A stretch of 64,000 nt of DNA from Hyaloraphidium curvatum (Eukaryota; Monoblepharomycota; Hyaloraphidiomycetes; Hyaloraphidiales; Hyaloraphidiaceae): assembly GCA_025558095.1 (NCBI GenBank), contig JAIVFI010000009.1, positions 372,001 to 436,000 on the forward strand, given 5' to 3'. Position numbers and translations under genes: made by a program. Each line of letters opens with the position of its first letter. Position 1 is the stretch's first letter. The notes beneath the pieces were generated by a model, which saw only the letters and a program-made list of their open reading frames with translations, did no database searches and was not told the DNA's origin. Positions 1-64,000 of this stretch are shown here, one piece after another.

Positions 1-770
1 TCATTCTGGACAGACTCATCCGCCACCGAGGCATAGTAGCCTGCCAATGCATCCAATAGCGGCAAAATGGCGGACCAGGCGTTTGCCGCGAAGCTCAAGA
101 AAGCTTTTCCTCTCCGAATTCTGCGTGTGGCTGCGGAAGGGAGTTGGCGGAGCTTGGAGCTGACGGGTGAACCGGGCCAACCTCGTAGGGTCATCTCGGA
201 GACCACGAGAAACTCGTTGAGCATCCCTCGATTGGCCGCCCAGTCTGTCGCCTCAATTTCCGATACGGGCAGCATAGAGAGCCTCTCCAATCCGATCATG
301 TGGATCTCCCTTGCGTTGCATTGGTCACCGATCGCCAGCAGGACGTCTTCGGCCGCCGAGGCGGATCCCCGGACGGCCGCATCCGACTCGAATGAGCAAG
401 CCGTATAGGGAGCAAGGAGGTGGACAATGTCCCAGCCTATCTGGTGCAGCAACGAGTCGCTCGTCTTCGAGCGGCGCGGCGTCAACAACCGTCCAAACGG
501 AAGTGCTCCGACAGGCACCTGTGACGCAGAATGCACGTCGAGCAACAGCTCGTCCCGGATCGCGGTGACCACGATCTGGCCCTCTCCGGGCGAAGTCCTT
601 GTCCAGCGGTCGACATCCTCCAACGTGTTCACAACGCACGCCTTCGCGGCCGCCAGACGCGTTTCCACGAGGTCACTCTGGTCTTCATGGTTGGTTCGTA
701 CGGCATCGCGGTACTCTTGGCACGCTCCTCGTAGCTCGGCCACCAAGTCGGCAGGGAGACGCGTCGTCAT
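1..770 (-). CDS. Glomulin/ALF4/YBP-family protein, 3' end cut by window edge
   Basis: An open frame starts at the ATG at 770-768 and runs leftwards for 256 codons to the window edge without a stop, so the C-terminus is missing. The protein is largely alpha-helical in appearance. Two stretches, IGWDIVHLLAPY (around residue 110) and IGDQCNAREIHMIGLERL (around residue 150), resemble the helical-repeat core of the glomulin / ALF4 / fungal YAP1-binding-protein (YBP1/YBP2) family; human glomulin has a similar MGW...L / CNP-K-E-L arrangement from memory. Animal glomulin binds the cullin-RING subunit RBX1, and yeast YBPs act in oxidative-stress signalling or at kinetochores; which role applies here is unknown. 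No intron is needed in the visible part. It is divergent from CFAP45 across about 420 bp. Family assignment is by remote motif only. Confidence 0.55.
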   Translation of the reverse strand, partial: MTTRLPADLVAELRGACQEYRDAVRTNHEDQSDLVETRLAAAKACVVNTLEDVDRWTRTSPGEGQIVVTAIRDELLLDVHSASQVPVGALPFGRLLTPRRSKTSDSLLHQIGWDIVHLLAPYTACSFESDAAVRGSASAAEDVLLAIGDQCNAREIHMIGLERLSMLPVSEIEATDWAANRGMLNEFLVVSEMTLRGWPGSPVSSKLRQLPSAATRRIRRGKAFLSFAANAWSAILPLLDALAGYYASVADESVQN

Positions 771-1190
771 TTGTTTGGTCGTTGAGTGACCACCAACTCC
801 GACTCACCCTCAATTCTGGGGCGGTGCTCCGCATAGCAGGCCGTGAGCAGCGCAAAGCATTTGCAGAGTCCGCGGCTTGCAAAGGCCAGCGGATCCCGCA
901 ATGCGGCCGCAGTGGTCGGACGGGCGCAAGCTTCGCAAGTCTGTTGTCTCGCCGCGGGAGCGGCAGGAGCCGAAGGTCCCGGTATCTTCGCCCACGCGCC
1001 GGCAACCTCCGAGCAGCGACAGTGCCGGAGGAGCTGGGCGGACGGAGGTTCTTGGGCCTCAACGGACCGGCTCACGGAACCTGAGGGACTCTGCAAAGTC
1101 GACGTCTTCGGCACGGCCATCGTCCGCAACCATCGTGCTCGATGCTTCGGCCATACTTCGGATCCAGGCTAGCTTTGTCTTCGTTGGCAG
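771..1190. promoter_or_regulatory. Divergent intergenic region, probably containing unresolved CFAP45 5' exon(s)
   Basis: This lies between the start of the glomulin-like gene and the first CFAP45 exon I can place. The CFAP45 N-terminus expected from homologues (roughly 100-150 residues) is not recovered in one frame, so one or more short 5' exons probably sit here. No TATA box, tRNA or separate gene was recognised. Confidence 0.35.
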
Positions 1191-2708
1191 GTCACCCCTG
1201 ACTCTGACGGATCTTCGCATCAGGAGGCCGCCACGGTGCTTTCCGAAGACGAGGTCGAGTCCCGTCGCCGTTCGCAACGCGACGAATGGTTCAGGGGCCT
1301 GGAGGAGCAGCAGAGCAAAGCTGGGGAAGAAGGTCGACGGCGGGTTGCCGCAGCACGTGCGCAGTTACAGGAGGAGTGCTCGCACCTCGCCGAAGAACAG
1401 CTACGCGAACGCGAGGCCATCGTGCAGAGAGCCGAGCAGCTTCGCGAGGATGAGATCGACGAGGTCAAGAAAATGAACCAATTGGTCAACTACGCAATTG
1501 TTGCCACCATTCGGAGCCAGCAGATGGAAGAGAGGGTGTGTTCAAGTCCCTCCGAAGGGTCGCACGGCAGCTCACGATAAATCGATGCAGGATTGGCTGC
1601 AGCTTGCGAAAGAAGCCGAGGAAGAAGCCCAAAACAGGGAGCTGGAGCGGGTTCGAATCGAATCGGCGCGGCAGCTGGCGGAAAGGGAAGAGCTTCGCAG
1701 GAAAGGTGAGCGACTTCATGGCTACCGTCGGTGGCCGGATCCGTGCTGAATCGTCACAAGTGCTCCGCGAGGGTGCGACGCTCATCAGGCAGCAAATGGC
1801 GGAAAGGGAGGAACAGAGGCAGGTTGCAAAAGCCCGCCACGACGAGGAGGTCAAGGCCACGGTGGAGCGCATACGGGAGCTGCAGAATCTGGAGCGCGCC
1901 GAGAGGGAAGAACGTCAGCGTGCCCAGCACGCCCTCCTCGAAGAGATATCAAGGATCAATGCGGCTGCGGTCGAGGCCAAGAAGCGGGCTCGCGCCCAGG
2001 CACAGGAGGAAGATGCGCAGATCATGGCTTATCTGCTCCAAAAAGACGAGCGAGAGGCGGAGATGGAAGCCCAGGAAGCTGCCCGCCGTCAGCAGAGGGA
2101 AACGGACCTCGCACAGCTGCGATCGATGCAGCAGCGCGCCACGGACACGAATGCTCAGATGGACGAGCTCCGTGCGCAAAAGGCCGCCTTTCAGTACGAG
2201 CAGGAATGCCGCAGGAAAGAGGCCGAAGCCGCCGCGAGGCTCAATAGGCAGAGGCAGGAGCTTCGCGAGGAGCGCGATCGCCAACGGATGGCACGGGAGC
2301 ACGCAATCTCGGTCGAGGTCCGTTGTCGTTCGGGAAGCCCGTCCGCATCCGCACTAACCTGCCAGCATCCCCGCACGATTTCTCCAGGCGCACAAACTCA
2401 AGGAGGAGTTCTTTGCGGCGGTGCGCCACCAGGAGCAGCTGGACGCGAAGGTCAAGGAGGAGGAAGCGAGGGCCGAGGAACTTCGGAAGCGGTACATTGC
2501 CGAAGTCAGCGGCCAGATCGATGCCAAGGAGAAGCTGAGGGAAAGGGAGAGGGTCGAGTTCTTCCGAGAGGGCGACATTATCGCGGAGCAGCAGAGACAG
2601 CAGATCGCAAGGCTGCAGAGCATCCGCGACCGCAAGCTGGCGGAGCTGAAGAGCCTCGGAGTGCCGGACATTTTCATGACGGAGCTCCAGAAGCTCACGT
2701 TTGCGTAG
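1191..2708 (+). CDS. CFAP45: Cilia- and flagella-associated protein 45 (CFAP45), 5' end unresolved
   Basis: Exons 1191-1535, 1591-1705, 1761-2317 and 2388-2708 join in frame and give a continuous, highly charged coiled-coil protein rich in Glu, Arg and Gln. The order of blocks follows CFAP45 (CCDC19): an early LSEDEVESRRRSQRDEW block, a long EERQRAQHALLEEISRINA-type coil, and the diagnostic C-terminus RDRKLAELKSLGVPDIF before the stop. CFAP45 is a microtubule inner protein in the lumen of axonemal doublets. Introns are 55, 55 and 70 nt with GT-AG ends; the last contains CACTAACCT as a likely branch site. The acceptor at 1190 opens the first exon I can support, and the true start codon lies upstream. 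Its presence implies motile flagella. Confidence 0.82.
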
Positions 2709-2786
2709 TGAGGTCCTGGATTCGAGGAGGGTGTATACACGCCGGCGTCAACCACGCAATATTGACAGAAACGCTACCGGTCCGCG

Positions 2787-5327
2787 ATGCCCCCTCGGCT
2801 CCCCCGAGGGCCGGGACGACCAACGCGACATGATTTTGGGATACCCTTGCAGCGAAGCCCCGCGGCTCTGGGACGTCGGTGTCCCCCGGCGTCGCCAAAC
2901 ACGGATCCGGGATGTCGGGGGACGAGATCATGGGCCGGTCGCCTCCTCGGGGCCTTATTTGGGAGGTCCACGGACGATACGAGGCCTGCTGGCCAGATTC
3001 CGAGCGGAGGCTCTGCTCCGGTGGATCGGAAAGCGGGTTCCCAACCCCCTCCGCCGGGAGGCGGAGATGAGCCGTGGTGGAAGCCGGCGAGGTCCAAACC
3101 ACGGCGAGGTTCGGAGTCGCCTACTTCCGACTCTGGACAAGGAGGATCCGAGGCCGGTGCGGACGCGAAAAGGCCCGCCGTTACGGTCCCTGCCTTGAAG
3201 CTGGCGACCAAAGCGACAGCGAGAGTTCAACCTGTCGCGGCGGCTGTGACCTCGCACGGGCTACTGGGGAGGAAACGGAAGGCGCATTTGGTTTCGGACA
3301 AGTCGGACGAGTCGTTTTGGGCTTCTGCAATGTCTGGTGACACCGAGATGGGAGCTTTGGAGGGAGAGGACTCGCTCGAAACTGCGGCGCCCGACGACAA
3401 GCGGGACAACGTGGAGGCGATCGATCACACGATGTTGGATTACAGAGGTGCGGAGTGCTGGAGAGTAACGTAACCAGGGCATCTGGAACTTACTGGGCCC
3501 AACAGTCGTCCGCGGGAATGTGGCTGTTCAGGTCGCCCGTCTCCGACCCGGTCTAGACAAGATTCTTTTCAAGTGGGCTGCTGCTTGCCGACTAGGCCCG
3601 CAGATTCCATGCTTAAACGTTTCCCCAATCTAGTCCCGGGGTCCACTACCTCCAGTGCCCGCGCACGGGCGTCTACAACTTCAGCCCCCACCTGAAGAAG
3701 ATTCGCCAGCCGGACGAGTTTGACTTCCGCACGCTGCCTCCGTACCGCACCGCGTCGAAGGACCCGTCGCTGATTGAGATGTCAAAGACGCACGGATCGC
3801 GTTACTGCGGATCCACGTCGTCCATGACGAGCCTGCTCTCCCAGTTCTGCTTCCTCCTTACCCAGCACAAGCCCATCGACACCCGGGATCTGTCTGCAAT
3901 ATTCGAAAGCCAGATCAAGACAATGACGAAGCTCACGCGCGCACCGACGTCTGTGATTGTGAACTGGAAGGACGGCTGCTACGCCATCGACGCCGAAAAA
4001 CCCAACAGCGAAGCGGACGATGACCAGGCTTTCTTTCCGGAGACTGCCGACGACCAATCCAAGGACAATATGATTCTTGCTGCGTTGGTGAGAACCGCGG
4101 CACGGCTTGGCGGACGGCTCGATCGCTGATCAACGTCATGGTTTTGCGCAGGGAAAGATAATGGAGAAGCAGCTCACCCTGCCGGAGGACGAGTTCCGCA
4201 TGCACTTGTTGGGAAACTCCGACGAACTTGTGCGCAACAAGATCTACCAGAAACCCGAAGCATTCCACTTTGCGACGGCGTCCAAGTTCATGCTCCGAGC
4301 CCAGCTCGACTGCTACGACACCCGCCTGCCCAAGGGCTCCTTCGATCTGAAGACGCGTGCTCTTCTGGCTATCCGCATGGACCAGGAGAACTACAGGGTT
4401 CGTGTTGCCCCGCCACTATCGCCGAAACGGTGAGGACTTACGAACGATGCGATACTCTCCAGGACAACCTCGTGTACCGCCTCAAGAAGACCACGGGGCT
4501 GTACGAGTCCTTCGAGCGAGAGTACTACGACATGCTCCGCTCGGCGTTCCTCAAGTACTCGCTCCAGGTCAGGATCGGGAACATGGACGGGATCTTCGTC
4601 TGCTACCACAACACGGACGAGATTTTCGGTTTCCAGTACATCCCTCTGGAGACCATGGACGAGCAGCTTTTCGGAAGCACGTTGCTGGCGGAGCAGACGT
4701 TCCGGAACTCGTTGCTTCTACTCGAGAGACTGCTCGATCGGGCCACCGCGGAGCTCCCGGGGCAGTCCTTCCGCCTGACACTGCACGCAAAAGAGAACCA
4801 GGAGGTGCGTCCAAAAGGTGTTTGCGACGACTTCTCTCATCTCACCGCTGCTTCGATCTCAGCTCCTGGTCGCTTTCGTTCAGTCAATCGACGATCCCGA
4901 CACCATCATGAAGTACTCGCTGGTATCGCGGTCGGCCATCAACGGTATCCGGCAGCGCGGACCTTTCAATTTGACGAAGCCGGATGACAAGTGGACGGTG
5001 TTTTTCAAGATCGAGGACGGCGGGGATACCCGGAGCCCCGCGCAGCGATACCTCTTGCGGGCCGAGTACGAGAAGCTGCGGTCCGACTGCGTCAATCTCA
5101 TGGACAAGGCCGCCATGGCGTCGCGAACCAACAGTGACCACCTGATGAACAGGATTCGGAAGGTGTTCCAGCAGGATGGGGCTGGCCAGGGCCCCACGAA
5201 AGCCTCGGGACCTGTCCAGACACCGGACTGGTACGCCGACTTTGCACCTGGCCCGAGCGAACCCCAAAACCCCGGCGTTGTGCTTCCGTCTCCACCGCGC
5301 ACCAACGCTCCTTCGGCACGGATGTAG
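2787..5327 (+). CDS. PET127: Mitochondrial RNA-processing protein Pet127
   Basis: Six exons (2787-3447, 3506-3572, 3634-4087, 4152-4397, 4463-4804, 4863-5327) sum to 745 codons. The Pet127 core is unmistakable: RPGLDKILFNPGVHYLQ (its Asn codon split by the second intron), PRTGVYNF, YCGSTSSMTSLLSQF, FDLKTRALLAIRMDQENY, ESFEREYYDMLRSAFLKYSL and MDGIFVCYHNTDEIFGFQY. Yeast Pet127 is a mitochondrial inner-membrane-associated protein needed for 5' processing and turnover of mitochondrial RNAs; it has been placed among PD-(D/E)XK-nuclease-like proteins. The first about 220 residues are low-complexity and basic (many Arg, Pro and Ser), fitting a matrix-targeting presequence plus linker, and are not conserved. 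Introns are 58, 61, 64, 65 and 58 nt. The gene starts about 80 bp after the CFAP45 stop, on the same strand. Confidence 0.93.
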
Positions 5328-5388
5328 TGGCAGTTTGAAACATGCATGCTTTGCCGCAAGCCCCGTGGATTCCAGTTCTGTACAGCAC

Positions 5389-6206
5389 CTAGGCAGAAGC
5401 AGCCTTCTTCCCCCGAGGCTTCTTCGTCTTCGGCTTTACCTCCTTCGCAACTCGGCCCTGGGCAGCAAGCAGCGCAGAGACCTTGGCCTTGACGGCCTGC
5501 AGACGGGGCGGGATTCGGTTAGCATCCACATTGCGCTCAAGCCGCCCCCCGACGCCTCAGATGCCGTCAAAATATCGCCATCATTATTGCTGCCGGCCTG
5601 GGACTCGTCGCCACGGCAGCTGCCCAATGAAGTTGGCTTTCAATCTCGCAACCCCGGTCGAGGCCGGGATATCTACGCCCGCAAGGAACCAGTGCACGCA
5701 TCGCGTCGCACCCTCCAAAAGGCTCTAGCTTGATGCTTGGCCATCGCGACGGCCTCACAGATGCAAGCGCAGTTCCCAAAGGGAGGCCAACCGCAGACCA
5801 CATTTCCCCCACACGCGTCCCAGAGCCCTCGATGCTACTCACGGGGGTCAGGTCAGGGCGGTAGTTCTTGATGAGCTTCTCCGCCTGGCGGTTTGCCGCC
5901 CGCGCGCCCTTCTTGATGGTCACGGAGCGCAGCGAAGCGGCGGGCGACGAGCCGCCCTTCTTGCTCCTCAGGGAAACCACAACGCCGCCCTCGGTGGCCG
6001 ACACATCGACCGTCTGCGCTCCTGTAAGCCTGATTCCCGCCAGCATGCCGGCCGCGACGCACCTTCGCGTTCGCGAGCCCGCTGGCCTTGAACGAGTTGA
6101 CGCCCGTGAGGTTCCCGGGCTCGCGCGCAAACTCGTAGCGCCCGCTCCGGAGGAGGAACGAGGAGTTGTTCCGGGTCACCAGCCAGATCAGGTCGGGAGA
6201 GGCCAT
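5389..6206 (-). CDS. RPL28: 60S ribosomal protein eL28
   Basis: Exons (minus) 6206-6063, 6013-5843 and 5496-5389 give a 140-residue protein, the usual size for eL28. It begins MASPDLIWLVTRNNSSFLL, equivalent to the start of human RPL28. It continues with GGVVVSLRSKKGG and SLRSVTIKKGARAANRQ, then KNYRPDLTP, and ends in a Lys-rich tail (KPKTKKPRGKKAASA). It is a eukaryote-specific protein of the large ribosomal subunit; Saccharomyces cerevisiae lacks it. Intron 1 is 49 nt but intron 2 is 346 nt, far longer than most introns here. The start is chosen because MASPDLIW aligns with the family N-terminus. It is convergent with PET127 (61 bp between stops) and divergent from the HAD phosphatase over 99 bp. 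Confidence 0.93.
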
Positions 6207-6305
6207 GGTTGAAGGACGAGTCCAAGATGGCAGAAAACAAAGTTCCAAAGGCTTGGTCGCGAATCATCCATCAACTCAGTAACGGTCGGACCTTTCCTTA
6301 CCGCC
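6207..6305. promoter_or_regulatory. Shared divergent promoter of eL28 and HAD phosphatase genes
   Basis: Only 99 bp separate the two start codons, so both promoters and both 5' leaders must fit here. No TATA box is evident. Confidence 0.4.
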
Positions 6306-7040
6306 ATGAGCAGCTCTTCGGAGGTTGATGTGGCACCATCTGCCACAGTTACACACGTGCTTTTCGACATGGACGGACTGCTCCTCGACACCGAGCGAAT
6401 ATACACCGAAGTGACTCAAAGCATCCTGTTCCGATTCGGCAAAGAGTACACGTTCGAGCTGAAAACCAAGCTCATGGGGTTGCCCTCGATGGCTGCGGCT
6501 CAGATCCTGGTGGAGGAGACCGGCGTGCCGATGACCGCTCAGGAGTATCTGGATGAGAGGAATGCGAAGCAGCTCCTGGCCTTCCGCGAGTCCAAGAAGA
6601 TGCCCGGAGCCCACAGGCTCGTCGAGCACCTCGCGGCCAAGGGTGTGCCGATCGCGGTGGCCTCCAGTAGCCACCGCGACATGTACAATGTGAAGGCCGC
6701 CAACAACTCGGACCTCTTTGAGCTCTTTGGAGAGCACATCACGTTGGGAAATGACCCGGAGATCAAGGGGCGCGGGAAACCGGAGCCGGATATCTATCTG
6801 TTGGCAGCACGGAGGCTAGGCGTTCCCCCGGGGGACGAGCATCGCTGCCTGGTGTTTGAAGACGCGCCCGCCGGAGTGAAGGCAGGGCTCGCGGCGGGGA
6901 TGCGCGTCGTCTGGGTGCCGGATCGGCGGATGGAGCTGGATCCCGAGCTCCTTGGGCCTGAGGTCGAGGTTATGTACAGCCTGGAGGAGTTCCGTCCGGA
7001 GCGATATGGCCTTCCACCCTTTGATCCCATCGATCAATAG
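6306..7040 (+). CDS. HAD-superfamily phosphatase, pseudouridine-5'-phosphatase / glycerol-phosphatase type
   Basis: This is an intron-less frame of 244 residues. It has all HAD motifs: motif I FDMDGLLLDTE (nucleophile and acid Asp) near residue 23, motif II VASSSH near residue 120, the motif III lysine in GKPEPDIY near 160, and motif IV VFEDAPAGVKAG near 182. A C1-type helical cap lies between motifs I and II. The motif I context (LLLDTERIYTEVTQ) and the cap (RFGKEYTFELKTKLMG) most resemble HDHD1/PUDP, the pseudouridine-5'-phosphate phosphatase, and its fungal relatives, which include glycerol-1-phosphatases. Substrate cannot be settled from sequence alone. No signal peptide is seen, so cytosolic location is likely. 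Confidence 0.85.
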   Translation: MSSSSEVDVAPSATVTHVLFDMDGLLLDTERIYTEVTQSILFRFGKEYTFELKTKLMGLPSMAAAQILVEETGVPMTAQEYLDERNAKQLLAFRESKKMPGAHRLVEHLAAKGVPIAVASSSHRDMYNVKAANNSDLFELFGEHITLGNDPEIKGRGKPEPDIYLLAARRLGVPPGDEHRCLVFEDAPAGVKAGLAAGMRVVWVPDRRMELDPELLGPEVEVMYSLEEFRPERYGLPPFDPIDQ

Positions 7041-7318
7041 AAAGACGACGGGCAGCATCTGTCCCAGGACCCGATGCATCGAATAGCCCTGGTTTCCTGT
7101 GGCTGCAGCACCAAATGGGCCGTGGATGGAGGTCCGTGACTGATCATTGACTTCGTCCGCGCGCGTTCAACTTTTCCGCCCAACTCCGTGGCGCTCGTGA
7201 CGCGCTTTCGGCGGCGCAAGGCACGCCGAGTTGCTGCGGGTACTGTCTGGATTGGACCCGTCGCCAGATGTGCTCTGTGCCGAAGCGTTAGCCGCCGACA
7301 ATCGCCGACAGCCGTGGG

Positions 7319-8617
7319 ATGAGCGAAGGCGCCAGGAAGCGCAGGCCGGCCTTCTTTGGCGTTCATGCCGCCGCCGGCGGTGTTTCGTCGACAATTGCTG
7401 CGGCTATCACTTGCCCTCTGGAAGTCGGTGAGGAAGGCGGAGATCCGGCGTCGGACAACTTTGACCTGGACAACGTTGTCACGCGCGTCTGCTGCCATAC
7501 TTGCGCTGCCGCACGGACCAATCAGTGAAAACTCGTCAGCAGGTGGGCACGTTCCGGCATCGCTTCTGCGGGGAAGATCTGACTCCCTTGGCGGAAAACC
7601 CCAGTCGTCCATTTGGGCTCATTTGCGCAAGCACGAGGGGCCGAAAACTCTTTCCGAACGTTTGGTCGGGCCGTTTCAGACTACTGCGAGGGCTTTGGGA
7701 GAAGTCTATCGCAAGGAAGGACTGCGAGCGCTGTGGAAGGGGCTCGGACCGAACCTTGTTGGCGTGATCCCCGCGCGTTCGATCTATTTCGGCGTCTACG
7801 GCAAGGTGAAGCACACCTTGGCGGAACGGCATGGCCGAGAATGGTCTTGGATCCACATGGTGTCTGCGGCGACAGCCGGAGCAACCAGCGCGACGTTGAC
7901 GAGCCCCATATGGTTTGTCCTACAACCATCGCGGGTGTTGCGTCGCCTAACGGACTTCCTAGGCTTATCAAGACGCGAATGCAGTTGCAGTCGGACGCTG
8001 CCGGTCCAGATGGGGTCGCTCATCGGAAATACCGCAACAGCTGGCATTGCCTCCAGATGGTTCTGAAGGAAGAAGGTGTGCGGGGCCTGTACAAGGGCCT
8101 GTCCGCTTCATATCTCGGAATTGCGGAGAGCACGATCCAGTTCGTGACGTACGAGTGGCTCAAGGCGAAATTGCGGGAGCGTCGCATAGGGTACGCGGAT
8201 CCGACCCCGGGCATCCACGAGAAAACATTCGAAGGCAGGCTGAAGCGGATGCCAAATGGGGGCGAGCGCAGTTTGACCGCGCCGTTCTTCAGATTGGATG
8301 GAATCTTTCCTGACGGCTGCGTCCGCAAAGCTCTTCGCGGCGAGCGTGACATATCCACACGAGGTCATTCGGACGCGATTACGGGAGGCGCCGGTCGACG
8401 GAGGCCGGTCGAAGTACACGGGGATCGTGCAGTGCGCCAAACTGATCTACAAAGAGGAGGGGTTCGGCGCGCTCTACGGCGGCATGGCGACGCACCTCAT
8501 CCGGGTCGTGCCGAACGCCAGCATCATGTTCTTGATCTACGAGGTTTGCGAGCGTACGCTGCCTTTCTGTGCCCGGCTAACGTTCACGCCCAGGTCATCG
8601 TCTACACATTCTCCTAG
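7319..8617 (+). CDS. RIM2: Mitochondrial pyrimidine-nucleotide carrier, RIM2 / SLC25A33-36 type
   Basis: Exons 7319-7427, 7526-7542, 7605-7912, 7963-8180, 8293-8543 and 8594-8617 give 308 residues. Three carrier repeats are visible, with the signature P-x-[DE]-x-x-[KR] in each: CPLEVVKTRQQ, SPIWLIKTRMQ and YPHEVIRTRLRE. The W-for-D in repeat 2 is typical of the pyrimidine-nucleotide and NAD/folate carrier group. EGLRALWKGLGPNLVGVIPA and GLYKGLSASYLGIAESTIQ are RIM2-like. The family imports pyrimidine nucleotides into mitochondria for DNA and RNA synthesis. The second exon is only 17 nt. The donor ending exon 4 is uncertain: GT at 8181 keeps frame, whereas the GT at 8191 does not. The short last exon encodes VIVYTFS, matching the family C-terminal end. 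Confidence 0.9.
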
Positions 8618-8784
8618 CCACAGCATAGGCCGCGGCGCTCAGATGATACCACAATTACCTGGGGGAAAAGGATTGCAGAGGGCTGGCACGGCACCAGCTT
8701 TTGATTTGATTATGCTGTGTCGCTCATTAGATGTAAATGGCGAATGGACGGACCGTTGGCGCGGGCTCTTTTTGGGGTTTTGCG

Positions 8785-9935
8785 CTATGATTTGTTCGAC
8801 ATGCCGTTTGGTGTTACCCCGCCGCCGTTTCCGTCCAAGATCAGCTGCGCGAGGCTTAGACTCGCGTTGTTGATAACCGAGGAAGAGTTCGCGTTGGCTC
8901 CTGCCGTCGACGCCGCGCCCGACGACCCGCCCAGGCCGTAGAGCATCCCCAAGAACCGTTCGTCCGCAATCTTATCCTCGAAAAAGGTTTGCCGCATTTT
9001 GAAGAACGTCTTCGACGTCAGCAATGCGTCGCTCCCCGCCTGATGTTGCGGCCCTATCCGCTGGACCTGCAGACATCTTGAGCGTGAGAAACGACAAGAG
9101 AGCGCAACAACCGACCTGCAAGTCATCTGCCACCTCCTGAAGACCTCCCTTGAGCGTCTTACAGCTCTTCATAAGGTACTTGATGTCGTAGATACAGGGG
9201 AAGTAGGTTTTCAGGAGCTCGAAGAAGTCTGCCTCTTCGGCGGGGAGGGGGGAGCAGGTAAGGAGTTTGAGGAGGTACCCAAAATCGTAGCCACTGGGAG
9301 CCGGTTTGTTCAAACACCCCACAGACAGATGATGCTGTTAAGCCACGCACCTGTGGAAAGAAATCCACTTGACGTCGTCCATGAGCACCAATCCCGAGCT
9401 CATAAGGAGCTCGCCAAAGTGTTCGACATCAATCCCGTAATCTTCGTGCTTCTTGAAGTCCAAGCCCGACTTCTGCAAAAGCTCGATCGAATCCTGCGCG
9501 TACATGTCGTCCCTGCGGGAAAGAAACGCGTCAGAAGCGTACCCGCCCTCGAAAGGAGGACGTACTGCAGACTGAACTTGAAGTTGAACTGCCACGTGTT
9601 TGTGCCCGGCGGCAACCGTCCATCTTCGTCGGAAAAAGTGAGCCCCAGTTGGATTAACCGCAGCAGATCCACATTGCAGCGGAGGGTCTGGTAGTGGTAA
9701 TCCGCCGAAGTCTTGAAGTTCCCGATTGGTCGAGCGACGACGCCCGGGAATTCCGTGTCCTGGGCGAGGACCTCCTTCAGAATCGCGATGCCACCAAGGC
9801 AGTCGCGTCCCGGCGACATACCATCGCGACGTAGGGATATCGCTCGACCAGGTCCCGCAGGGTCACGAAGGCCTCCTCCACGTTGCTCTCCCACACCTCC
9901 ACAATCTCCGGTCCATTGGAGCTATTGCCGCTCAT
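8785..9935 (-). CDS. POP2: CCR4-NOT deadenylase subunit CAF1/POP2 (CNOT7-like)
   Basis: Exons (minus) 9935-9822, 9759-9566, 9512-9351, 9293-9116 and 9066-8785 give 309 residues. It is a DEDD-family ribonuclease. The catalytic DTE of motif I is in [13 protein letters not shown], interrupted by intron 1 just before the Asp. [20 protein letters not shown] and [14 protein letters not shown] follow, then [20 protein letters not shown], and [15 protein letters not shown] carries the terminal His/Asp motif. Intact catalytic residues argue for an active 3'-5' poly(A) exonuclease, unlike the altered site of S. cerevisiae Pop2. The tail after LYGLGG is Ser/Ala/Gly/Asn-rich and not conserved. Introns are 62, 53, 57 and 49 nt. 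The N-terminus is short, without the long Gln-rich extension of budding yeast. Confidence 0.95.
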
Positions 9936-10183
9936 GTCTGAGCCCAGAGTTCATCCCCCAATCAGTCCGGCCGCGGGGAAACGCTGTGGCCTCGCGAGGG
10001 AACCCCAGCGGCGGGGTCTCCAATCCGTTGGCGACGCGGAGCCGCGCGGAAGGACAACGACAGCCGTCGAACAAGTTTGCACTCCCGAGTGCGGCCAGCG
10101 GCGTGGCGTAGGGTGACGAATGGAATGAACGTTGTAGTCAAGTCGCAGGCGCAGCGCGCAGCGACGTTCATCAACGCAACGAA
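9936..10183. promoter_or_regulatory. Divergent intergenic region between CAF1 and eIF2B-beta
   Basis: These 248 bp separate two divergent start codons. No gene, RNA or clear promoter element was recognised. Confidence 0.3.
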
Positions 10184-11457
10184 ATGGATGTCCCCGGACT
10201 ACCCTCTGCGGCAGCGCCGCAGCTGCATGCCCTTGTTTCGAGGTTGCGTAGGAGGTTGGCACCTCGACGTTGCCCTCCTCCGGCGTCTCAAGGCCGTCCA
10301 AATGCAGACAGCTCCCGGAACCTTTCGAGACCGCGATGTACACGCTCCTGCTATTCCAGAACGTCTTCAACGCGTGCAAAAACCTCACGGGTGACCAATT
10401 CCTTGCTCTTGTTGCGGCCATCGATGGTGTTCTTGCCCGGGCGGACCCAACGAGTTCGTTCTCTTGGCTGCCGGCGTCGCAAAGGCTTTACGAAAGCTCT
10501 TGCTCCCTGTCTGGCAGATCTGGTACCCGGAAACATATGTGCGAGGTTGTCTCACATCATCAGAGAGGAGCACGAGGCCCACGCTGCCGATGGCGAGGCG
10601 GGGACCGCGTCTTCTTCGAACAACCTGGCCTTGAAGGTGGCGGACTTTAAGGTCGTTGTCATCGACGAGATCAAGGAACTCGTGGAGGAGATCAAGGCCC
10701 AGGACTACGATTTTGGGAAGCAGGCGCTCCATCTGGTGCACTCCAAGTGGGATCCGTCTCTCGGCCTCGATCTCGGTCGAGCTCACCCCACACCTCGGCA
10801 GCGAGGTTATTCTGACGCTGGGATACTCCAGAGCTGTCTTCCAATTCCTCAGAGCTGCACGTAGTCGGCGGATTACTGTGTTTGTGGCCGAGAATGCACC
10901 GAGGTCCGGATTGCGCGCCGAGTTTGGCTTGGCACAGACTTGACACCTTTGCAACACAGCTTGGACGGGCAAAAAATGGTGGAACATCTGCAACAAGCTT
11001 CCATCGATGCGTCTCTAGTCACGGATTCTGCGTGTTTTGCCCTGATGCCGCGGGTGCACAGGGTGCTTATCGCAGCAAACGCGATATCGCGGGTCGGGGG
11101 GGCGATCGCACCGGCAGGGACGCTTGCGCTTGCAGTTTTGGCTGCTCAGCGCCTGGTACCCGTATGCGTGTGCGCAGGATCGTACCAGTTGTCGAGCCAG
11201 GTGCCGCCAGAGGCGGAGAGCCTGGGCACCTTCGGAGACCCGACGTCGGTATGGCCAGCAGGCAAGTCAAATGTGCTGGGTTGCGAGAGGAGCCGCATTG
11301 ACTGTGGCATGCCGCAGGGGACAGCAACGTGCGCGTGCTGAACGCCACATGCGAGTATCTCGCGCCGGAGCACATCGATCTGATCATCACCCATGCCTCT
11401 GCGACCACGCCGGCGAATGCAATTCGGCAACTTAGCGACTTGGGTTTGGTCGGCTGA
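10184..11457 (+). CDS. GCD7: Translation initiation factor eIF2B, beta subunit
   Basis: Six exons (10184-10254, 10308-10453, 10518-10746, 10802-10903, 10960-11244, 11325-11457) sum to 322 codons. The N-terminal helical part (LVSRLRRRQ, then ETAMYTLLLFQNVF) is followed by GNICARLSHIIREEHEAH, IDEIKELVEEIKAQ, HSNEVILTLGYSRAV and FVAENAP. The Rossmann-like C-domain includes VTDSACFALMPRVHRVLIAA and APEHIDLIITHASATTPANAI. This is the regulatory beta subunit of the guanine nucleotide exchange factor for eIF2, in the cytosol, and a target of phospho-eIF2 inhibition. Beta is favoured over alpha and delta because of RRQ, the GYSRAV motif and length (321 residues). The last intron is the least certain: donor 11245 and acceptor 11324 keep frame, but a stronger-looking GTATGG donor at 11249 does not. 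Confidence 0.9.
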
Positions 11458-11662
11458 GAATAGACGATCGGGGCCTTCCGCTGTGAATCCAATCGACAGC
11501 GCGAGACTGGGCACCAACTTGTAACTCCGCCTCAATCACTCGCACACGAAGGATTGGACGCGTCACGCTCTTGGCCGCGTCTTTTTGTCGCGGAGAGTGA
11601 GGTTTCGGACGATCCGGCGCGACGCGGGGACGCACCTCTGGTCACTACGGGACACCGCGAGA

Positions 11663-13816
11663 ATGATCCACCTGGGCGACGCGTTCTCGGACTCGCCGGC
11701 GTTCCGTGCGTCCATCTCGGAATCGGAGCGGTACCTCTCCTTCCTCGACGACATCGTCCGGAACCTGCTGCGTTCCGCAAACGCCGTCATCGAAGCGCAG
11801 AAGGTGCTCGCGGCCGCGCAGGACGATCTCGCCTCGTGGATCCGGAAGCTCGGGACCGTGTTCGACGGCGAGCACGACAACCTGAACGACGGACTGGACG
11901 ATTTTGCGCGCTCGCTGTCGAACCTCGAGCAGAGCCGCGAATCCTTCAACCTGCAGCTCGAAGATGCCTTCATTCGCCCGCTCGCCGACTACGAGACCAG
12001 CATCTCGGAGGGCTCCACCAGGAAGCTCGCCAAGGAATGCGCGGCTGCGCGCGAGAACTACGAGAAGGCCCTGGAGCGCTACCTCAGCAAACCAGCCTCG
12101 AACGAGGAGGCCATTTCCGAGGCCGCGTCTGAAACTGCAGAAGCCAACTATGAGCGCCACCGCCAGACGCTGCGCTACTGCCGCCACCTCAACGAACGGT
12201 CCGAGAGGCAAAAGTTCGAGCTGCTGGACTACCTTCTTGTCCTCTGCTTCAGCTACTCAACCTTCTACCACGCCGCCCACGAGATGATGTCCGAGAGCAA
12301 GCCGGGGATGGACCACCTCTCGCGCAAGCTCCAGCTGGCCAAGCACGGGATCGCCGCGGCGCAGAACGATGACCAGGTCGAGTCCAAGTACCTGTCGGCC
12401 GCGCTGTCGCGGTACAATCCCGAGCTCTCCAACTTTGTCGGGCCCTCGTCGCCGACTTCGGCGCAAAAGTCGGGTTACCTCTTCAAGAGGCCGGCAAAGA
12501 CGCTGCGGAACGTCTGGAGCGCGTGGGAGAGGCGATGGTTCACCTGCGACATCATCTCCTCGCGGCTGTTCTACGTCCGTCCCGACGGAGCGGACAACGA
12601 GAAGCAGGAAATCGACCTCCGAACGGCGATGGTTCGCAAGGCGCGCGATCCCGAGAGGCGCTACTGCTTCGAGATCGTCTGCCCGAACCGGACTTTCGTG
12701 CTGCAGGCGGAGAACAAGCAGGAGATGGGCGCTTGGATCGATTGCCTCCAAAAGGCCAGCGCGCGGGCCCTGTTCCTGCACCGTCCGCCGGAGCAGCGCA
12801 GCGGTGCGTCCGCGGTCCTGGAGCGGCTCATGGCGGTGCCGGGCAACAACCGCTGCGCCGATTGCGGGGACTCCGATCCGACGTGGGCCGGCGTGTCGTG
12901 GGGCGTGACGCTGTGCATCGACTGCTCGGGTGTGCATCGGAACCTCGGACGGATCGGCCAGGTCTCCAAGATCCGCAGCCTGACGCTCGATCACTGGACA
13001 CCGGAAGCGACCGAAGTCATGGCCGCGCTGGGGAACGAGCGCGTGAACGCCATCTTTGAGGCCGTGTAGGTTCCTCCACTGGTGGAAAGCGACTTTCGGT
13101 TCTCACGCATCTCCTCCAGGCTGGGCCCGCGTTCCGCCGACGGCGTCGACCTGGTGAGGCCGCCCCGAAAGGCGGAGAGGGATGTGCTGGAGAAGTACAT
13201 CACCGCCAAGTACGTGGCCAAGCAGTACATGAAGGACCTGAATCCGGAGGAGACGGTGGAGACCCTGACGCAGAAGCTGTGGGATGCGGTGGCGGAGGGC
13301 GACCTGGCAACGTCGCTGCAGCTGCTGGCTTGGGGTGCGGCCATCAACCTGCGCAACATCGACGAGCAGGGTCGCACGTTGCTGCACCACACGGTGCGGA
13401 GCGGGACTTGCGGGGAGCACGTGATCGATTTCCTGCTGCTGCAGGGCGCTGAGGTGGATCTGCAGGACGATCTCGGCTTCACCGCGTTGCATTACGCGGT
13501 GCAGATGGGCAACCTCCGCGCCGCACTCGTTCTCCTTCGCCGGGGTGCGAGCCTTTCCGTTCGCGATTACCTGGGCACGTCGGTGCTCGACGTTGCGGAG
13601 CGTTCCCGGGACCCCTCGTGCATCACACTTGTGCGTGCACTGACGCAGGGGCTCATGACCGTGGACCAGGCAGCGGAGATGCTTCTCGGGGCTGACGACA
13701 CGGGCGGAGCGCAGGCCACGAAAGCGGACGTGCGCCGTGGCACTTCGAGCACGCTCACGGTGGTCGGAGGTATCGGCTCGGATCCGTCAAAGGCGGGCAG
13801 CGACTCGGACGTGTAA
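11663..13816 (+). CDS. BAR-PH-ArfGAP-ankyrin protein (ACAP / centaurin-beta type)
   Basis: Two exons, 11663-13065 and 13120-13816, give 699 residues. Domain order is diagnostic of ACAPs. A BAR domain covers about residues 5-240, starting from MIHLGDAFSDSPAFRASI. A PH domain covers about 270-375 (KSGYLFKRPAKTLRN ... ERRWFTC). A C4 zinc-finger ArfGAP follows at about 390-500 (NRCADCGDSDPTWAGVSWGV, CIDCSGVHRNLG, with the arginine finger in HRNLGRIG and later KIRSLTLDHW). Ankyrin repeats cover about 560-660 (GRTLLHHTVRSG, GFTALHYAVQMGN). Such proteins curve membranes and stimulate GTP hydrolysis on Arf GTPases at endosomes. An apparent in-frame TAG at 13067-13069 is best removed by a 54-nt GT-AG intron (13066-13119). 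The ATG at 11663 matches the family start. Confidence 0.92.
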
Positions 13817-13878
13817 CTGAGGCTCCGGGGCAAACATGGTCGAGTCCAATCGATTCACGGTGTTTGTACAGGGCCCGC

Positions 13879-14988
13879 TCAGGCAAAGGTGCTCGGCCGC
13901 TTGCCCACGAAGGTCTGCTTGTACCGCTTGGGCACCCGCAGGACACGGTGGGGCAGCGGGAACTTGATCCCGGGCTCGACCACCTGCTTGATGTAAGGCC
14001 TCCGCACCTCGGAGGATTTGATCTCGGCGACGCGGATGATCTGGATCGAGGAGAAGCGGGCACGGTGCCGGGCAGCCATGTCCTGGTCTGCACGTCAACA
14101 GAGGCGGTTAGCTGCCAGCCAGAGCTGTTCAAGCGGGGGCAACTCACAGCACACCGAGACGGCGTCCGCGCGGCTCATTTCCCGGTACTCCTTGTACATG
14201 TTGTGGGTACCGGAGCGCGAGTTGTAGCGGATCCAGATGCCGTAATTTTTCGGGCGCAGGGGGTTCTTCTCGAAGATCTGAAGGTGGGGAGCTGTGAGTC
14301 GTCTGCTACGCGCAGCGCTGCCCCGGTTTCCGGAGCCACAAGACCAGCAACCCGCTCCGAAGTCCATCCCGAACGTCTGTCCTCCCCATCCCGAAAATCC
14401 AAGCAGCAGCCTCCGTGGACGTCCTCCGCACTCGCACCCCGACCGACCGCCCACCCCAAGCCGCTCCGACAATCACCTGGTTGATGGTCACGATCTCGCC
14501 GTTCGCCTTCTTGACCCGCTTGAGCTTCTTGAGAAAGTACCAGAACCGCGACTTCGCCACGACCTCGTTCGGGGCGAAGATGCGCATCCGGTACAGCTTG
14601 GGCACCGGAATGGTCTCGGTCGGGTTGTGGCGCCCGATGACCTGGTACTCCTTAAGCTGCGGCACAGCGAAGCGATGGCACGGGGAGGAGGTCGGCAGAT
14701 GGTAGGGAGGTGCGGGAAGGAGGTGTGAGCCCAGTTCTGGCGACCGCCCAGCCCAGCCAATCCCATGGTTTCCGCCCAGCATTCGCGTCAACCAGCACGA
14801 CCAGTGTAGCCGCTGCAGTGAACCGCCATCCTCCAGGGGCTGCCCGTCGCGTCGCGCCAACGCCCGCAGCCTACACCCGCGTCCCCACGAGCTGCCACGG
14901 GCCCCAGTTCTGCCCGCCACGACGTGCCAGCCGACTCCACGGAGCAATCGTCACCCCGCCGCACTCCGAGGATAATCACCACTGCCAT
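13879..14988 (-). CDS. RPL20: 60S ribosomal protein eL20 (L18a)
   Basis: Exons (minus) 14988-14980, 14656-14477, 14277-14148 and 14087-13879 give 175 residues, essentially the family length. Conserved runs are [89 protein letters not shown] and [19 protein letters not shown]. It is a structural component of the large ribosomal subunit. The first exon is a three-codon MAV leader, inferred because the conserved frame opens directly after an acceptor at 14657 and a short ATG exon before a 323-nt intron is common in ribosomal protein genes; this start is the weak point. Introns 2 and 3 are 199 and 60 nt. It is convergent with the ACAP-like gene (62 bp between stops). Confidence 0.92.
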
Positions 14989-15117
14989 CCTGCCGAGTGA
15001 AGGGGCGAGAGGGGAGGAGGGAGTCGCGCGACCACAACCGATCAACTTGCACACAGTCGGTCGTGCCCTGGGTTGTAACCCCAAGACCAATCCCTTGGCG
15101 CAACCGGAATCAAGTCG

Positions 15118-15591
15118 ATGGGCGACGATCTCCCGGGCTCGCGGCAGCCCCCGCGGCGCCGAGCTTCGGGCCCGCGCGGAGCGGCATCGCCCACGGCGGC
15201 GTCGCCGACGAGCCCGGTGGGTCTGCCGTCTCCTACCGGCACCATGCCCGGGGCGGGCAGGTCCGCTTTTGGCGAGTGGGCCCGCGTCCTGAACGACGGT
15301 AGGTGCCTGCGAACGAGCCCCGACATGGGTGCAAAGCTGATGGGGCTCCGCATATGTTGTACGATCGGCTGTCCCTTTGGGCACTCCCTGTGGACTTGCT
15401 CGGGACCAGGTTGGGCCGATGCCAACTCCCGCGCACGGGATCCAAGCGTGCCTCCTATTGAGAAGCCGGTGCTGCTAAAGGGGACCGACAAGGAGGGTTC
15501 CGGACCTGCCTGGGGCGGCAAGAGCTCAGGTCCCGCGTGGGGAGGCGGAGCAAAAGGTGGGCAAGGCTCGGGACGGCTCGCGAGCCCCTGA
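15118..15591 (+). CDS. Hypothetical Pro/Ser/Gly-rich ORF
   Basis: An ATG-initiated open frame of 157 codons lies between the divergent eL20 start and the eL20-distal MDH gene. The N-terminal 45 residues are rich in Pro, Ser, Ala and Arg. Near the C-terminus is a tandem GPAWGGK / GPAWGGG repeat. No known family is recognised. A GTAGGT donor-like site at 15299 suggests the frame may be interrupted, so the model could be partly wrong, and high GC content makes chance open frames common. It may equally be untranslated leader. Confidence 0.3.
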   Translation: MGDDLPGSRQPPRRRASGPRGAASPTAASPTSPVGLPSPTGTMPGAGRSAFGEWARVLNDGRCLRTSPDMGAKLMGLRICCTIGCPFGHSLWTCSGPGWADANSRARDPSVPPIEKPVLLKGTDKEGSGPAWGGKSSGPAWGGGAKGGQGSGRLASP

Positions 15592-16022
15592 ACGGCTCGC
15601 GGGCTCTACGCAGCTGTTCGGTCGTGGCGACATGGGGCTTATCGCGAACATCGCAGGCCCGGCGCGTGGACTCTTGTCGGACGGGCGGTCATTCCTCGCC
15701 GCCTTGAGGTCTTCGTCTCCGGTATCGCCAAAGAAAAGTCCCGCCTCTTCCTGACGATACCACCCGCGGACGTGTGTCGTTTACGGGCAGCGGCACGCGG
15801 CTTAATTCTCCTGTCTCCGTTCTGCGGAATGCACTGCGTCACCCCTCCGTTTCCATGTGCTCGCGTCCGCGTCCGCTCCCAGACACCGAAAGTCCAAGCT
15901 GATCTGCCGCCACCGGACCGACCGCAACAATCAAGAAGAGTCGTGTGACAGCATTTCCATGGCAGTCGCGCGCACGGAATCTATTCCCGCCGCGCTGGTG
16001 GAATCCGATCGTCCATCCCCTC
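15592..16022. other. Intergenic stretch with no recognised feature
   Basis: These 431 bp hold no convincing gene, RNA or repeat. They must contain the 3' end of anything transcribed from the upstream ORF and the 3' UTR of MDH on the other strand. Confidence 0.5.
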
Positions 16023-17400
16023 TCAAGCCTTCGTCACGAACTCGGTGCCCTTGACGATGTTGGCCTTGAGCTGTGCGTTTGAGGTTGTGTCAGCGTGCAA
16101 CTCGAAATCGGAGACCGGCAACCACTCGCCTCCCCGATCGCGGCCTTGTACAGCTCCTGCTCGTACGGCGACATCGAGCCGATGGGCAGAATCTTCTCGA
16201 CACCAGACGGCTGCCGGAACGACGCGGATCAGCACGAGTCCGACACTGGCACCAAAGATCACGTACCCCAAGCTCCACGGGGCCGGCGAAGAAGGAAACA
16301 CCGTCTGCGAGCGGATCACACCGCGGATCAGCACACGGACGCCCGCGACAGGACGGCTCTGCACCCACCCTTCGTTGCCTGGTCGCTGTCGACGTACGTG
16401 CACTCCACGACGCCCTTCTCCCCCTTGAATGCCGCGCGCATCAGGGACTCCACGAACCGGTAGCCGGCGTACGCCATCGAGAGCGTCGCCGAGCCCGTGC
16501 CGTTCTTGGCCTTGACGACCTCGTCGCCGCCGTACTGGATGCGCTTGGTGAGCGCCTCGATCTCCTCCTGGGTGAACTGCAGGCCGGTCTGGTGGGGAGA
16601 TCAGCGCCCGTACCGGCGGGGCTCCCGGGCCGGCGCACCTGGCTGAGCAGGGGCAGGATGGTGACGCCCGAGTGGCCGCCGACCACGGTCACCTTGGTGG
16701 TGACGGGGTCGGTGCCCTTGACCTCGGCGACAAAGGTCGACGCGCGCACGACGTCGAGGGTCGAGATACCGAACAGGCGCTTGGGGTCGTAGACGCCCGC
16801 CTTCTTGAGGACCTCGGCGGCGATGGGGACGGTGGAGTTGACGGGGTTGGAGATGATGCAGATGAAGGCTGCAGGGGGCGATCAGCTGCGCGGGACGGGA
16901 TGCTGGCCGGTTCCGGGACCAACCCTTGGGCGACTTCCTGCGTGCGGGCGGGCAAGCATGTTAGAGCGGCCGGGTGCGGCAGCACGTCGCACGCACTTTG
17001 CGATGGCGGTGACGAGGGTCCGCACGATGCCTGCGTTGATGTTGAACAGGTCGTCGCGCGTCATGCCGGGCTTCCTCGGCACGCCGGCGGGGATGACGAC
17101 GATGTCGCAGCCGGTCACGGCCTCCTCGAGCTGCGCGTCGCCGATGTAGCCGGACACCTTTGCCTTCGTGTTGATGTGGCTCAGGTCGGCTGCGACGCCG
17201 GGCGTGTTGACGACGTCGTAGAGCGACAGCTCCGAGACGTCGGGGTTCCCCTTGACGAGCAGCGCGAGCGGCTGGCCGATGCCGCCGGCGGCTCCGAGGA
17301 CGGCGCACTTGACCTGTGGCGGACGGCGGGGCGGGGGCCGGGCGGCGGGCGGTGGCGGCGGTGAGTGCGCGGTCCGCGCGCGCCGCGGGTCGCCCACCAT
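16023..17400 (-). CDS. MDH1: Malate dehydrogenase, NAD-dependent, mitochondrial type
   Basis: Conserved blocks in order: [19 protein letters not shown] (nucleotide-binding fold), [32 protein letters not shown] (substrate-binding Arg loop), [53 protein letters not shown] (catalytic His) and [20 protein letters not shown]. The C-terminus is [14 protein letters not shown]. The enzyme interconverts malate and oxaloacetate in the citric acid cycle. At least five introns are inferred; the last (16071-16129, 59 nt) has a GC rather than GT donor. The intron near 16870-16990 is ambiguous. The start is uncertain: ATG at 17400 gives a Pro/Arg-rich leader of about 29 residues, an upstream in-frame ATG at 17553 would add more, and the acceptor-like CCACAG just before VKCAVLG hints at another leader exon. 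Confidence 0.88.
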
Positions 17401-17665
17401 TGCGGAGGGAGGGGAGCGGGAGGGAAACGAGGCCGAAGGTGGAATGCGCTGCTGCCCGAGGCGGGAGACCGTGAACGCGGCGGGGAGCGGGTTTGCGGAG
17501 TTCGGGTTGGGAGTTGAGTCTTGACGAGGGGCGGCGTTGCCTCGCCGGAGCATTCCGGTCTCACCCGAGGCAGGCCCCACAGCCCCGGACCATCACGTCC
17601 GAATGGGGCAAATTGACATGTTCCGGGTATACATCGATCGCAGCATTCCCACCGGCTGGCATTGG

Positions 17666-18981
17666 CTAGCCGTCCGCGGTGCCGCACTGCTCCCACTCCC
17701 CCGAGAGCGCCTCCTTCCACAGCGTGATCTTGTTGTCCCCGCAGCTCACCGCCAGCACGTTGCCCATCAGCGACCAGCTCACGCGCCACACCACGTCCGT
17801 GAAGGGGTCGGCCTTGAGGGCCTTTTTCGTCCACGGCGTGCCGGGCGCCTCCTGCGTCCAGATGAGGACCGTCTTGTCCTGGCGGTGCGGATCGCCGCGG
17901 TCAGCAAACGCAGGTGAAGGGCGGCCGCGCAAAGGTCTCACCTGCGAACAGCTCGCGATGTAGCTCGTGGGCAGCCCGATGGTCGGTGCCCATGCCACGT
18001 CCCGCACCCAGTCCGAGTGACCCTCCAGGATCCCGTCTTCCCGCCACGTCCCGTTCTCCTCCCTGTCAGCGGCAGGATGTCAGCCAGCCGCCCATACTTG
18101 CCCGGGACAGGCCTCACGGGCCAGCCCAACTGCTGACCACTCTGAAACGCACCTCCAAATCTTGACCACGTTGTCGCACCCGCCCGACGCGAACCGTTTC
18201 GGCGCATTTGCGCCCTGCGCAGGCGACGCCATCGCCAGCAGGCTGCCCGGCACGCTCGACGGCGCCCACGACACGGCGTTCACGCCGATGCCGTGCCCGT
18301 TGAATATGGAGGATTCCCATGAGCCGTCCTCTGCGGCGCAAAAACGCCGTGAGAATGGACACGAGGGGTTGCGGAGCAGCGGAGGCCCACCCTTGCAGGT
18401 GTGGACCGAGATGCGGCCGTCCGACGAGCCGGCGGCCAGGATGAGGCCATAGTCGTGCGGAGCCCACGAGATCGAGTTGACTGGGCCCGGACGAGAGTCA
18501 GGAGCCGCCCAACCGGACGTACGCCCGGGCACCGCACCGGAAGCCGAGTGGCTCTTGTCAAACTCCTTGACCTTTGCCCACGAGCCGTTGACCTCCTTCC
18601 ATACGACCACTTTCCCCTCGTAGCCGCACGAGGCCAGCAGCGAACCGTATTTCGGATGTGCCCACGCGACTTGCCACACGGGGCCGTCGTGGCTGCGGGA
18701 CGCGTTACCATAGGTTCGGAGGTCCAAGTCACTGTGGCCGCCCACCCCCTCAGCGTATCGACCAGCCGGTACGCCGCGCCATTTTCCGCGGTGTCGAAGA
18801 TGCGCACGGTGCGGTCCGACGAGCACGTCGCGAGCCGCTTGCCGTAGTAGTCTAGCTGCGCGTCGTGCTGGGCAGTCCGGGTGTCACCGGGGCGAGGCCG
18901 TGCGGGCTCCTAAGCACCCACAACGAGGTCCTCGTGATTCGTCGGTACGTCGATTCTGTTTGACGATTGCACCGCCGCCAT
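17666..18981 (-). CDS. SEC13: COPII coat and nuclear pore protein Sec13
   Basis: This is a WD40 beta-propeller on the minus strand. Exon 1 (18981-18922) encodes MAAVQSS...THE-type leader ending NHEDLV and joins across a 54-nt intron to [20 protein letters not shown], the characteristic Sec13 opening. Later blades show [90 protein letters not shown] and [20 protein letters not shown]. Six blades are expected, with Sec31 or Nup145C/Nup96 supplying the seventh. It acts in ER exit-site vesicle coats, in the nuclear pore Y-complex and in the SEA/GATOR2 complex upstream of TOR. The gene is divergent from frataxin over 84 bp. Confidence 0.94.
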
Positions 18982-19065
18982 GGAGGCGTCGGAGGGGGTT
19001 CTCCAGCTGCGCTATTGACTTCGCCCCGCGTAATCAGAGACGTGGTTATTGGACTCTCCAACTCG
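18982..19065. promoter_or_regulatory. Shared divergent promoter of SEC13 and frataxin
   Basis: These 84 bp separate the two start codons. An ATTGG (inverted CCAAT) lies at 19048-19052, very close to the frataxin ATG, so its relevance is doubtful. Confidence 0.3.
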
Positions 19066-19803
19066 ATGCTCCGAGCTGCACCCCGGGTGGCGGCAGCAAG
19101 TTGCCGGTGTATCGCAGCTGCAGCTGCGATTGCAGCTCCGCGGGCCCCGCGACGCGTTCGGACCCCCGTAGTCTGGGTTTCGCGGCCCGATGCGCTCTCT
19201 CCGCACCGCCCACCACGGGCTCGCACGCTGTCCTCCGCGGCCCAGCCCGACCACGATCCCGCATCAGAAGCATGGGAGCCTAGGTTGGCCCTCGTGCGGG
19301 CTCCTTGGCAAGCTGGAGAGCTCATTCAACCCTCTGCGACAGCCCGATAGAGCCCGAGGTGTACCACGCCATCGCGGACGCGGGCATGGACAGCATGACC
19401 GAGTACTTTGAGGCACTGGCGGACGAAATGGACCTAGACGGGATGGACGTCGAGTATTCGGTCGGTTTCGCCCCCTTCCACCCAGGTTGAAACTGATCGG
19501 ACGCCCCGCGGACAGCAAGGCGTCCTGACCCTGCGGCTGGGCGCGCTGGGGACCTACGTGCTGAACAAGCAGCCACCAAACAAGCAGATCTGGCTGTCGT
19601 CGCCGTCGAGGTGGGCCCCGCCGATTGCCGCTGGTGCCCTTGCTGAATGACGCGATCGCAGCGGGCCCAAGCGGTACGACTACGATCCGGATCGGCGGCA
19701 GTGGGTCTACCACCGGGACGGCAGCAGCCTGGACGACCTGCTGGACACGGAGCTCACGAAGCTGCTGGGGCGGGACATCCGCGTGCCTATATCTGTGGAA
19801 TGA
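19066..19803 (+). CDS. YFH1: Frataxin, mitochondrial iron-sulfur cluster assembly protein
   Basis: Exons 19066-19283, 19343-19464, 19520-19610 and 19662-19803 give 190 residues. An Arg/Ala-rich presequence begins [20 protein letters not shown] and ends in RARTLSSA, a plausible processing site. The mature domain has the acidic helix [20 protein letters not shown], the strand [16 protein letters not shown], the invariant [20 protein letters not shown] surface and [18 protein letters not shown]. Frataxin stimulates the NFS1-ISD11-ISCU complex in the matrix. Introns are 59, 55 and 51 nt and two of the three interrupt serine codons. The stop codon ends only 3 bp before the stop codon of bL9m on the opposite strand. 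Confidence 0.94.
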
Positions 19804-19806
19804 GCA

Positions 19807-20777
19807 TCACGGTCTGTCGGCTTCCGCCGCTCCTTGCGCCGTTTCCGCAGTCTTCGCACTCTCCGCGACGTCCGCGACCTCCGCCTCCTCCACCACCTCC
19901 GTGTCCTCCGTAAGCCGCCCGTCCGCCGGCTCCGCGCTCGCCGCGGGTGCCGGACCCGAACCTTCCGGGGCCACGATTATGCTGATCGTCATGGTTCCAA
20001 GCTCGCCGAGGTTGACGGCAAAGAAATGAGGTCCAAAAGTCCGCACCCGGTCCCCTTCGATCCTGCTCTCGTCCACAAAGATCTGCTTCTCCCTCAGCGC
20101 CTCGGCCACGTCCGCGGGACCGATGGAGCCAAAGAAGCCCTCCGAGCCCTCGGAGCTCTCGATGCGGCGGAACTCGAGCGGGCCGGCGAGCGACCTCAGC
20201 TGCTCGGCCTCCTGGGCCAGGGCGCGTTCCAGCTCGCGCGTCTTTGCAGCTTTGAGCGCTGCCTCGCGCGACTCTGGGCGGATGGTCACGCCCAGCGCCT
20301 CGTCGAGCAGCCGTGCGTGTTCCAGTGCCCGCGCGACAAAGTCCTCCGGCCAGATGGGTTTGCCCGTCGAGTCGAGCGGTACGTAGCGCGCCAGCTTCTT
20401 TGGCAGCAGCCACCGCTGCGACGCCTCGCCTGGGTGCGAGCAACGCCGCCAAGAGCAACGGGAGATCGGGATCACCGGATTGGCATGCCGACGATGTTCC
20501 GGGTGAGAATCGTGGGGAGCGGTCAGACGGGCAGGCGTGCGGGGGCGGCGCACCCACGAGAAACGGCCACGACGTCGCCCGCCCGCGCGTTGAGCTCGGC
20601 GACGTCCTCGCTGAGCACCATGAACACGCCCTTGAACTTCTTCTCGCGCTTGGTCGACGCCGGCCGTGCGGGCACCACCAGCGCGGCCGCGTCGCCCCTC
20701 GCGCCATCGCGGGGCATCGCGGCGCGAATCGCACGCGGCAGCGCCGACGCGCATCGGCGGCATCCGAAGGCAAGCAT
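19807..20777 (-). CDS. Mitochondrial large-subunit ribosomal protein bL9
   Basis: Exons (minus) 20777-20558 and 20429-19807 give 280 residues. A basic presequence (MLAFGCRRCASALPRAIRAA) is followed by the bL9 N-domain KFKGVFMVLSEDVAELNARA, GDVVAVSR, then QRWLLPKKLARYVPLD. This reproduces the spacing of the bacterial L9 VxxGYARNxLxPxGxA motif, although the Gly-Tyr-Ala is replaced by EAS. A long helix follows (LKAAKTRELERALAQEAEQL) and then a C-domain with SIGPADVAEAL and TFGPHFFAVNLGELGTM. The final 40 residues are Ala/Glu/Thr-rich. Yeast calls this protein MRPL50. The 128-nt intron is supported by exact preservation of bL9 spacing. It is divergent from the USP gene over 198 bp. Confidence 0.87.
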
Positions 20778-20975
20778 CGCCGAGCAGACGCGGAGCAGGC
20801 GATGGTCCACTTTTGTTCTGCCGCAAGAAATGATGATCTCTCTCGCGCACCTCCGCGCCTCGCGCTTGAGACTCTCTGAATTACGGAACGGCCCGCGGCC
20901 GCGCTCATCAAGCGGCCGGCGCTGGAGCACCTGCCGGCAAAGGCAGCTGAAGCCGCTTCCCGGTGGTCCGGCGCC

Positions 20976-23681
20976 ATGGGCCTCGCGGGGGCGCCCGCAC
21001 CGTCCGCGCCCAAGCTGGACAACGCGCAGCTGGCCCCGTTCAAGTGCACAGAGGTCCAGGTGCGCGACAGGAAGCTGTCGAGGGTCACGTGCTATTTCGA
21101 TGTCGACGATCCCGGTATGCGGGGAAGCCCGGCATGGAGGCGCGGGCTCACGCCGCGTCCGCGGCCCAGGCACCCTGAGATCAAGCACGCAGTTCAAGCT
21201 GGTGCTGGAGGGCATCGGGCCAGATGGCAAGCGGGGGAAGTATTCTCTCGGGGTGGGCCTGCCGGCGGGTTCCTATGGAGCCTTCGCCTGACGACCGCAA
21301 AGCTCGACGACATCAAGAACGTCTCGGGGAGCAAGGAGACCAACAGACTGGTCGTCGCCTTTGACAGCGACAAACCGGCCGTGACCATGTGCTTGGAGGA
21401 ATCCGATGTGGACCGGAAGGAAGGGCTTAGGGGCACGCTCAAGATGATCCGTTCTCTCGGGGGTGGGCACCTCGGGCCGCTGCCCGGCACGACCGGCCGC
21501 TGATCTCGCGACCAGGAAAATCCTCTGGCGGCTCGCGGCCCCATTCGTCACCCCCGCCCGTGGGTCATCCGGGATCGGCTGCTGTGGAAGACGACCTCTT
21601 TTCGGTAGCTGCCCCGGACACCAAGAAGCGCAAGATCGAGGCGCTCGGCGCGAGGTACGACGCGCCGCGGAAATCGACTGGCGGTGGCAGCAAGGCGAAA
21701 AGCATCCTCACCGCCGGGTACAACCCGACGGATCGCTTGAAGGCACCCGAGGAGAAACGCGGCTTCCCGAGCAGCTACGAGTCTCCCATCGTGGGTCGAC
21801 CCGGGCCGCAGAGGACAATCGCCGAGCTCATCGTGTTCCCCGCCAGCCCAAGTTCGTCATGTCTTCGTCCCCGCCTCCCTCCCCAACCCGCCGGTCCCTT
21901 GCCGAACGCAGACCCGACTCGGGCGTGCGGTCCGGCCAGAGCAGCCCCCATCTGGCCACGATCGGCCCTTCTTCCTTCTACACATCGTCGTCGCGGAAAC
22001 GCGAACGGGAGCACTTTTTCATGCCCGGAATGAGCAACAAGGAGAACGTGGCTTTGCACCAGAGGATGATGGCATCTTCGGGGACCAAGCGCGACGGGTG
22101 AGAAGCCCCGTTCGGTCATGCACCTCCGCGCCGAGCTAAAGCTTGTTGCCGCCAAGCTTCCGCAACCAGGGGCAGACCTGCTACCTCAACGCCGTGCTCC
22201 AGCTGCTTTACCACCTCACACGCTTCAAGACCACCCTCCTCCGATCCTCGGACGACGTCGCCAGGAGCGCCGCGGACGGCGGCTACGACGAGGACAAGGT
22301 GGCCAGTTTCCGGAGCTCGGTGGGCGAGTCCCTCGCACACGTCTTCCGGAGCAAGCAGGGCAAGGACGTCGTCGACCCGGTGGCCCTAAAGAGGTGCATA
22401 GGCAGCATCCTCAAGCAGTTTGCCAACAACGACCAGGAGGTGCCCCCCTGTTTGCCGCCGTGTGGCATTGCACCTGACCTTTGTGGCCCCCAGGACGCCC
22501 ACGAGCTGCTTTACGCCCTCTTGGATCAGGTGCAGATGGACTTTGATCCATTCGGCTCGGGCGCGGATCCGGTGGTCAATCCCGTCGCCACCAACTTTGT
22601 CTGGGAGCTGGAGCAGTCCATGAAGTGCCGGGAGTGCGTCTACGAGTCGAGGCGAAGCGAGGTCTTCAACGACCTCTCGCTCGATCTCCCGTCGGAGAAG
22701 GAGATCGTGGGCGGGATCGTGCAGCTCCGCACCCTTCTGGGAAGCTTCTTCCAGGCACGCTCCCCGGGGCAAGACTGTTGCTGCCCTCTGCTGACCAGCC
22801 CCACCGCGCAGGAGGAAACGGTGAGCTACAAGTGCGAACGCTGTGACTGCAAGGAGGCCACCCTGCGGCGGCGCATTGTGCGCCTGCCGCGCTTTTTCCT
22901 CATCCACATCAAGCGCTACGTAGTCGACATGGCGGCGCTGGCGCTCGGGAAGGATGCCGTCGTGCAGAAGCGCGCGGACTTTGTCGGCATCGAAGATGCC
23001 CTGGACTTTTCGAAGTGGTGTGCCGAAGGGGTGCATCAACCGCCCCCTGATGCCGGCGAGAAGGGCGGCAGCACGGTGGACACGGACGCGCCGGCGGTGT
23101 CGTCTTTGTTTGCGGGCACGACGAAGGACGATCGGGGGGAGGCCGCAGACGAAGCTCCCCGGGGCTCGGACGCCGACTTTTGGGAGGCCGACTCGGACGT
23201 CTTGGATCCCTCCAAGCTGAACGAGGACGAGCAAATGCAGTGGGGTGGGTGGCTTTGCTTCGTGCCCGCGGACCCCTGGCAGCCCTGACAACTCCAATCA
23301 TCCAGCCCTTCGGGCAAGCTTGAAATACTCGTCGGAAGCGCCTTCATCCGACAACGGCGTCATCGAGCTCGACTCGGATGGGGACCATGGCGTATCAGCT
23401 GCCAAGCCAGTCGCATCCCGCCATCGTCGTCGATACCGGCTGCAAGGGTACGCACCAACATCGCCGACATCCCTGCTGTTCCTGACTCTTTCCACAGCGT
23501 CATCAATCACATCGGCTCCAGCTACAACCGCGGCCACTATGTCGCCGACATCCGCGATCCGAAAACTTCGCGGTGGCAGACATTCAACGACGACATGATG
23601 AGCACCCTGGGGTCGTTTGACGCGCTCCGACAAAAGCGCGGACGGTCCGTCTACATTCTCTCTTTCCAATTGACTGACTGA
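20976..23681 (+). CDS. Ubiquitin carboxyl-terminal hydrolase, USP37-like with N-terminal PH-like domain
   Basis: Several short introns split this gene. The N-terminal about 130 residues (LSRVTCYFDVDD, FKLVLEGIGPDGKRGKYSL, LDDIKNVSGSKETNRLVVAF) resemble the PH-like domain of USP26/29/37. A Lys/Ser-rich linker (KKRKIEALGARYDAPRK, SSSRKREREHFF) precedes the catalytic core. The Cys box is GFRNQGQTCYLNAVLQLLYH, then DAHELLYALLDQV, a Cys-pair zinc knuckle (CRECVYESRR, KCERCDCKEA) and FFLIHIKRYVVDM. The His box is VINHIGSSYNRGHYVADIRD, then WQTFNDDMMSTL. Catalytic Cys, His and Asp/Asn are present, so an active deubiquitinase is expected. The last intron is 23448-23497. The 3' exon was partly duplicated downstream. 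Exon joins in 21115-22150 are approximate. Confidence 0.83.
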
Positions 23682-23728
23682 GCGTGTATGCAGCTCAACG
23701 ATTGTTTAGTTACCACCATGATGCAGCG

Positions 23729-23836
23729 CTGTCCTTGGCCTTTCCCCATTTCTCCGCGTGTCCGTTGACGGCTCCGCCGCCTCCGCCCGTGAACCGCGGC
23801 TTTCCGATGTCGAAACCATCGGTACTTGATCATGTG
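23729..23836 (-). pseudogene. Degenerate copy of the RER1 3' end
   Basis: On the minus strand this matches the last about 35 codons of RER1 (from the HMIRYRY region to the Gly-rich tail). It is separated from any upstream RER1 exon and carries small deletions that break the frame soon after HMIKYRW. It is a by-product of the tandem duplication. Confidence 0.8.
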
Positions 23837-24113
23837 CCCGCCATCGTCGTCGATACCGGCCTCAAATGCGCCGACAGCCATTGGCTTCGAGACTTTTCGC
23901 ACAGCGTCATCCATCACATCGGCCTCCAACTTACAACCGCGGCCACTATGTCGCCGACATCCGCGATCGAAAACCTTGGCGATGGTAGACATTCAACGAC
24001 GACATGATGAGCACGCTGAGGTCGCGCTCCGACAAAAGCAGGGGAGGGGAGGAGGGGGGCCGGGGGGTGTCTACGTTCTCGCTTTCCAATGGACTTACTG
24101 AGCGTGTATGCAG
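23837..24113 (+). pseudogene. Degenerate copy of the USP 3' exon
   Basis: It matches the USP C-terminal coding sequence 420 bp upstream, including the His-box codons (GHYVADIRD equivalent). The Trp-Gln codons have become TGG TAG, so there is a nonsense change, and a G-rich expansion occupies 24040-24068. It is detached from the rest of the USP gene. Confidence 0.83.
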
Positions 24114-24177
24114 CTCAACGATTGTTTAGTTACCACCATGACGCAGCAGCGGGTATACAGCCATGGCCACACGGCTC

Positions 24178-24950
24178 CTAGTCCTTGGCCTTCCCCCCTT
24201 TCCCCGCGTGTCCGTTGGCGGCTCCGCCACCTCCGCCCGTGAACCGCGGCTTTCCGAGGTCAAATGGAATGTATCGATACCGAATCATATGCTTGAGCTG
24301 CCGTTTCATCGTGACGTAGAACAGGATGCAGAAGTACAGGACGAGGATCGGCCAAAACACTGGCACGTCGAACACTGGGGGAGCAAAGATTAGTCTCCGC
24401 GGAGTTCACCACACGCCGTGAGTGCCACGCACCGCTGAAGAAGGTGCAGAAAAAGGCAACGAGCACCGCCCGGACGCAGTTGTACCAGTACTTGAACTCC
24501 GGTAGCCGCCGAATGAAGGGCTTGAACTCCTCGCCCGCCTTCATGGGCAGGATGCCCGACGCTCCTTTCCGCGACGGCCCAGCTCCAGGCAGCGACTCGC
24601 CCGAGTCGTCATCGTCCCCTCCCCCAGCGCTGGTGTCCAGCTCGTAAGCGGGGTCGATTTTCGGCGAGAGGAACGCAAGCGTCTGGTTGAGGATGAAAAT
24701 CCCTGGCGGACCGGCTCGGGTTAGGAGACGGCGAAGATGCGAGAGGGTCGCCGCACCCATGGCGTAGGTCACTGGTGGGGAACCCGTGAGCCGAGCCACT
24801 GCGCGGACAAGCAGGCGCGCCTACCTATGTACCACCCCTTTATGAGGAACACCCGGAGGAAGTAGAGCGCCAGGATAACGCCGAATGCGATCCAGCGGCC
24901 CATCCAGTAGGGCGTAACGTCGTCCAGGAACTTTTGGAGCCTCTGTCCGC
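24178..24950 (-). CDS. RER1: Golgi-to-ER retrieval receptor Rer1 (5' end unresolved)
   Basis: On the minus strand the frame gives RLQKFLDDVTPYWMGRWIAF, a first membrane segment, then FLIKGWYI. After an intron come IFILNQTLAFLSPKIDPAYE, FKPFIRRLPEFKYWYNCVRA and, after another intron, FDVPVFWPILVLYFCILFYV and MKRQLKHMIRYRYIPFDLGK. These are the Rer1 signatures. Rer1 is a four-pass membrane protein of early Golgi that retrieves ER proteins and unassembled subunits into COPI vesicles. The cytosolic loop is lengthened by an acidic Gly/Ser insert (GGGDDDDSGESLPGAG) absent from yeast and human Rer1. The C-terminus is Gly/Lys-rich. An acceptor at about 24943 precedes RLQKF; the short N-terminal exon with the start codon was not located. 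Confidence 0.9.
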
Positions 24951-25398
24951 GGTAGGAGCGCCAACATGGCACCGCCGGTTAACCACTGTGAATGAAGTTC
25001 CACGAGCCGAGCCTTCCGCGTCCCGACGCCGCGACTGCCGTCAAGTGCGGGTCGACGCGGGGCCTTCCGCGTCCCGAGCCGGCGGCTGCCGCTGAGCGCG
25101 GGCCGACGCGTGCCGATGTTGACGGGTGCTTCCTCCTCCACCGCCGCCGCGAGCGGACATTTACCATGTTGAATGCCAGTCGGAGCTTTGCCCCGGGAGA
25201 AGGCGGACCGCCCCCGCCGAGGGGATCCGAAGCCATCATCTTGGTCAAGCGGAGAAGGCGTTTGGAGGGCGGCGAGCACCCATACGGGCGCGGGGCCGAC
25301 CCAGCCACCAACAGTAGTCCCCACTCGAGCAAAGCTCTCTGGCCAATTCTCCGGCCGGGAGAGCACCTCGGGGGAATCCAGCAGGGATCTTCGTTCCA
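24951..25398. other. Region between RER1 and DNAI1, holding unresolved RER1 5' exon(s) and a 51-bp repeat pair
   Basis: The start of RER1 and the 5' leader of DNAI1 should both lie here, as the genes are divergent. A very GC-rich 51-bp unit occurs twice in tandem at 25011-25061 and 25062-25112, diverged by several substitutions; its 17-codon period leaves minus-strand frames open. No independent gene is supported. Confidence 0.45.
25011..25112. repeat. Tandem 51-bp repeat, two copies
   Basis: Both copies begin GCCTTCCGCGTCCCGA and end near GGG(T/C)CGACGCG, with scattered differences between them. Confidence 0.7.
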
Positions 25399-27922
25399 AT
25401 GTCTTCGGCAAGGAAGAAGGCGGTGGTCCAGGGGGACGCGGGCAAGGCAAAGACCAGGGCTTCGCACCAGCAGTTGGCCCCGTCGACGGAAAAGGTACGC
25501 CCACGTGCGAGACGCCAACTCGCGGCAGAGACTAACTGATCTCGTCAGAGACGCGTCCCTCCGGGCCAATGGCAGCTTTCCGACAAGGTGGGACCGACCG
25601 GGCACTGGGCCACGGCCGATGCCTCCAACAGCCCAACCCCGTGCAGGAACTGGATGAGGACGTGACCTGCATTCTGAACGCGGACAAGCCGAAGCTGGCG
25701 AGCTGCATGGTGCAGTTTAACCACCTGGAGCGCGTCTTCCGGCCCGTTCCGAGGGCGGAGAATGATCATGGCGAGGTCCACTTCCTGCTGGAAAGGTGCC
25801 CCCGGTCGCGGCTATCCTCCACAAGCGGCTCAGACTATCCCCAGCTACGTAGATTTCTTGGAAGGCCACGCTTCAGCGCCAACTGCAGCTGCAGTCCCGG
25901 TGGTGGAGGGCACGGCCGTCGAGGCGTCGGAGGCCAACACTGAGTCCGAGGGAGGGCGGGCCGACGGCCACGTCCGCCGCGGCAACGAGCACAACTACTT
26001 CAACTTCACCGATCGAGCGGCGCAGACTTTGCACTACGGCACGCGGGTACGCAGCAAGCTTGACCGCAAGATCGCGTCGTTCACGGGTCCCCGCCTGACA
26101 GGATCGTTTCTGCCTCACCGACGCCGTTGAGCTGTGCGAATTCGGGTCCTCGGCCAACCAATGGATCATCCACGACGCATACGAAGGGGAATTGCTAGCA
26201 AAGGAGAAGCAGGCGAAGGAGCGGGACAGGGGAAGGGTGAGCTCTCCCGCCGGACGAGCATCCGACGGTCCTCAGAACCGTTGCAATACTTCAGGTGGCT
26301 GGCAACTCTGCGTCCGATGCCTCATCGCGGCCACAAACAGCAGTCTCCGAGGACGCTCAGCACAGCGGATCCTTGCAGGCTGCGCTCCCGAAGTTCAAAA
26401 TCTTGGAACGCATGGTGAACCAGCCGCTCCACGGCGACATCGACTTCGACTTCCGATACTGGCAGACGCCGCTTCCTTCGGACCCGAATTTGAAAGGTGG
26501 GCTTGTCCTTGTCCGCCGGGCTGCCAACGACGGCCGACCCGGTGCAGATCTCGGTCTTCTCCCGCTGTGGAAGTTCCGAAGCGCGGCCCAGGTTCCGAAC
26601 CAACCCGTCACTGCCGTGTGCTGGAGTTCCAAGTATCCGGACCTGCTGGCAATTGGTTACGGTTCCTTCGATTACCTCGCTCCAACTGCGGGGAAGGCGG
26701 CTTGCTACTCGCTCAAGAACGCCACGAATCCCGAGTACGCTTTCGACGTGCCCAAGGGGGTGACTTCCGTGGCGCTGCACAAAACCGTGGGCAATTCGAA
26801 TGCGGCTCGCCGTGTGTCGGAGCGTCTGAGTGATTCGTTAGCACTCGCATCTCCTCGCTGTCGGTTCATCGGACGGCTCGATCGCCGTGTTTGACATGAG
26901 AGCTCCGCGGGATCCTCCCCTGTGCAGCGCCGATGTGGGCAAGGACAAGACTGTGCATGTGTCCGTTGCACAGGTGAATCGTTGCGAGCCATTGGCCACG
27001 GTGGGTGTGCTAATGGCTTTGACAGGTCCGCTGGCATCCCAAAGACACCCTCACTGGGGAGCCCCGGCTCTACTCGGCCTCGAACAACGGCACCATCCAG
27101 CTCTGGAATCTCACCCGCAACGGCCTTGTCGAGGAAGTGGGTGGCCGCTCAAGCTTGGTTTCGGCCGAGCTGACGTCCTTAACCCAGCATGTCATCGCGC
27201 TGTTCCACGGCACCGCGGACGACGGCAGGCCCACCACGACGGCCACCCAGGGATCGGACATTCACTCCAGCAAAGCCGCCGTCGGCGATGCCGTTCGTTC
27301 CGCAATGACCAGCTGCCTCGATTTGCGGCCGCAGAACAACAGGATCTTCCTCGTGGGAACCGAGGAAGGCTCGATCATCCGTTGCGACCGCGGCTACAAT
27401 AGTCAGCAGCTGGGAACCGTCGAAGCCCACCATCTCGCGGTGAATGCAGTGCACTTCAACCAGCGATGCCCCGTTCTGTTTGCCTCGGCTGGATCCGATT
27501 GGAAGGTTAAGATCTGGAAGGAGGGCGCATCCAAACCATTGCTGGCTTTCGATCTTGGCAGCCCCGTCCTGGACGTCGCCTGGTCGCCGCATCGCGCTTC
27601 GATCCTAGCAGCAGTGACAGGTTCGGGCAAAGTGAGTGCTCAGCCTCGCACCCCCCGAGCCACGCCGATGACGCTCCCAAAGCTCTGCATTTTCGACTTA
27701 CTATCTCGGACAGACAGACCCGTCCTCGAGCAGCAGGTGATCCGAAAGAACCAGCTCACCAAGGTCGCCTTCAATCCGGCTTCCTCGGTTCTCGCCCTAG
27801 GCGACGGACGCGGGCTTGTGTTCACCTTCAAGCTCCCGAACCACCTGCATGAATTTCCCCCGGGGATGGATGCGGACAATGAGTGCGTGCAGATGCTGAA
27901 ATCGTTGCATGTATCGTCGTGA
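25399..27922 (+). CDS. DNAI1: Axonemal outer-arm dynein intermediate chain 1 (DNAI1 / IC78 type)
   Basis: A basic start (MSSARKKAVVQ) is followed by small exons 25549-25587 and 25632-25795, then 25845-26046, 26102-26236 and 26295 onward, all joined by 44-58 nt introns. Dynein intermediate-chain landmarks appear in order: NYFNFTDRAAQT, SSANQWIIHDAYEGELL and FKILERMVNQPLHGD. They continue with GLLPLWKFRS, TAVCWSSKYPDLLAIGYGSF and CYSLKNATNPEYAF. The WD40 C-domain has FLVGTEEGSIIRCDRGYNSQ, EAHHLAVNAVHF, SAGSDWKVKIWKEG and DVAWSPHRASILAAVTGSGK. This chain anchors outer dynein arms to doublet microtubules in motile flagella. A 51-nt stretch at about 26498-26548 looks like a frame-preserving, stop-free intron. 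Exon joins between 26800 and 27100 are approximate. Confidence 0.9.
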
Positions 27923-28036
27923 TGCAATTTGGTTCTTGTCCGCATTTTGCAGCCTTGGACTCCGTCCTCCGGCCGAGTGACTAGAGCGTTTTGATCAGTC
28001 AGGCAGTTGGTCCTTCTCGACAACACCTCCCGCGAA

Positions 28037-28558
28037 ATGAGCTCCTTGGAAGAAGAGGCGCGGAAGCGCAAAGGTCCAGAGCAGCGCCATTCTCTCGTCT
28101 GCAACGCTCATCCCTGGCGCTCCCCTCCAGAGCGGCTGGCCAAGCTGCGGGCGTCGCTGAAGCCGGACGACAATGCTGCCTCGCCCAGCGCGCCGGAAGT
28201 CCCGCCTCCGGCACCAGAGGATGGAGAGCCGGAGGAAAACTCGAGGAAACGGGCTGCATCGCCCGATGTTGTGCGGACACTGGAGGCCGAGGTGGAATCT
28301 TTCGCGAAGGAGGCCCTGGACAAGGACACGGGCAAGAAAACCGAAGTGGATCTCCTGGACTTGGCGCCTCGGAAGCCCAATTGGGATTTGAAGCGCGATT
28401 TGGACCGGAAGCTTGCCAAACTGGAGCGCCGGACGGATCTAGCCATAGCGGAGCTGATACGCGATCGGTTGAAGCAGGACGGGAACGCGACCAGCAACAA
28501 CGCAGCGAGCTACGAAGCCCTGGATAGGCTGGAGCGGCAGGATGAGGAAGATGACTGA
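28037..28558 (+). CDS. CWF18: Spliceosome-associated protein Cwf18 / CCDC12
   Basis: Exons 28037-28073 and 28131-28558 give 154 residues. The N-terminus MSSLEEEARKRKERLAKLRA (Glu codon split by the 57-nt intron) and the C-terminal block VDLLDLAPRKPNWDLKRDLD, followed by KLAKLERRTDLAIAELIRDR, are diagnostic of the CCDC12/Cwf18 family. The middle is a Pro/Ala-rich linker. It is a small component associated with the Prp19-related (NTC) part of the activated spliceosome. The ATG at 28037 is chosen because the family begins with this Leu-Glu-Glu-Glu-Ala block. It is convergent with ADE4 (62 bp between stops). Confidence 0.92.
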   Translation: MSSLEEEARKRKGPEQRHSLVCNAHPWRSPPERLAKLRASLKPDDNAASPSAPEVPPPAPEDGEPEENSRKRAASPDVVRTLEAEVESFAKEALDKDTGKKTEVDLLDLAPRKPNWDLKRDLDRKLAKLERRTDLAIAELIRDRLKQDGNATSNNAASYEALDRLERQDEEDD

Positions 28559-28620
28559 TCGCTCGGACACCATGGTATCGTCAACACAGGCCTATGTACA
28601 CGACTCAGCTCTCGAACACG

Positions 28621-30576
28621 TCAACTCTTCACGCCGTTCTGCTCCATGTTGTGGAGCCCCACGATCCGCTCGACGGAGTTGCGGTGCTCCCGTTTCGATT
28701 TTGCGCTGTCCTTTCTCAAAGCCTCCAGCTCGCGGAGGTACTGCGCAGTAATGTCCCCCGTGACGTAGCACGAGTTGAAAACCGAGCACTCGAAGTTCGT
28801 AATGGAGGGGTTGAATTCCGAGCACGCGCTGATCAGGTCGTCGAGCCGCTGGAAAATGACCGAGTCCGCCCCAATCTCCTGGGCAATCTCGTCCTCCGTC
28901 CGATTGTGCGCAACAAGTTCGGCCGACGTGGGCATATCGATCCCATACACGTTTGGGTATCTGCCGAGGAAGCGGGGTTAGAGCGGATCCGGAAGCGGTT
29001 CTTTTATGACAGAGAGAGGCAGCTACCTGATGGGCGGCGCACAGGAGGCAAAGTAGACCTTCCGGGCGCCGACTTCGCGGGCCATGGAAACGATCTCGCG
29101 GGATGTCGTGCCACGCACGATCGAATCTAAAGGCACAGGCGTCGGCGAGGCACGAGGGGGTAACGCTCCGGGGAACCCACCATCAACGATCAGGACGTTC
29201 TTGTCCTTGAACTCCAGGGCCATTGGGTTCAGCTTCCGGCGCACGTTCTGCCTCCTCATGTTCTGACCGGGCATGATGAAGGTCCGTCCGACGTAGCGGT
29301 TCTTGATGAAGCCCTCCCGGTACGGAATCCCGAGCTTGTGCGCCATTTGCAACGCGGCCGTCCTCGAGGTATCTGGCACCGGGATCACGACGTCGAGGGT
29401 CTTGATCACGTCGTGTCCCAGGAGACGTATCATTTCCTCGGCCAGCTTCTCTCCCATCATCAATCGCGACTTGTACACCGAGATCCTGTCCATGATGCTG
29501 TCCGGACGAGCAAAGTACACGTACTCGAAAATGCAAGGGGTAAACTCGCGGGGCGGGACGACCTGACGGACGATCGGCGTGGAGTTTTCGCGCGGGATGA
29601 TGATCACTTCCCCTGAACCCGAAATGAGAGTTTGGAAAGGGCAGGAAAAGAGGGACGACGTACCGGGGTTCACGTCCACGAAGCTGCGGAATCCGAGCAC
29701 ATCCAGGGCCACGCTTTCGGAAGCGAACATCCAGTCGTCTCCCAAAGGAGTCGATCTGCTGCCGTAAACGAGCGGCCGGATGCCGTTCGGATCCCGGAAT
29801 CCCACCAGACCGAAACCTTGGCCGGATGTCAGCGACGCTGAACGCGAATCGCCCGGGAAGTACACACCTGCGACCATGAAAACGCAAGCATAGGCTCCGC
29901 GGCAACGTTTCATGACGCCCGCCGCCGCGCTAAAGATGTCCTCCTCAGTGATCCGAATCTTGTCCGTCTTTTGAAGCTCATCGGCCAGAATGTTCAGCAG
30001 AAGCTCGGAATCCGAGTCCGTGTTGATGTGGCGGTGGGCGTCAATGTCCAGAAACTCCCGAATCTCGGAGTCGTTGGTGAGGTTGCCGTTCTAGACACCG
30101 AGCCCTGTGAGCGCCGCATCTGAAGCGCCGGCACGCCACTCACGTGGGCGATGACAAGACCATAGGGGCTGTTTACGTAGAACGGCTGTGCTTCGCTCGA
30201 CGAGGAGGTTCCAGCCGTCGGGTACCGCACTGCGGGAAAACCCGGTGAGCTGCTGGTGCCGAACGGCGGCGAGCCGAGTTACCATGCCCAATCCCCATGT
30301 AGCCCTTCAGATTTTCGAGCTTGGAGCTGTCAAAGACGTCGCGGACCATTCCGTTGCCCTTGCATTGGAAGAGCCGGCCCTTGTGGCCGCAGGTAACGAT
30401 GCCGGCCGCATCCTGAGATCAGGCGGCCGCCGATTAGGCAAACGGCTCCAGTGGGCCAGCAAATGCTGTCAGATGGTCACCTGGCCGCGGTGCTGGAGGA
30501 TGTTGAGGGATTCATAGAGCTCCGAGACCGCATTGCCTCCTTTGTCCGCGAGGAGAAGAGCGGAGATGCCGCACAT
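28621..30576 (-). CDS. ADE4: Amidophosphoribosyltransferase, first enzyme of purine synthesis
   Basis: The minus-strand gene starts [20 protein letters not shown]; Cys2 is the glutaminase nucleophile once Met is removed, and there is no propeptide. Blocks follow in family order: [56 protein letters not shown] and [20 protein letters not shown]. Next come [40 protein letters not shown] and the PRPP-binding motif [13 protein letters not shown], whose second Asp codon is split by an intron. [12 protein letters not shown] and [20 protein letters not shown] end the core. The enzyme makes 5-phosphoribosylamine from PRPP and glutamine in the cytosol. About six introns are present. It is divergent from TPI. 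Confidence 0.95.
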
Positions 30577-30833
30577 CGGTCCCGAGGGGCACGGAGTGCC
30601 GATGCGGCGCTTGTAGCGCTATTGAAAGCGACAAGCTGCCCGCCCGGTAGCCGTCGTTGCCGCCAGACGCTCCACAGCGGTTCGGCGGGGAAGGTAAAGG
30701 AAAGACACCATCCGCCCGGCGCGCGCGCGCGCGGGCAGTGGCAAGCCGCAACTTCTCCAGGCCTCTGTCTATTGCTGGATTGCCTAGCCGCGCCGGAATC
30801 CCACAGCTTATTCGCGCGAATCACAGAGGCACG
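30577..30833. promoter_or_regulatory. Divergent promoter region of ADE4 and TPI
   Basis: These 257 bp lie between two divergent starts. A short GC dinucleotide run occupies about 30718-30734. No TATA box or recognisable Gcn4/Bas1-type site was found. Confidence 0.35.
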
Positions 30834-31978
<1,145 letters not shown>

Positions 31979-32115
31979 GATAGAAGAGGGTGCTCCTGCC
32001 TCGGATGTTGCTTGGCGAAAAAAATCATTGTTGGCCCTCGAGGCGCGTGGTGCAGGGGAGATTGATCTGTCGGGCAATCACCCTCACTCAAGCGTTTCGT
32101 CCACTGCGTGCGACA

Positions 32116-34769
32116 ATGATTATCGACGACGCCGAGGTCGAACCCCTCAAGGGCTACCTCAAGGCGGAGCTCGAACCGATGTAAGTGGCCGCACGCTCTC
32201 CGCGGGCGCTCTCTGACCCGGTGGTCGCGCGTTTGTCGGGACACGTCGGCCCTCTCCCTGCGCCGGCACGCCTCCCGCAGATGCGATGCGGAACCGTCCG
32301 TGCTGGCGGAGTACGTCATTGCGTTGCTGAAGCATGACAAGTCGTTGGCGGACCTGAAGGAGCTGTGCCTGAGCCAGCTCGTGGATTTCCTGAAGGACCA
32401 GACCGCGCCCTTTGTCGATGCCCTCTTCGCGGCCGTCGCCTCCAAATCGTACTTGGCGGCCGCGCCCGCCGCGGCGCAGGGCGGTGCCCGCGACGCGGAG
32501 GCGTCTGCGCCGGAGCCCAAGTCGCGCCGTGGTTTCGAGTCGGACCACGAGGACGACGACGACGACCGCAACTTCAAGCACCGCCGCTCGCGGCCGGACG
32601 TGGCGATGGACGTCGGAGACGGTCCGGCGGCGGATGCGGGTGGCGGGAACGCCATCGAAACCTACGAGGGCGGGCACACGACCAACGGGTACCAGAAGCG
32701 CCGCCGGGACGACGCGTGGGACGATGGGCGGCCGTCGAAGGCGATGAGGGGAGGACCCCGCGGCGGCTTTGGGGGCCCCGGCATGCCACCCTTCGATCGG
32801 CGCAGGCCGGGGGACTGGGGAGGGCCGATGGGCCCTTACGATGGACCCCCTCCGTTCTACGGACGCGGCGGAGATCGCGGCTTCCGGGGCGGCAGAGGTT
32901 TCCGCGGCGGGCCGCCGGGCCCTATGCCCTACGGACCATCGGAGATACGTGGTCCGCCTGGACGGCGCGCGAGATGCTTCGACTACGACGGTACGGAACC
33001 GCCTCAGAAGCTGATCCCGGCCACACGCTTACCGTATCCTGAAACAGAGAAAGGATACTGTCTTCGAGGAGATCTGTGCCCCTACGATCACGGCGAGGAT
33101 AGGATCGTCTTGGAGCCGGGCGCGGGTGGCCCGGACATGATGCCTGGCCGCGGAATGCCGGGCGGTGAGCGCCGTGGGTCTCGTCCATGCTAGCCTTTCT
33201 CCCGCGAGGTCCTAACCTCTTGTTGGTTTCTTTAAGGCTCTGATGCGGTGTCGCTCACGACGCGCGATGGAGATACCGGTGGCCCTTCTCCCTCAAACTC
33301 TTGGGGAGGGCCCAAACCTGACGGGGATCAGGAAATGGCCGACGCCTCTGCGGATACCTTCTCATCTCCGCGGACGTCGTTGCGTGGTCGCGGTGGTTTC
33401 GGCGGCCGCGGGGGAAGGGGAAGCATGGGATCGCGGACTCCCGGGCAACCGAGGTCCAACACCACGCTCGTGATCGAAAAGATCCCGGACGAGTTTTGCT
33501 CCCTGGACAAGGTCAACGAGTTCTTCAAGAAGTTCGGGACCATCACGAACATCCAGGTCGAGAGGCACATGTCGAAAGCGACCGTGCAGTTCTCCAACCC
33601 GTACGAAGCCAAGCGAGCGTACAACTCCCCGGATGCCGTGTTTGGGAACCGCTTCGTCAAGGTCTACTACATGGCCTTGGAGCAGCCCGGCGCCGGACCG
33701 GCTGGGCCGACCCGGGTTCCGGGTGGACCGCCGGGCGCGGCTGCGTCTGTGGAAGCAACGCCGTCCGAGCCGCCCAAGCCTACTCTGACCCCAGAGGAGC
33801 AGAAGGCACGGGAGGCGAAGCTCAAGGAGATCCTCGAGCAGGAGGAGAAGGTCAAGAAGGAGCAATTGCAGGCCAAGATCCTTCTGGCCAAGCTCCAGGC
33901 CAAGGAAGCGCTGGCGGCAAAGGCGGCCGAGGGCTCGCCGAAATCCATCAAGGCTTTGCTGGAGGAGAAGGAGAAGGAGCGCCTCGACCGGGACTTGGAA
34001 ATGATGGCTGGCGGGGGCGAGCAGGAACCGCTGAAGGAGCTCCTGCAATCGAAGGTCGCGGAACTCCAGGCTGAAGTGGGTTTGCCGGAGCTCTTTTCGG
34101 AAGCCATGTCCTAACTCTGTTGCAGGCGAAAGCCCTCGGCGTAACCCCGGCTTCCTCCACACCGCAGTTTGGTCGCGGAGGATTCTCGTCGCGCCCTTCT
34201 AGAGGATCCTCGAGGGGCGCATGGCGCGGGCGGGGCCGCGGAGCCATTGCCAACACCTTGGCATCCATGCGGCTCGACCTGCGGCCGCGGAAGCTTCTCG
34301 TGACGGGCTTCACTCCGACATCACGTGTTGGGCTGCGGCCCCATTTCGAGGTCAACCGAATGGCGTTAGCACAGGTCTCGAGTTACTAACCGTCCCGACC
34401 CCCAGACCTTCGGCACGGTGGAATCCGTCGTTTTCAGTGACGACAACTTGGCAGCCATCGTGGAGTTCAAGACCCGGCAGGAAGCCGAGATGGTGGGTCT
34501 TCCGACTGCCGTGCGGCTGAGCTCGTCTCTGATCTTTTGGGAAGGCTTTCGCAAAGGCCGCGAAAATGGCGGACGAGGAGCAGAAGCTTTCATTCGCCTG
34601 GCACACCGAGAACGCCAGCTCCGGAATGAAGGCGGATGAAGCCTCCCCCGGTGGGGATGGCTCCATGCGGGAGGATGATGGAGGGGACATGCAGATCGTA
34701 TCTTCGGACGGCGTGGACCTGTACGATGAGGAGGAGGACGATCCGGACCGGAGGTGGCGGCGCGGTTGA
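32116..34769 (+). CDS. RBM26/RBM27-like RNA-binding protein (PWI-like, CCCH zinc finger, two RRMs)
   Basis: Exon 1 (32116-32180) joins across a 100-nt intron to give [20 protein letters not shown], the PWI-like N-terminal domain of RBM26/27. An acidic linker and an RGG/Gly-rich stretch ([16 protein letters not shown]) follow. A single CCCH finger reads RCFDYD...[15 protein letters not shown], interrupted by an intron. RRM1 is [20 protein letters not shown], then [12 protein letters not shown] Glu/Lys coiled coil ([20 protein letters not shown]) precedes an RGG patch and RRM2 ([33 protein letters not shown]). The C-terminus is acidic. In humans RBM26/27 act in nuclear RNA surveillance with MTR4-exosome adaptors; S. 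pombe has a related protein, Rmn1. The stop lies 5 bp from that of convergent PAN3. Confidence 0.88.
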
Positions 34770-34774
34770 GGGCA

Positions 34775-36973
34775 TCACGAATTCCCAATCAACTGTGATA
34801 CAGCCTCGTCCAGAGCGTGCTTCAGCTCTTTGTAACTGACTATAAGGCATGCCGATTCGTCTCTGCTCATCAGCATTACTTTCTCGTCGACGCCGACGTC
34901 CAGCTAAGGGGGTGCTGAGCCATCTCCTGTGAGGTCCGGTCGTGCGGCCCACCTTGTTGAGACACGTCACGACGTGAGCCATATCCACAACAGGCTTCCC
35001 GTTCTCGTCCACTTGATGGAACACATAGTCCCGAAAGAGCTTTAGCAGGTAGCGATCACCCGTCTCGGACCACTTCGGGTCCATGCCGAACCTGTTGGCA
35101 GAAAAGAGCTCGGTTCGCCTGGCCACGGCGCTTGCGTTGGTTTCATCACTCACTCTGGCCGTTCGTTGATGAAGCCGAGCTTCATCATGAGCCGACATAA
35201 CCGCCCGTTTTCTAGTTCCTTGGTGAGCTCCGCCTCCAGGAAGTCGTTGTAACTGCAGAATCGTTTCAAGACATGTCGAGATTGAATCAAGGCCACCTTA
35301 CTAATGCGCTCCGTTGATCTCATTCAACAGGCGAGGACCCATGATCGCAATAACATCGTCGATGCTTTTAGTCGGGCTGGGTTTGCTAAGCAGGTACTGT
35401 ATCAAGCGCCGCAGGTCAGCCGATCCAGAGCGGAAGATGAAATCGATCGACTGTGGCAAGTTGTGCAGGGCGGCAAGCGTCCCGCAAGCCAGGGCAACGA
35501 TCAGCTGGCCGAAGTTGATCAGATCCTCTTGCTACATTGCGGAGGCGCGTGAATTAGCGCTTGATAGAGGCCCAGACGACTGCGATGCCGGACCTGGAAC
35601 TGCTGAACGTTCTTTCCGCCGTCGTACGAAAGCAGATCGAGCAACCCGCAGGAGCTAAATCGGACGCGATTCCGGCCCGTCAAGATGATCTTGGATGGTT
35701 CCACTGTCCGGCAAGCAAGGCCGGAGGAGTGTATCGCCTTCAAGGCAGAGGCAATCTGGCTGATGTAGGACCAGAGCACCCTCTCAGGCACGATGTCCGG
35801 TGGTCGCCCATTTGCGGGCGCGAAATGCCGGGAGGCCATGGTGACGGACAGTGGGTGGAAATCATAGATGAAAACAATGGCTGAATGGGATGGAGCTGGG
35901 TCAGAACGCCTCCGGCGCGTGCAATCGACCGGATGGCCCACAGTTGTCGCCGAAAGCCTTGGTCGTGAAGGCCTCCCGCAAAGAAACGACGTTGGCGTGC
36001 CGCAGCCTTCGCCAAGGTTCCACCGTCGTTATTGCCAGCTCGTTAGTGAGCTTGAACCCCTCGACGCGCTTCATCGTGTACTGGTTCCCGTCCTGGGAGC
36101 TCGTGACACGATAGGTGGCTGTCGGGAAGCCAAAAACGCCGGCCGATTTGGTGGATGGGTCATCCAAGGGACTCAGAGAGTGGTAGACGTTCACTTCCTC
36201 GGGAAGCGACACCGCTTGGGCTTGGGAGCCGGGATGGTCAGCCAGGGAAGGCTCCGCGGGACGGCAGGGCTCACCATAGGGATCGGGCGGGCGCAAGGTC
36301 GCCTCGACACGCTTTAAAAGCTCTTCACGAAGGTCATCGGCCATGAAGAAGGTTTGCATTGCCCGCTGCTGTGGGTTGGCGGCGGAAATGTAGGGGAGAG
36401 GTGGCGCGTAGAGATGATACAGCAAGGGCTGCGCGGGGGTCACGGCAATGTTCAAATGCTGCGGGTAGTAGTACGAGGAGTCCATGGCGGTCCCGTAGTA
36501 CTGGTCGGATTCCTCCCCAGCCCCGACCTGGCTCTTGGTGAGACGACAGACAGCGGAGACTCCGACAAGCTCACCTGGGAAGCCCCTCCCAGGTTGCCCA
36601 GCGCGTGCGGAGCGGCAGCATAGTCTTCGACGCCGCTCCCGGATATTGCAGCCTTGTACCAAGAGTCGGAGGCGTCACTCCCAGAGTTCACGCCCAGGGC
36701 GGCCACGGAGTCGTGCCCGGCGCCGCCCACAGCTTGCGCGTAAAGATTAACCACGGCAGACGAGGACGTCGTCGGAAAATAGCCCTCGGGCACCACGGCG
36801 TCGAAGTCGTCCTCCCCTGGTTCGGTCGCTCGATCGTCACCACGATTGGTCTCCCATTCGACCCGAAACGCGTACTGACCGCCATCCGCAGCGAATGGGG
36901 CCTGCTGAGCGCCCACAGTCCCGCCCGGAACGAATTCGGGCGCGTTTAGAAGGTGGTCCTCCATGCTCGCCAT
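34775..36973 (-). CDS. PAN3: PAN2-PAN3 deadenylase regulatory subunit Pan3
   Basis: The N-terminus [18 protein letters not shown] contains a PAM2-like motif (NAPEFVP) for binding poly(A)-binding protein. No N-terminal CCCH finger is seen. After a low-complexity region come [52 protein letters not shown] and [20 protein letters not shown], the start of the pseudokinase. Then follow [53 protein letters not shown] and the C-terminal knob [40 protein letters not shown]. Pan3 dimers recruit the PAN2 nuclease to poly(A)-bound mRNAs. Several introns are present. The first in-frame ATG (36973) was chosen; a second lies three codons on. Confidence 0.92.
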
Positions 36974-37198
36974 CCCGCGGACTCCAGAGCGGGTCGTAGG
37001 CACGTCGATACGCGTATGCCGACGGCCGATGCAGTTCGCAGCGACCCGGAGAGCTCAAGGACTCCCTAGGAAGCCATGACAAGAAGACACAAGTGCTCAC
37101 ACACAAGAGGGTTCGGGGAGCAGATGGGACGCTGACAGGGGCCGGACAAGTGATGGCACGCCCCCCCCCAGGGGCACGCCCACAGGACGCCTCTATCG

Positions 37199-38715
37199 CT
37201 ATTGGCTTCCGTCCTCCTCCATTTCCTCGTCATCCGAGGGAAATGTCTGCAAAAGCAGGGAATCGTCCGCATTGTCGTCAATCGGAATCGTCCGGCTGTT
37301 CGGCACGTGTCCGATCGCTTCATCCCGCGAGGCCGAACGGCGCTGCGGATGGGAACCGTTCGCCGGCTTGTCAAGCAGCGGATTGTGCGAGGCGGCCTGT
37401 TGGTGGTAGCGCGATGTGTTTAGCAGGAACACGCCGACAAAGATGGTGATGAACCCGCAGAACACGGAAATGACCTGAAAAGGCGGTGAGCTCCGCGCAC
37501 CATGCCGCCGCGACGCGGCTCCTTCTCACCTGCACGGTCGTTGCGTCGTTGAATCCTTGGAAAAGGATGACCGAAGCGACGATCGTTGCAGTAGTGAAGA
37601 GGACATAGTACACCGGGGTGACGCTGCGAAGATGCGCGCGTGAGCCACGGCACAGACAACCTCCAGCCACGAAAGAATCACATGTTGGTGGAGAATATGT
37701 CGAGGGCTTTGTTGAAGTAGTTCATCTGCGTGACGACGGCGACGCCGACGACGATCGCAAACACGTAGGTCGAGGGGTAAAGGAGTTGGTTGTTGCCGGC
37801 AAAGGTGAGCTTTAGGGCGATGCCGAAGCCCTTAGATGCCATGACGGTGATGGACCCCACGAGCGAGCAGATGGAGATGTACACCAGCATGTTTTTCTTG
37901 CCGTAGATCGGCGCAACCTTGTATATGAGCACGAGCGTGGACGTGACGACGAGAATGCAATAGACCAGGAAGGCTGTGGGGTCATTGAGCGACGGCGGAT
38001 GGGTACGAACCGAAGGTCTGCGGGCCCTCACCTGGTTGCACCGCGTACTGCAGGATCTCGTCCACCGAGTTCACCACCTTCTCCTCCGGAGCGTGCAGGA
38101 TGATGATGATGGAGCCGATGATACACAGCGCGCAGCCGATCACGCCCTCGCTGCCCATTTTCTCCCCGAGGAATATGGAGGCCAGGATAGCCCCGAAGAT
38201 GACGGACAATGCCCCTGCGTGGGCGCGGGCGCCTCAGTTTCCGCCATCACGGCAGGTCAGAACACGGAACTGTACCTAAAGGAGTCACAAGGATGGCAGG
38301 GGCAAAGGAATAGGCTGGAACAGGAGACAGGAGGGCCGCAGAATGAGGCGCAGGAAACGGAAGGGCAGGACCACCACGCACCCGCAAAATTGGCAATTTC
38401 GCCGACCACCATGGTTGCCATGCCCATCCACCACAGCGCGTTCGTGAGGTATCCGTGAGTGTCGGCAACGGAGGCGCCGGGGGCGTGGCCGCTGTTCTTT
38501 GACGCGTCTATGAGGCCCTTCTTGGTGATGATGAACGATGTGCCGATCATGATGGACGAGCTCATTGCCAGAATGAGCCCGATCCATTTGTCGTCCAGGT
38601 GCTGCGCACTGTAGTCCCCGGAGAGGGCCGCCAATGGCACCGGTACCGGCTCGTGCGGCGAGCCGGACAGAGCGGCGGACGGCGGTCCGCCGACCAGGGA
38701 CGCTGAGGTGTCCAT
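37199..38715 (-). CDS. NIPA-family magnesium transporter
   Basis: After a Ser/Pro-rich N-terminus of about 40 residues, DDKWIGLILAMSSSIMIGTS and FIITKKGLIDA open the multi-pass domain. It continues through YLTNALWWMGMATMVVGEIA, AYSFAPAILVTPLG, ALSVIFGAILASIFLGEKMG, GCALCIIGSIIIILHAPEEK, VAPIYGKKNMLVYISICSLV, YVFAIVVGVAVVTQMNYFNK and VTPVYYVLFTTATIVASVIL. The order and the AFAPA/TPLGALSV and HAPEE signatures define the NIPA (DUF803) family in the drug/metabolite transporter superfamily, with about nine membrane helices. Human NIPA proteins transport Mg2+. The C-terminal tail is hydrophilic and acidic. Four or five introns are present; the region 38225-38400 is the least certain. Confidence 0.9.
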
Positions 38716-39184
38716 CCTGCAGCCAGATGTGAGGAGTGGGAGAAGAGAGGGAAGACGGAGGGTGCCGGGGAGCGGTAGAAAGTGTTCGGAGGGGAGAAGT
38801 CCAGTGTCCAGGTCCGGCTAGTCCAAGACCAGAGCGAGACTCGGCCGGCCGGTCCGGGGGAACGCTTTCAAACACACGCAGTATAGCGAAGGGCACGCCC
38901 GCGGCGGCTTCCCGGCGACATGGGCGGCAGGGGCCTTGTTTCCAGCAGGGCCGAAACACCGGCGGGGGGGGAGCGGCGGCGGCACCGGGCAGCCCTGGCT
39001 TGCTCAGGGCATAAACAGCCGCGATGCCGTCACCGCCGGCCACCCGGCGGCATGCCGGCGCCGATCGGGTGAGTGCGGGTTGTGGGCCTGCCCGCGACTC
39101 GTCCGCCGACCGCCGCCGCCACGCACAGCGCACATACCGTCCTCCTCCCCCGCCAAATCGCGCGGCACGGTCGCCGTCGTCGAA
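38716..39184. promoter_or_regulatory. Divergent intergenic region between NIPA and GDT1 genes
   Basis: These 469 bp are very GC-rich with G runs (for example at about 38961-38978). The promoters and leaders of both genes must lie here. No other gene is supported. Confidence 0.35.
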
Positions 39185-40182
39185 ATGGCGTCCGCCCCTG
39201 TCGATGAGCGGGACGCGTTTGGGTCATTTTCTTCGTCGTTCCTCGTCATCCTCGTCTCCGAGAGTGGGAGCTCCTTGCCGCCCCCGCTGCGCGTCTGACG
39301 CCCCCGGCAGTCGGCGATAAGACGTTCCTAATCAATGCCATCATGGCAATGCGCCATCCCCGCGCCGTCGTCTTTGCCGGCGCCATGGGCGCCCTCGCTG
39401 TCATGTCGGTGCTCTCGTCCGCGCTTGGCTACACGCTGCCGGCCCTGCTCTCGCGGAACGTGACCCAGTGGCTGGCGGCCGGGCTATTCCTCGTGTTCGG
39501 GGCCAAGATGGTGAAGGAGGCCCAGGCCATGTCGGGGGACGAGGTGCAGCACGAGATGGAGGAGGTCACGCAGCAGATTCTGGACGAGGAGGAGGCTGAG
39601 AAAGCGGACAAGCTGGGTTCGTCCTTGGCGTGGCATCGATCGGGTCGTCCGCGAGCCTCACGTTTCCCGGATCGGCATGCCGCAACTGCCCTTCAGAATC
39701 CGGTGGAGGCGCACCACCTTCCGGTCGGACGCTGCGAGACCTCGGCCCCGCGATCCGGAATCTGCTCCAGTACATGCTGAGCCCGACGTTCGTGCAGACC
39801 TTCATCCTCACCTTTATCGCGGAATGGGGCGATCGGTCGGTGTCGTTGCGGCAGGCGGCAAAGAAAATGCTGACGCGACACGCACCCGATCGCAGGAGCC
39901 AGATATCGACCATCGTCCTTGCGGCCGCAAAGAACCCTTACTGGGTCACGGTGGGCGCGATCGCCGGCCACGCAATATGCACCGGAGGCGCCGTGCTCGG
40001 CGGCAAAATGATCGCGTCGCGGATATCGGTGAAGACAGGTGGGCCCGCCGTGGCATATCCGCGCATGCTTTGGCCGACCTGACCATTTCATTCCAGTCAC
40101 CTTCGTGGGAGCTGCTCTCTTCATCGCATTTGGACTCTTCACAGTGGCAGAGCGCCTGGAGCTCTTTGGATTGTCTAGCTGA
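39185..40182 (+). CDS. GDT1: Golgi Mn2+/Ca2+ transporter of the UPF0016 family (Gdt1/TMEM165)
   Basis: Exon 1 (39185-39263) joins across a 47-nt intron to give SSFLVILVSEIGDKTFLINA, whose E-x-G-D-K-T is the first family motif; its Ile codon is split. AIMAMRHPRAVVFAGAMGAL and LSRNVTQWLAAGLFLVFGAK follow, then an acidic loop (DEVQHEMEEVTQQILDEEEA). The second half is MLSPTFVQTFILTFIAEWGD with E-x-G-D-R-S, ISTIVLAAAKNPYWVTVGAI, AGHAICTGGAVLGGKMIASR and a final helix ending LELFGLSS. Both catalytic acidic motifs are intact. Yeast Gdt1 supplies Mn2+ for Golgi glycosylation. No cleavable signal peptide is obvious with this start; exon joins at 39620-39720 and 39840-39905 are approximate. Confidence 0.92.
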
Positions 40183-40352
40183 CATGGGCATGATTGAGAT
40201 GTGGAGAGGACATGTATCATGGACCTGGCCGATAGAGAGAGGAGGACAAACGTGCAACGGCGGTTCGGCGGAGAGAAACGGGCAGACGTACCCCACCCAT
40301 CACTTGCCCTGGGAACGCCGGACGCGCTCCTATCGTCCGCCGCGCCGCAACG

Positions 40353-43300
40353 ATGGCGACGATTGGGGAACTGCTGCTCGCGACGCTCTCGCCGGGTGGG
40401 TGCCCCGGAGCGGTCTCCGGGCGGGCGGATCCGTGCCGCCGTCCCGCGCCGGACGACCGCTGACGCGCCCGCCGCAGATGCCGCGCTCCGCGATGGCGCA
40501 ACGAAGCAGCTCGAGGCCGCCGAGGCGGAGAACTTCGTGAGTCCGCAGCATCGCCCGCGTCGCGCGCACCGCGTCCGGCAGAGGCCAACGGCTCGCTCGC
40601 AGGCCGCATACGTGCTCGCCCTGTCGCAGGAGATCGCCAACGAGGCCGTGGACGTCAACATTCGCGTGTCGGCGGGGCTGGCGCTGAAGAACACGCTGTC
40701 TGCGCGGGACCAGGCGAAGAAGGACGCGCAGGCCCAGCGCTGGATCGCGCTCGACGGCAACACGAAGGCCCAGCTCAAGGCCGCCCTGCTCATGGCTCTG
40801 GCGTCGCCGCAGATCCGCGCTGGGTCCGTGTCGGCGCAGGTCATCGCGAGCGTTGCCGCGCTGGAGATCCCGCGGGGAGAGTGGGCGGAACTCATCTCGA
40901 TCCTGCTCAACAACGTCACCACGGACCAGCCGAATCTGAAGCTGGCATCGCTCCAGACCATCGGTTACATTTGCGAATCGATCGTGGGGTTTCACTCGGC
41001 TGCACCGGTGTATCGTCTCCAACCTCCCGTCGCTCCCTTGACCAGGAACCGGAGCTTCTGGCGCAGCAGTCGAACCAGATCCTCACCGCCGTCGTGCAGG
41101 GTGCCAGAAAAGAGGAGCCCAACGACCATGTGCGGCTTGCCGCGCTCCAAGCCTTGTACAACTCGCTGGAGTTCATCAAGGACAACTTCGACCGCGAGGT
41201 GGGAGCTGGAGCGTGCAAGCCCCTTCCCGAGCTGGTGCTGACTCTGTTTTGGTCAGGGCGAACGCAACTACATCATGCAGGTCGTGTGTGAGGCCACGCA
41301 GAGCTCGGATGTGAACGTGCAGATCAGCGCTTTCGAGAACCTGGTCCGGATCATGCAGCTCTACTATGACAAGATGCAGTTCTATATGGAGAAGGCGCTC
41401 TTTGGGGTCGGTGCGGCTTGCGAACGGCTCTGAGCGAAGCTGATGGTTGCCCCTTTCAGCTGACCATCTTGGGCATGAAGCACGAGAACGAGAAGGTCGC
41501 GCTCCAGGCCGTGGAGTTCTGGTCCACCGTGTGCGATGTGGAGCTCGATCTGTCGGCCGAGGAGGAGTTTGATGACAATCCCGAGACGGCGTCGCACAAC
41601 TTTGCCCTGCAGGCCGTGCCGGAACTGGTCCCGGTGCTCCTGTTCCTGCTGACAAAGAAGGAGGAGGACGAGGACGAGGACGAATGGAACCTGTCGATGG
41701 CGGCGGCGACGTGTCTTTCCTTGCTGGCAAACTGCGTCAGGGATCCCATCGTCGCTCCCGTGACGCCCTTCGTGTCGGCGCATATCCGGTCGCCCGACTG
41801 GCGGTACCGCGAAGCTGCCGTCATGGCGTTCGGTGGGTAACGGTCGACGATCGCACTTTGGTTTTGCTCATCTTGCTCTTCCAGGATCCATTCTCGAAGG
41901 GCCCGACCCCACGAACCTGCTGAAACCCCTTGTGGAGCAGGCTCTGCCCCTTCTTCTGGAGCTCATGCGGGATCCTGTTCTGTCTGTGAAGGACACCACC
42001 TCGTGGACTCTCGGCAGGATATGCGATGTGGTTCCCGAACCTCTCAAGTCGCCCGACACCCTGCACGTGGTCATTTCTGCGATCGTGAATGGGCTCGCGG
42101 AGTCACCGCGTGTGGCTTCGAACTGCTGCTGGGTTGGTGACTCTGGCAAACCATTGCGGCGCTCGCTTTGCTCACGGCCATTCCTGCCGCCGACAGTGCC
42201 TGATAAGTCTCTCGGAGCATCTTGCCGCGGACGACGACAACGCTGCGACGTACAAATTGTCTCCTTTCTTTGACGGGATCATCACTGCCCTCATGCAAAG
42301 CACGGAGCGGCCGGGTGCCGAGGTCAATTTCCGCGCCACGGCTCACGAAGCCATCTCCATGATGGTTAGCAACTGCGCAAGGGTGAGCTACGGCGGAGAA
42401 CTGTGTGCCGTTCACGGATTGAAATGTCTCGACAGGACTGCTATGCCACTGTCGACAAACTGCTCGATGCCGTCATGCAGCGCCTGGACGCGAGCGTGGC
42501 GCTGCAGTCGCAAATCGTGAACGCGGATGATAGGAACGCGTACTACGAGATGCAGGCGAACCTCTGCTCCGTGATGACGGTAGGGGGCAGAACCTCCCGC
42601 GCTGGCGAACCCGCGCATGACCACCGACCGCAGAGCTGCATCCGTCGCTTGAAGAGCAACGTCGCCATGAAGGCCGACATGATCATGGCGGTCCTTCTCA
42701 AGGTCATGGAGGCGGCAGCCAAAAGCTCCACGGTGCTGGAGGACGCTTTTCTGACGGTCGGCGCAGTCACGGCTGCCGTGGAGGCCGATTTCGTTCGCTA
42801 CATGGACCGTTTCACGCCAATTCTGTACCAAGCCCTGTCCAACCACGAGGAGCACCAGGTGACGTCCACCCTGTTTGCGGGGTCGAGTGTTGACTCACGG
42901 AGCGCCCTGTAGATGTGCGGAATAGCCGTCGGGATCGTCGGTGACATCTGCCGCGCCTTGAACGACAGCGTGCAGCCGTACTGCGATCCCTTCATGAACC
43001 TCCTTTTGCAGAACTTGCAGGTGCGTTCCGTGGCCGTTGCTAGAAGATGCCGGACCGATCGTTCTCCCGCGCGACCAGAGCCCCGTGCTCCACCGCAACG
43101 TCAAGCCCGCCATCCTCTCGTGCTTCGGCGACATTGCTCTCGCGATCGGGGGAAAGTTTGAACCCTACCTGGAGTTCGTCATGATTGTGCTGGCGCAAGC
43201 GACGCAGCTCCGGGGTCCCAAAAACAACTACGACATGATTGACTACGTGAACCAGCTGCGCGAGGGCATTTTCGAGGCCTACGTTGGCATCACGCAGGGC

Positions 43301-43760
43301 TTGAAGAGCGGAGGCAAAGGTTGGTCTGGTTGTGCCAGTGCCTTGACTTTTGCTTACTGTTGCTGTCATCCTCTGTCAGCATACCTTCTTACGCCGCACA
43401 TTCCGCACATTTTCCAGTTTTTGGAGGCCGTCTACGAGGAAGACGACAGACCAGACGCTCTGTCGCGGGCAATGATCGGGCTTCTGGGGTGGGCTGCGAC
43501 GGGAGCATCCTGCCGCACCCGTGTTCATCGATTTCCGCCGCAGGGACTTGGCGGAGTCGTTCACGCACGGCGAGCTGAAGCCTTACTTCCAGGCGCCGTG
43601 GATAGAGCAGCTGATAAAGCAAGGGAAGGGCGCAAGAGGAGCGAACGCGTCCATTCGGGAGGTGGGATCCCGCCGCGCACAGCCATCTGCTGGTGCTGAA
43701 GAGTCCTCGCAGGTTGCACGATGGAGTGCAAGTGTGATCGCCAAGCACATGAAGAGCTGA
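40353..43760 (+). CDS. KAP95: Importin-beta (karyopherin beta-1)
   Basis: Exon 1 (40353-40395) encodes [14 protein letters not shown] and joins [20 protein letters not shown] after an 82-nt intron. HEAT repeats then run the full length: [96 protein letters not shown]-type repeat 8 with its acidic loop (EEDEDEDEW), [39 protein letters not shown] and [20 protein letters not shown]. The acidic loop in repeat 8 is the Ran-dependent release element of importin-beta. The protein carries importin-alpha and cargo through the nuclear pore. About a dozen short introns are present. The last exon joins end ...IAKHMKS; the segment 43480-43700 is approximate. Confidence 0.94.
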
Positions 43761-43954
43761 AGGGCGACTGTTTGGGATACCATTCTGCCTCCTGGCACAC
43801 GCTACCCCCCCCTCCTTGCAGACTCCTCTCTCATCCCCTCATCCCCTGGCATAAAAGGGCATCCTGTACTGCACCACTCCCTCCCTTGTATACCCCGATT
43901 AAGCGCGAATGGCCAGCGTAATCTATCAAGACCCGCGTACATGGCCCGGTCCAA

Positions 43955-45793
43955 TCAGTAGCCGTAAGCCGAATTGGCCGCCTGCACGTCCATTGGTCGC
44001 TTGCTCTGCACCGCGTCCACCACTTCGTCTTCCTCCACGCCGTACGAGGGTGGCTTCTGCGCTGGCTTCCCGGCAGGGAGGCTGGGTCCGAAGTTGCGCT
44101 TCCGCGGCTTTTTGGGAGCATCGGACGGCGTCTCGAACTCGATGGGCGGGAGTTTCACCAGCGAACCACCGGATCCCTCCTCCTCCTCCACAGGGAATGC
44201 ATTGAGCCTGCCGTTGCGCTGCGCATGCTGCGGGGCTTCAACGACATCGTCGGCAGGTGGAGACGGGTCATCTCGTTCAGTCAAAGAAGAAGGTGGCGCA
44301 GCAGGCTTTTGCTCTCGCTCCGCTTCGAGGGTGCCGACGTTTTCTGGAACGTGCGAAGCAATACTCGAAGGATTGGCCGGCTCGGGGGCAGGCGCCTCTT
44401 TGGCAGGAGCAGGTGCACGGAAGGACGGCGCGTGTGCCACCGGGGGAGAAGGATCCAGCACGGCTGGCGTGTTGTTCTTGCTGGCACCAGGAAAGCCATC
44501 AATCGGTTTGGCCAGGTCCAGCAGCTTTTCTGTACGTGCAATGTCCTTCACAAGCGATGCCCGCTTGGCATCCAGCTTCAGCAGGTTTGCTTTGAGCTCC
44601 TGCACCTTGACCTGCGCAAAGTAGCTGTCCAGGTCGTCGTCCTTTTGCGAGGCCTCGGCTTCGGCCGCTGCCCGCCTGGCCTCGGCGATGTGTCCGTCCA
44701 GCAACGCCAGCTCCGCCACCAGCTCGGCCTTCTTGGCCGTCAGGGTCTCGAAGGTTTCCACCTTGGCCGCACCGGCCTTGGCGGCCTTTGCCTGTGCCAG
44801 TTTTTTCTTGGATGGTGCGGAGCGGTCGTAAAAGTTGTCGTCCGTGTCGTCGTCCACCTCGGCGCCCTTCCTCTTGCGGCCCGCGCCGGCCTCGTTCGAC
44901 CTCAGCAGTCCCTTCCGGTCCAGCTTCGCGCAGGCGTCGAGGCACGCCTCCCGCTCGGCATCCTTCTTGCGCGAGCTGGTTCCCACGCCGACGAGGGACC
45001 CGTGCTCGCCCAGAGGCAGGCGTACACGGGCCATGTAGACCTTTTCGTGCGACTTGCCATCCTCTTCGTGCTCAAACTCCATCTGCAGGCCCCGCTCCTC
45101 GGTCCACACCCGCAGGGCCTTGCGCGGGTCCCGGACGTAGTAGGCGTCCTCGTCGATCTCGGGCGCCTCGCCGTCGCCAACCTCGCCCGGCCCGGCGCCC
45201 TCCTCGGCGGCGTCCTCGTCGAAGCCCCACGTCACGGTATGCAGCTCCTCCGCCGTCGTTGCGGCCGCGGCGGGCCGGGCCATCGCGGCCTCGTGCGCCT
45301 CCTCGCCGCTGAGCACGACGGGCTTGCCTCCGTTGGGTTCGGCGGGCTTCCTGTCCCGCGTGCGGCCCAGGAGAACAAACACGCGGGTCGAGGCGCCGAA
45401 GCGCACCTGGTCGCCCTCGTGCAGCTCGACGTAGGTGCGTGGCGGGGCGCGGATCTTGTTGACGAAGGTGCCGTGGGCCGAGCCCAGGTCGAACAGCATG
45501 ACGGCATCCCCGGCACCAAACTGCACGACCGCGTGCAGCCGCGATACCGACGGGTGCTCGAGCTCGACGTCGCACGTCGGCACGCGGCCGACGACGAGGA
45601 ACGGCTTGCCGCGAGACGCCAGCGGGCACTCTCCCACGGCCACGCCCGACCGGATCACTTCAAAGGCGGCCGGGGGCCGCCCGTCCTCGCCGATTGCACC
45701 GTCCGGCACGGCGCTCCATGCTGGAGGCGAATACTCTAATGTTAAGCTCGGAACAGGCGACACAGGGGCGGGAACTGCGAATGCCTCCGACAT
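43955..45793 (-). CDS. Kanadaptin (SLC4A1AP) homologue, FHA-domain protein
   Basis: This is one uninterrupted frame of 612 residues, unusual among these split genes. An FHA domain lies at about residues 60-150: VGRVPTCDVELEHPSVSRLH, AVVQFGAGDAVMLFDLGSAH and GTFVNKIR hold the phosphothreonine-binding Arg/Ser/His/Asn set. A dsRBM-like segment follows at about 245-320 (RDPRKALRVWTEERGLQMEF, SSRKKDAEREACLDACAKLD). A coiled coil at about 370-460 (LTAKKAELVAELALLDGHIA) and a Pro-rich tail with KKPRKRNFGPSLP end the protein. This order is that of kanadaptin, a nuclear protein linked to splicing factors in animals. The first ATG in frame is 45793; upstream codons are open but lack an ATG. Confidence 0.88.
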   Translation of the reverse strand: MSEAFAVPAPVSPVPSLTLEYSPPAWSAVPDGAIGEDGRPPAAFEVIRSGVAVGECPLASRGKPFLVVGRVPTCDVELEHPSVSRLHAVVQFGAGDAVMLFDLGSAHGTFVNKIRAPPRTYVELHEGDQVRFGASTRVFVLLGRTRDRKPAEPNGGKPVVLSGEEAHEAAMARPAAAATTAEELHTVTWGFDEDAAEEGAGPGEVGDGEAPEIDEDAYYVRDPRKALRVWTEERGLQMEFEHEEDGKSHEKVYMARVRLPLGEHGSLVGVGTSSRKKDAEREACLDACAKLDRKGLLRSNEAGAGRKRKGAEVDDDTDDNFYDRSAPSKKKLAQAKAAKAGAAKVETFETLTAKKAELVAELALLDGHIAEARRAAAEAEASQKDDDLDSYFAQVKVQELKANLLKLDAKRASLVKDIARTEKLLDLAKPIDGFPGASKNNTPAVLDPSPPVAHAPSFRAPAPAKEAPAPEPANPSSIASHVPENVGTLEAEREQKPAAPPSSLTERDDPSPPADDVVEAPQHAQRNGRLNAFPVEEEEGSGGSLVKLPPIEFETPSDAPKKPRKRNFGPSLPAGKPAQKPPSYGVEEDEVVDAVQSKRPMDVQAANSAYGY

Positions 45794-45947
45794 ACTATGA
45801 TCCGAGGTTGACCGCAGGCGTCGATCAACGCGCAGCACGCGTCACACGCCGGCGTCGCGGCAGGCGCCGCACCAACAACCTCTACGACCTTCAATTGGCT
45901 GGGTACTGCAGGGTCATTGGTCGGGTCAACACGCGTCCCTTTGAGCA
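45794..45947. promoter_or_regulatory. Shared divergent promoter of kanadaptin and SPF45 genes
   Basis: These 154 bp hold two ATTGG (inverted CCAAT) pentamers at 45894-45898 and 45916-45920 and an ACGCGT hexamer at 45931-45936. Function is inferred only from position. Confidence 0.35.
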
Positions 45948-47340
45948 ATGAACCTCTACGACGACCTGCCGCTGACCTCGGGCTGGGCGCGGCCGGCCCC
46001 GGACGCGTCTGCCGCCGGCAGCGATGCGGCGGAAGGCCCTCCGCGGGAACGGAAGCAGCTCGGGACAAGCAAGAAGCCCGCCGAGGATGCCGCGCCCGAG
46101 GGCGCCCCCGCGTGGACGTCGGCGCAGAACAAGTTCCTGAGCGAGGCGCTGCGGCGCAAAAAGACCGTCGAGCGGGCCGCGGGCACGGCCGTGGCCAGGC
46201 CGCCCCCCGTGCCGGCTGCGGCGCCCACCGTCATCGTGGAGCAGAAGAACGACTTTGCCCTGGCGGCTCCCGCGCTCATGTCGGCCGCCGCTGCCGCGCA
46301 GAGGGACATGGGGCTGCTCGCTGCCCCGGCAGCGCAGCAGAACAAGCGCGGCCCGCGCGGCAAGCGCGATCCGATGGCGGAAGAGTACGATCCGGCAAAG
46401 CCCAACTCGTACGAGGACATCAAGGCGGACAAACGCGCCAAGCGCGCGGATAGCAAGGCGAAGCTGCTTCAGGATGCCATGGCACAATTTGGCAGAAAGT
46501 CCCAGCCTGCCACCGCGGACCAGGAGCCGTGGGAAGCGCCCCCGGACCGCGGAGCGAGCTTCGACACGCCGTACCGGGACGAGGAAGCACCCTTCCGGGG
46601 CAAGCCGAGGGAGGAGGAGGAAGATGACGAAGACGGCGTGCCGCTCGAGCAGCAGAGGCCCATGGCGTCGATGGGCGGGCCGAGGCACAGGGACGCGAAA
46701 TCGGATGCCCCGGTGATTGCCCTGCCGGGAGAGGACCTGTCTGGGGAGGACGCATTCCTGCGCCGCGGTCAGATCAGTTTCCAGCAGCCTGCCCAGCCCC
46801 GGCCGCCGCCCATCATGCCCGGGCGTCCCCCCATGCGCCCTCCGCCCGTGCCGGGTGCCGGCTTCCCGAAACCTGCCGGGCGGAACCCGGCTCCGTCGTC
46901 GGTCATTTGCCTCCTGAACCTCGTCGACCCCGGCGACGTCGACGACTCGCTGGAAGGGGAGATTGCCGAAGAGTGCGCAAAGCTCGGCAGCGGGTATCGC
47001 AAAGGGCGCCTTGGTCTTGGAGCAACCTTCTCATCCGTCCGGTTCCCAGGAGTGAACAAGGTTTTGATCTTCGAGACTTCAGGAGCCCCCGCGGACGTTG
47101 CTGTTCGCGTGTTTGTTCATTTTTCTGACCGGGACGGGGCCGCCAAAGGTTCGAGGGATTGTCTCTGCTGTGCTCACCTCCGTTGCTCATCCCACTCCGA
47201 CAGCACACGGTGTAATGGACGGCCGGTTCTTTGGCGGGCGCACTGTCAAGTCGCGCTTCTTCGATGAAGCGCGTTTTTCCAAGCTTGGTGGGATACAGCC
47301 GTTCCCGCGCCTTCTATCACTCGGTGGTGCCGGCCTTTAA
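45948..47340 (+). CDS. Splicing factor SPF45 / RBM17 homologue lacking a G-patch
   Basis: Exons 45948-46986, 47050-47148 and 47204-47340 give 424 residues. It starts MNLYDDLPLTSGW, like SPF45 (MSLYDDL). AEEYDPAKPNSYEDIKADKR matches the family's EYDP-PN-YE block. The C-terminal UHM-type RRM reads SSVICLLNLVDPGDVDDSLE, EECAKLGGVNKVLIFE, GAPADVAVRVFVHF and DGRFFGGRTVKSRFF, including the RFF variant of the RXF ULM-binding loop. SPF45 joins SF3b1, U2AF65 and SF1 in 3' splice-site choice. The G-patch that normally sits between the two blocks was not found. The intron at 46987-47049 (63 nt) has a GC donor; without it a 21-residue insertion would break the UHM. Confidence 0.85.
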
Positions 47341-47425
47341 CCGCACCGACCCGCTCCCTCCAGATCTCGCACCAAGACCCAACGAATGGCTTGGCTGACG
47401 CGTACTGGGCCGCGCGCAGAGTCAG

Positions 47426-49605
47426 CTAGTCACTCTCCCCGGCGGGAGGCGCTGTGCTGAGGTCAAAGATGCCCGCCAGATCCTCCACCTGCTCAACCTT
47501 CCGCTTCCGGCGGATAACCTCCCGCGCGGCGGACGCCTTGCCGTACATGTTAACCAGGGCGATGCCCACGATCTGCTTGTCGGGCGACAGGTAGAAGACG
47601 GCGCCCTTGCGCTGCTTCCCGTCGTCGCTCTCTTTTGCCCAAATGCCGACGGTGGGGAGGCTGGGATCAAGCAGGCCTGCGGGACGATGCTTTAGGACGG
47701 TGTCACCCCGTGCTGTCCCCATAAAGCTCACCGCAGCCTTCGATGCCGATGCTGGAACCCAGGTCCGTCCAAAAGAACGGCTGGTAGATGTACTTGCGCT
47801 TTGTTCCGCACATGTTCTGTCCCGCGACCCGGCCCGTCATGACGGCACTGTCGTGGTGCTGGCATTCTACAGTGAGCGGGCACGGTCCGGTGCGCGGCCG
47901 CCACGAAACCCACTTCGGATCGCGTCTGCCCGAGGATCATGTCGGCATAGCTTGCCACGTCTCCTGCGGCGTAGACATCCGGGGAGCTGGTCTTCAGCTC
48001 GGCATCGACAAGCAATCCTCCGCGATCCTCGTCTATCTGGAGCCCCGCGTCGCGTCCGACCTGCACGTTCGGGTCTATCCCGAGGCACAGCACCACTTCG
48101 TCGGCCGCGATCGCGACGGAATCGCCACCGCCGACGGGAGAGACCTGCACAGCAACCTTGCCATCCGCCTCCTCGATGGCCTTGACTTCGTGGCCACTGA
48201 GCACAGCCGCACCCGTTTCGCGGAGACGGTCCGTGAGCCACTGGGAAAGGTACTTGGGGAGGATGCGAGCGAGATTGCCCTGGTTCGGAACCCAGTCAGC
48301 GGCAGCCACCATGCCCTCGGGTCGCAGCCCATCACCTCCTCGGGGAACACCTGCGTGACCTTGGCAGCGTGCTTCGCAAGGGCTACGGTGAGCTCGCTGC
48401 CCAGGAATCCGCCACCGACCACGACCACTTCCTTGGTCGAGCCGGCAACCGAAGTCCGCAATCGGGAGAAGTCGGCGACGGTGCGGAACGTTGTGACGTT
48501 GCCGGCCTCGGGAACGTCCGCCAGGCTCTTCGGTGTGCCGCCCGTGGCAAGCAGCAGCTTGCCGTAACGGAAGGTCTCGCCGGAGGCCAGCTGGACGGTC
48601 TTCTTGTTCAGGTCGATGCCGCTGACGGTGGCAAAGACCAGTTTTGTCTTGGCCGATGCTTCCTCGGAGGGATCCTGGGTCTGTGCCCACTTCTCGGCCC
48701 CGGCGTAGTAGATGGAGCGCGCTTTTCCGTCCCAGGAAGTAAAGCTCAGGCTGGCGACAGCATCACCGGGCGCAGTCCATACTGCGGGGAGCGGAGCGGT
48801 CAGAGAGTCCCGAACCGCCGCTGGACAACAGAACGCACGTTCTTTGGACAGCGGAGGGCGCATGTAAGGAAGGCTCTTCTCCGAGCCGATCACGAGCACT
48901 TCTGCCGACGGCTGAAGCTCGTGAATCGCCTCCTCGGCGCTGAAGGCGGCCGTGCCCGCCCTGATTGAGCCATCGGCCCGAAACGTTAGTCGGATCGAGC
49001 GAGACCTCGGCCGCCACATACCCGATGATGACGTAGGGGAACAGCGGGGCTTCGGTGGCACCGGATTCCTTGGATTCGGGGACAGCCGATGCCGGAACAG
49101 AAGATTCGGGCTCGGCCGGTTGCGTCTCCTCGCTCTTCGGTGCTTCCTCCTCAGCCGGGGCTTCCTCGGCCGGCGCCTCCGAGGCCGCATTCGCCTCTGC
49201 TTCCGCTGCCGCCTCTGCAGCCGCCAGCGCAGCGGCCTTAGCTTGCTGGTTTTTAAGTTTGGACGAGGTGGCGCGCGGCCGTTCGCCCGCGTGCTTCACC
49301 GGGTGGAGCCCCGGGTCCGTGACGTAGGACAGGAGCGGGAAAAAGACGGCGAGCGAGCCCAGCAGCCAGAAAATGTCACTGTTGCCCTTCGACTCGGAGC
49401 CGCTTCCGTGCGATTGCCCCGGCGGAGGGGCGTGCGACGCCGCGTAGCCGCGATGGAACGCGTCACGGCGCCGGCGGAACGTCGGGCCGCCGGATGCCGC
49501 CGCCAGCATGCTGGGCCTGGCCACGCGGTCGCATCCCGCGGAAACGCTTCCGAGGGCCTCGGAAACTACAAGCCGGCGGCCGAGCTGCGCGGCCGCACGT
49601 CGCAT
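47426..49605 (-). CDS. AIFM1: Apoptosis-inducing factor, mitochondrial FAD-dependent NADH oxidoreductase (AIFM1-like)
   Basis: The N-terminus (MRRAAAQLGRRLVVSEALGS) is an Arg-rich presequence; RRDAFHRGYAAS is a second processing-like site. One membrane segment follows (IFWLLGSLAVFFPLLSYV), then an Ala/Glu-rich linker of about 70 residues. The oxidoreductase part has FPYVIIGYVAAE-type FAD fold, EVLVIGSEKSLPYMRPPLSK, KLLLATGGTPKSL, KEVVVVGGGFLGSELTVALA (NADH fold), ILPKYLSQWLTDRL, SPDVYAAGDVASY and HHDSAVMTGRVAGQNM. The AIF C-domain is FFWTDLGSSIGIEGCG, LLDPSLPTVGIWAKESDDGK and KGAVFYLSPDKQIVGIALVN. AIF sits in the inner membrane facing the intermembrane space. The start at 49605 is preferred; ATG 49509 is an alternative. 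Small introns interrupt the gene. Confidence 0.9.
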
Positions 49606-49708
49606 CGCGAGCGTGGCGTTTGTTGTCGCGGTGTTTGATTTCGCGCGCGTCCTTTGGGCGCCCGGCGCTTGGACGCGGATATACCACTCCCGCCCTCGTT
49701 TCCGCGAA

Positions 49709-50792
49709 ATGGGCGATGTACGGACGGCCAGCCCCGGTGAAAACATCACCACGGATGGCGGATTCATGCGCGGCCACGGGACGTACCCGATGGTGCTCGA
49801 GGACGGGGCATCGGCTTTGGTAGCTGCCGTCCCAGGTGTGGTCGAGCGTGTGAACAAGCTGGTATCGGTGCGGCCCTTGCGAGCGCGCTATGGCGGGGAT
49901 ATCGGCGACGTGGTCGTGGGCCGGGTCACGGAGGTGGGATTCGTGCCAGGTTTGGGCTCGCGGGATCTCAAGGATCACTGGGAGGAAGGTAGCACAGAAG
50001 CGATGGAAGGTCGATGTCAACGGGCGCCAGGACGCGACTCTGTACCTGTCTTCGGTCAACCTGCCCGGGGGGGTCCAGGTTCGTTGCTGATTGTTCCAGC
50101 CGGACGTGGGGCGCCTTGCCGACGCCATTTTCAGCGCAGGAAAACGGAGATGGACGAGCTGAACATGCGGAGTTTCTTCGAGGAGGGTGATCTGATATGT
50201 GTAGGCCCATCTCATTGCTGCGTACGTGTGGCTTCTCATCGACTCGACGTCTAGGCCGAGATCCAATCGTTCTTTGGGGACGGTGCGGCATCTCTGCACA
50301 CGCGGAACCTGCGCTACGGCAAGGCAGGTCCTAGCAAGCCTCCACCTTATCTCCGCTTTACATTGCACGACAGCTGCGGAACGGTTCGCTGGTGGTCGTG
50401 CCTGCTGCACAGGTGAAGCGGATGAAGTCGCACTTCCACTCGCTGCCGTTCGGCGTGGACATGATCGTGGGCATCAACGGATACATCTGGGTGTGCAAGC
50501 ACGCGCCGCAAACCCCGGATCAGGCCGAGTCCGAGGCGATATACTCGAGCGAGAACGAGGTTGGTCAAGCGCAGCAGCGACCGTCATCCGCGCCTGACTC
50601 GCATGCGAGCCCATCCCGGACGAGCTGCGGTTGCGCATAGCCCAAGTGTGTCGCGCGGTTTCGACGCTGGGGAGGTATCACTGGTATATTTCAGAGCCGG
50701 TGATCCGCCACATTCTTTCGGATCCCGCAAAACTCAGCCTCTCGGACGAAGATTTCTTGCGCGCAGCCGTCCTCGCCATGGAAGCCGTCTAG
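49709..50792 (+). CDS. RRP4: RNA exosome cap subunit Rrp4 (EXOSC2)
   Basis: The protein starts MGDVRTASPGENITTDGG, then FMRGHGTYP (family MRGHGT motif), LVSVRPLRARYGGDIGDVVV, GRVTEV and, after an intron, KRWKVDVNGRQDATLYLSSV of the S1 domain. MDELNMRSFFEEGDLICV and SLHTRNLRYGKLRNGSLVVV follow. The KH domain contains FGVDMIVGINGYIWVCKHAP, and the end is DPAKLSLSDEDFLRAAVLAM. It is one of three S1/KH cap proteins of the nine-subunit exosome core. Introns of about 50-70 nt follow GRVTEV, NLPGGVQ and GDLICV and lie elsewhere. The gene is divergent from AIF over 103 bp, and its stop ends 4 bp before the ISWI stop on the other strand. Confidence 0.93.
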
Positions 50793-50796
50793 AATT

Positions 50797-53700
50797 CTAC
50801 TTGCCGCGACCCCGCTTCTTTGTCGCCGTCGTAGCCTTCCTCGCGACCGGAGCCTCCTCGTCATCGTCGTTCTTGCCACTGTGGACATTCGTCAGATACC
50901 CAATCGAGGACCTGGAACAGGGGCCTTACAGCAGCCTAATGAGAGTCTTGCACCGGGTCTTGAGCTCCTGGAAGAAGAGCAGAACAGTGAGATCTCGATC
51001 GGAACACGGGTCTATGCCACGACTCACGGCGGTCGTCCTAGCCTTGATGAACCAATCGAACTTGAAGGGCCGGTGGTCTCGCAGCTCAACGCGGAGCTTG
51101 TCGTAGACATCGTCCGGACCGTACCCTAGCTTGTCCAGGGTCACGAGCTGTTGGTTTGGCGAGATGAGCTATTCCAGGGCTGGATATAGACCAAGGGTGA
51201 CGCACCAGGAACCGATCCTCGTCCTCCGTCCAGTTTTTCCCCTTGTTCTGGTTGTAGTGGATCTCAAGCTCCTGCAAAGGCTGGCGGTACTGCGCGACCT
51301 TTTCCGCGAGAAGCCTCCGGGTGTCGTCCTGCTTCCTCATCTCCCTTTCGCCCTCTTCGATCTTTGCAAGGTGTTTCTGGTGGTCTGTAGCGGAGCTAAG
51401 CGGCGTTCACACTCTCGCAGCGCGCGCCGCCTACCTTGTATCTCCTTGTAGCGTTCCCAAAAGACCTCCGAGTACTTGGTAACTTCGTCCAGAGGCCGAA
51501 CGAGATCGGCAGCAATCGCCTGAAGGTTCGTCCTGGAGGTTTCGGAGACCGTGAGCCGACGCAAGGGCCACGCACGGACGGCACGTGCCTCCCAAACTTC
51601 TCGTTGGCTTTGATGAACGCCTGGAAATCCTTCCGCGACCAGGTCCCGAATCCCTAGTCACGGCCGTGAGCATGCGCACGTGCACTGGACCGTCGTTCCC
51701 ACCTGTGTGCTCAGCTCTTCCATTTCTGCCCGTTCCTCCTCCGTGAGCGGCTCCGCCTCGTCGATCTTGAGCTGCTCATCGGCCCTCCACTTCTCTTTTG
51801 CTTCCTCGTCGAGCTCGCTCGGCTCCTCCCCTTTGGCCACTTTCTGCCCAGCAGACTGTCTGAAGTGGTACATCTCCTTGCGTTGCAGCTCCAGGAACCT
51901 CGGCGGGAAGAACTGGAAGTCCGACCTGCCGTCGCAGTCAGCTGGCCGGACACTAAGCGGCACTGCCAAAGACCTACACGAGAGGGTACTTTTGCACGCG
52001 CGGCCCCTTGGGGGCTGTCGGCTTCGCGCCGGGCCGCAGTGTCTCCCTGTAGTAGTCGTCCATGGAGTAGTTGACTGGGACAGACTTCAGAGACTGGAAC
52101 AAGCGAGAGCGCCCACACGACTCACTCTTTTCATTCTTGCGCTCGCGCTTCGCCGGCCCGATCCAGTTAAGCCCGATCTGATCGGCTTTCCTCTGCAAAC
52201 ATCGGCATCAGACTGGACATCGGAGAGTGGGCAGAGGGGTGCGAAAAACCTTTGCGCTGTAGTCTTCACCCTCCCACACCATGGTGCTCGTGTTCAGGGT
52301 GAACCTCTGCAGGTCTTCGATGCCGGCATCCGCGAACTTGGCATCCAATTCCGCGGTCTTTTCTGCTCCCTTCTGCAGGATCTGTTCGATGTCTTCGTCG
52401 ACGACCGTGCTTTCGGCGCCCTTGAACACGGTGTCTGCACCGTGCTGAATCATCGCGAGAAGCTCATCCTTGGAAGCAGCTGGCCGGCAGTCGCGGTCAC
52501 ACACCGCGCCTTGGAGAGCAGGCAAATGCAGCCGTACCTTTCGATTGCTGGGTAGCCTTGCCTTGCTGAATGACCAGCTGATCGAGCTTCAGCTTCTGAG
52601 TAGCACGCTCTGCAGGAATTCATTAGATCCAAGCAAAAAGCTAGGCACCGAAAGCTTCACTGACCAATGACCTTTTCCTCAATCGCATTCTTCGAAAACG
52701 AAGTGAGGATTCGCTGCGGCTCCGTCGAAAGCGAGCTCACCTCGGTGATGAACCTGAACACGATCACTTGCTTCGTCTGACCGATGCGGTGAGCTCGATC
52801 TTCCGCCTGAAAGAGTACAGGTGAGCAAAGGCATCAAGTAGGACCGTCGCGGACTACATGCCTGCAGATCGACCTGCGGGTTCCTGAGGTCGACGGCGTC
52901 AGCATCGATTCATCCTAGCAACACCACAATCGAGACTTACCAGTCGCTGTCGTACATGATCACGATGTCGGCCGTGGCCAGGTTGATGCCCAAACCGCCG
53001 GCCCTCGTCGTTAGGAGGAAGATGAACTTCTCGCTTCCAGGCTTGTTGTATTCGTCGATCGCGTTGATGCGGTCCTCGTGTGCGGTGTTGCCGTCAATGC
53101 GGCAGTACTCTGCGAAGAAACCATCACACTCCGAAGCCGAGCACAACCGGCGACACACGCACGGTACTTCTTCCAGAGGCAGTAGTCTTCCAGGATGTCC
53201 AAAACCCTGCTCATTTGGCTGAAAAGAAGGACCCTCGATCCGTTCGCCTTCAAGCGTGCAAGAAGCTTGTCCAACAAAATCATTTTGCCTTGGGACTCGT
53301 CCGTCAGCCACAGGCGAGCACCAAAAGGCCAAACACTCACCCGCGTTGTCCACAAGGTGCTGATCGGTCGTGTAGGGAGGACCGGGCTCCGCGCCGTCGA
53401 ACAGGTACGGGTGGTTGCAGCACTTCCTGAGCTGCATGACGACATTGAGCAGCCGCGTCTTGCTCGTGCGATCGTTGCCGACCGCGCCGTTCACGGCGTC
53501 GATGTCCTTCTCCAGGATCTGCTTGTACCACTTGCGCTGCATTGCGCTCATGCCGACGTAGAGGTTCTGCCTCTTCTTCGGCAAGAGGCTCTTCTCCACA
53601 TCCGACTTAATTCGCCGCAGGAGGAAAGGTTGCAGCACCTGCATCACCCAGCATGAGAGAAATCGAACACCATAGCGAACTTGCACACCTTTTGCAGCTG

Positions 53701-55255
53701 CTGGACCACCTTGTCCTGATCGCCTCCCTGCAGCCGAAACCAGGAATCGAAGTCCTCGGACGAACTGAACACGTCCGGCAGCAGGAAGTTCAGAAGGGCC
53801 CAAAGCTCATGCAAGTTGTTCTGAAGCGGAGTCCCCGTGATGAGAAGCCGGTTCCGGCTTTGGAAAAGCCGGACAATCTGAGCCAGCATCGAGTTTTCGT
53901 TCTTGATCCGGTGGGCCTCGTCAATGACGATGTAAGACCAAGCAAACTTCTTGAAGTGCGCCTTCTCCAAGAGACAGATCTCGTAGGAGGTGACGCACAC
54001 GTCGAAACCGCCGGGGAGCAGCTGATCGCGCGCTTGGACAGCCTGGAAGTGTGTTTCAACACATCGCACCGCGAGGAGCAAAGGCAAAAGCAACCCACCC
54101 TTTCTTCCTTGCTGCCGTGGAACATGAACACCTTCAGATCCGGAACCCACTTCGCAAACTCGTTCATCCAGTTGTGCAGCGTGGACTTGGGCACGATGAC
54201 AAGGTGGGGCCCGGAGTTGCCGCGGAACACCTTCAGGTACCCGAGGAACGAGATGGTCTGCAGTGTCTTGCCCAGGCCCTGGTAAGGGGAGTAAACCATT
54301 CGTACTCAGCAAGCTCGGGGTTAAAACGAACCATTTCGTCCGCCAAGATGCCGTTGATGCCGTTGTCATACAGGGAAATGAGCCAGTTGAGACCCTGGAT
54401 CTGGTAGTCCCTCATTTTCCCCCCTTTTACGTCTGTTCCAGGGGTGCCGAAGGCGTGAGTCCAGGCGCAGCAATCGAGCGGCTAGGTACCGACAGCTCGG
54501 AGACTCCGTGATGACCGTGGCGTTCACAGTCTCCTCCTCCTTCTGCAGCAGCTCCTCGTCCTCCTCCTTTTCGGTCTTTCGGTGACGGCGATCCGCTCTG
54601 AAATGACTTACGTTAGGTGCAAGGTACCGAGCGCATTCGTCCTCCACCCACGCGTCCTTGTTGGCCGCCTTGGAGGTCGGCGAAAGGGGTATGTCAATCT
54701 TCTTGGCCCCCTTCCGTTCATTCCGCAGGTTGATGAAGTGGGTAAAGAGCTCGCTTTGACCCGTCAGATAAGCGAAACGCTGGGCGGACACGAATCAGCA
54801 CCAGATGCCACAGCCGAGGGGTTCGGGGTCAGGGGCCTCACCCTCGCCGCGTCCGCCGCCTTGTCCTCCCGCAGCGAGTCCTGCGCCCTCTTGAATCCTT
54901 CCTTCCGAGCTTGTGCAAGAGCGGCGTCTTTCGGGGGCCGGCCCCTCCGCTTGGGCTTGGGCTCGTCGCTTTCCTCCTCCTTGAACTTGACCTGCCCGGC
55001 CCGTCAGCTCGTTCCAGGCCCCGCAGACCGGTCGACTACCGCACCTCGACGCCGGACATGTCATCATCTTCCATGATCTGGTCCTCGTCGTCCATGAGGG
55101 AGGTGTCCTGAGGGCGGGCCGCGGGGTCCGAGCGCGCCAACGGTTGGCGAAGGGGGAGTAGCATTCCACGGGCCATGAGCACCGCTCGCCGCAGAGCGTT
55201 GCCAGGCCGTGCTCACATTAGTCACGGAGTGGTCGGCAGTGTCTGACTCGTCCAT
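50797..55255 (-). CDS. ISW1: ISWI-family chromatin-remodelling ATPase
   Basis: A long minus-strand gene with many short introns. An acidic N-terminus ([13 protein letters not shown]) is followed by an AT-hook-like [10 protein letters not shown]. The Snf2 ATPase follows: [40 protein letters not shown] (Walker A, intron inside), [17 protein letters not shown] (DEAH), [100 protein letters not shown] and [20 protein letters not shown]. The C-terminal HAND-SANT-SLIDE module includes [49 protein letters not shown] and [10 protein letters not shown]. It ends in a Lys/Arg tail. ISW1 versus ISW2 orthology is not resolved; the symbol denotes the family. Confidence 0.92.
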
Positions 55256-55321
55256 CGTTCGTCGAAGATGAACGGGGGGAAGAGGGACGCTGGACCCAAG
55301 CCCCGAAATCGACGGAAGGCA

Positions 55322-56642
55322 TCACAAGACAGGCTCCCTCCCCGTCAACCGTACAAAGGCCTCTATGTACTTGGCGCGTGTCTGGGACACGACATCGTCG
55401 GGAAGGGCGATGCCGTTCTTCTTGTCGAAGCCGATCTTTTCGAGGTAGTCGCGCAGATACTGCTTGTCGAAGCTGCGGGGCGTCAGCGACAGCTGGGCTC
55501 GCGCCGAAAGCGCACCTCTCCTGGGATCTCCCTGCCTTGTACTTCTCTTCCGGCCAAAATCTTGAGGAATCTGCATCCGCCATTAGGACCCGATCTTAGC
55601 GCTGTTCGAGGCGCCGAGCTCACCAGGCGTCAGCACCTCATCGGCAAGGACAAGATCGCCGTCTGCGTTGACGCCAAACTCGAATTTCGTATCCGCAATG
55701 ATGATTCCCCGTTGGATGGCATGATCCCGCGCCTGCACAACGGCGCATAAGATGGGCGAGAGAAAGCTGCGATTTGTGACTCACCGCCTTGTATATCTTT
55801 AAAGCCGCAGATTCCATCGATGTCGCCCTCTCCTGGCCAACTATTCGGGCAGCTGACGTGGACGAAAGCATCAGCATGGTGGCTCAATCGCGGCACCCTG
55901 CCCAACCTTCTGCGGGAGAGATGTTCTCATCTGCGATGATCGAGCCTTCAAATCAGCTTCGCATCCAAGGTGCCTTCAGTGTGAGTGACTCGCCGTGCTC
56001 GCCGATCTCTGCCTTGGTGCTCGGAGTGAAGAGGGGCTCAGAGAGCTTGTCGCTTTCGATCAAGCCAGAGGGAAGGGGAATCTTGCACACCGTGCCGGCC
56101 TTTCGGTACTCGGCCCAGCCGGAACCTAAAGCGCGAAGCTCGCAGATGAGCTCCCATTCTCCGGCTACGCTCGGCACCGTGCACACCGGCAAGGTAACCC
56201 CGAACGATGGCCTCTATCGGCAGGATCTTGAGCTTCTTCACCATCATCGCGCGCCCTTCCAGCTGCTCCCGGTAATCCTGCACCGCTTTCGGCATTTCAT
56301 CGAGCTTGTCCGTGACAAAATGATTGGGCATGATGTCGGAGAGGAGCCGAAACCAAAAGACAGACAGCTGGGCAAGGATCTTGCCCTTGTCCGGGATTCC
56401 CTGTTGGTCCGTTCCCGGGGCAATGTGTGAAATGGTGCAGCCCGACAGAATGGCAGAGCTGGCCGTGAGCCTTGTTCCCCCTCGGTCCTCCAGCAACGCA
56501 CGTTTGTCATTATCACGTCAAAGGCACTGATCCGGTCCGTGGCAACGAAGAGTAGGTGCTCATCGTCGATCTCGTACAAGTCCCGGACTTTTCCTCGTGC
56601 CAGGAGCTTTAAAGTCGGGCATTCCGACTCCGCCAAAGCCAT
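55322..56642 (-). CDS. ADE1: Phosphoribosylaminoimidazole-succinocarboxamide synthase (SAICAR synthetase)
   Basis: The minus-strand gene begins [20 protein letters not shown], then [20 protein letters not shown] and FDVIMTN. An intron follows and [76 protein letters not shown] and [13 protein letters not shown] follow. The C-terminus is [20 protein letters not shown] then [15 protein letters not shown]. It ligates aspartate to CAIR in de novo purine synthesis. It is a stand-alone, fungal/bacterial (PurC) type enzyme, not the animal fusion with AIR carboxylase. About five introns are present; the region 55750-55950 is the least clear. It is divergent from TOR over 134 bp and lies 66 bp upstream of ISWI on the same strand. 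Confidence 0.93.
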
Positions 56643-56776
56643 TTCGGCTCCGCTGCCGTCACGGAGAGCCGCGACGATCGCGTCGTTGAGTTGGGAGTGC
56701 TAAACGAACGCGTCGTCACGCGCGCTGTTCGATCAGACAAACAGACCTTGCCAGTAACCGAAATGAGCTGATCCTG
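56643..56776. promoter_or_regulatory. Shared divergent promoter of ADE1 and TOR
   Basis: These 134 bp contain an ACGCGT hexamer (the MCB-like sequence known from G1/S promoters) at 56708-56713. The link to regulation is only positional. Confidence 0.3.
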
Positions 56777-59700
56777 ATGTCGGGAGGGACTAGGGACGGA
56801 CTTGGTCGGAGCTCCAACGATGAGGTTGCCAAGATATTTGCGGACCTTGGCTCCCGGGACGACGATGTCCGCCGTCAGGCTGCAGGAGACCTCAAGCACC
56901 ATGTGGGCGCGTTGAGGGTGGCCACGGGAACCGCACCTCATTGCCGGCTTCTCCGGCGCGCAGGTGGTTGCGGTGTCGAGGGAAATCTCGGGAGACAGCT
57001 TCACGCGGTTCATGAACGACGTCAATCGCAAGATTTATGAGCTGGTCCACAGTACCAACAGCGAGGACAAGATTTCGGGCATCTACGCTATAGGTCGGAT
57101 CCGGGAACCGCTTTCGACCGGCCTGGGACTCATGTTCGCCACCTGGTGGTGGCTACAGACGCCTTGATCGACTTTGACGGGGAGGACAACAACACGAAGG
57201 TCACCAGGTTCGCCAACTACCTGCGCTTGGTGCTCCCGGGAAGCGATGGCCCAACCATGGTGCTTGCTGCCAAATCTTTGGGTGCGCGCGTCCAGCTGCG
57301 ACTTCGTAACGGGAGCCTGAAGGAGGTCTTCGCCCCCAGGACGCCTGGCGCTCGTGGGCTCAACTCTCACGGCCGACTTTGTGGATTTTGAGGTTAGGAG
57401 GGCAATGGAATGGCTGCAAGGTATTTCCGCGCGGTCGCGTCGAACTCCCTGGACGGCGTGCTGATGCGGCGTAGGCGAACGGCAGGAGTCCATTCGCTAC
57501 GCCGCCGTTTTGGTCCTACGGGAGCTTGGCGAGAACGCGCCAACGCTCGTTTATGGCTACGTTGCGCAGATACTAGACCTTGTATGGGTTGCTCTGCGGG
57601 ACCCCAAGGTTGGTGCTTCTTCCTTTGTTTGCCATCCGAGCTGCTTGACCGTCTCGTGGGCAGGTGTCCATCAGGGAGGCTGCCGCCGCGACGCTCAGTG
57701 TTTGCCTCGACCTCGTTCAAGCAAGGGACAGTCAGATGAGGATTCAAAAGTACCGCAAGATCCTGGAGGAGGCGCAGAAGTGCTTGAAATCCACCAGCCC
57801 TGATGCCGTCCACGGCGGCTTGCTGGCTTACAAGGAGCTTCTTGTACACACGGGCAATGTCTGTCTCGCTCACAGGCTGTGAATCGGACGCTCACGTCAC
57901 TTCGCAGTTCATGGATAGCCGCTTCAGGGAAGCGTGCGCCATGGTCTTGGGCTTGCGCGATCACAGGGATGCCTTGGTCCGCAAAACAGTCACCTGGTTG
58001 CTGCCAACTCTAGCGGAGTATGAGCCGCAGGTCTTCGTTCGCGAGTACTTGGGGACGTCGATGGCGTTCCTGATGTCGCAGCTCAAGTCAGAGAAGGACA
58101 AATCGACAGGTTGGTCATTTGCAGCCCAGGACAGCAGTTTTTCTGACGCATTGCGGCCGAAGCATACCGGGCAATCGGGCGGATAGCGATGGCGGTCGGG
58201 GGAAGCACAGAGCGCTATCTGGACAGCATTCTTCGCAGCCTGCAGGAAGATCTGTCTCTGAATCGCCGGTACGCCGTTCGCCCCCGTTGGACGCAGCGGC
58301 GGTCATCATTCTCTTTCTGTAGAATCCGGCGATCGTCTGGCGGCGCGCAGGACGCCATGTTCGAGTGCCTCAGTATGCTGGCCATTTCGATCGGACCTGC
58401 TCTCGAAGCCCACCTTCCGGAGTCTCTTTTGGATGAGATGTTTGCCAGCGGCCTGAGTTACGCACTGCGCCAAGCGCTGATCGACATGGCGAGGCACATT
58501 CCAGCCATGCTAGGAACCATTCAGGGTATGCTTCTCACGTGCCATGCGTCATGCGCAGCTAACGCCGACATTAAACAGAGCGTCTCTTGAACGTTCTGTC
58601 CGTGACACTGAGTGGGGAGCCTTTCCATCCACCTGGTGCGCCGAACCGCACCCCTCTGCGAAACACAAGGGGATCCGACGGCACAGACGCAGCCGCGATC
58701 ATCCTTGCACTCCAAACGTTGGGAGCTTTTGACTTCAGAGGTACTGTCCTCCGTCACGCCACGTCGCGTGCGGCGCTCTCATCGTCGGAGTTGCAGGCCA
58801 CATCTTGCACGAGTTTGTCCGCGATTGCGTGACAACGTACCTCAACGACGAGTCAGCTTCGGTACGCAAAGCCGCAGCTGTTACGTGCTGCGAGATCTTC
58901 GTCCGGGATCCAGTCAATTATCAGTCTAGCGCACACTCGCTTGAGGTGGTCGGCGAAGTGCTCGCCAGATTGCTGGAGGTCGGTATTTCGGACCCCGGTA
59001 CGTGGCAACGCATGATATCTTCGCCGTACGTTTCCAACGGTTGCCCAAGACCCCAGCATACGGCAAACCGTGCTCAGCTCCTTGGACGAGCGCTTCGATC
59101 ACCATTTGGCTCAAGCCGAGAACATCCGGATGCTGTTCCTGTCCCTCAATGACGAAGTGTTTGCCGTACGGGAGACGGCAATAGCAGTCATCGGGCGCCT
59201 CACGATCCATAACCCAGCCTACGTAATGCCTTCGTTGAGGAAGGTTCTAATTCAGCTTCTCGGGGAGCTCGAATACTCGAGTGTGAGGTATGCATCCTCT
59301 CTTCCGCCTGTGTTCGCCGGGTTTGACTGGTCACGCAGCCGGAGCAAAGAAGAAGCCGCCAAGCTCCTGAGCCAGCTCATGGCAGCCTCGCAACGGCTCG
59401 TGAAGCCGTATGTGGACCCCATTTTCAAAGTTCTGTTGCCGAAAACCAAGGAAGGGAGCTCGACGCTTGTGGGACAGATCCTGGGAAGCTTCGGCGAACT
59501 TGCGCAGATTGGGGGCGAGGACCTGTTGCCCTTTCTCGACAAGCTGTTTCCGATTCTCATTGATACGTTGCAAGATCAGAGCAGCGTAACGAAGCGCGAG
59601 GCCGGTGAGTTGAAACCGAAAGGATTGCAGCCAAATGCTCACGAGCGTTCGCTCCGCAGCCTTGAAGACCCTGGGCCAGCTTGCCAGTAGCACCGGCGCG

Positions 59701-62700
59701 GTCATGACCCCGTACACAACGTACCCGTACCTGCTTGGCATGCTGATTTCGATCCTCAAGGCCGAGCAGTTGCCAGGTATTCGGAAACAAACGGTCAAGC
59801 TGCTAGGCATTCTCGGTGCCTTGGACCCTTGTGGGTTTAATGGTCCGCCGCAATGTTGGTTGCTGATGCTGTCCCTGCAGACAAGCACAGCCAGCTGACA
59901 CAAAGCGGGGTCACCGACGTCACCCTGGCGCTCGGGAATGAGCAAACGCTCACAGACATTCCGCTGTCAATGAGCCCGACTTCGGACGAGTACTACCCGA
60001 CAGTTGCCATCTCGGCGCTGATGAAGATTCTCAGGGACCCTTCCCTGAGCATGCATCACACCGCCGTCATGCAGGCCATCATGTACATCTTCAAGACCCT
60101 GGGCCTTAAAGGTGTGCCATTCCTGCCTCAGGTTGGTTGCAATCAGACGTCGCAGAAACTTGCCGTGCACGCCTGATGATCGCGGCACAGATCATGCCGC
60201 ACTTCTTTGCGATGATGAGAACCTGTCCAATCTCAATCCTGGAATTCCACTTCCAGCAGCTGGGCGTGCTCGTTTCTATCGTGAAGCAGCACATCCGCAA
60301 CTGGCTGCCGGATGTTTTCCAGCTGATCCACGACTTCTGGAACGTGAACGCGTCTATCCAGATCACGATCGTCGCCCTCGTCGAGTCTATTGCACTGGCT
60401 ATGGACGGAGAGTTCCGGGCGTACATCCCCAACCTTCTGCCACAGCTCCTGCAAATCTTTGACACCGATGCAACTACTCGGAAGCAACCGACTGCACGTG
60501 TCCTGCAGGCCATGATTGTCTTGGGACGCAACCTGGAGGACTCTCTCCATCTCGTGCTGCCTTCGATCGTGCGCGTGATTGAGAACCGGGATATGCCTCC
60601 TGATGTGCAAAGGACAGCGGCACTAGCATTGGGTCAGCTGTGCCGCAAGGTCAATATGGCGGAACATGCTGCTCGAGTGATCCACCCGTTGGTTCGCGCC
60701 CTGTCTTCGAACGACGATGCGATGCGCACCGCGGTGATGGAGGCCCTTACGAACCTGGGGTACCAAATGGCGTCGGACTTTATCGTGTTTGCGAAGCTTA
60801 TCACAAAGGTGCGTTCTTTGATGAGACCTTGCAAGAGTTGGCTGATCAACCCCTGGGTCGCAAGGAAATGGAGGATCACGACGTCAAGTACCCCAAGTTC
60901 GAGAAGTTGGTGGACCAGCTGAAAAGGGGAGAACCCTTGAGCCGTGACATATTTGCCGATCCGAGGTCTTTGCAGTCGGTTTACATGGCAGAAATGAGTT
61001 CTGATTTCGATTCCCTCCAGGGATGCACCGTTGGATGACAGCCCTTCTGCCGAAACGGCAGCGAAGAAGCTGCCGGTGAACCAACAGAGCTTGAAGCGCG
61101 CATGGGAGGCATCCCAACGCTCGACGAAGGAGGACTGGTTGGAATGGATCCGGCGGCTAAGCGTCGAGCTGCTGAAGGAATCGCCATCCCATTCGCTCCG
61201 CTCGTGCGCCAGCTTGGCCTCCGCGTACCAACCGCTGGCTCGCGAGCTTTTCAACGCTGCCTTCGTCTCTTGTTGGGGGGAACTGTACGACTCCTACCAG
61301 GACGAGTTCGTCCAGGCCATCAAGACGGCTATCACCTTTCCGAACATACCGCCCGAGATCGTGCAGACCTTGCTCAACCTCGCTGAGTTCATGGAGCACG
61401 ATGATCGGCCTCTCCCGATCGAGATCAGCACCCTGGGGGCATACGCGGCAAAGTGCCACGCGTACGCCAAGGCGTTGCACTACAAGGAGATGGAGTTCAT
61501 GACGCAACCCATCACGGACACCATCGAGGCACTCATCAGCGTCAACAATCAAGTCGAACAGCCCGATTCGGCGGTTGGCATCTTGAGATACGCGCAGCAG
61601 ACGCACAACGTGGAGCTGAAGGAGTCCTGGTACGAGAAGCTCAATCGTTGGGACGACGCCTTGGTGGCATATGAGAAGAAGCAGGCGGAGGATCCGAACT
61701 CTGTGGAAGCTATGTTAGGAAGGATGCGGTGCCACCACGCGCTGGGGGAGTGGGAGAGCCTCTCGGTCTTGGCGCAGGAACGCTGGTCTATGGCCAAGGA
61801 GGACGTCAAGCGAAGCATCGCTCCAATGGCGGCGGCCGCAGCCTGGGGTCTTGGACAATGGGAGCTGATGGACGACTACATGGTGGCGATGAAGCCGGAT
61901 TCCCCAGACGGCGCCTTCTTTCGCGCCATCCTCTGCCTCCATCGAAACCTCTACGGCCAGGCGGAGCAGCACATCAGCTACACCCGAGAAATGCTGGATA
62001 CGGAGCTCACCGCGCTCTTGGGCGAAAGCTTCAATCGCGCGTACAAGTGGGTTGCTTCTTTTCCTTCTGAGGAGACGTCATGTTGTAATGATCTTCCCGT
62101 TTGCAGCGTGGTGGTCCGCATTCAAATGCTCGCCGAGTTGGAAGAAATCATACTGTACAAGCAGATCTATGACCAGCCGGAAAGACAAGCAGTCATCCGC
62201 CGCATGTGGACAACAAGGTGGAAGCTCTCGATCTGAACTGCTAGGAATACTCTGACGTCGGGTTGCAGGCTTAGCGGTTGCCAACGGAATGTGGACGTCT
62301 GGCAGCGCATCCTTCGGGTCCGTTCCCTCGTTATGTCGCCCAAAGACGACATGGACCCCTGGATCAAGTTCGCCAACCTCTGCCGCAAGAGCGGCAGGCT
62401 TAACCTGTGCCAGAAGACGTTGATCGGACTCATGCCTTCGGGTCTTTTGCGTGGTGAAGCTCAGGTACGTTTAAGCCGCTGCCGCTCGTACAGCCCCCAT
62501 GTGAACCGGTGCCTCCTAGGCCCTTGCCACGTGCCCCCCACGTGTTGCGTATGCGTACATCAAGTACATGTGGGCCAGCCGTGCCCGAGAGCAAGCTGTG
62601 GTCCGCATGGACGGTCTCTTGGTGCAGCTCATGGAGGCCACTGGTGCTTCGAGCACCGCCGATTCTTCTGCTTTGGACAAGACGGACCCGCCGCCGAGGC

Positions 62701-64000
62701 AGGACCTATTCCGCTTGCTGGCCAGATGCAATCTCAAGCTTGGCCAATGGCAAGCGACGTTGCTGGAGGAGCAGGATCCCGTAAGACCGAGCCCCCGCCT
62801 TAGGGTCGAACTGTTCCGATCGCGTGCCAACGGCAGGATAATGTCCCGGACGTACTAAGGTATTATCTAGCGGCAACGCACTTCGACAAAACGTGGTACA
62901 AGGCGTGGCATGCTTGGGCCCTTGCCAATTTCGAAGCGACGACTCACTATGAGCGGACCAATGAGAGTGTGCCGTCTCGCACCCTACTTGGCCACGTTGT
63001 GCCCGCTGTTCAAGGCGAGTGATCTTGAGATGGCACCTCTCATTTTCGCTCAGTGTCTCTCGCAGGCTTTTTCCGCTCCATCGCTCTCTCAAAAGGCAAC
63101 TCGTTGCAGGATGCGCTCAGGCTACTCACGCTGTGGTTCAAGTACGGGTTCCAACAGGAGGTCAACAACGCGGTCGCCGAAGGTTTTGAGGGCGTAACGA
63201 TCGATACTTGGCTTCAAGTCATTCCCCAGGTGAGCGACTCGTTACACTTTCTGAATCACGGCGTGTTCTCACACACCCGTCATTCAGCTCATTGCTCGAA
63301 TCCACACCCAAAGTCCGCACGTGCGGCGGTTGATTCACCAGTTGCTGAGCGACATCGGGAGGGAACATCCACAAGCCCTGATCTATCCTCTGACGGTTGC
63401 TTCGAAGTCAGTAAACCTGGCCAGAAAGAAAGCCGCTCTGTCCATAATGGACAAGATGCGAACGCACAGCGCCACGCTCGTCGATCAGGTGGGCTCGCCA
63501 CTTGTGCACCTCCGTATGCGAGCTAATCGCGCGACCAGGCTCTTCTTGTAAGCCAGGAGCTCATTCGCGTCGCCATATTGTGGCACGAGATGTGGCACGA
63601 GGGTCTCGAAGAAGCATCACGGCTCTACTTTGGCGACCACAATGTGGAGGGCATGTTTGCAACTCTTGAGCCTCTGCATCAGATGCTCGACAGGGGCCCG
63701 GAGACTTTACGGGAGGTGTCTTTCAACCAGGCGTTTGGCAGGGACCTGGCAGAGGCGTTGGACTGGTGCAAGAAGTACAAGCGCACCCAGAATGTCACGG
63801 ACTTGAATCAGGCTTGGGATCTCTACTACCACGTGCGGCACGTGTGCCGCATAGGCGTCGTACAAGCGTGGCTGACGTCATCCTTCTTACTGCCACAGGT
63901 CTTCCGACGTATAAACAAGCAGCTCCCTCAGCTCACAACGCTGGAGCTCCAATACGTGTCCCCGAAGTTGCTGGCTGCCAACGAGCTCGAGCTCGCAGTG
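56777..64000 (+). CDS. TOR: TOR protein kinase, 3' end cut by window edge
   Basis: The gene starts [20 protein letters not shown] and runs to the right edge through about twenty or more short introns. The N-terminal HEAT solenoid includes [40 protein letters not shown]-type TOR signature, [40 protein letters not shown] and [20 protein letters not shown]. The FAT region contains [60 protein letters not shown] and [15 protein letters not shown]. The FRB domain is [40 protein letters not shown] and [20 protein letters not shown]. The kinase and FATC domains lie beyond the window. TOR integrates nutrient signals to translation and growth. Whether a second TOR paralogue exists cannot be judged. 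Confidence 0.94.

Follow-up and report, generated by a model that had tools for sequence, protein, structure and literature searches.

Partial tandem gene duplications with a decayed fragment are known as adjacent direct copies whose breakpoints lie inside genes and whose detached part becomes a pseudogene fragment. A second point of reference is given by convergent genes whose 3' UTRs overlap, an arrangement that in Saccharomyces cerevisiae involves over 20% of genes (PMC3900390). The locus described here lies in a window of 64 kb, the whole stretch of DNA that was analysed, and shares the copies, the breakpoints and the fate of the detached part with the first system. With the yeast pairs it shares genes that face each other, here with what was probably a very short spacer before the duplication. 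It is a real but ordinary rearrangement, a partial tandem duplication whose detached parts have decayed, and it does not stand out in this genome.

The duplicated segment is the stretch where two convergent genes, USP (+) and RER1 (-), meet at their 3' ends (Table 1). Comparison of the complete 64-kb window with itself, a check proposed by the earlier sequence-only reading, matched 23417-23814 to 23837-24264 (E = 6e-92) and returned no other self-match that reached 50 bp at E <= 1e-4. The repeat search placed the pieces of the two copies in register, with spacings of 402-450. When 23417-23836 (copy A) was aligned with 23837-24293 (copy B) using MAFFT, the alignment ran end to end, and 343 of 400 aligned bases were identical (85.75%), with 27 transitions, 30 transversions (K2P 0.158) and indels no longer than 30 bases. 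Head to tail, the copies adjoin at 23836/23837 with nothing in between, and their boundaries can be placed within a few bases; similarity fades near 24290, the approximate right end of copy B. The self-match, the in-register pieces and the 86% identity over 400 aligned bases bear out the tandem duplication that had been proposed at 23417-24293, with its right end corrected to about 24290, and the two copies, direct and side by side, fit a partial tandem duplication. Elsewhere in the genome neither the segment nor its spacer was found again, so nothing points to a dispersed repeat. No match in the window came from Rfam, and none from phage records.

Table 1 Features of the duplicated junction, in window coordinates.
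Feature	Position	Strand	Evidence
Copy A of duplicated segment	23417..23836		Repeat search, self-comparison, MAFFT
Copy B of duplicated segment	23837..24290, right end approximate		Repeat search, self-comparison, MAFFT
Live USP-type deubiquitinase gene, UCH domain part	22158..23681	+	PF00443; stop codon 23679-23681
Live USP last exon, inside copy A, GVINHIGSSYNRGHYVADIRD...YILSFQLTD and stop	23498..23681	+	Translation; PF00443 positions 202-252
Dead inner RER1 tail	23731..23836	-	Frameshifted, without RER1 stop codon; alignment, three-frame translation
Dead inner USP tail	23837..24101	+	Donor lost, intron shorter by 13 bases, frameshifts, in-frame TAG, G-rich insertion
Live RER1 3' coding end, ...KHMIRYRYIPFDLGKPRFTGGGGGAANGHAGKGGKAKD and stop	24178..24375	-	PF03248 75.4 bits
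45-base block, copy A, USP stop and spacer	23677..23721		Identical to 24097-24141
45-base block, copy B	24097..24141		Identical to 23677-23721

Family profiles identified both live genes and their ends. The plus-strand gene is a USP-type deubiquitinase, in which PF00443 extends over 22158-23660 and covers profile positions 3-252 of 254, with 85 bits for the first part and 33.9 bits for the last exon alone. On the minus strand lies RER1, of which three exons at the locus match PF03248, and the genome profile search gave no Rer1 match beyond these three. The RER1 3' end lies in copy B, with its stop at 24178-24180. The tails are ordered as live USP, dead RER1, dead USP and live RER1. The live tails match the UCH and Rer1 profiles and the open frames of the inner region match nothing in Pfam, and for want of a match the frames at 23651-23992 (-) and 23684-24007 (+) were rejected as real proteins. 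Which tails are live and which dead was judged from the reading frames left intact and from the family profiles.

Both inner tails carry disabling lesions, while the ends attached to the gene bodies are intact, which identifies the inner tails as pseudogene fragments. In the inner USP tail, the GT splice donor is gone (CTGCAAGGGTACGC vs CTCAAATG in the MAFFT alignment), the last intron is 13 bases shorter, two extra bases follow GGC, TGG CAG of copy A reads TGG TAG in copy B, and a G-rich insertion lies near 24040-24060. The inner RER1 tail encodes HMIKYR and, in a different frame, DIGKPRFTGGGGGAVNGHAEKWGKAKD, and it continues past the RER1 stop site; copy A lacks 30 bases that copy B has at the RER1 stop, which is more simply explained by a deletion in A, though not proven. 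Mismatches by codon position were 10/7/7 in the USP exon and 4/4/6 in RER1, small counts in which the third position does not strongly predominate, in keeping with changes that accumulated in unconstrained copies. The sequence-only reading had proposed the order of the tails, the decay of both inner tails, the stop in the USP copy and the frameshift in the RER1 copy, and the profiles, lesions, alignment and translations support each of these; its account of the USP lesions was incomplete, and the lost splice donor and the 13 missing intron bases are to be added to the TAG.

These results argue strongly for a head-to-tail duplication of the shared 3' junction, after which the outer ends stayed intact and the inner ends decayed. 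A duplication of about 430-450 bp would have copied the 3' junction of two close convergent genes, the segment being cut on one side towards the end of the USP penultimate exon and on the other within the RER1 coding tail. The outer copies, joined to the gene bodies, would have stayed intact, the detached inner copies would have decayed, and each live gene would have received its own copy of a formerly shared 3' spacer. After a tandem duplication with one breakpoint in each gene, only the outer tails remain attached to gene bodies, and the observed tail order therefore needs no further explanation. We infer one single event. The junction sequences contain no long homology, which makes non-homologous joining or template switching the likelier origin. 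The live stop codons are now 496 bp apart, and before the event their distance was probably 49-76 bp, the spacer lengths in A and B, which supports the earlier view that the duplication moved the genes apart. The duplication happened long ago. That it could be dated, as had been suggested, holds only on a relative scale, the coding parts showing about 0.13 mismatches per site.

An assembler can also place two haplotypes in tandem or expand a repeat, and short adjacent duplications are a known type of assembly error. Such an artefact is very improbable here, because the copies have diverged and because precisely the tail cut off from its gene body is broken in each of them, whereas two haplotypes would be expected to carry intact tails each. 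Very high identity had been named beforehand as the sign of such an error; the copies are about 86% identical and differ by many indels.

A different question is whether the inner region is kept for a function, as private 3'-end signals, as antisense 3' UTR or as an alternative USP last exon. The recurring spacer noticed earlier, at a distance of 420 bp, proved to be a block of 45 identical bases that is unchanged between the copies, against differences at roughly 8-14% of sites in the coding parts on its flanks, a figure that shifts with the alignment; the acceptor AG ahead of the inner USP exon is also retained. Were mismatches scattered uniformly, a run of at least 45 identical bases would have a probability of 0.036, or 0.058 counting from 23498 on, and local gene conversion or chance are possible causes of the block, as is its retention as a 3'-end region. 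When the last intron was taken as the neutral reference, the MAFFT alignment gave 11/37 mismatches in the intron and 4/49 in the spacer (Fisher p = 0.019); other gap costs gave 4/39 to 11/37 in the intron and 1/49 in the spacer, and since the intron divergence varies with gap cost, the contrast is suggestive only. The identical block offers a marginal, alignment-dependent hint that each spacer copy may still provide one live gene with its 3' end. An alternative last exon supplying the UCH end is excluded, because the inner exon is frameshifted and contains stops. Predicted folding of the spacers (-7.0 and -9.6 kcal/mol, without a shuffle control) gave nothing to build on and was dropped as a lead. 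A retained function of the inner region appears unlikely. We hold it similarly doubtful that the spacers are private copies of a formerly shared bidirectional 3'-end signal, with the 45-base signal as the only part selectively kept in both. Under the favoured duplication with decay, each spacer copy would presumably still supply the live gene next to it with a 3' UTR or poly(A) region.

Local duplication is not rare in this genome (assembly of 31.9 Mb in 55 contigs), which its introns and gene content mark as that of a eukaryote. The same scan was applied to sixteen other 10-kb stretches (160 kb), and 5/16 (L008, L009, L010, L016 and L019) contained direct repeats of 50 bp or more in which less than 1 kb separates the copies, only some of these repeats being strictly head to tail. 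Several sampled stretches also contained longer or more distant repeats. Two of the five lie on the same contig as the locus: L008, about 53 kb further along, carries about three copies of a 141-base unit at 8552-9001 (94-96% identical), and L009 a direct repeat of about 390 bp (3523-3913 and 4315-4704; 87% identical, 792 bp apart). The window had been called repeat-poor, and local duplication is indeed sparse in it, but a second tandem repeat, 51 bp x 2 with copies 78-84% alike, lies at 25011-25110, probably in the first RER1 intron or just upstream of the RER1 coding part. From about 25401 a plus-strand gene runs divergently from RER1, which we take, by its translation only, to be axonemal dynein intermediate chain-like. 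Pfam gave no match in 26295-26894, the sole fragment of this gene that was scanned. An axonemal dynein intermediate chain-like gene would point to motile flagella.

The locus provides a small, clean example of tightly packed convergent genes being separated with neither gene lost. That the duplication supplied new terminators or antisense 3' UTR, as the sequence-only reading proposed, is possible. If the spacer block is a 3'-end signal, the locus would be a natural test of shared versus private terminators; otherwise it is an ordinary genome change. Among the titles and abstracts returned by literature searches, none describes the same geometry. Unlike a partial tandem duplication of one gene, the segment here spans two convergent gene ends, and each copy contains one live and one dead tail, which follows from the geometry and not from a new process. 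The 49-76 bp spacer suggests that the ancestral transcripts may have overlapped, as in the S. cerevisiae pairs; in contrast to those pairs, the ends here have since been separated by the duplication.
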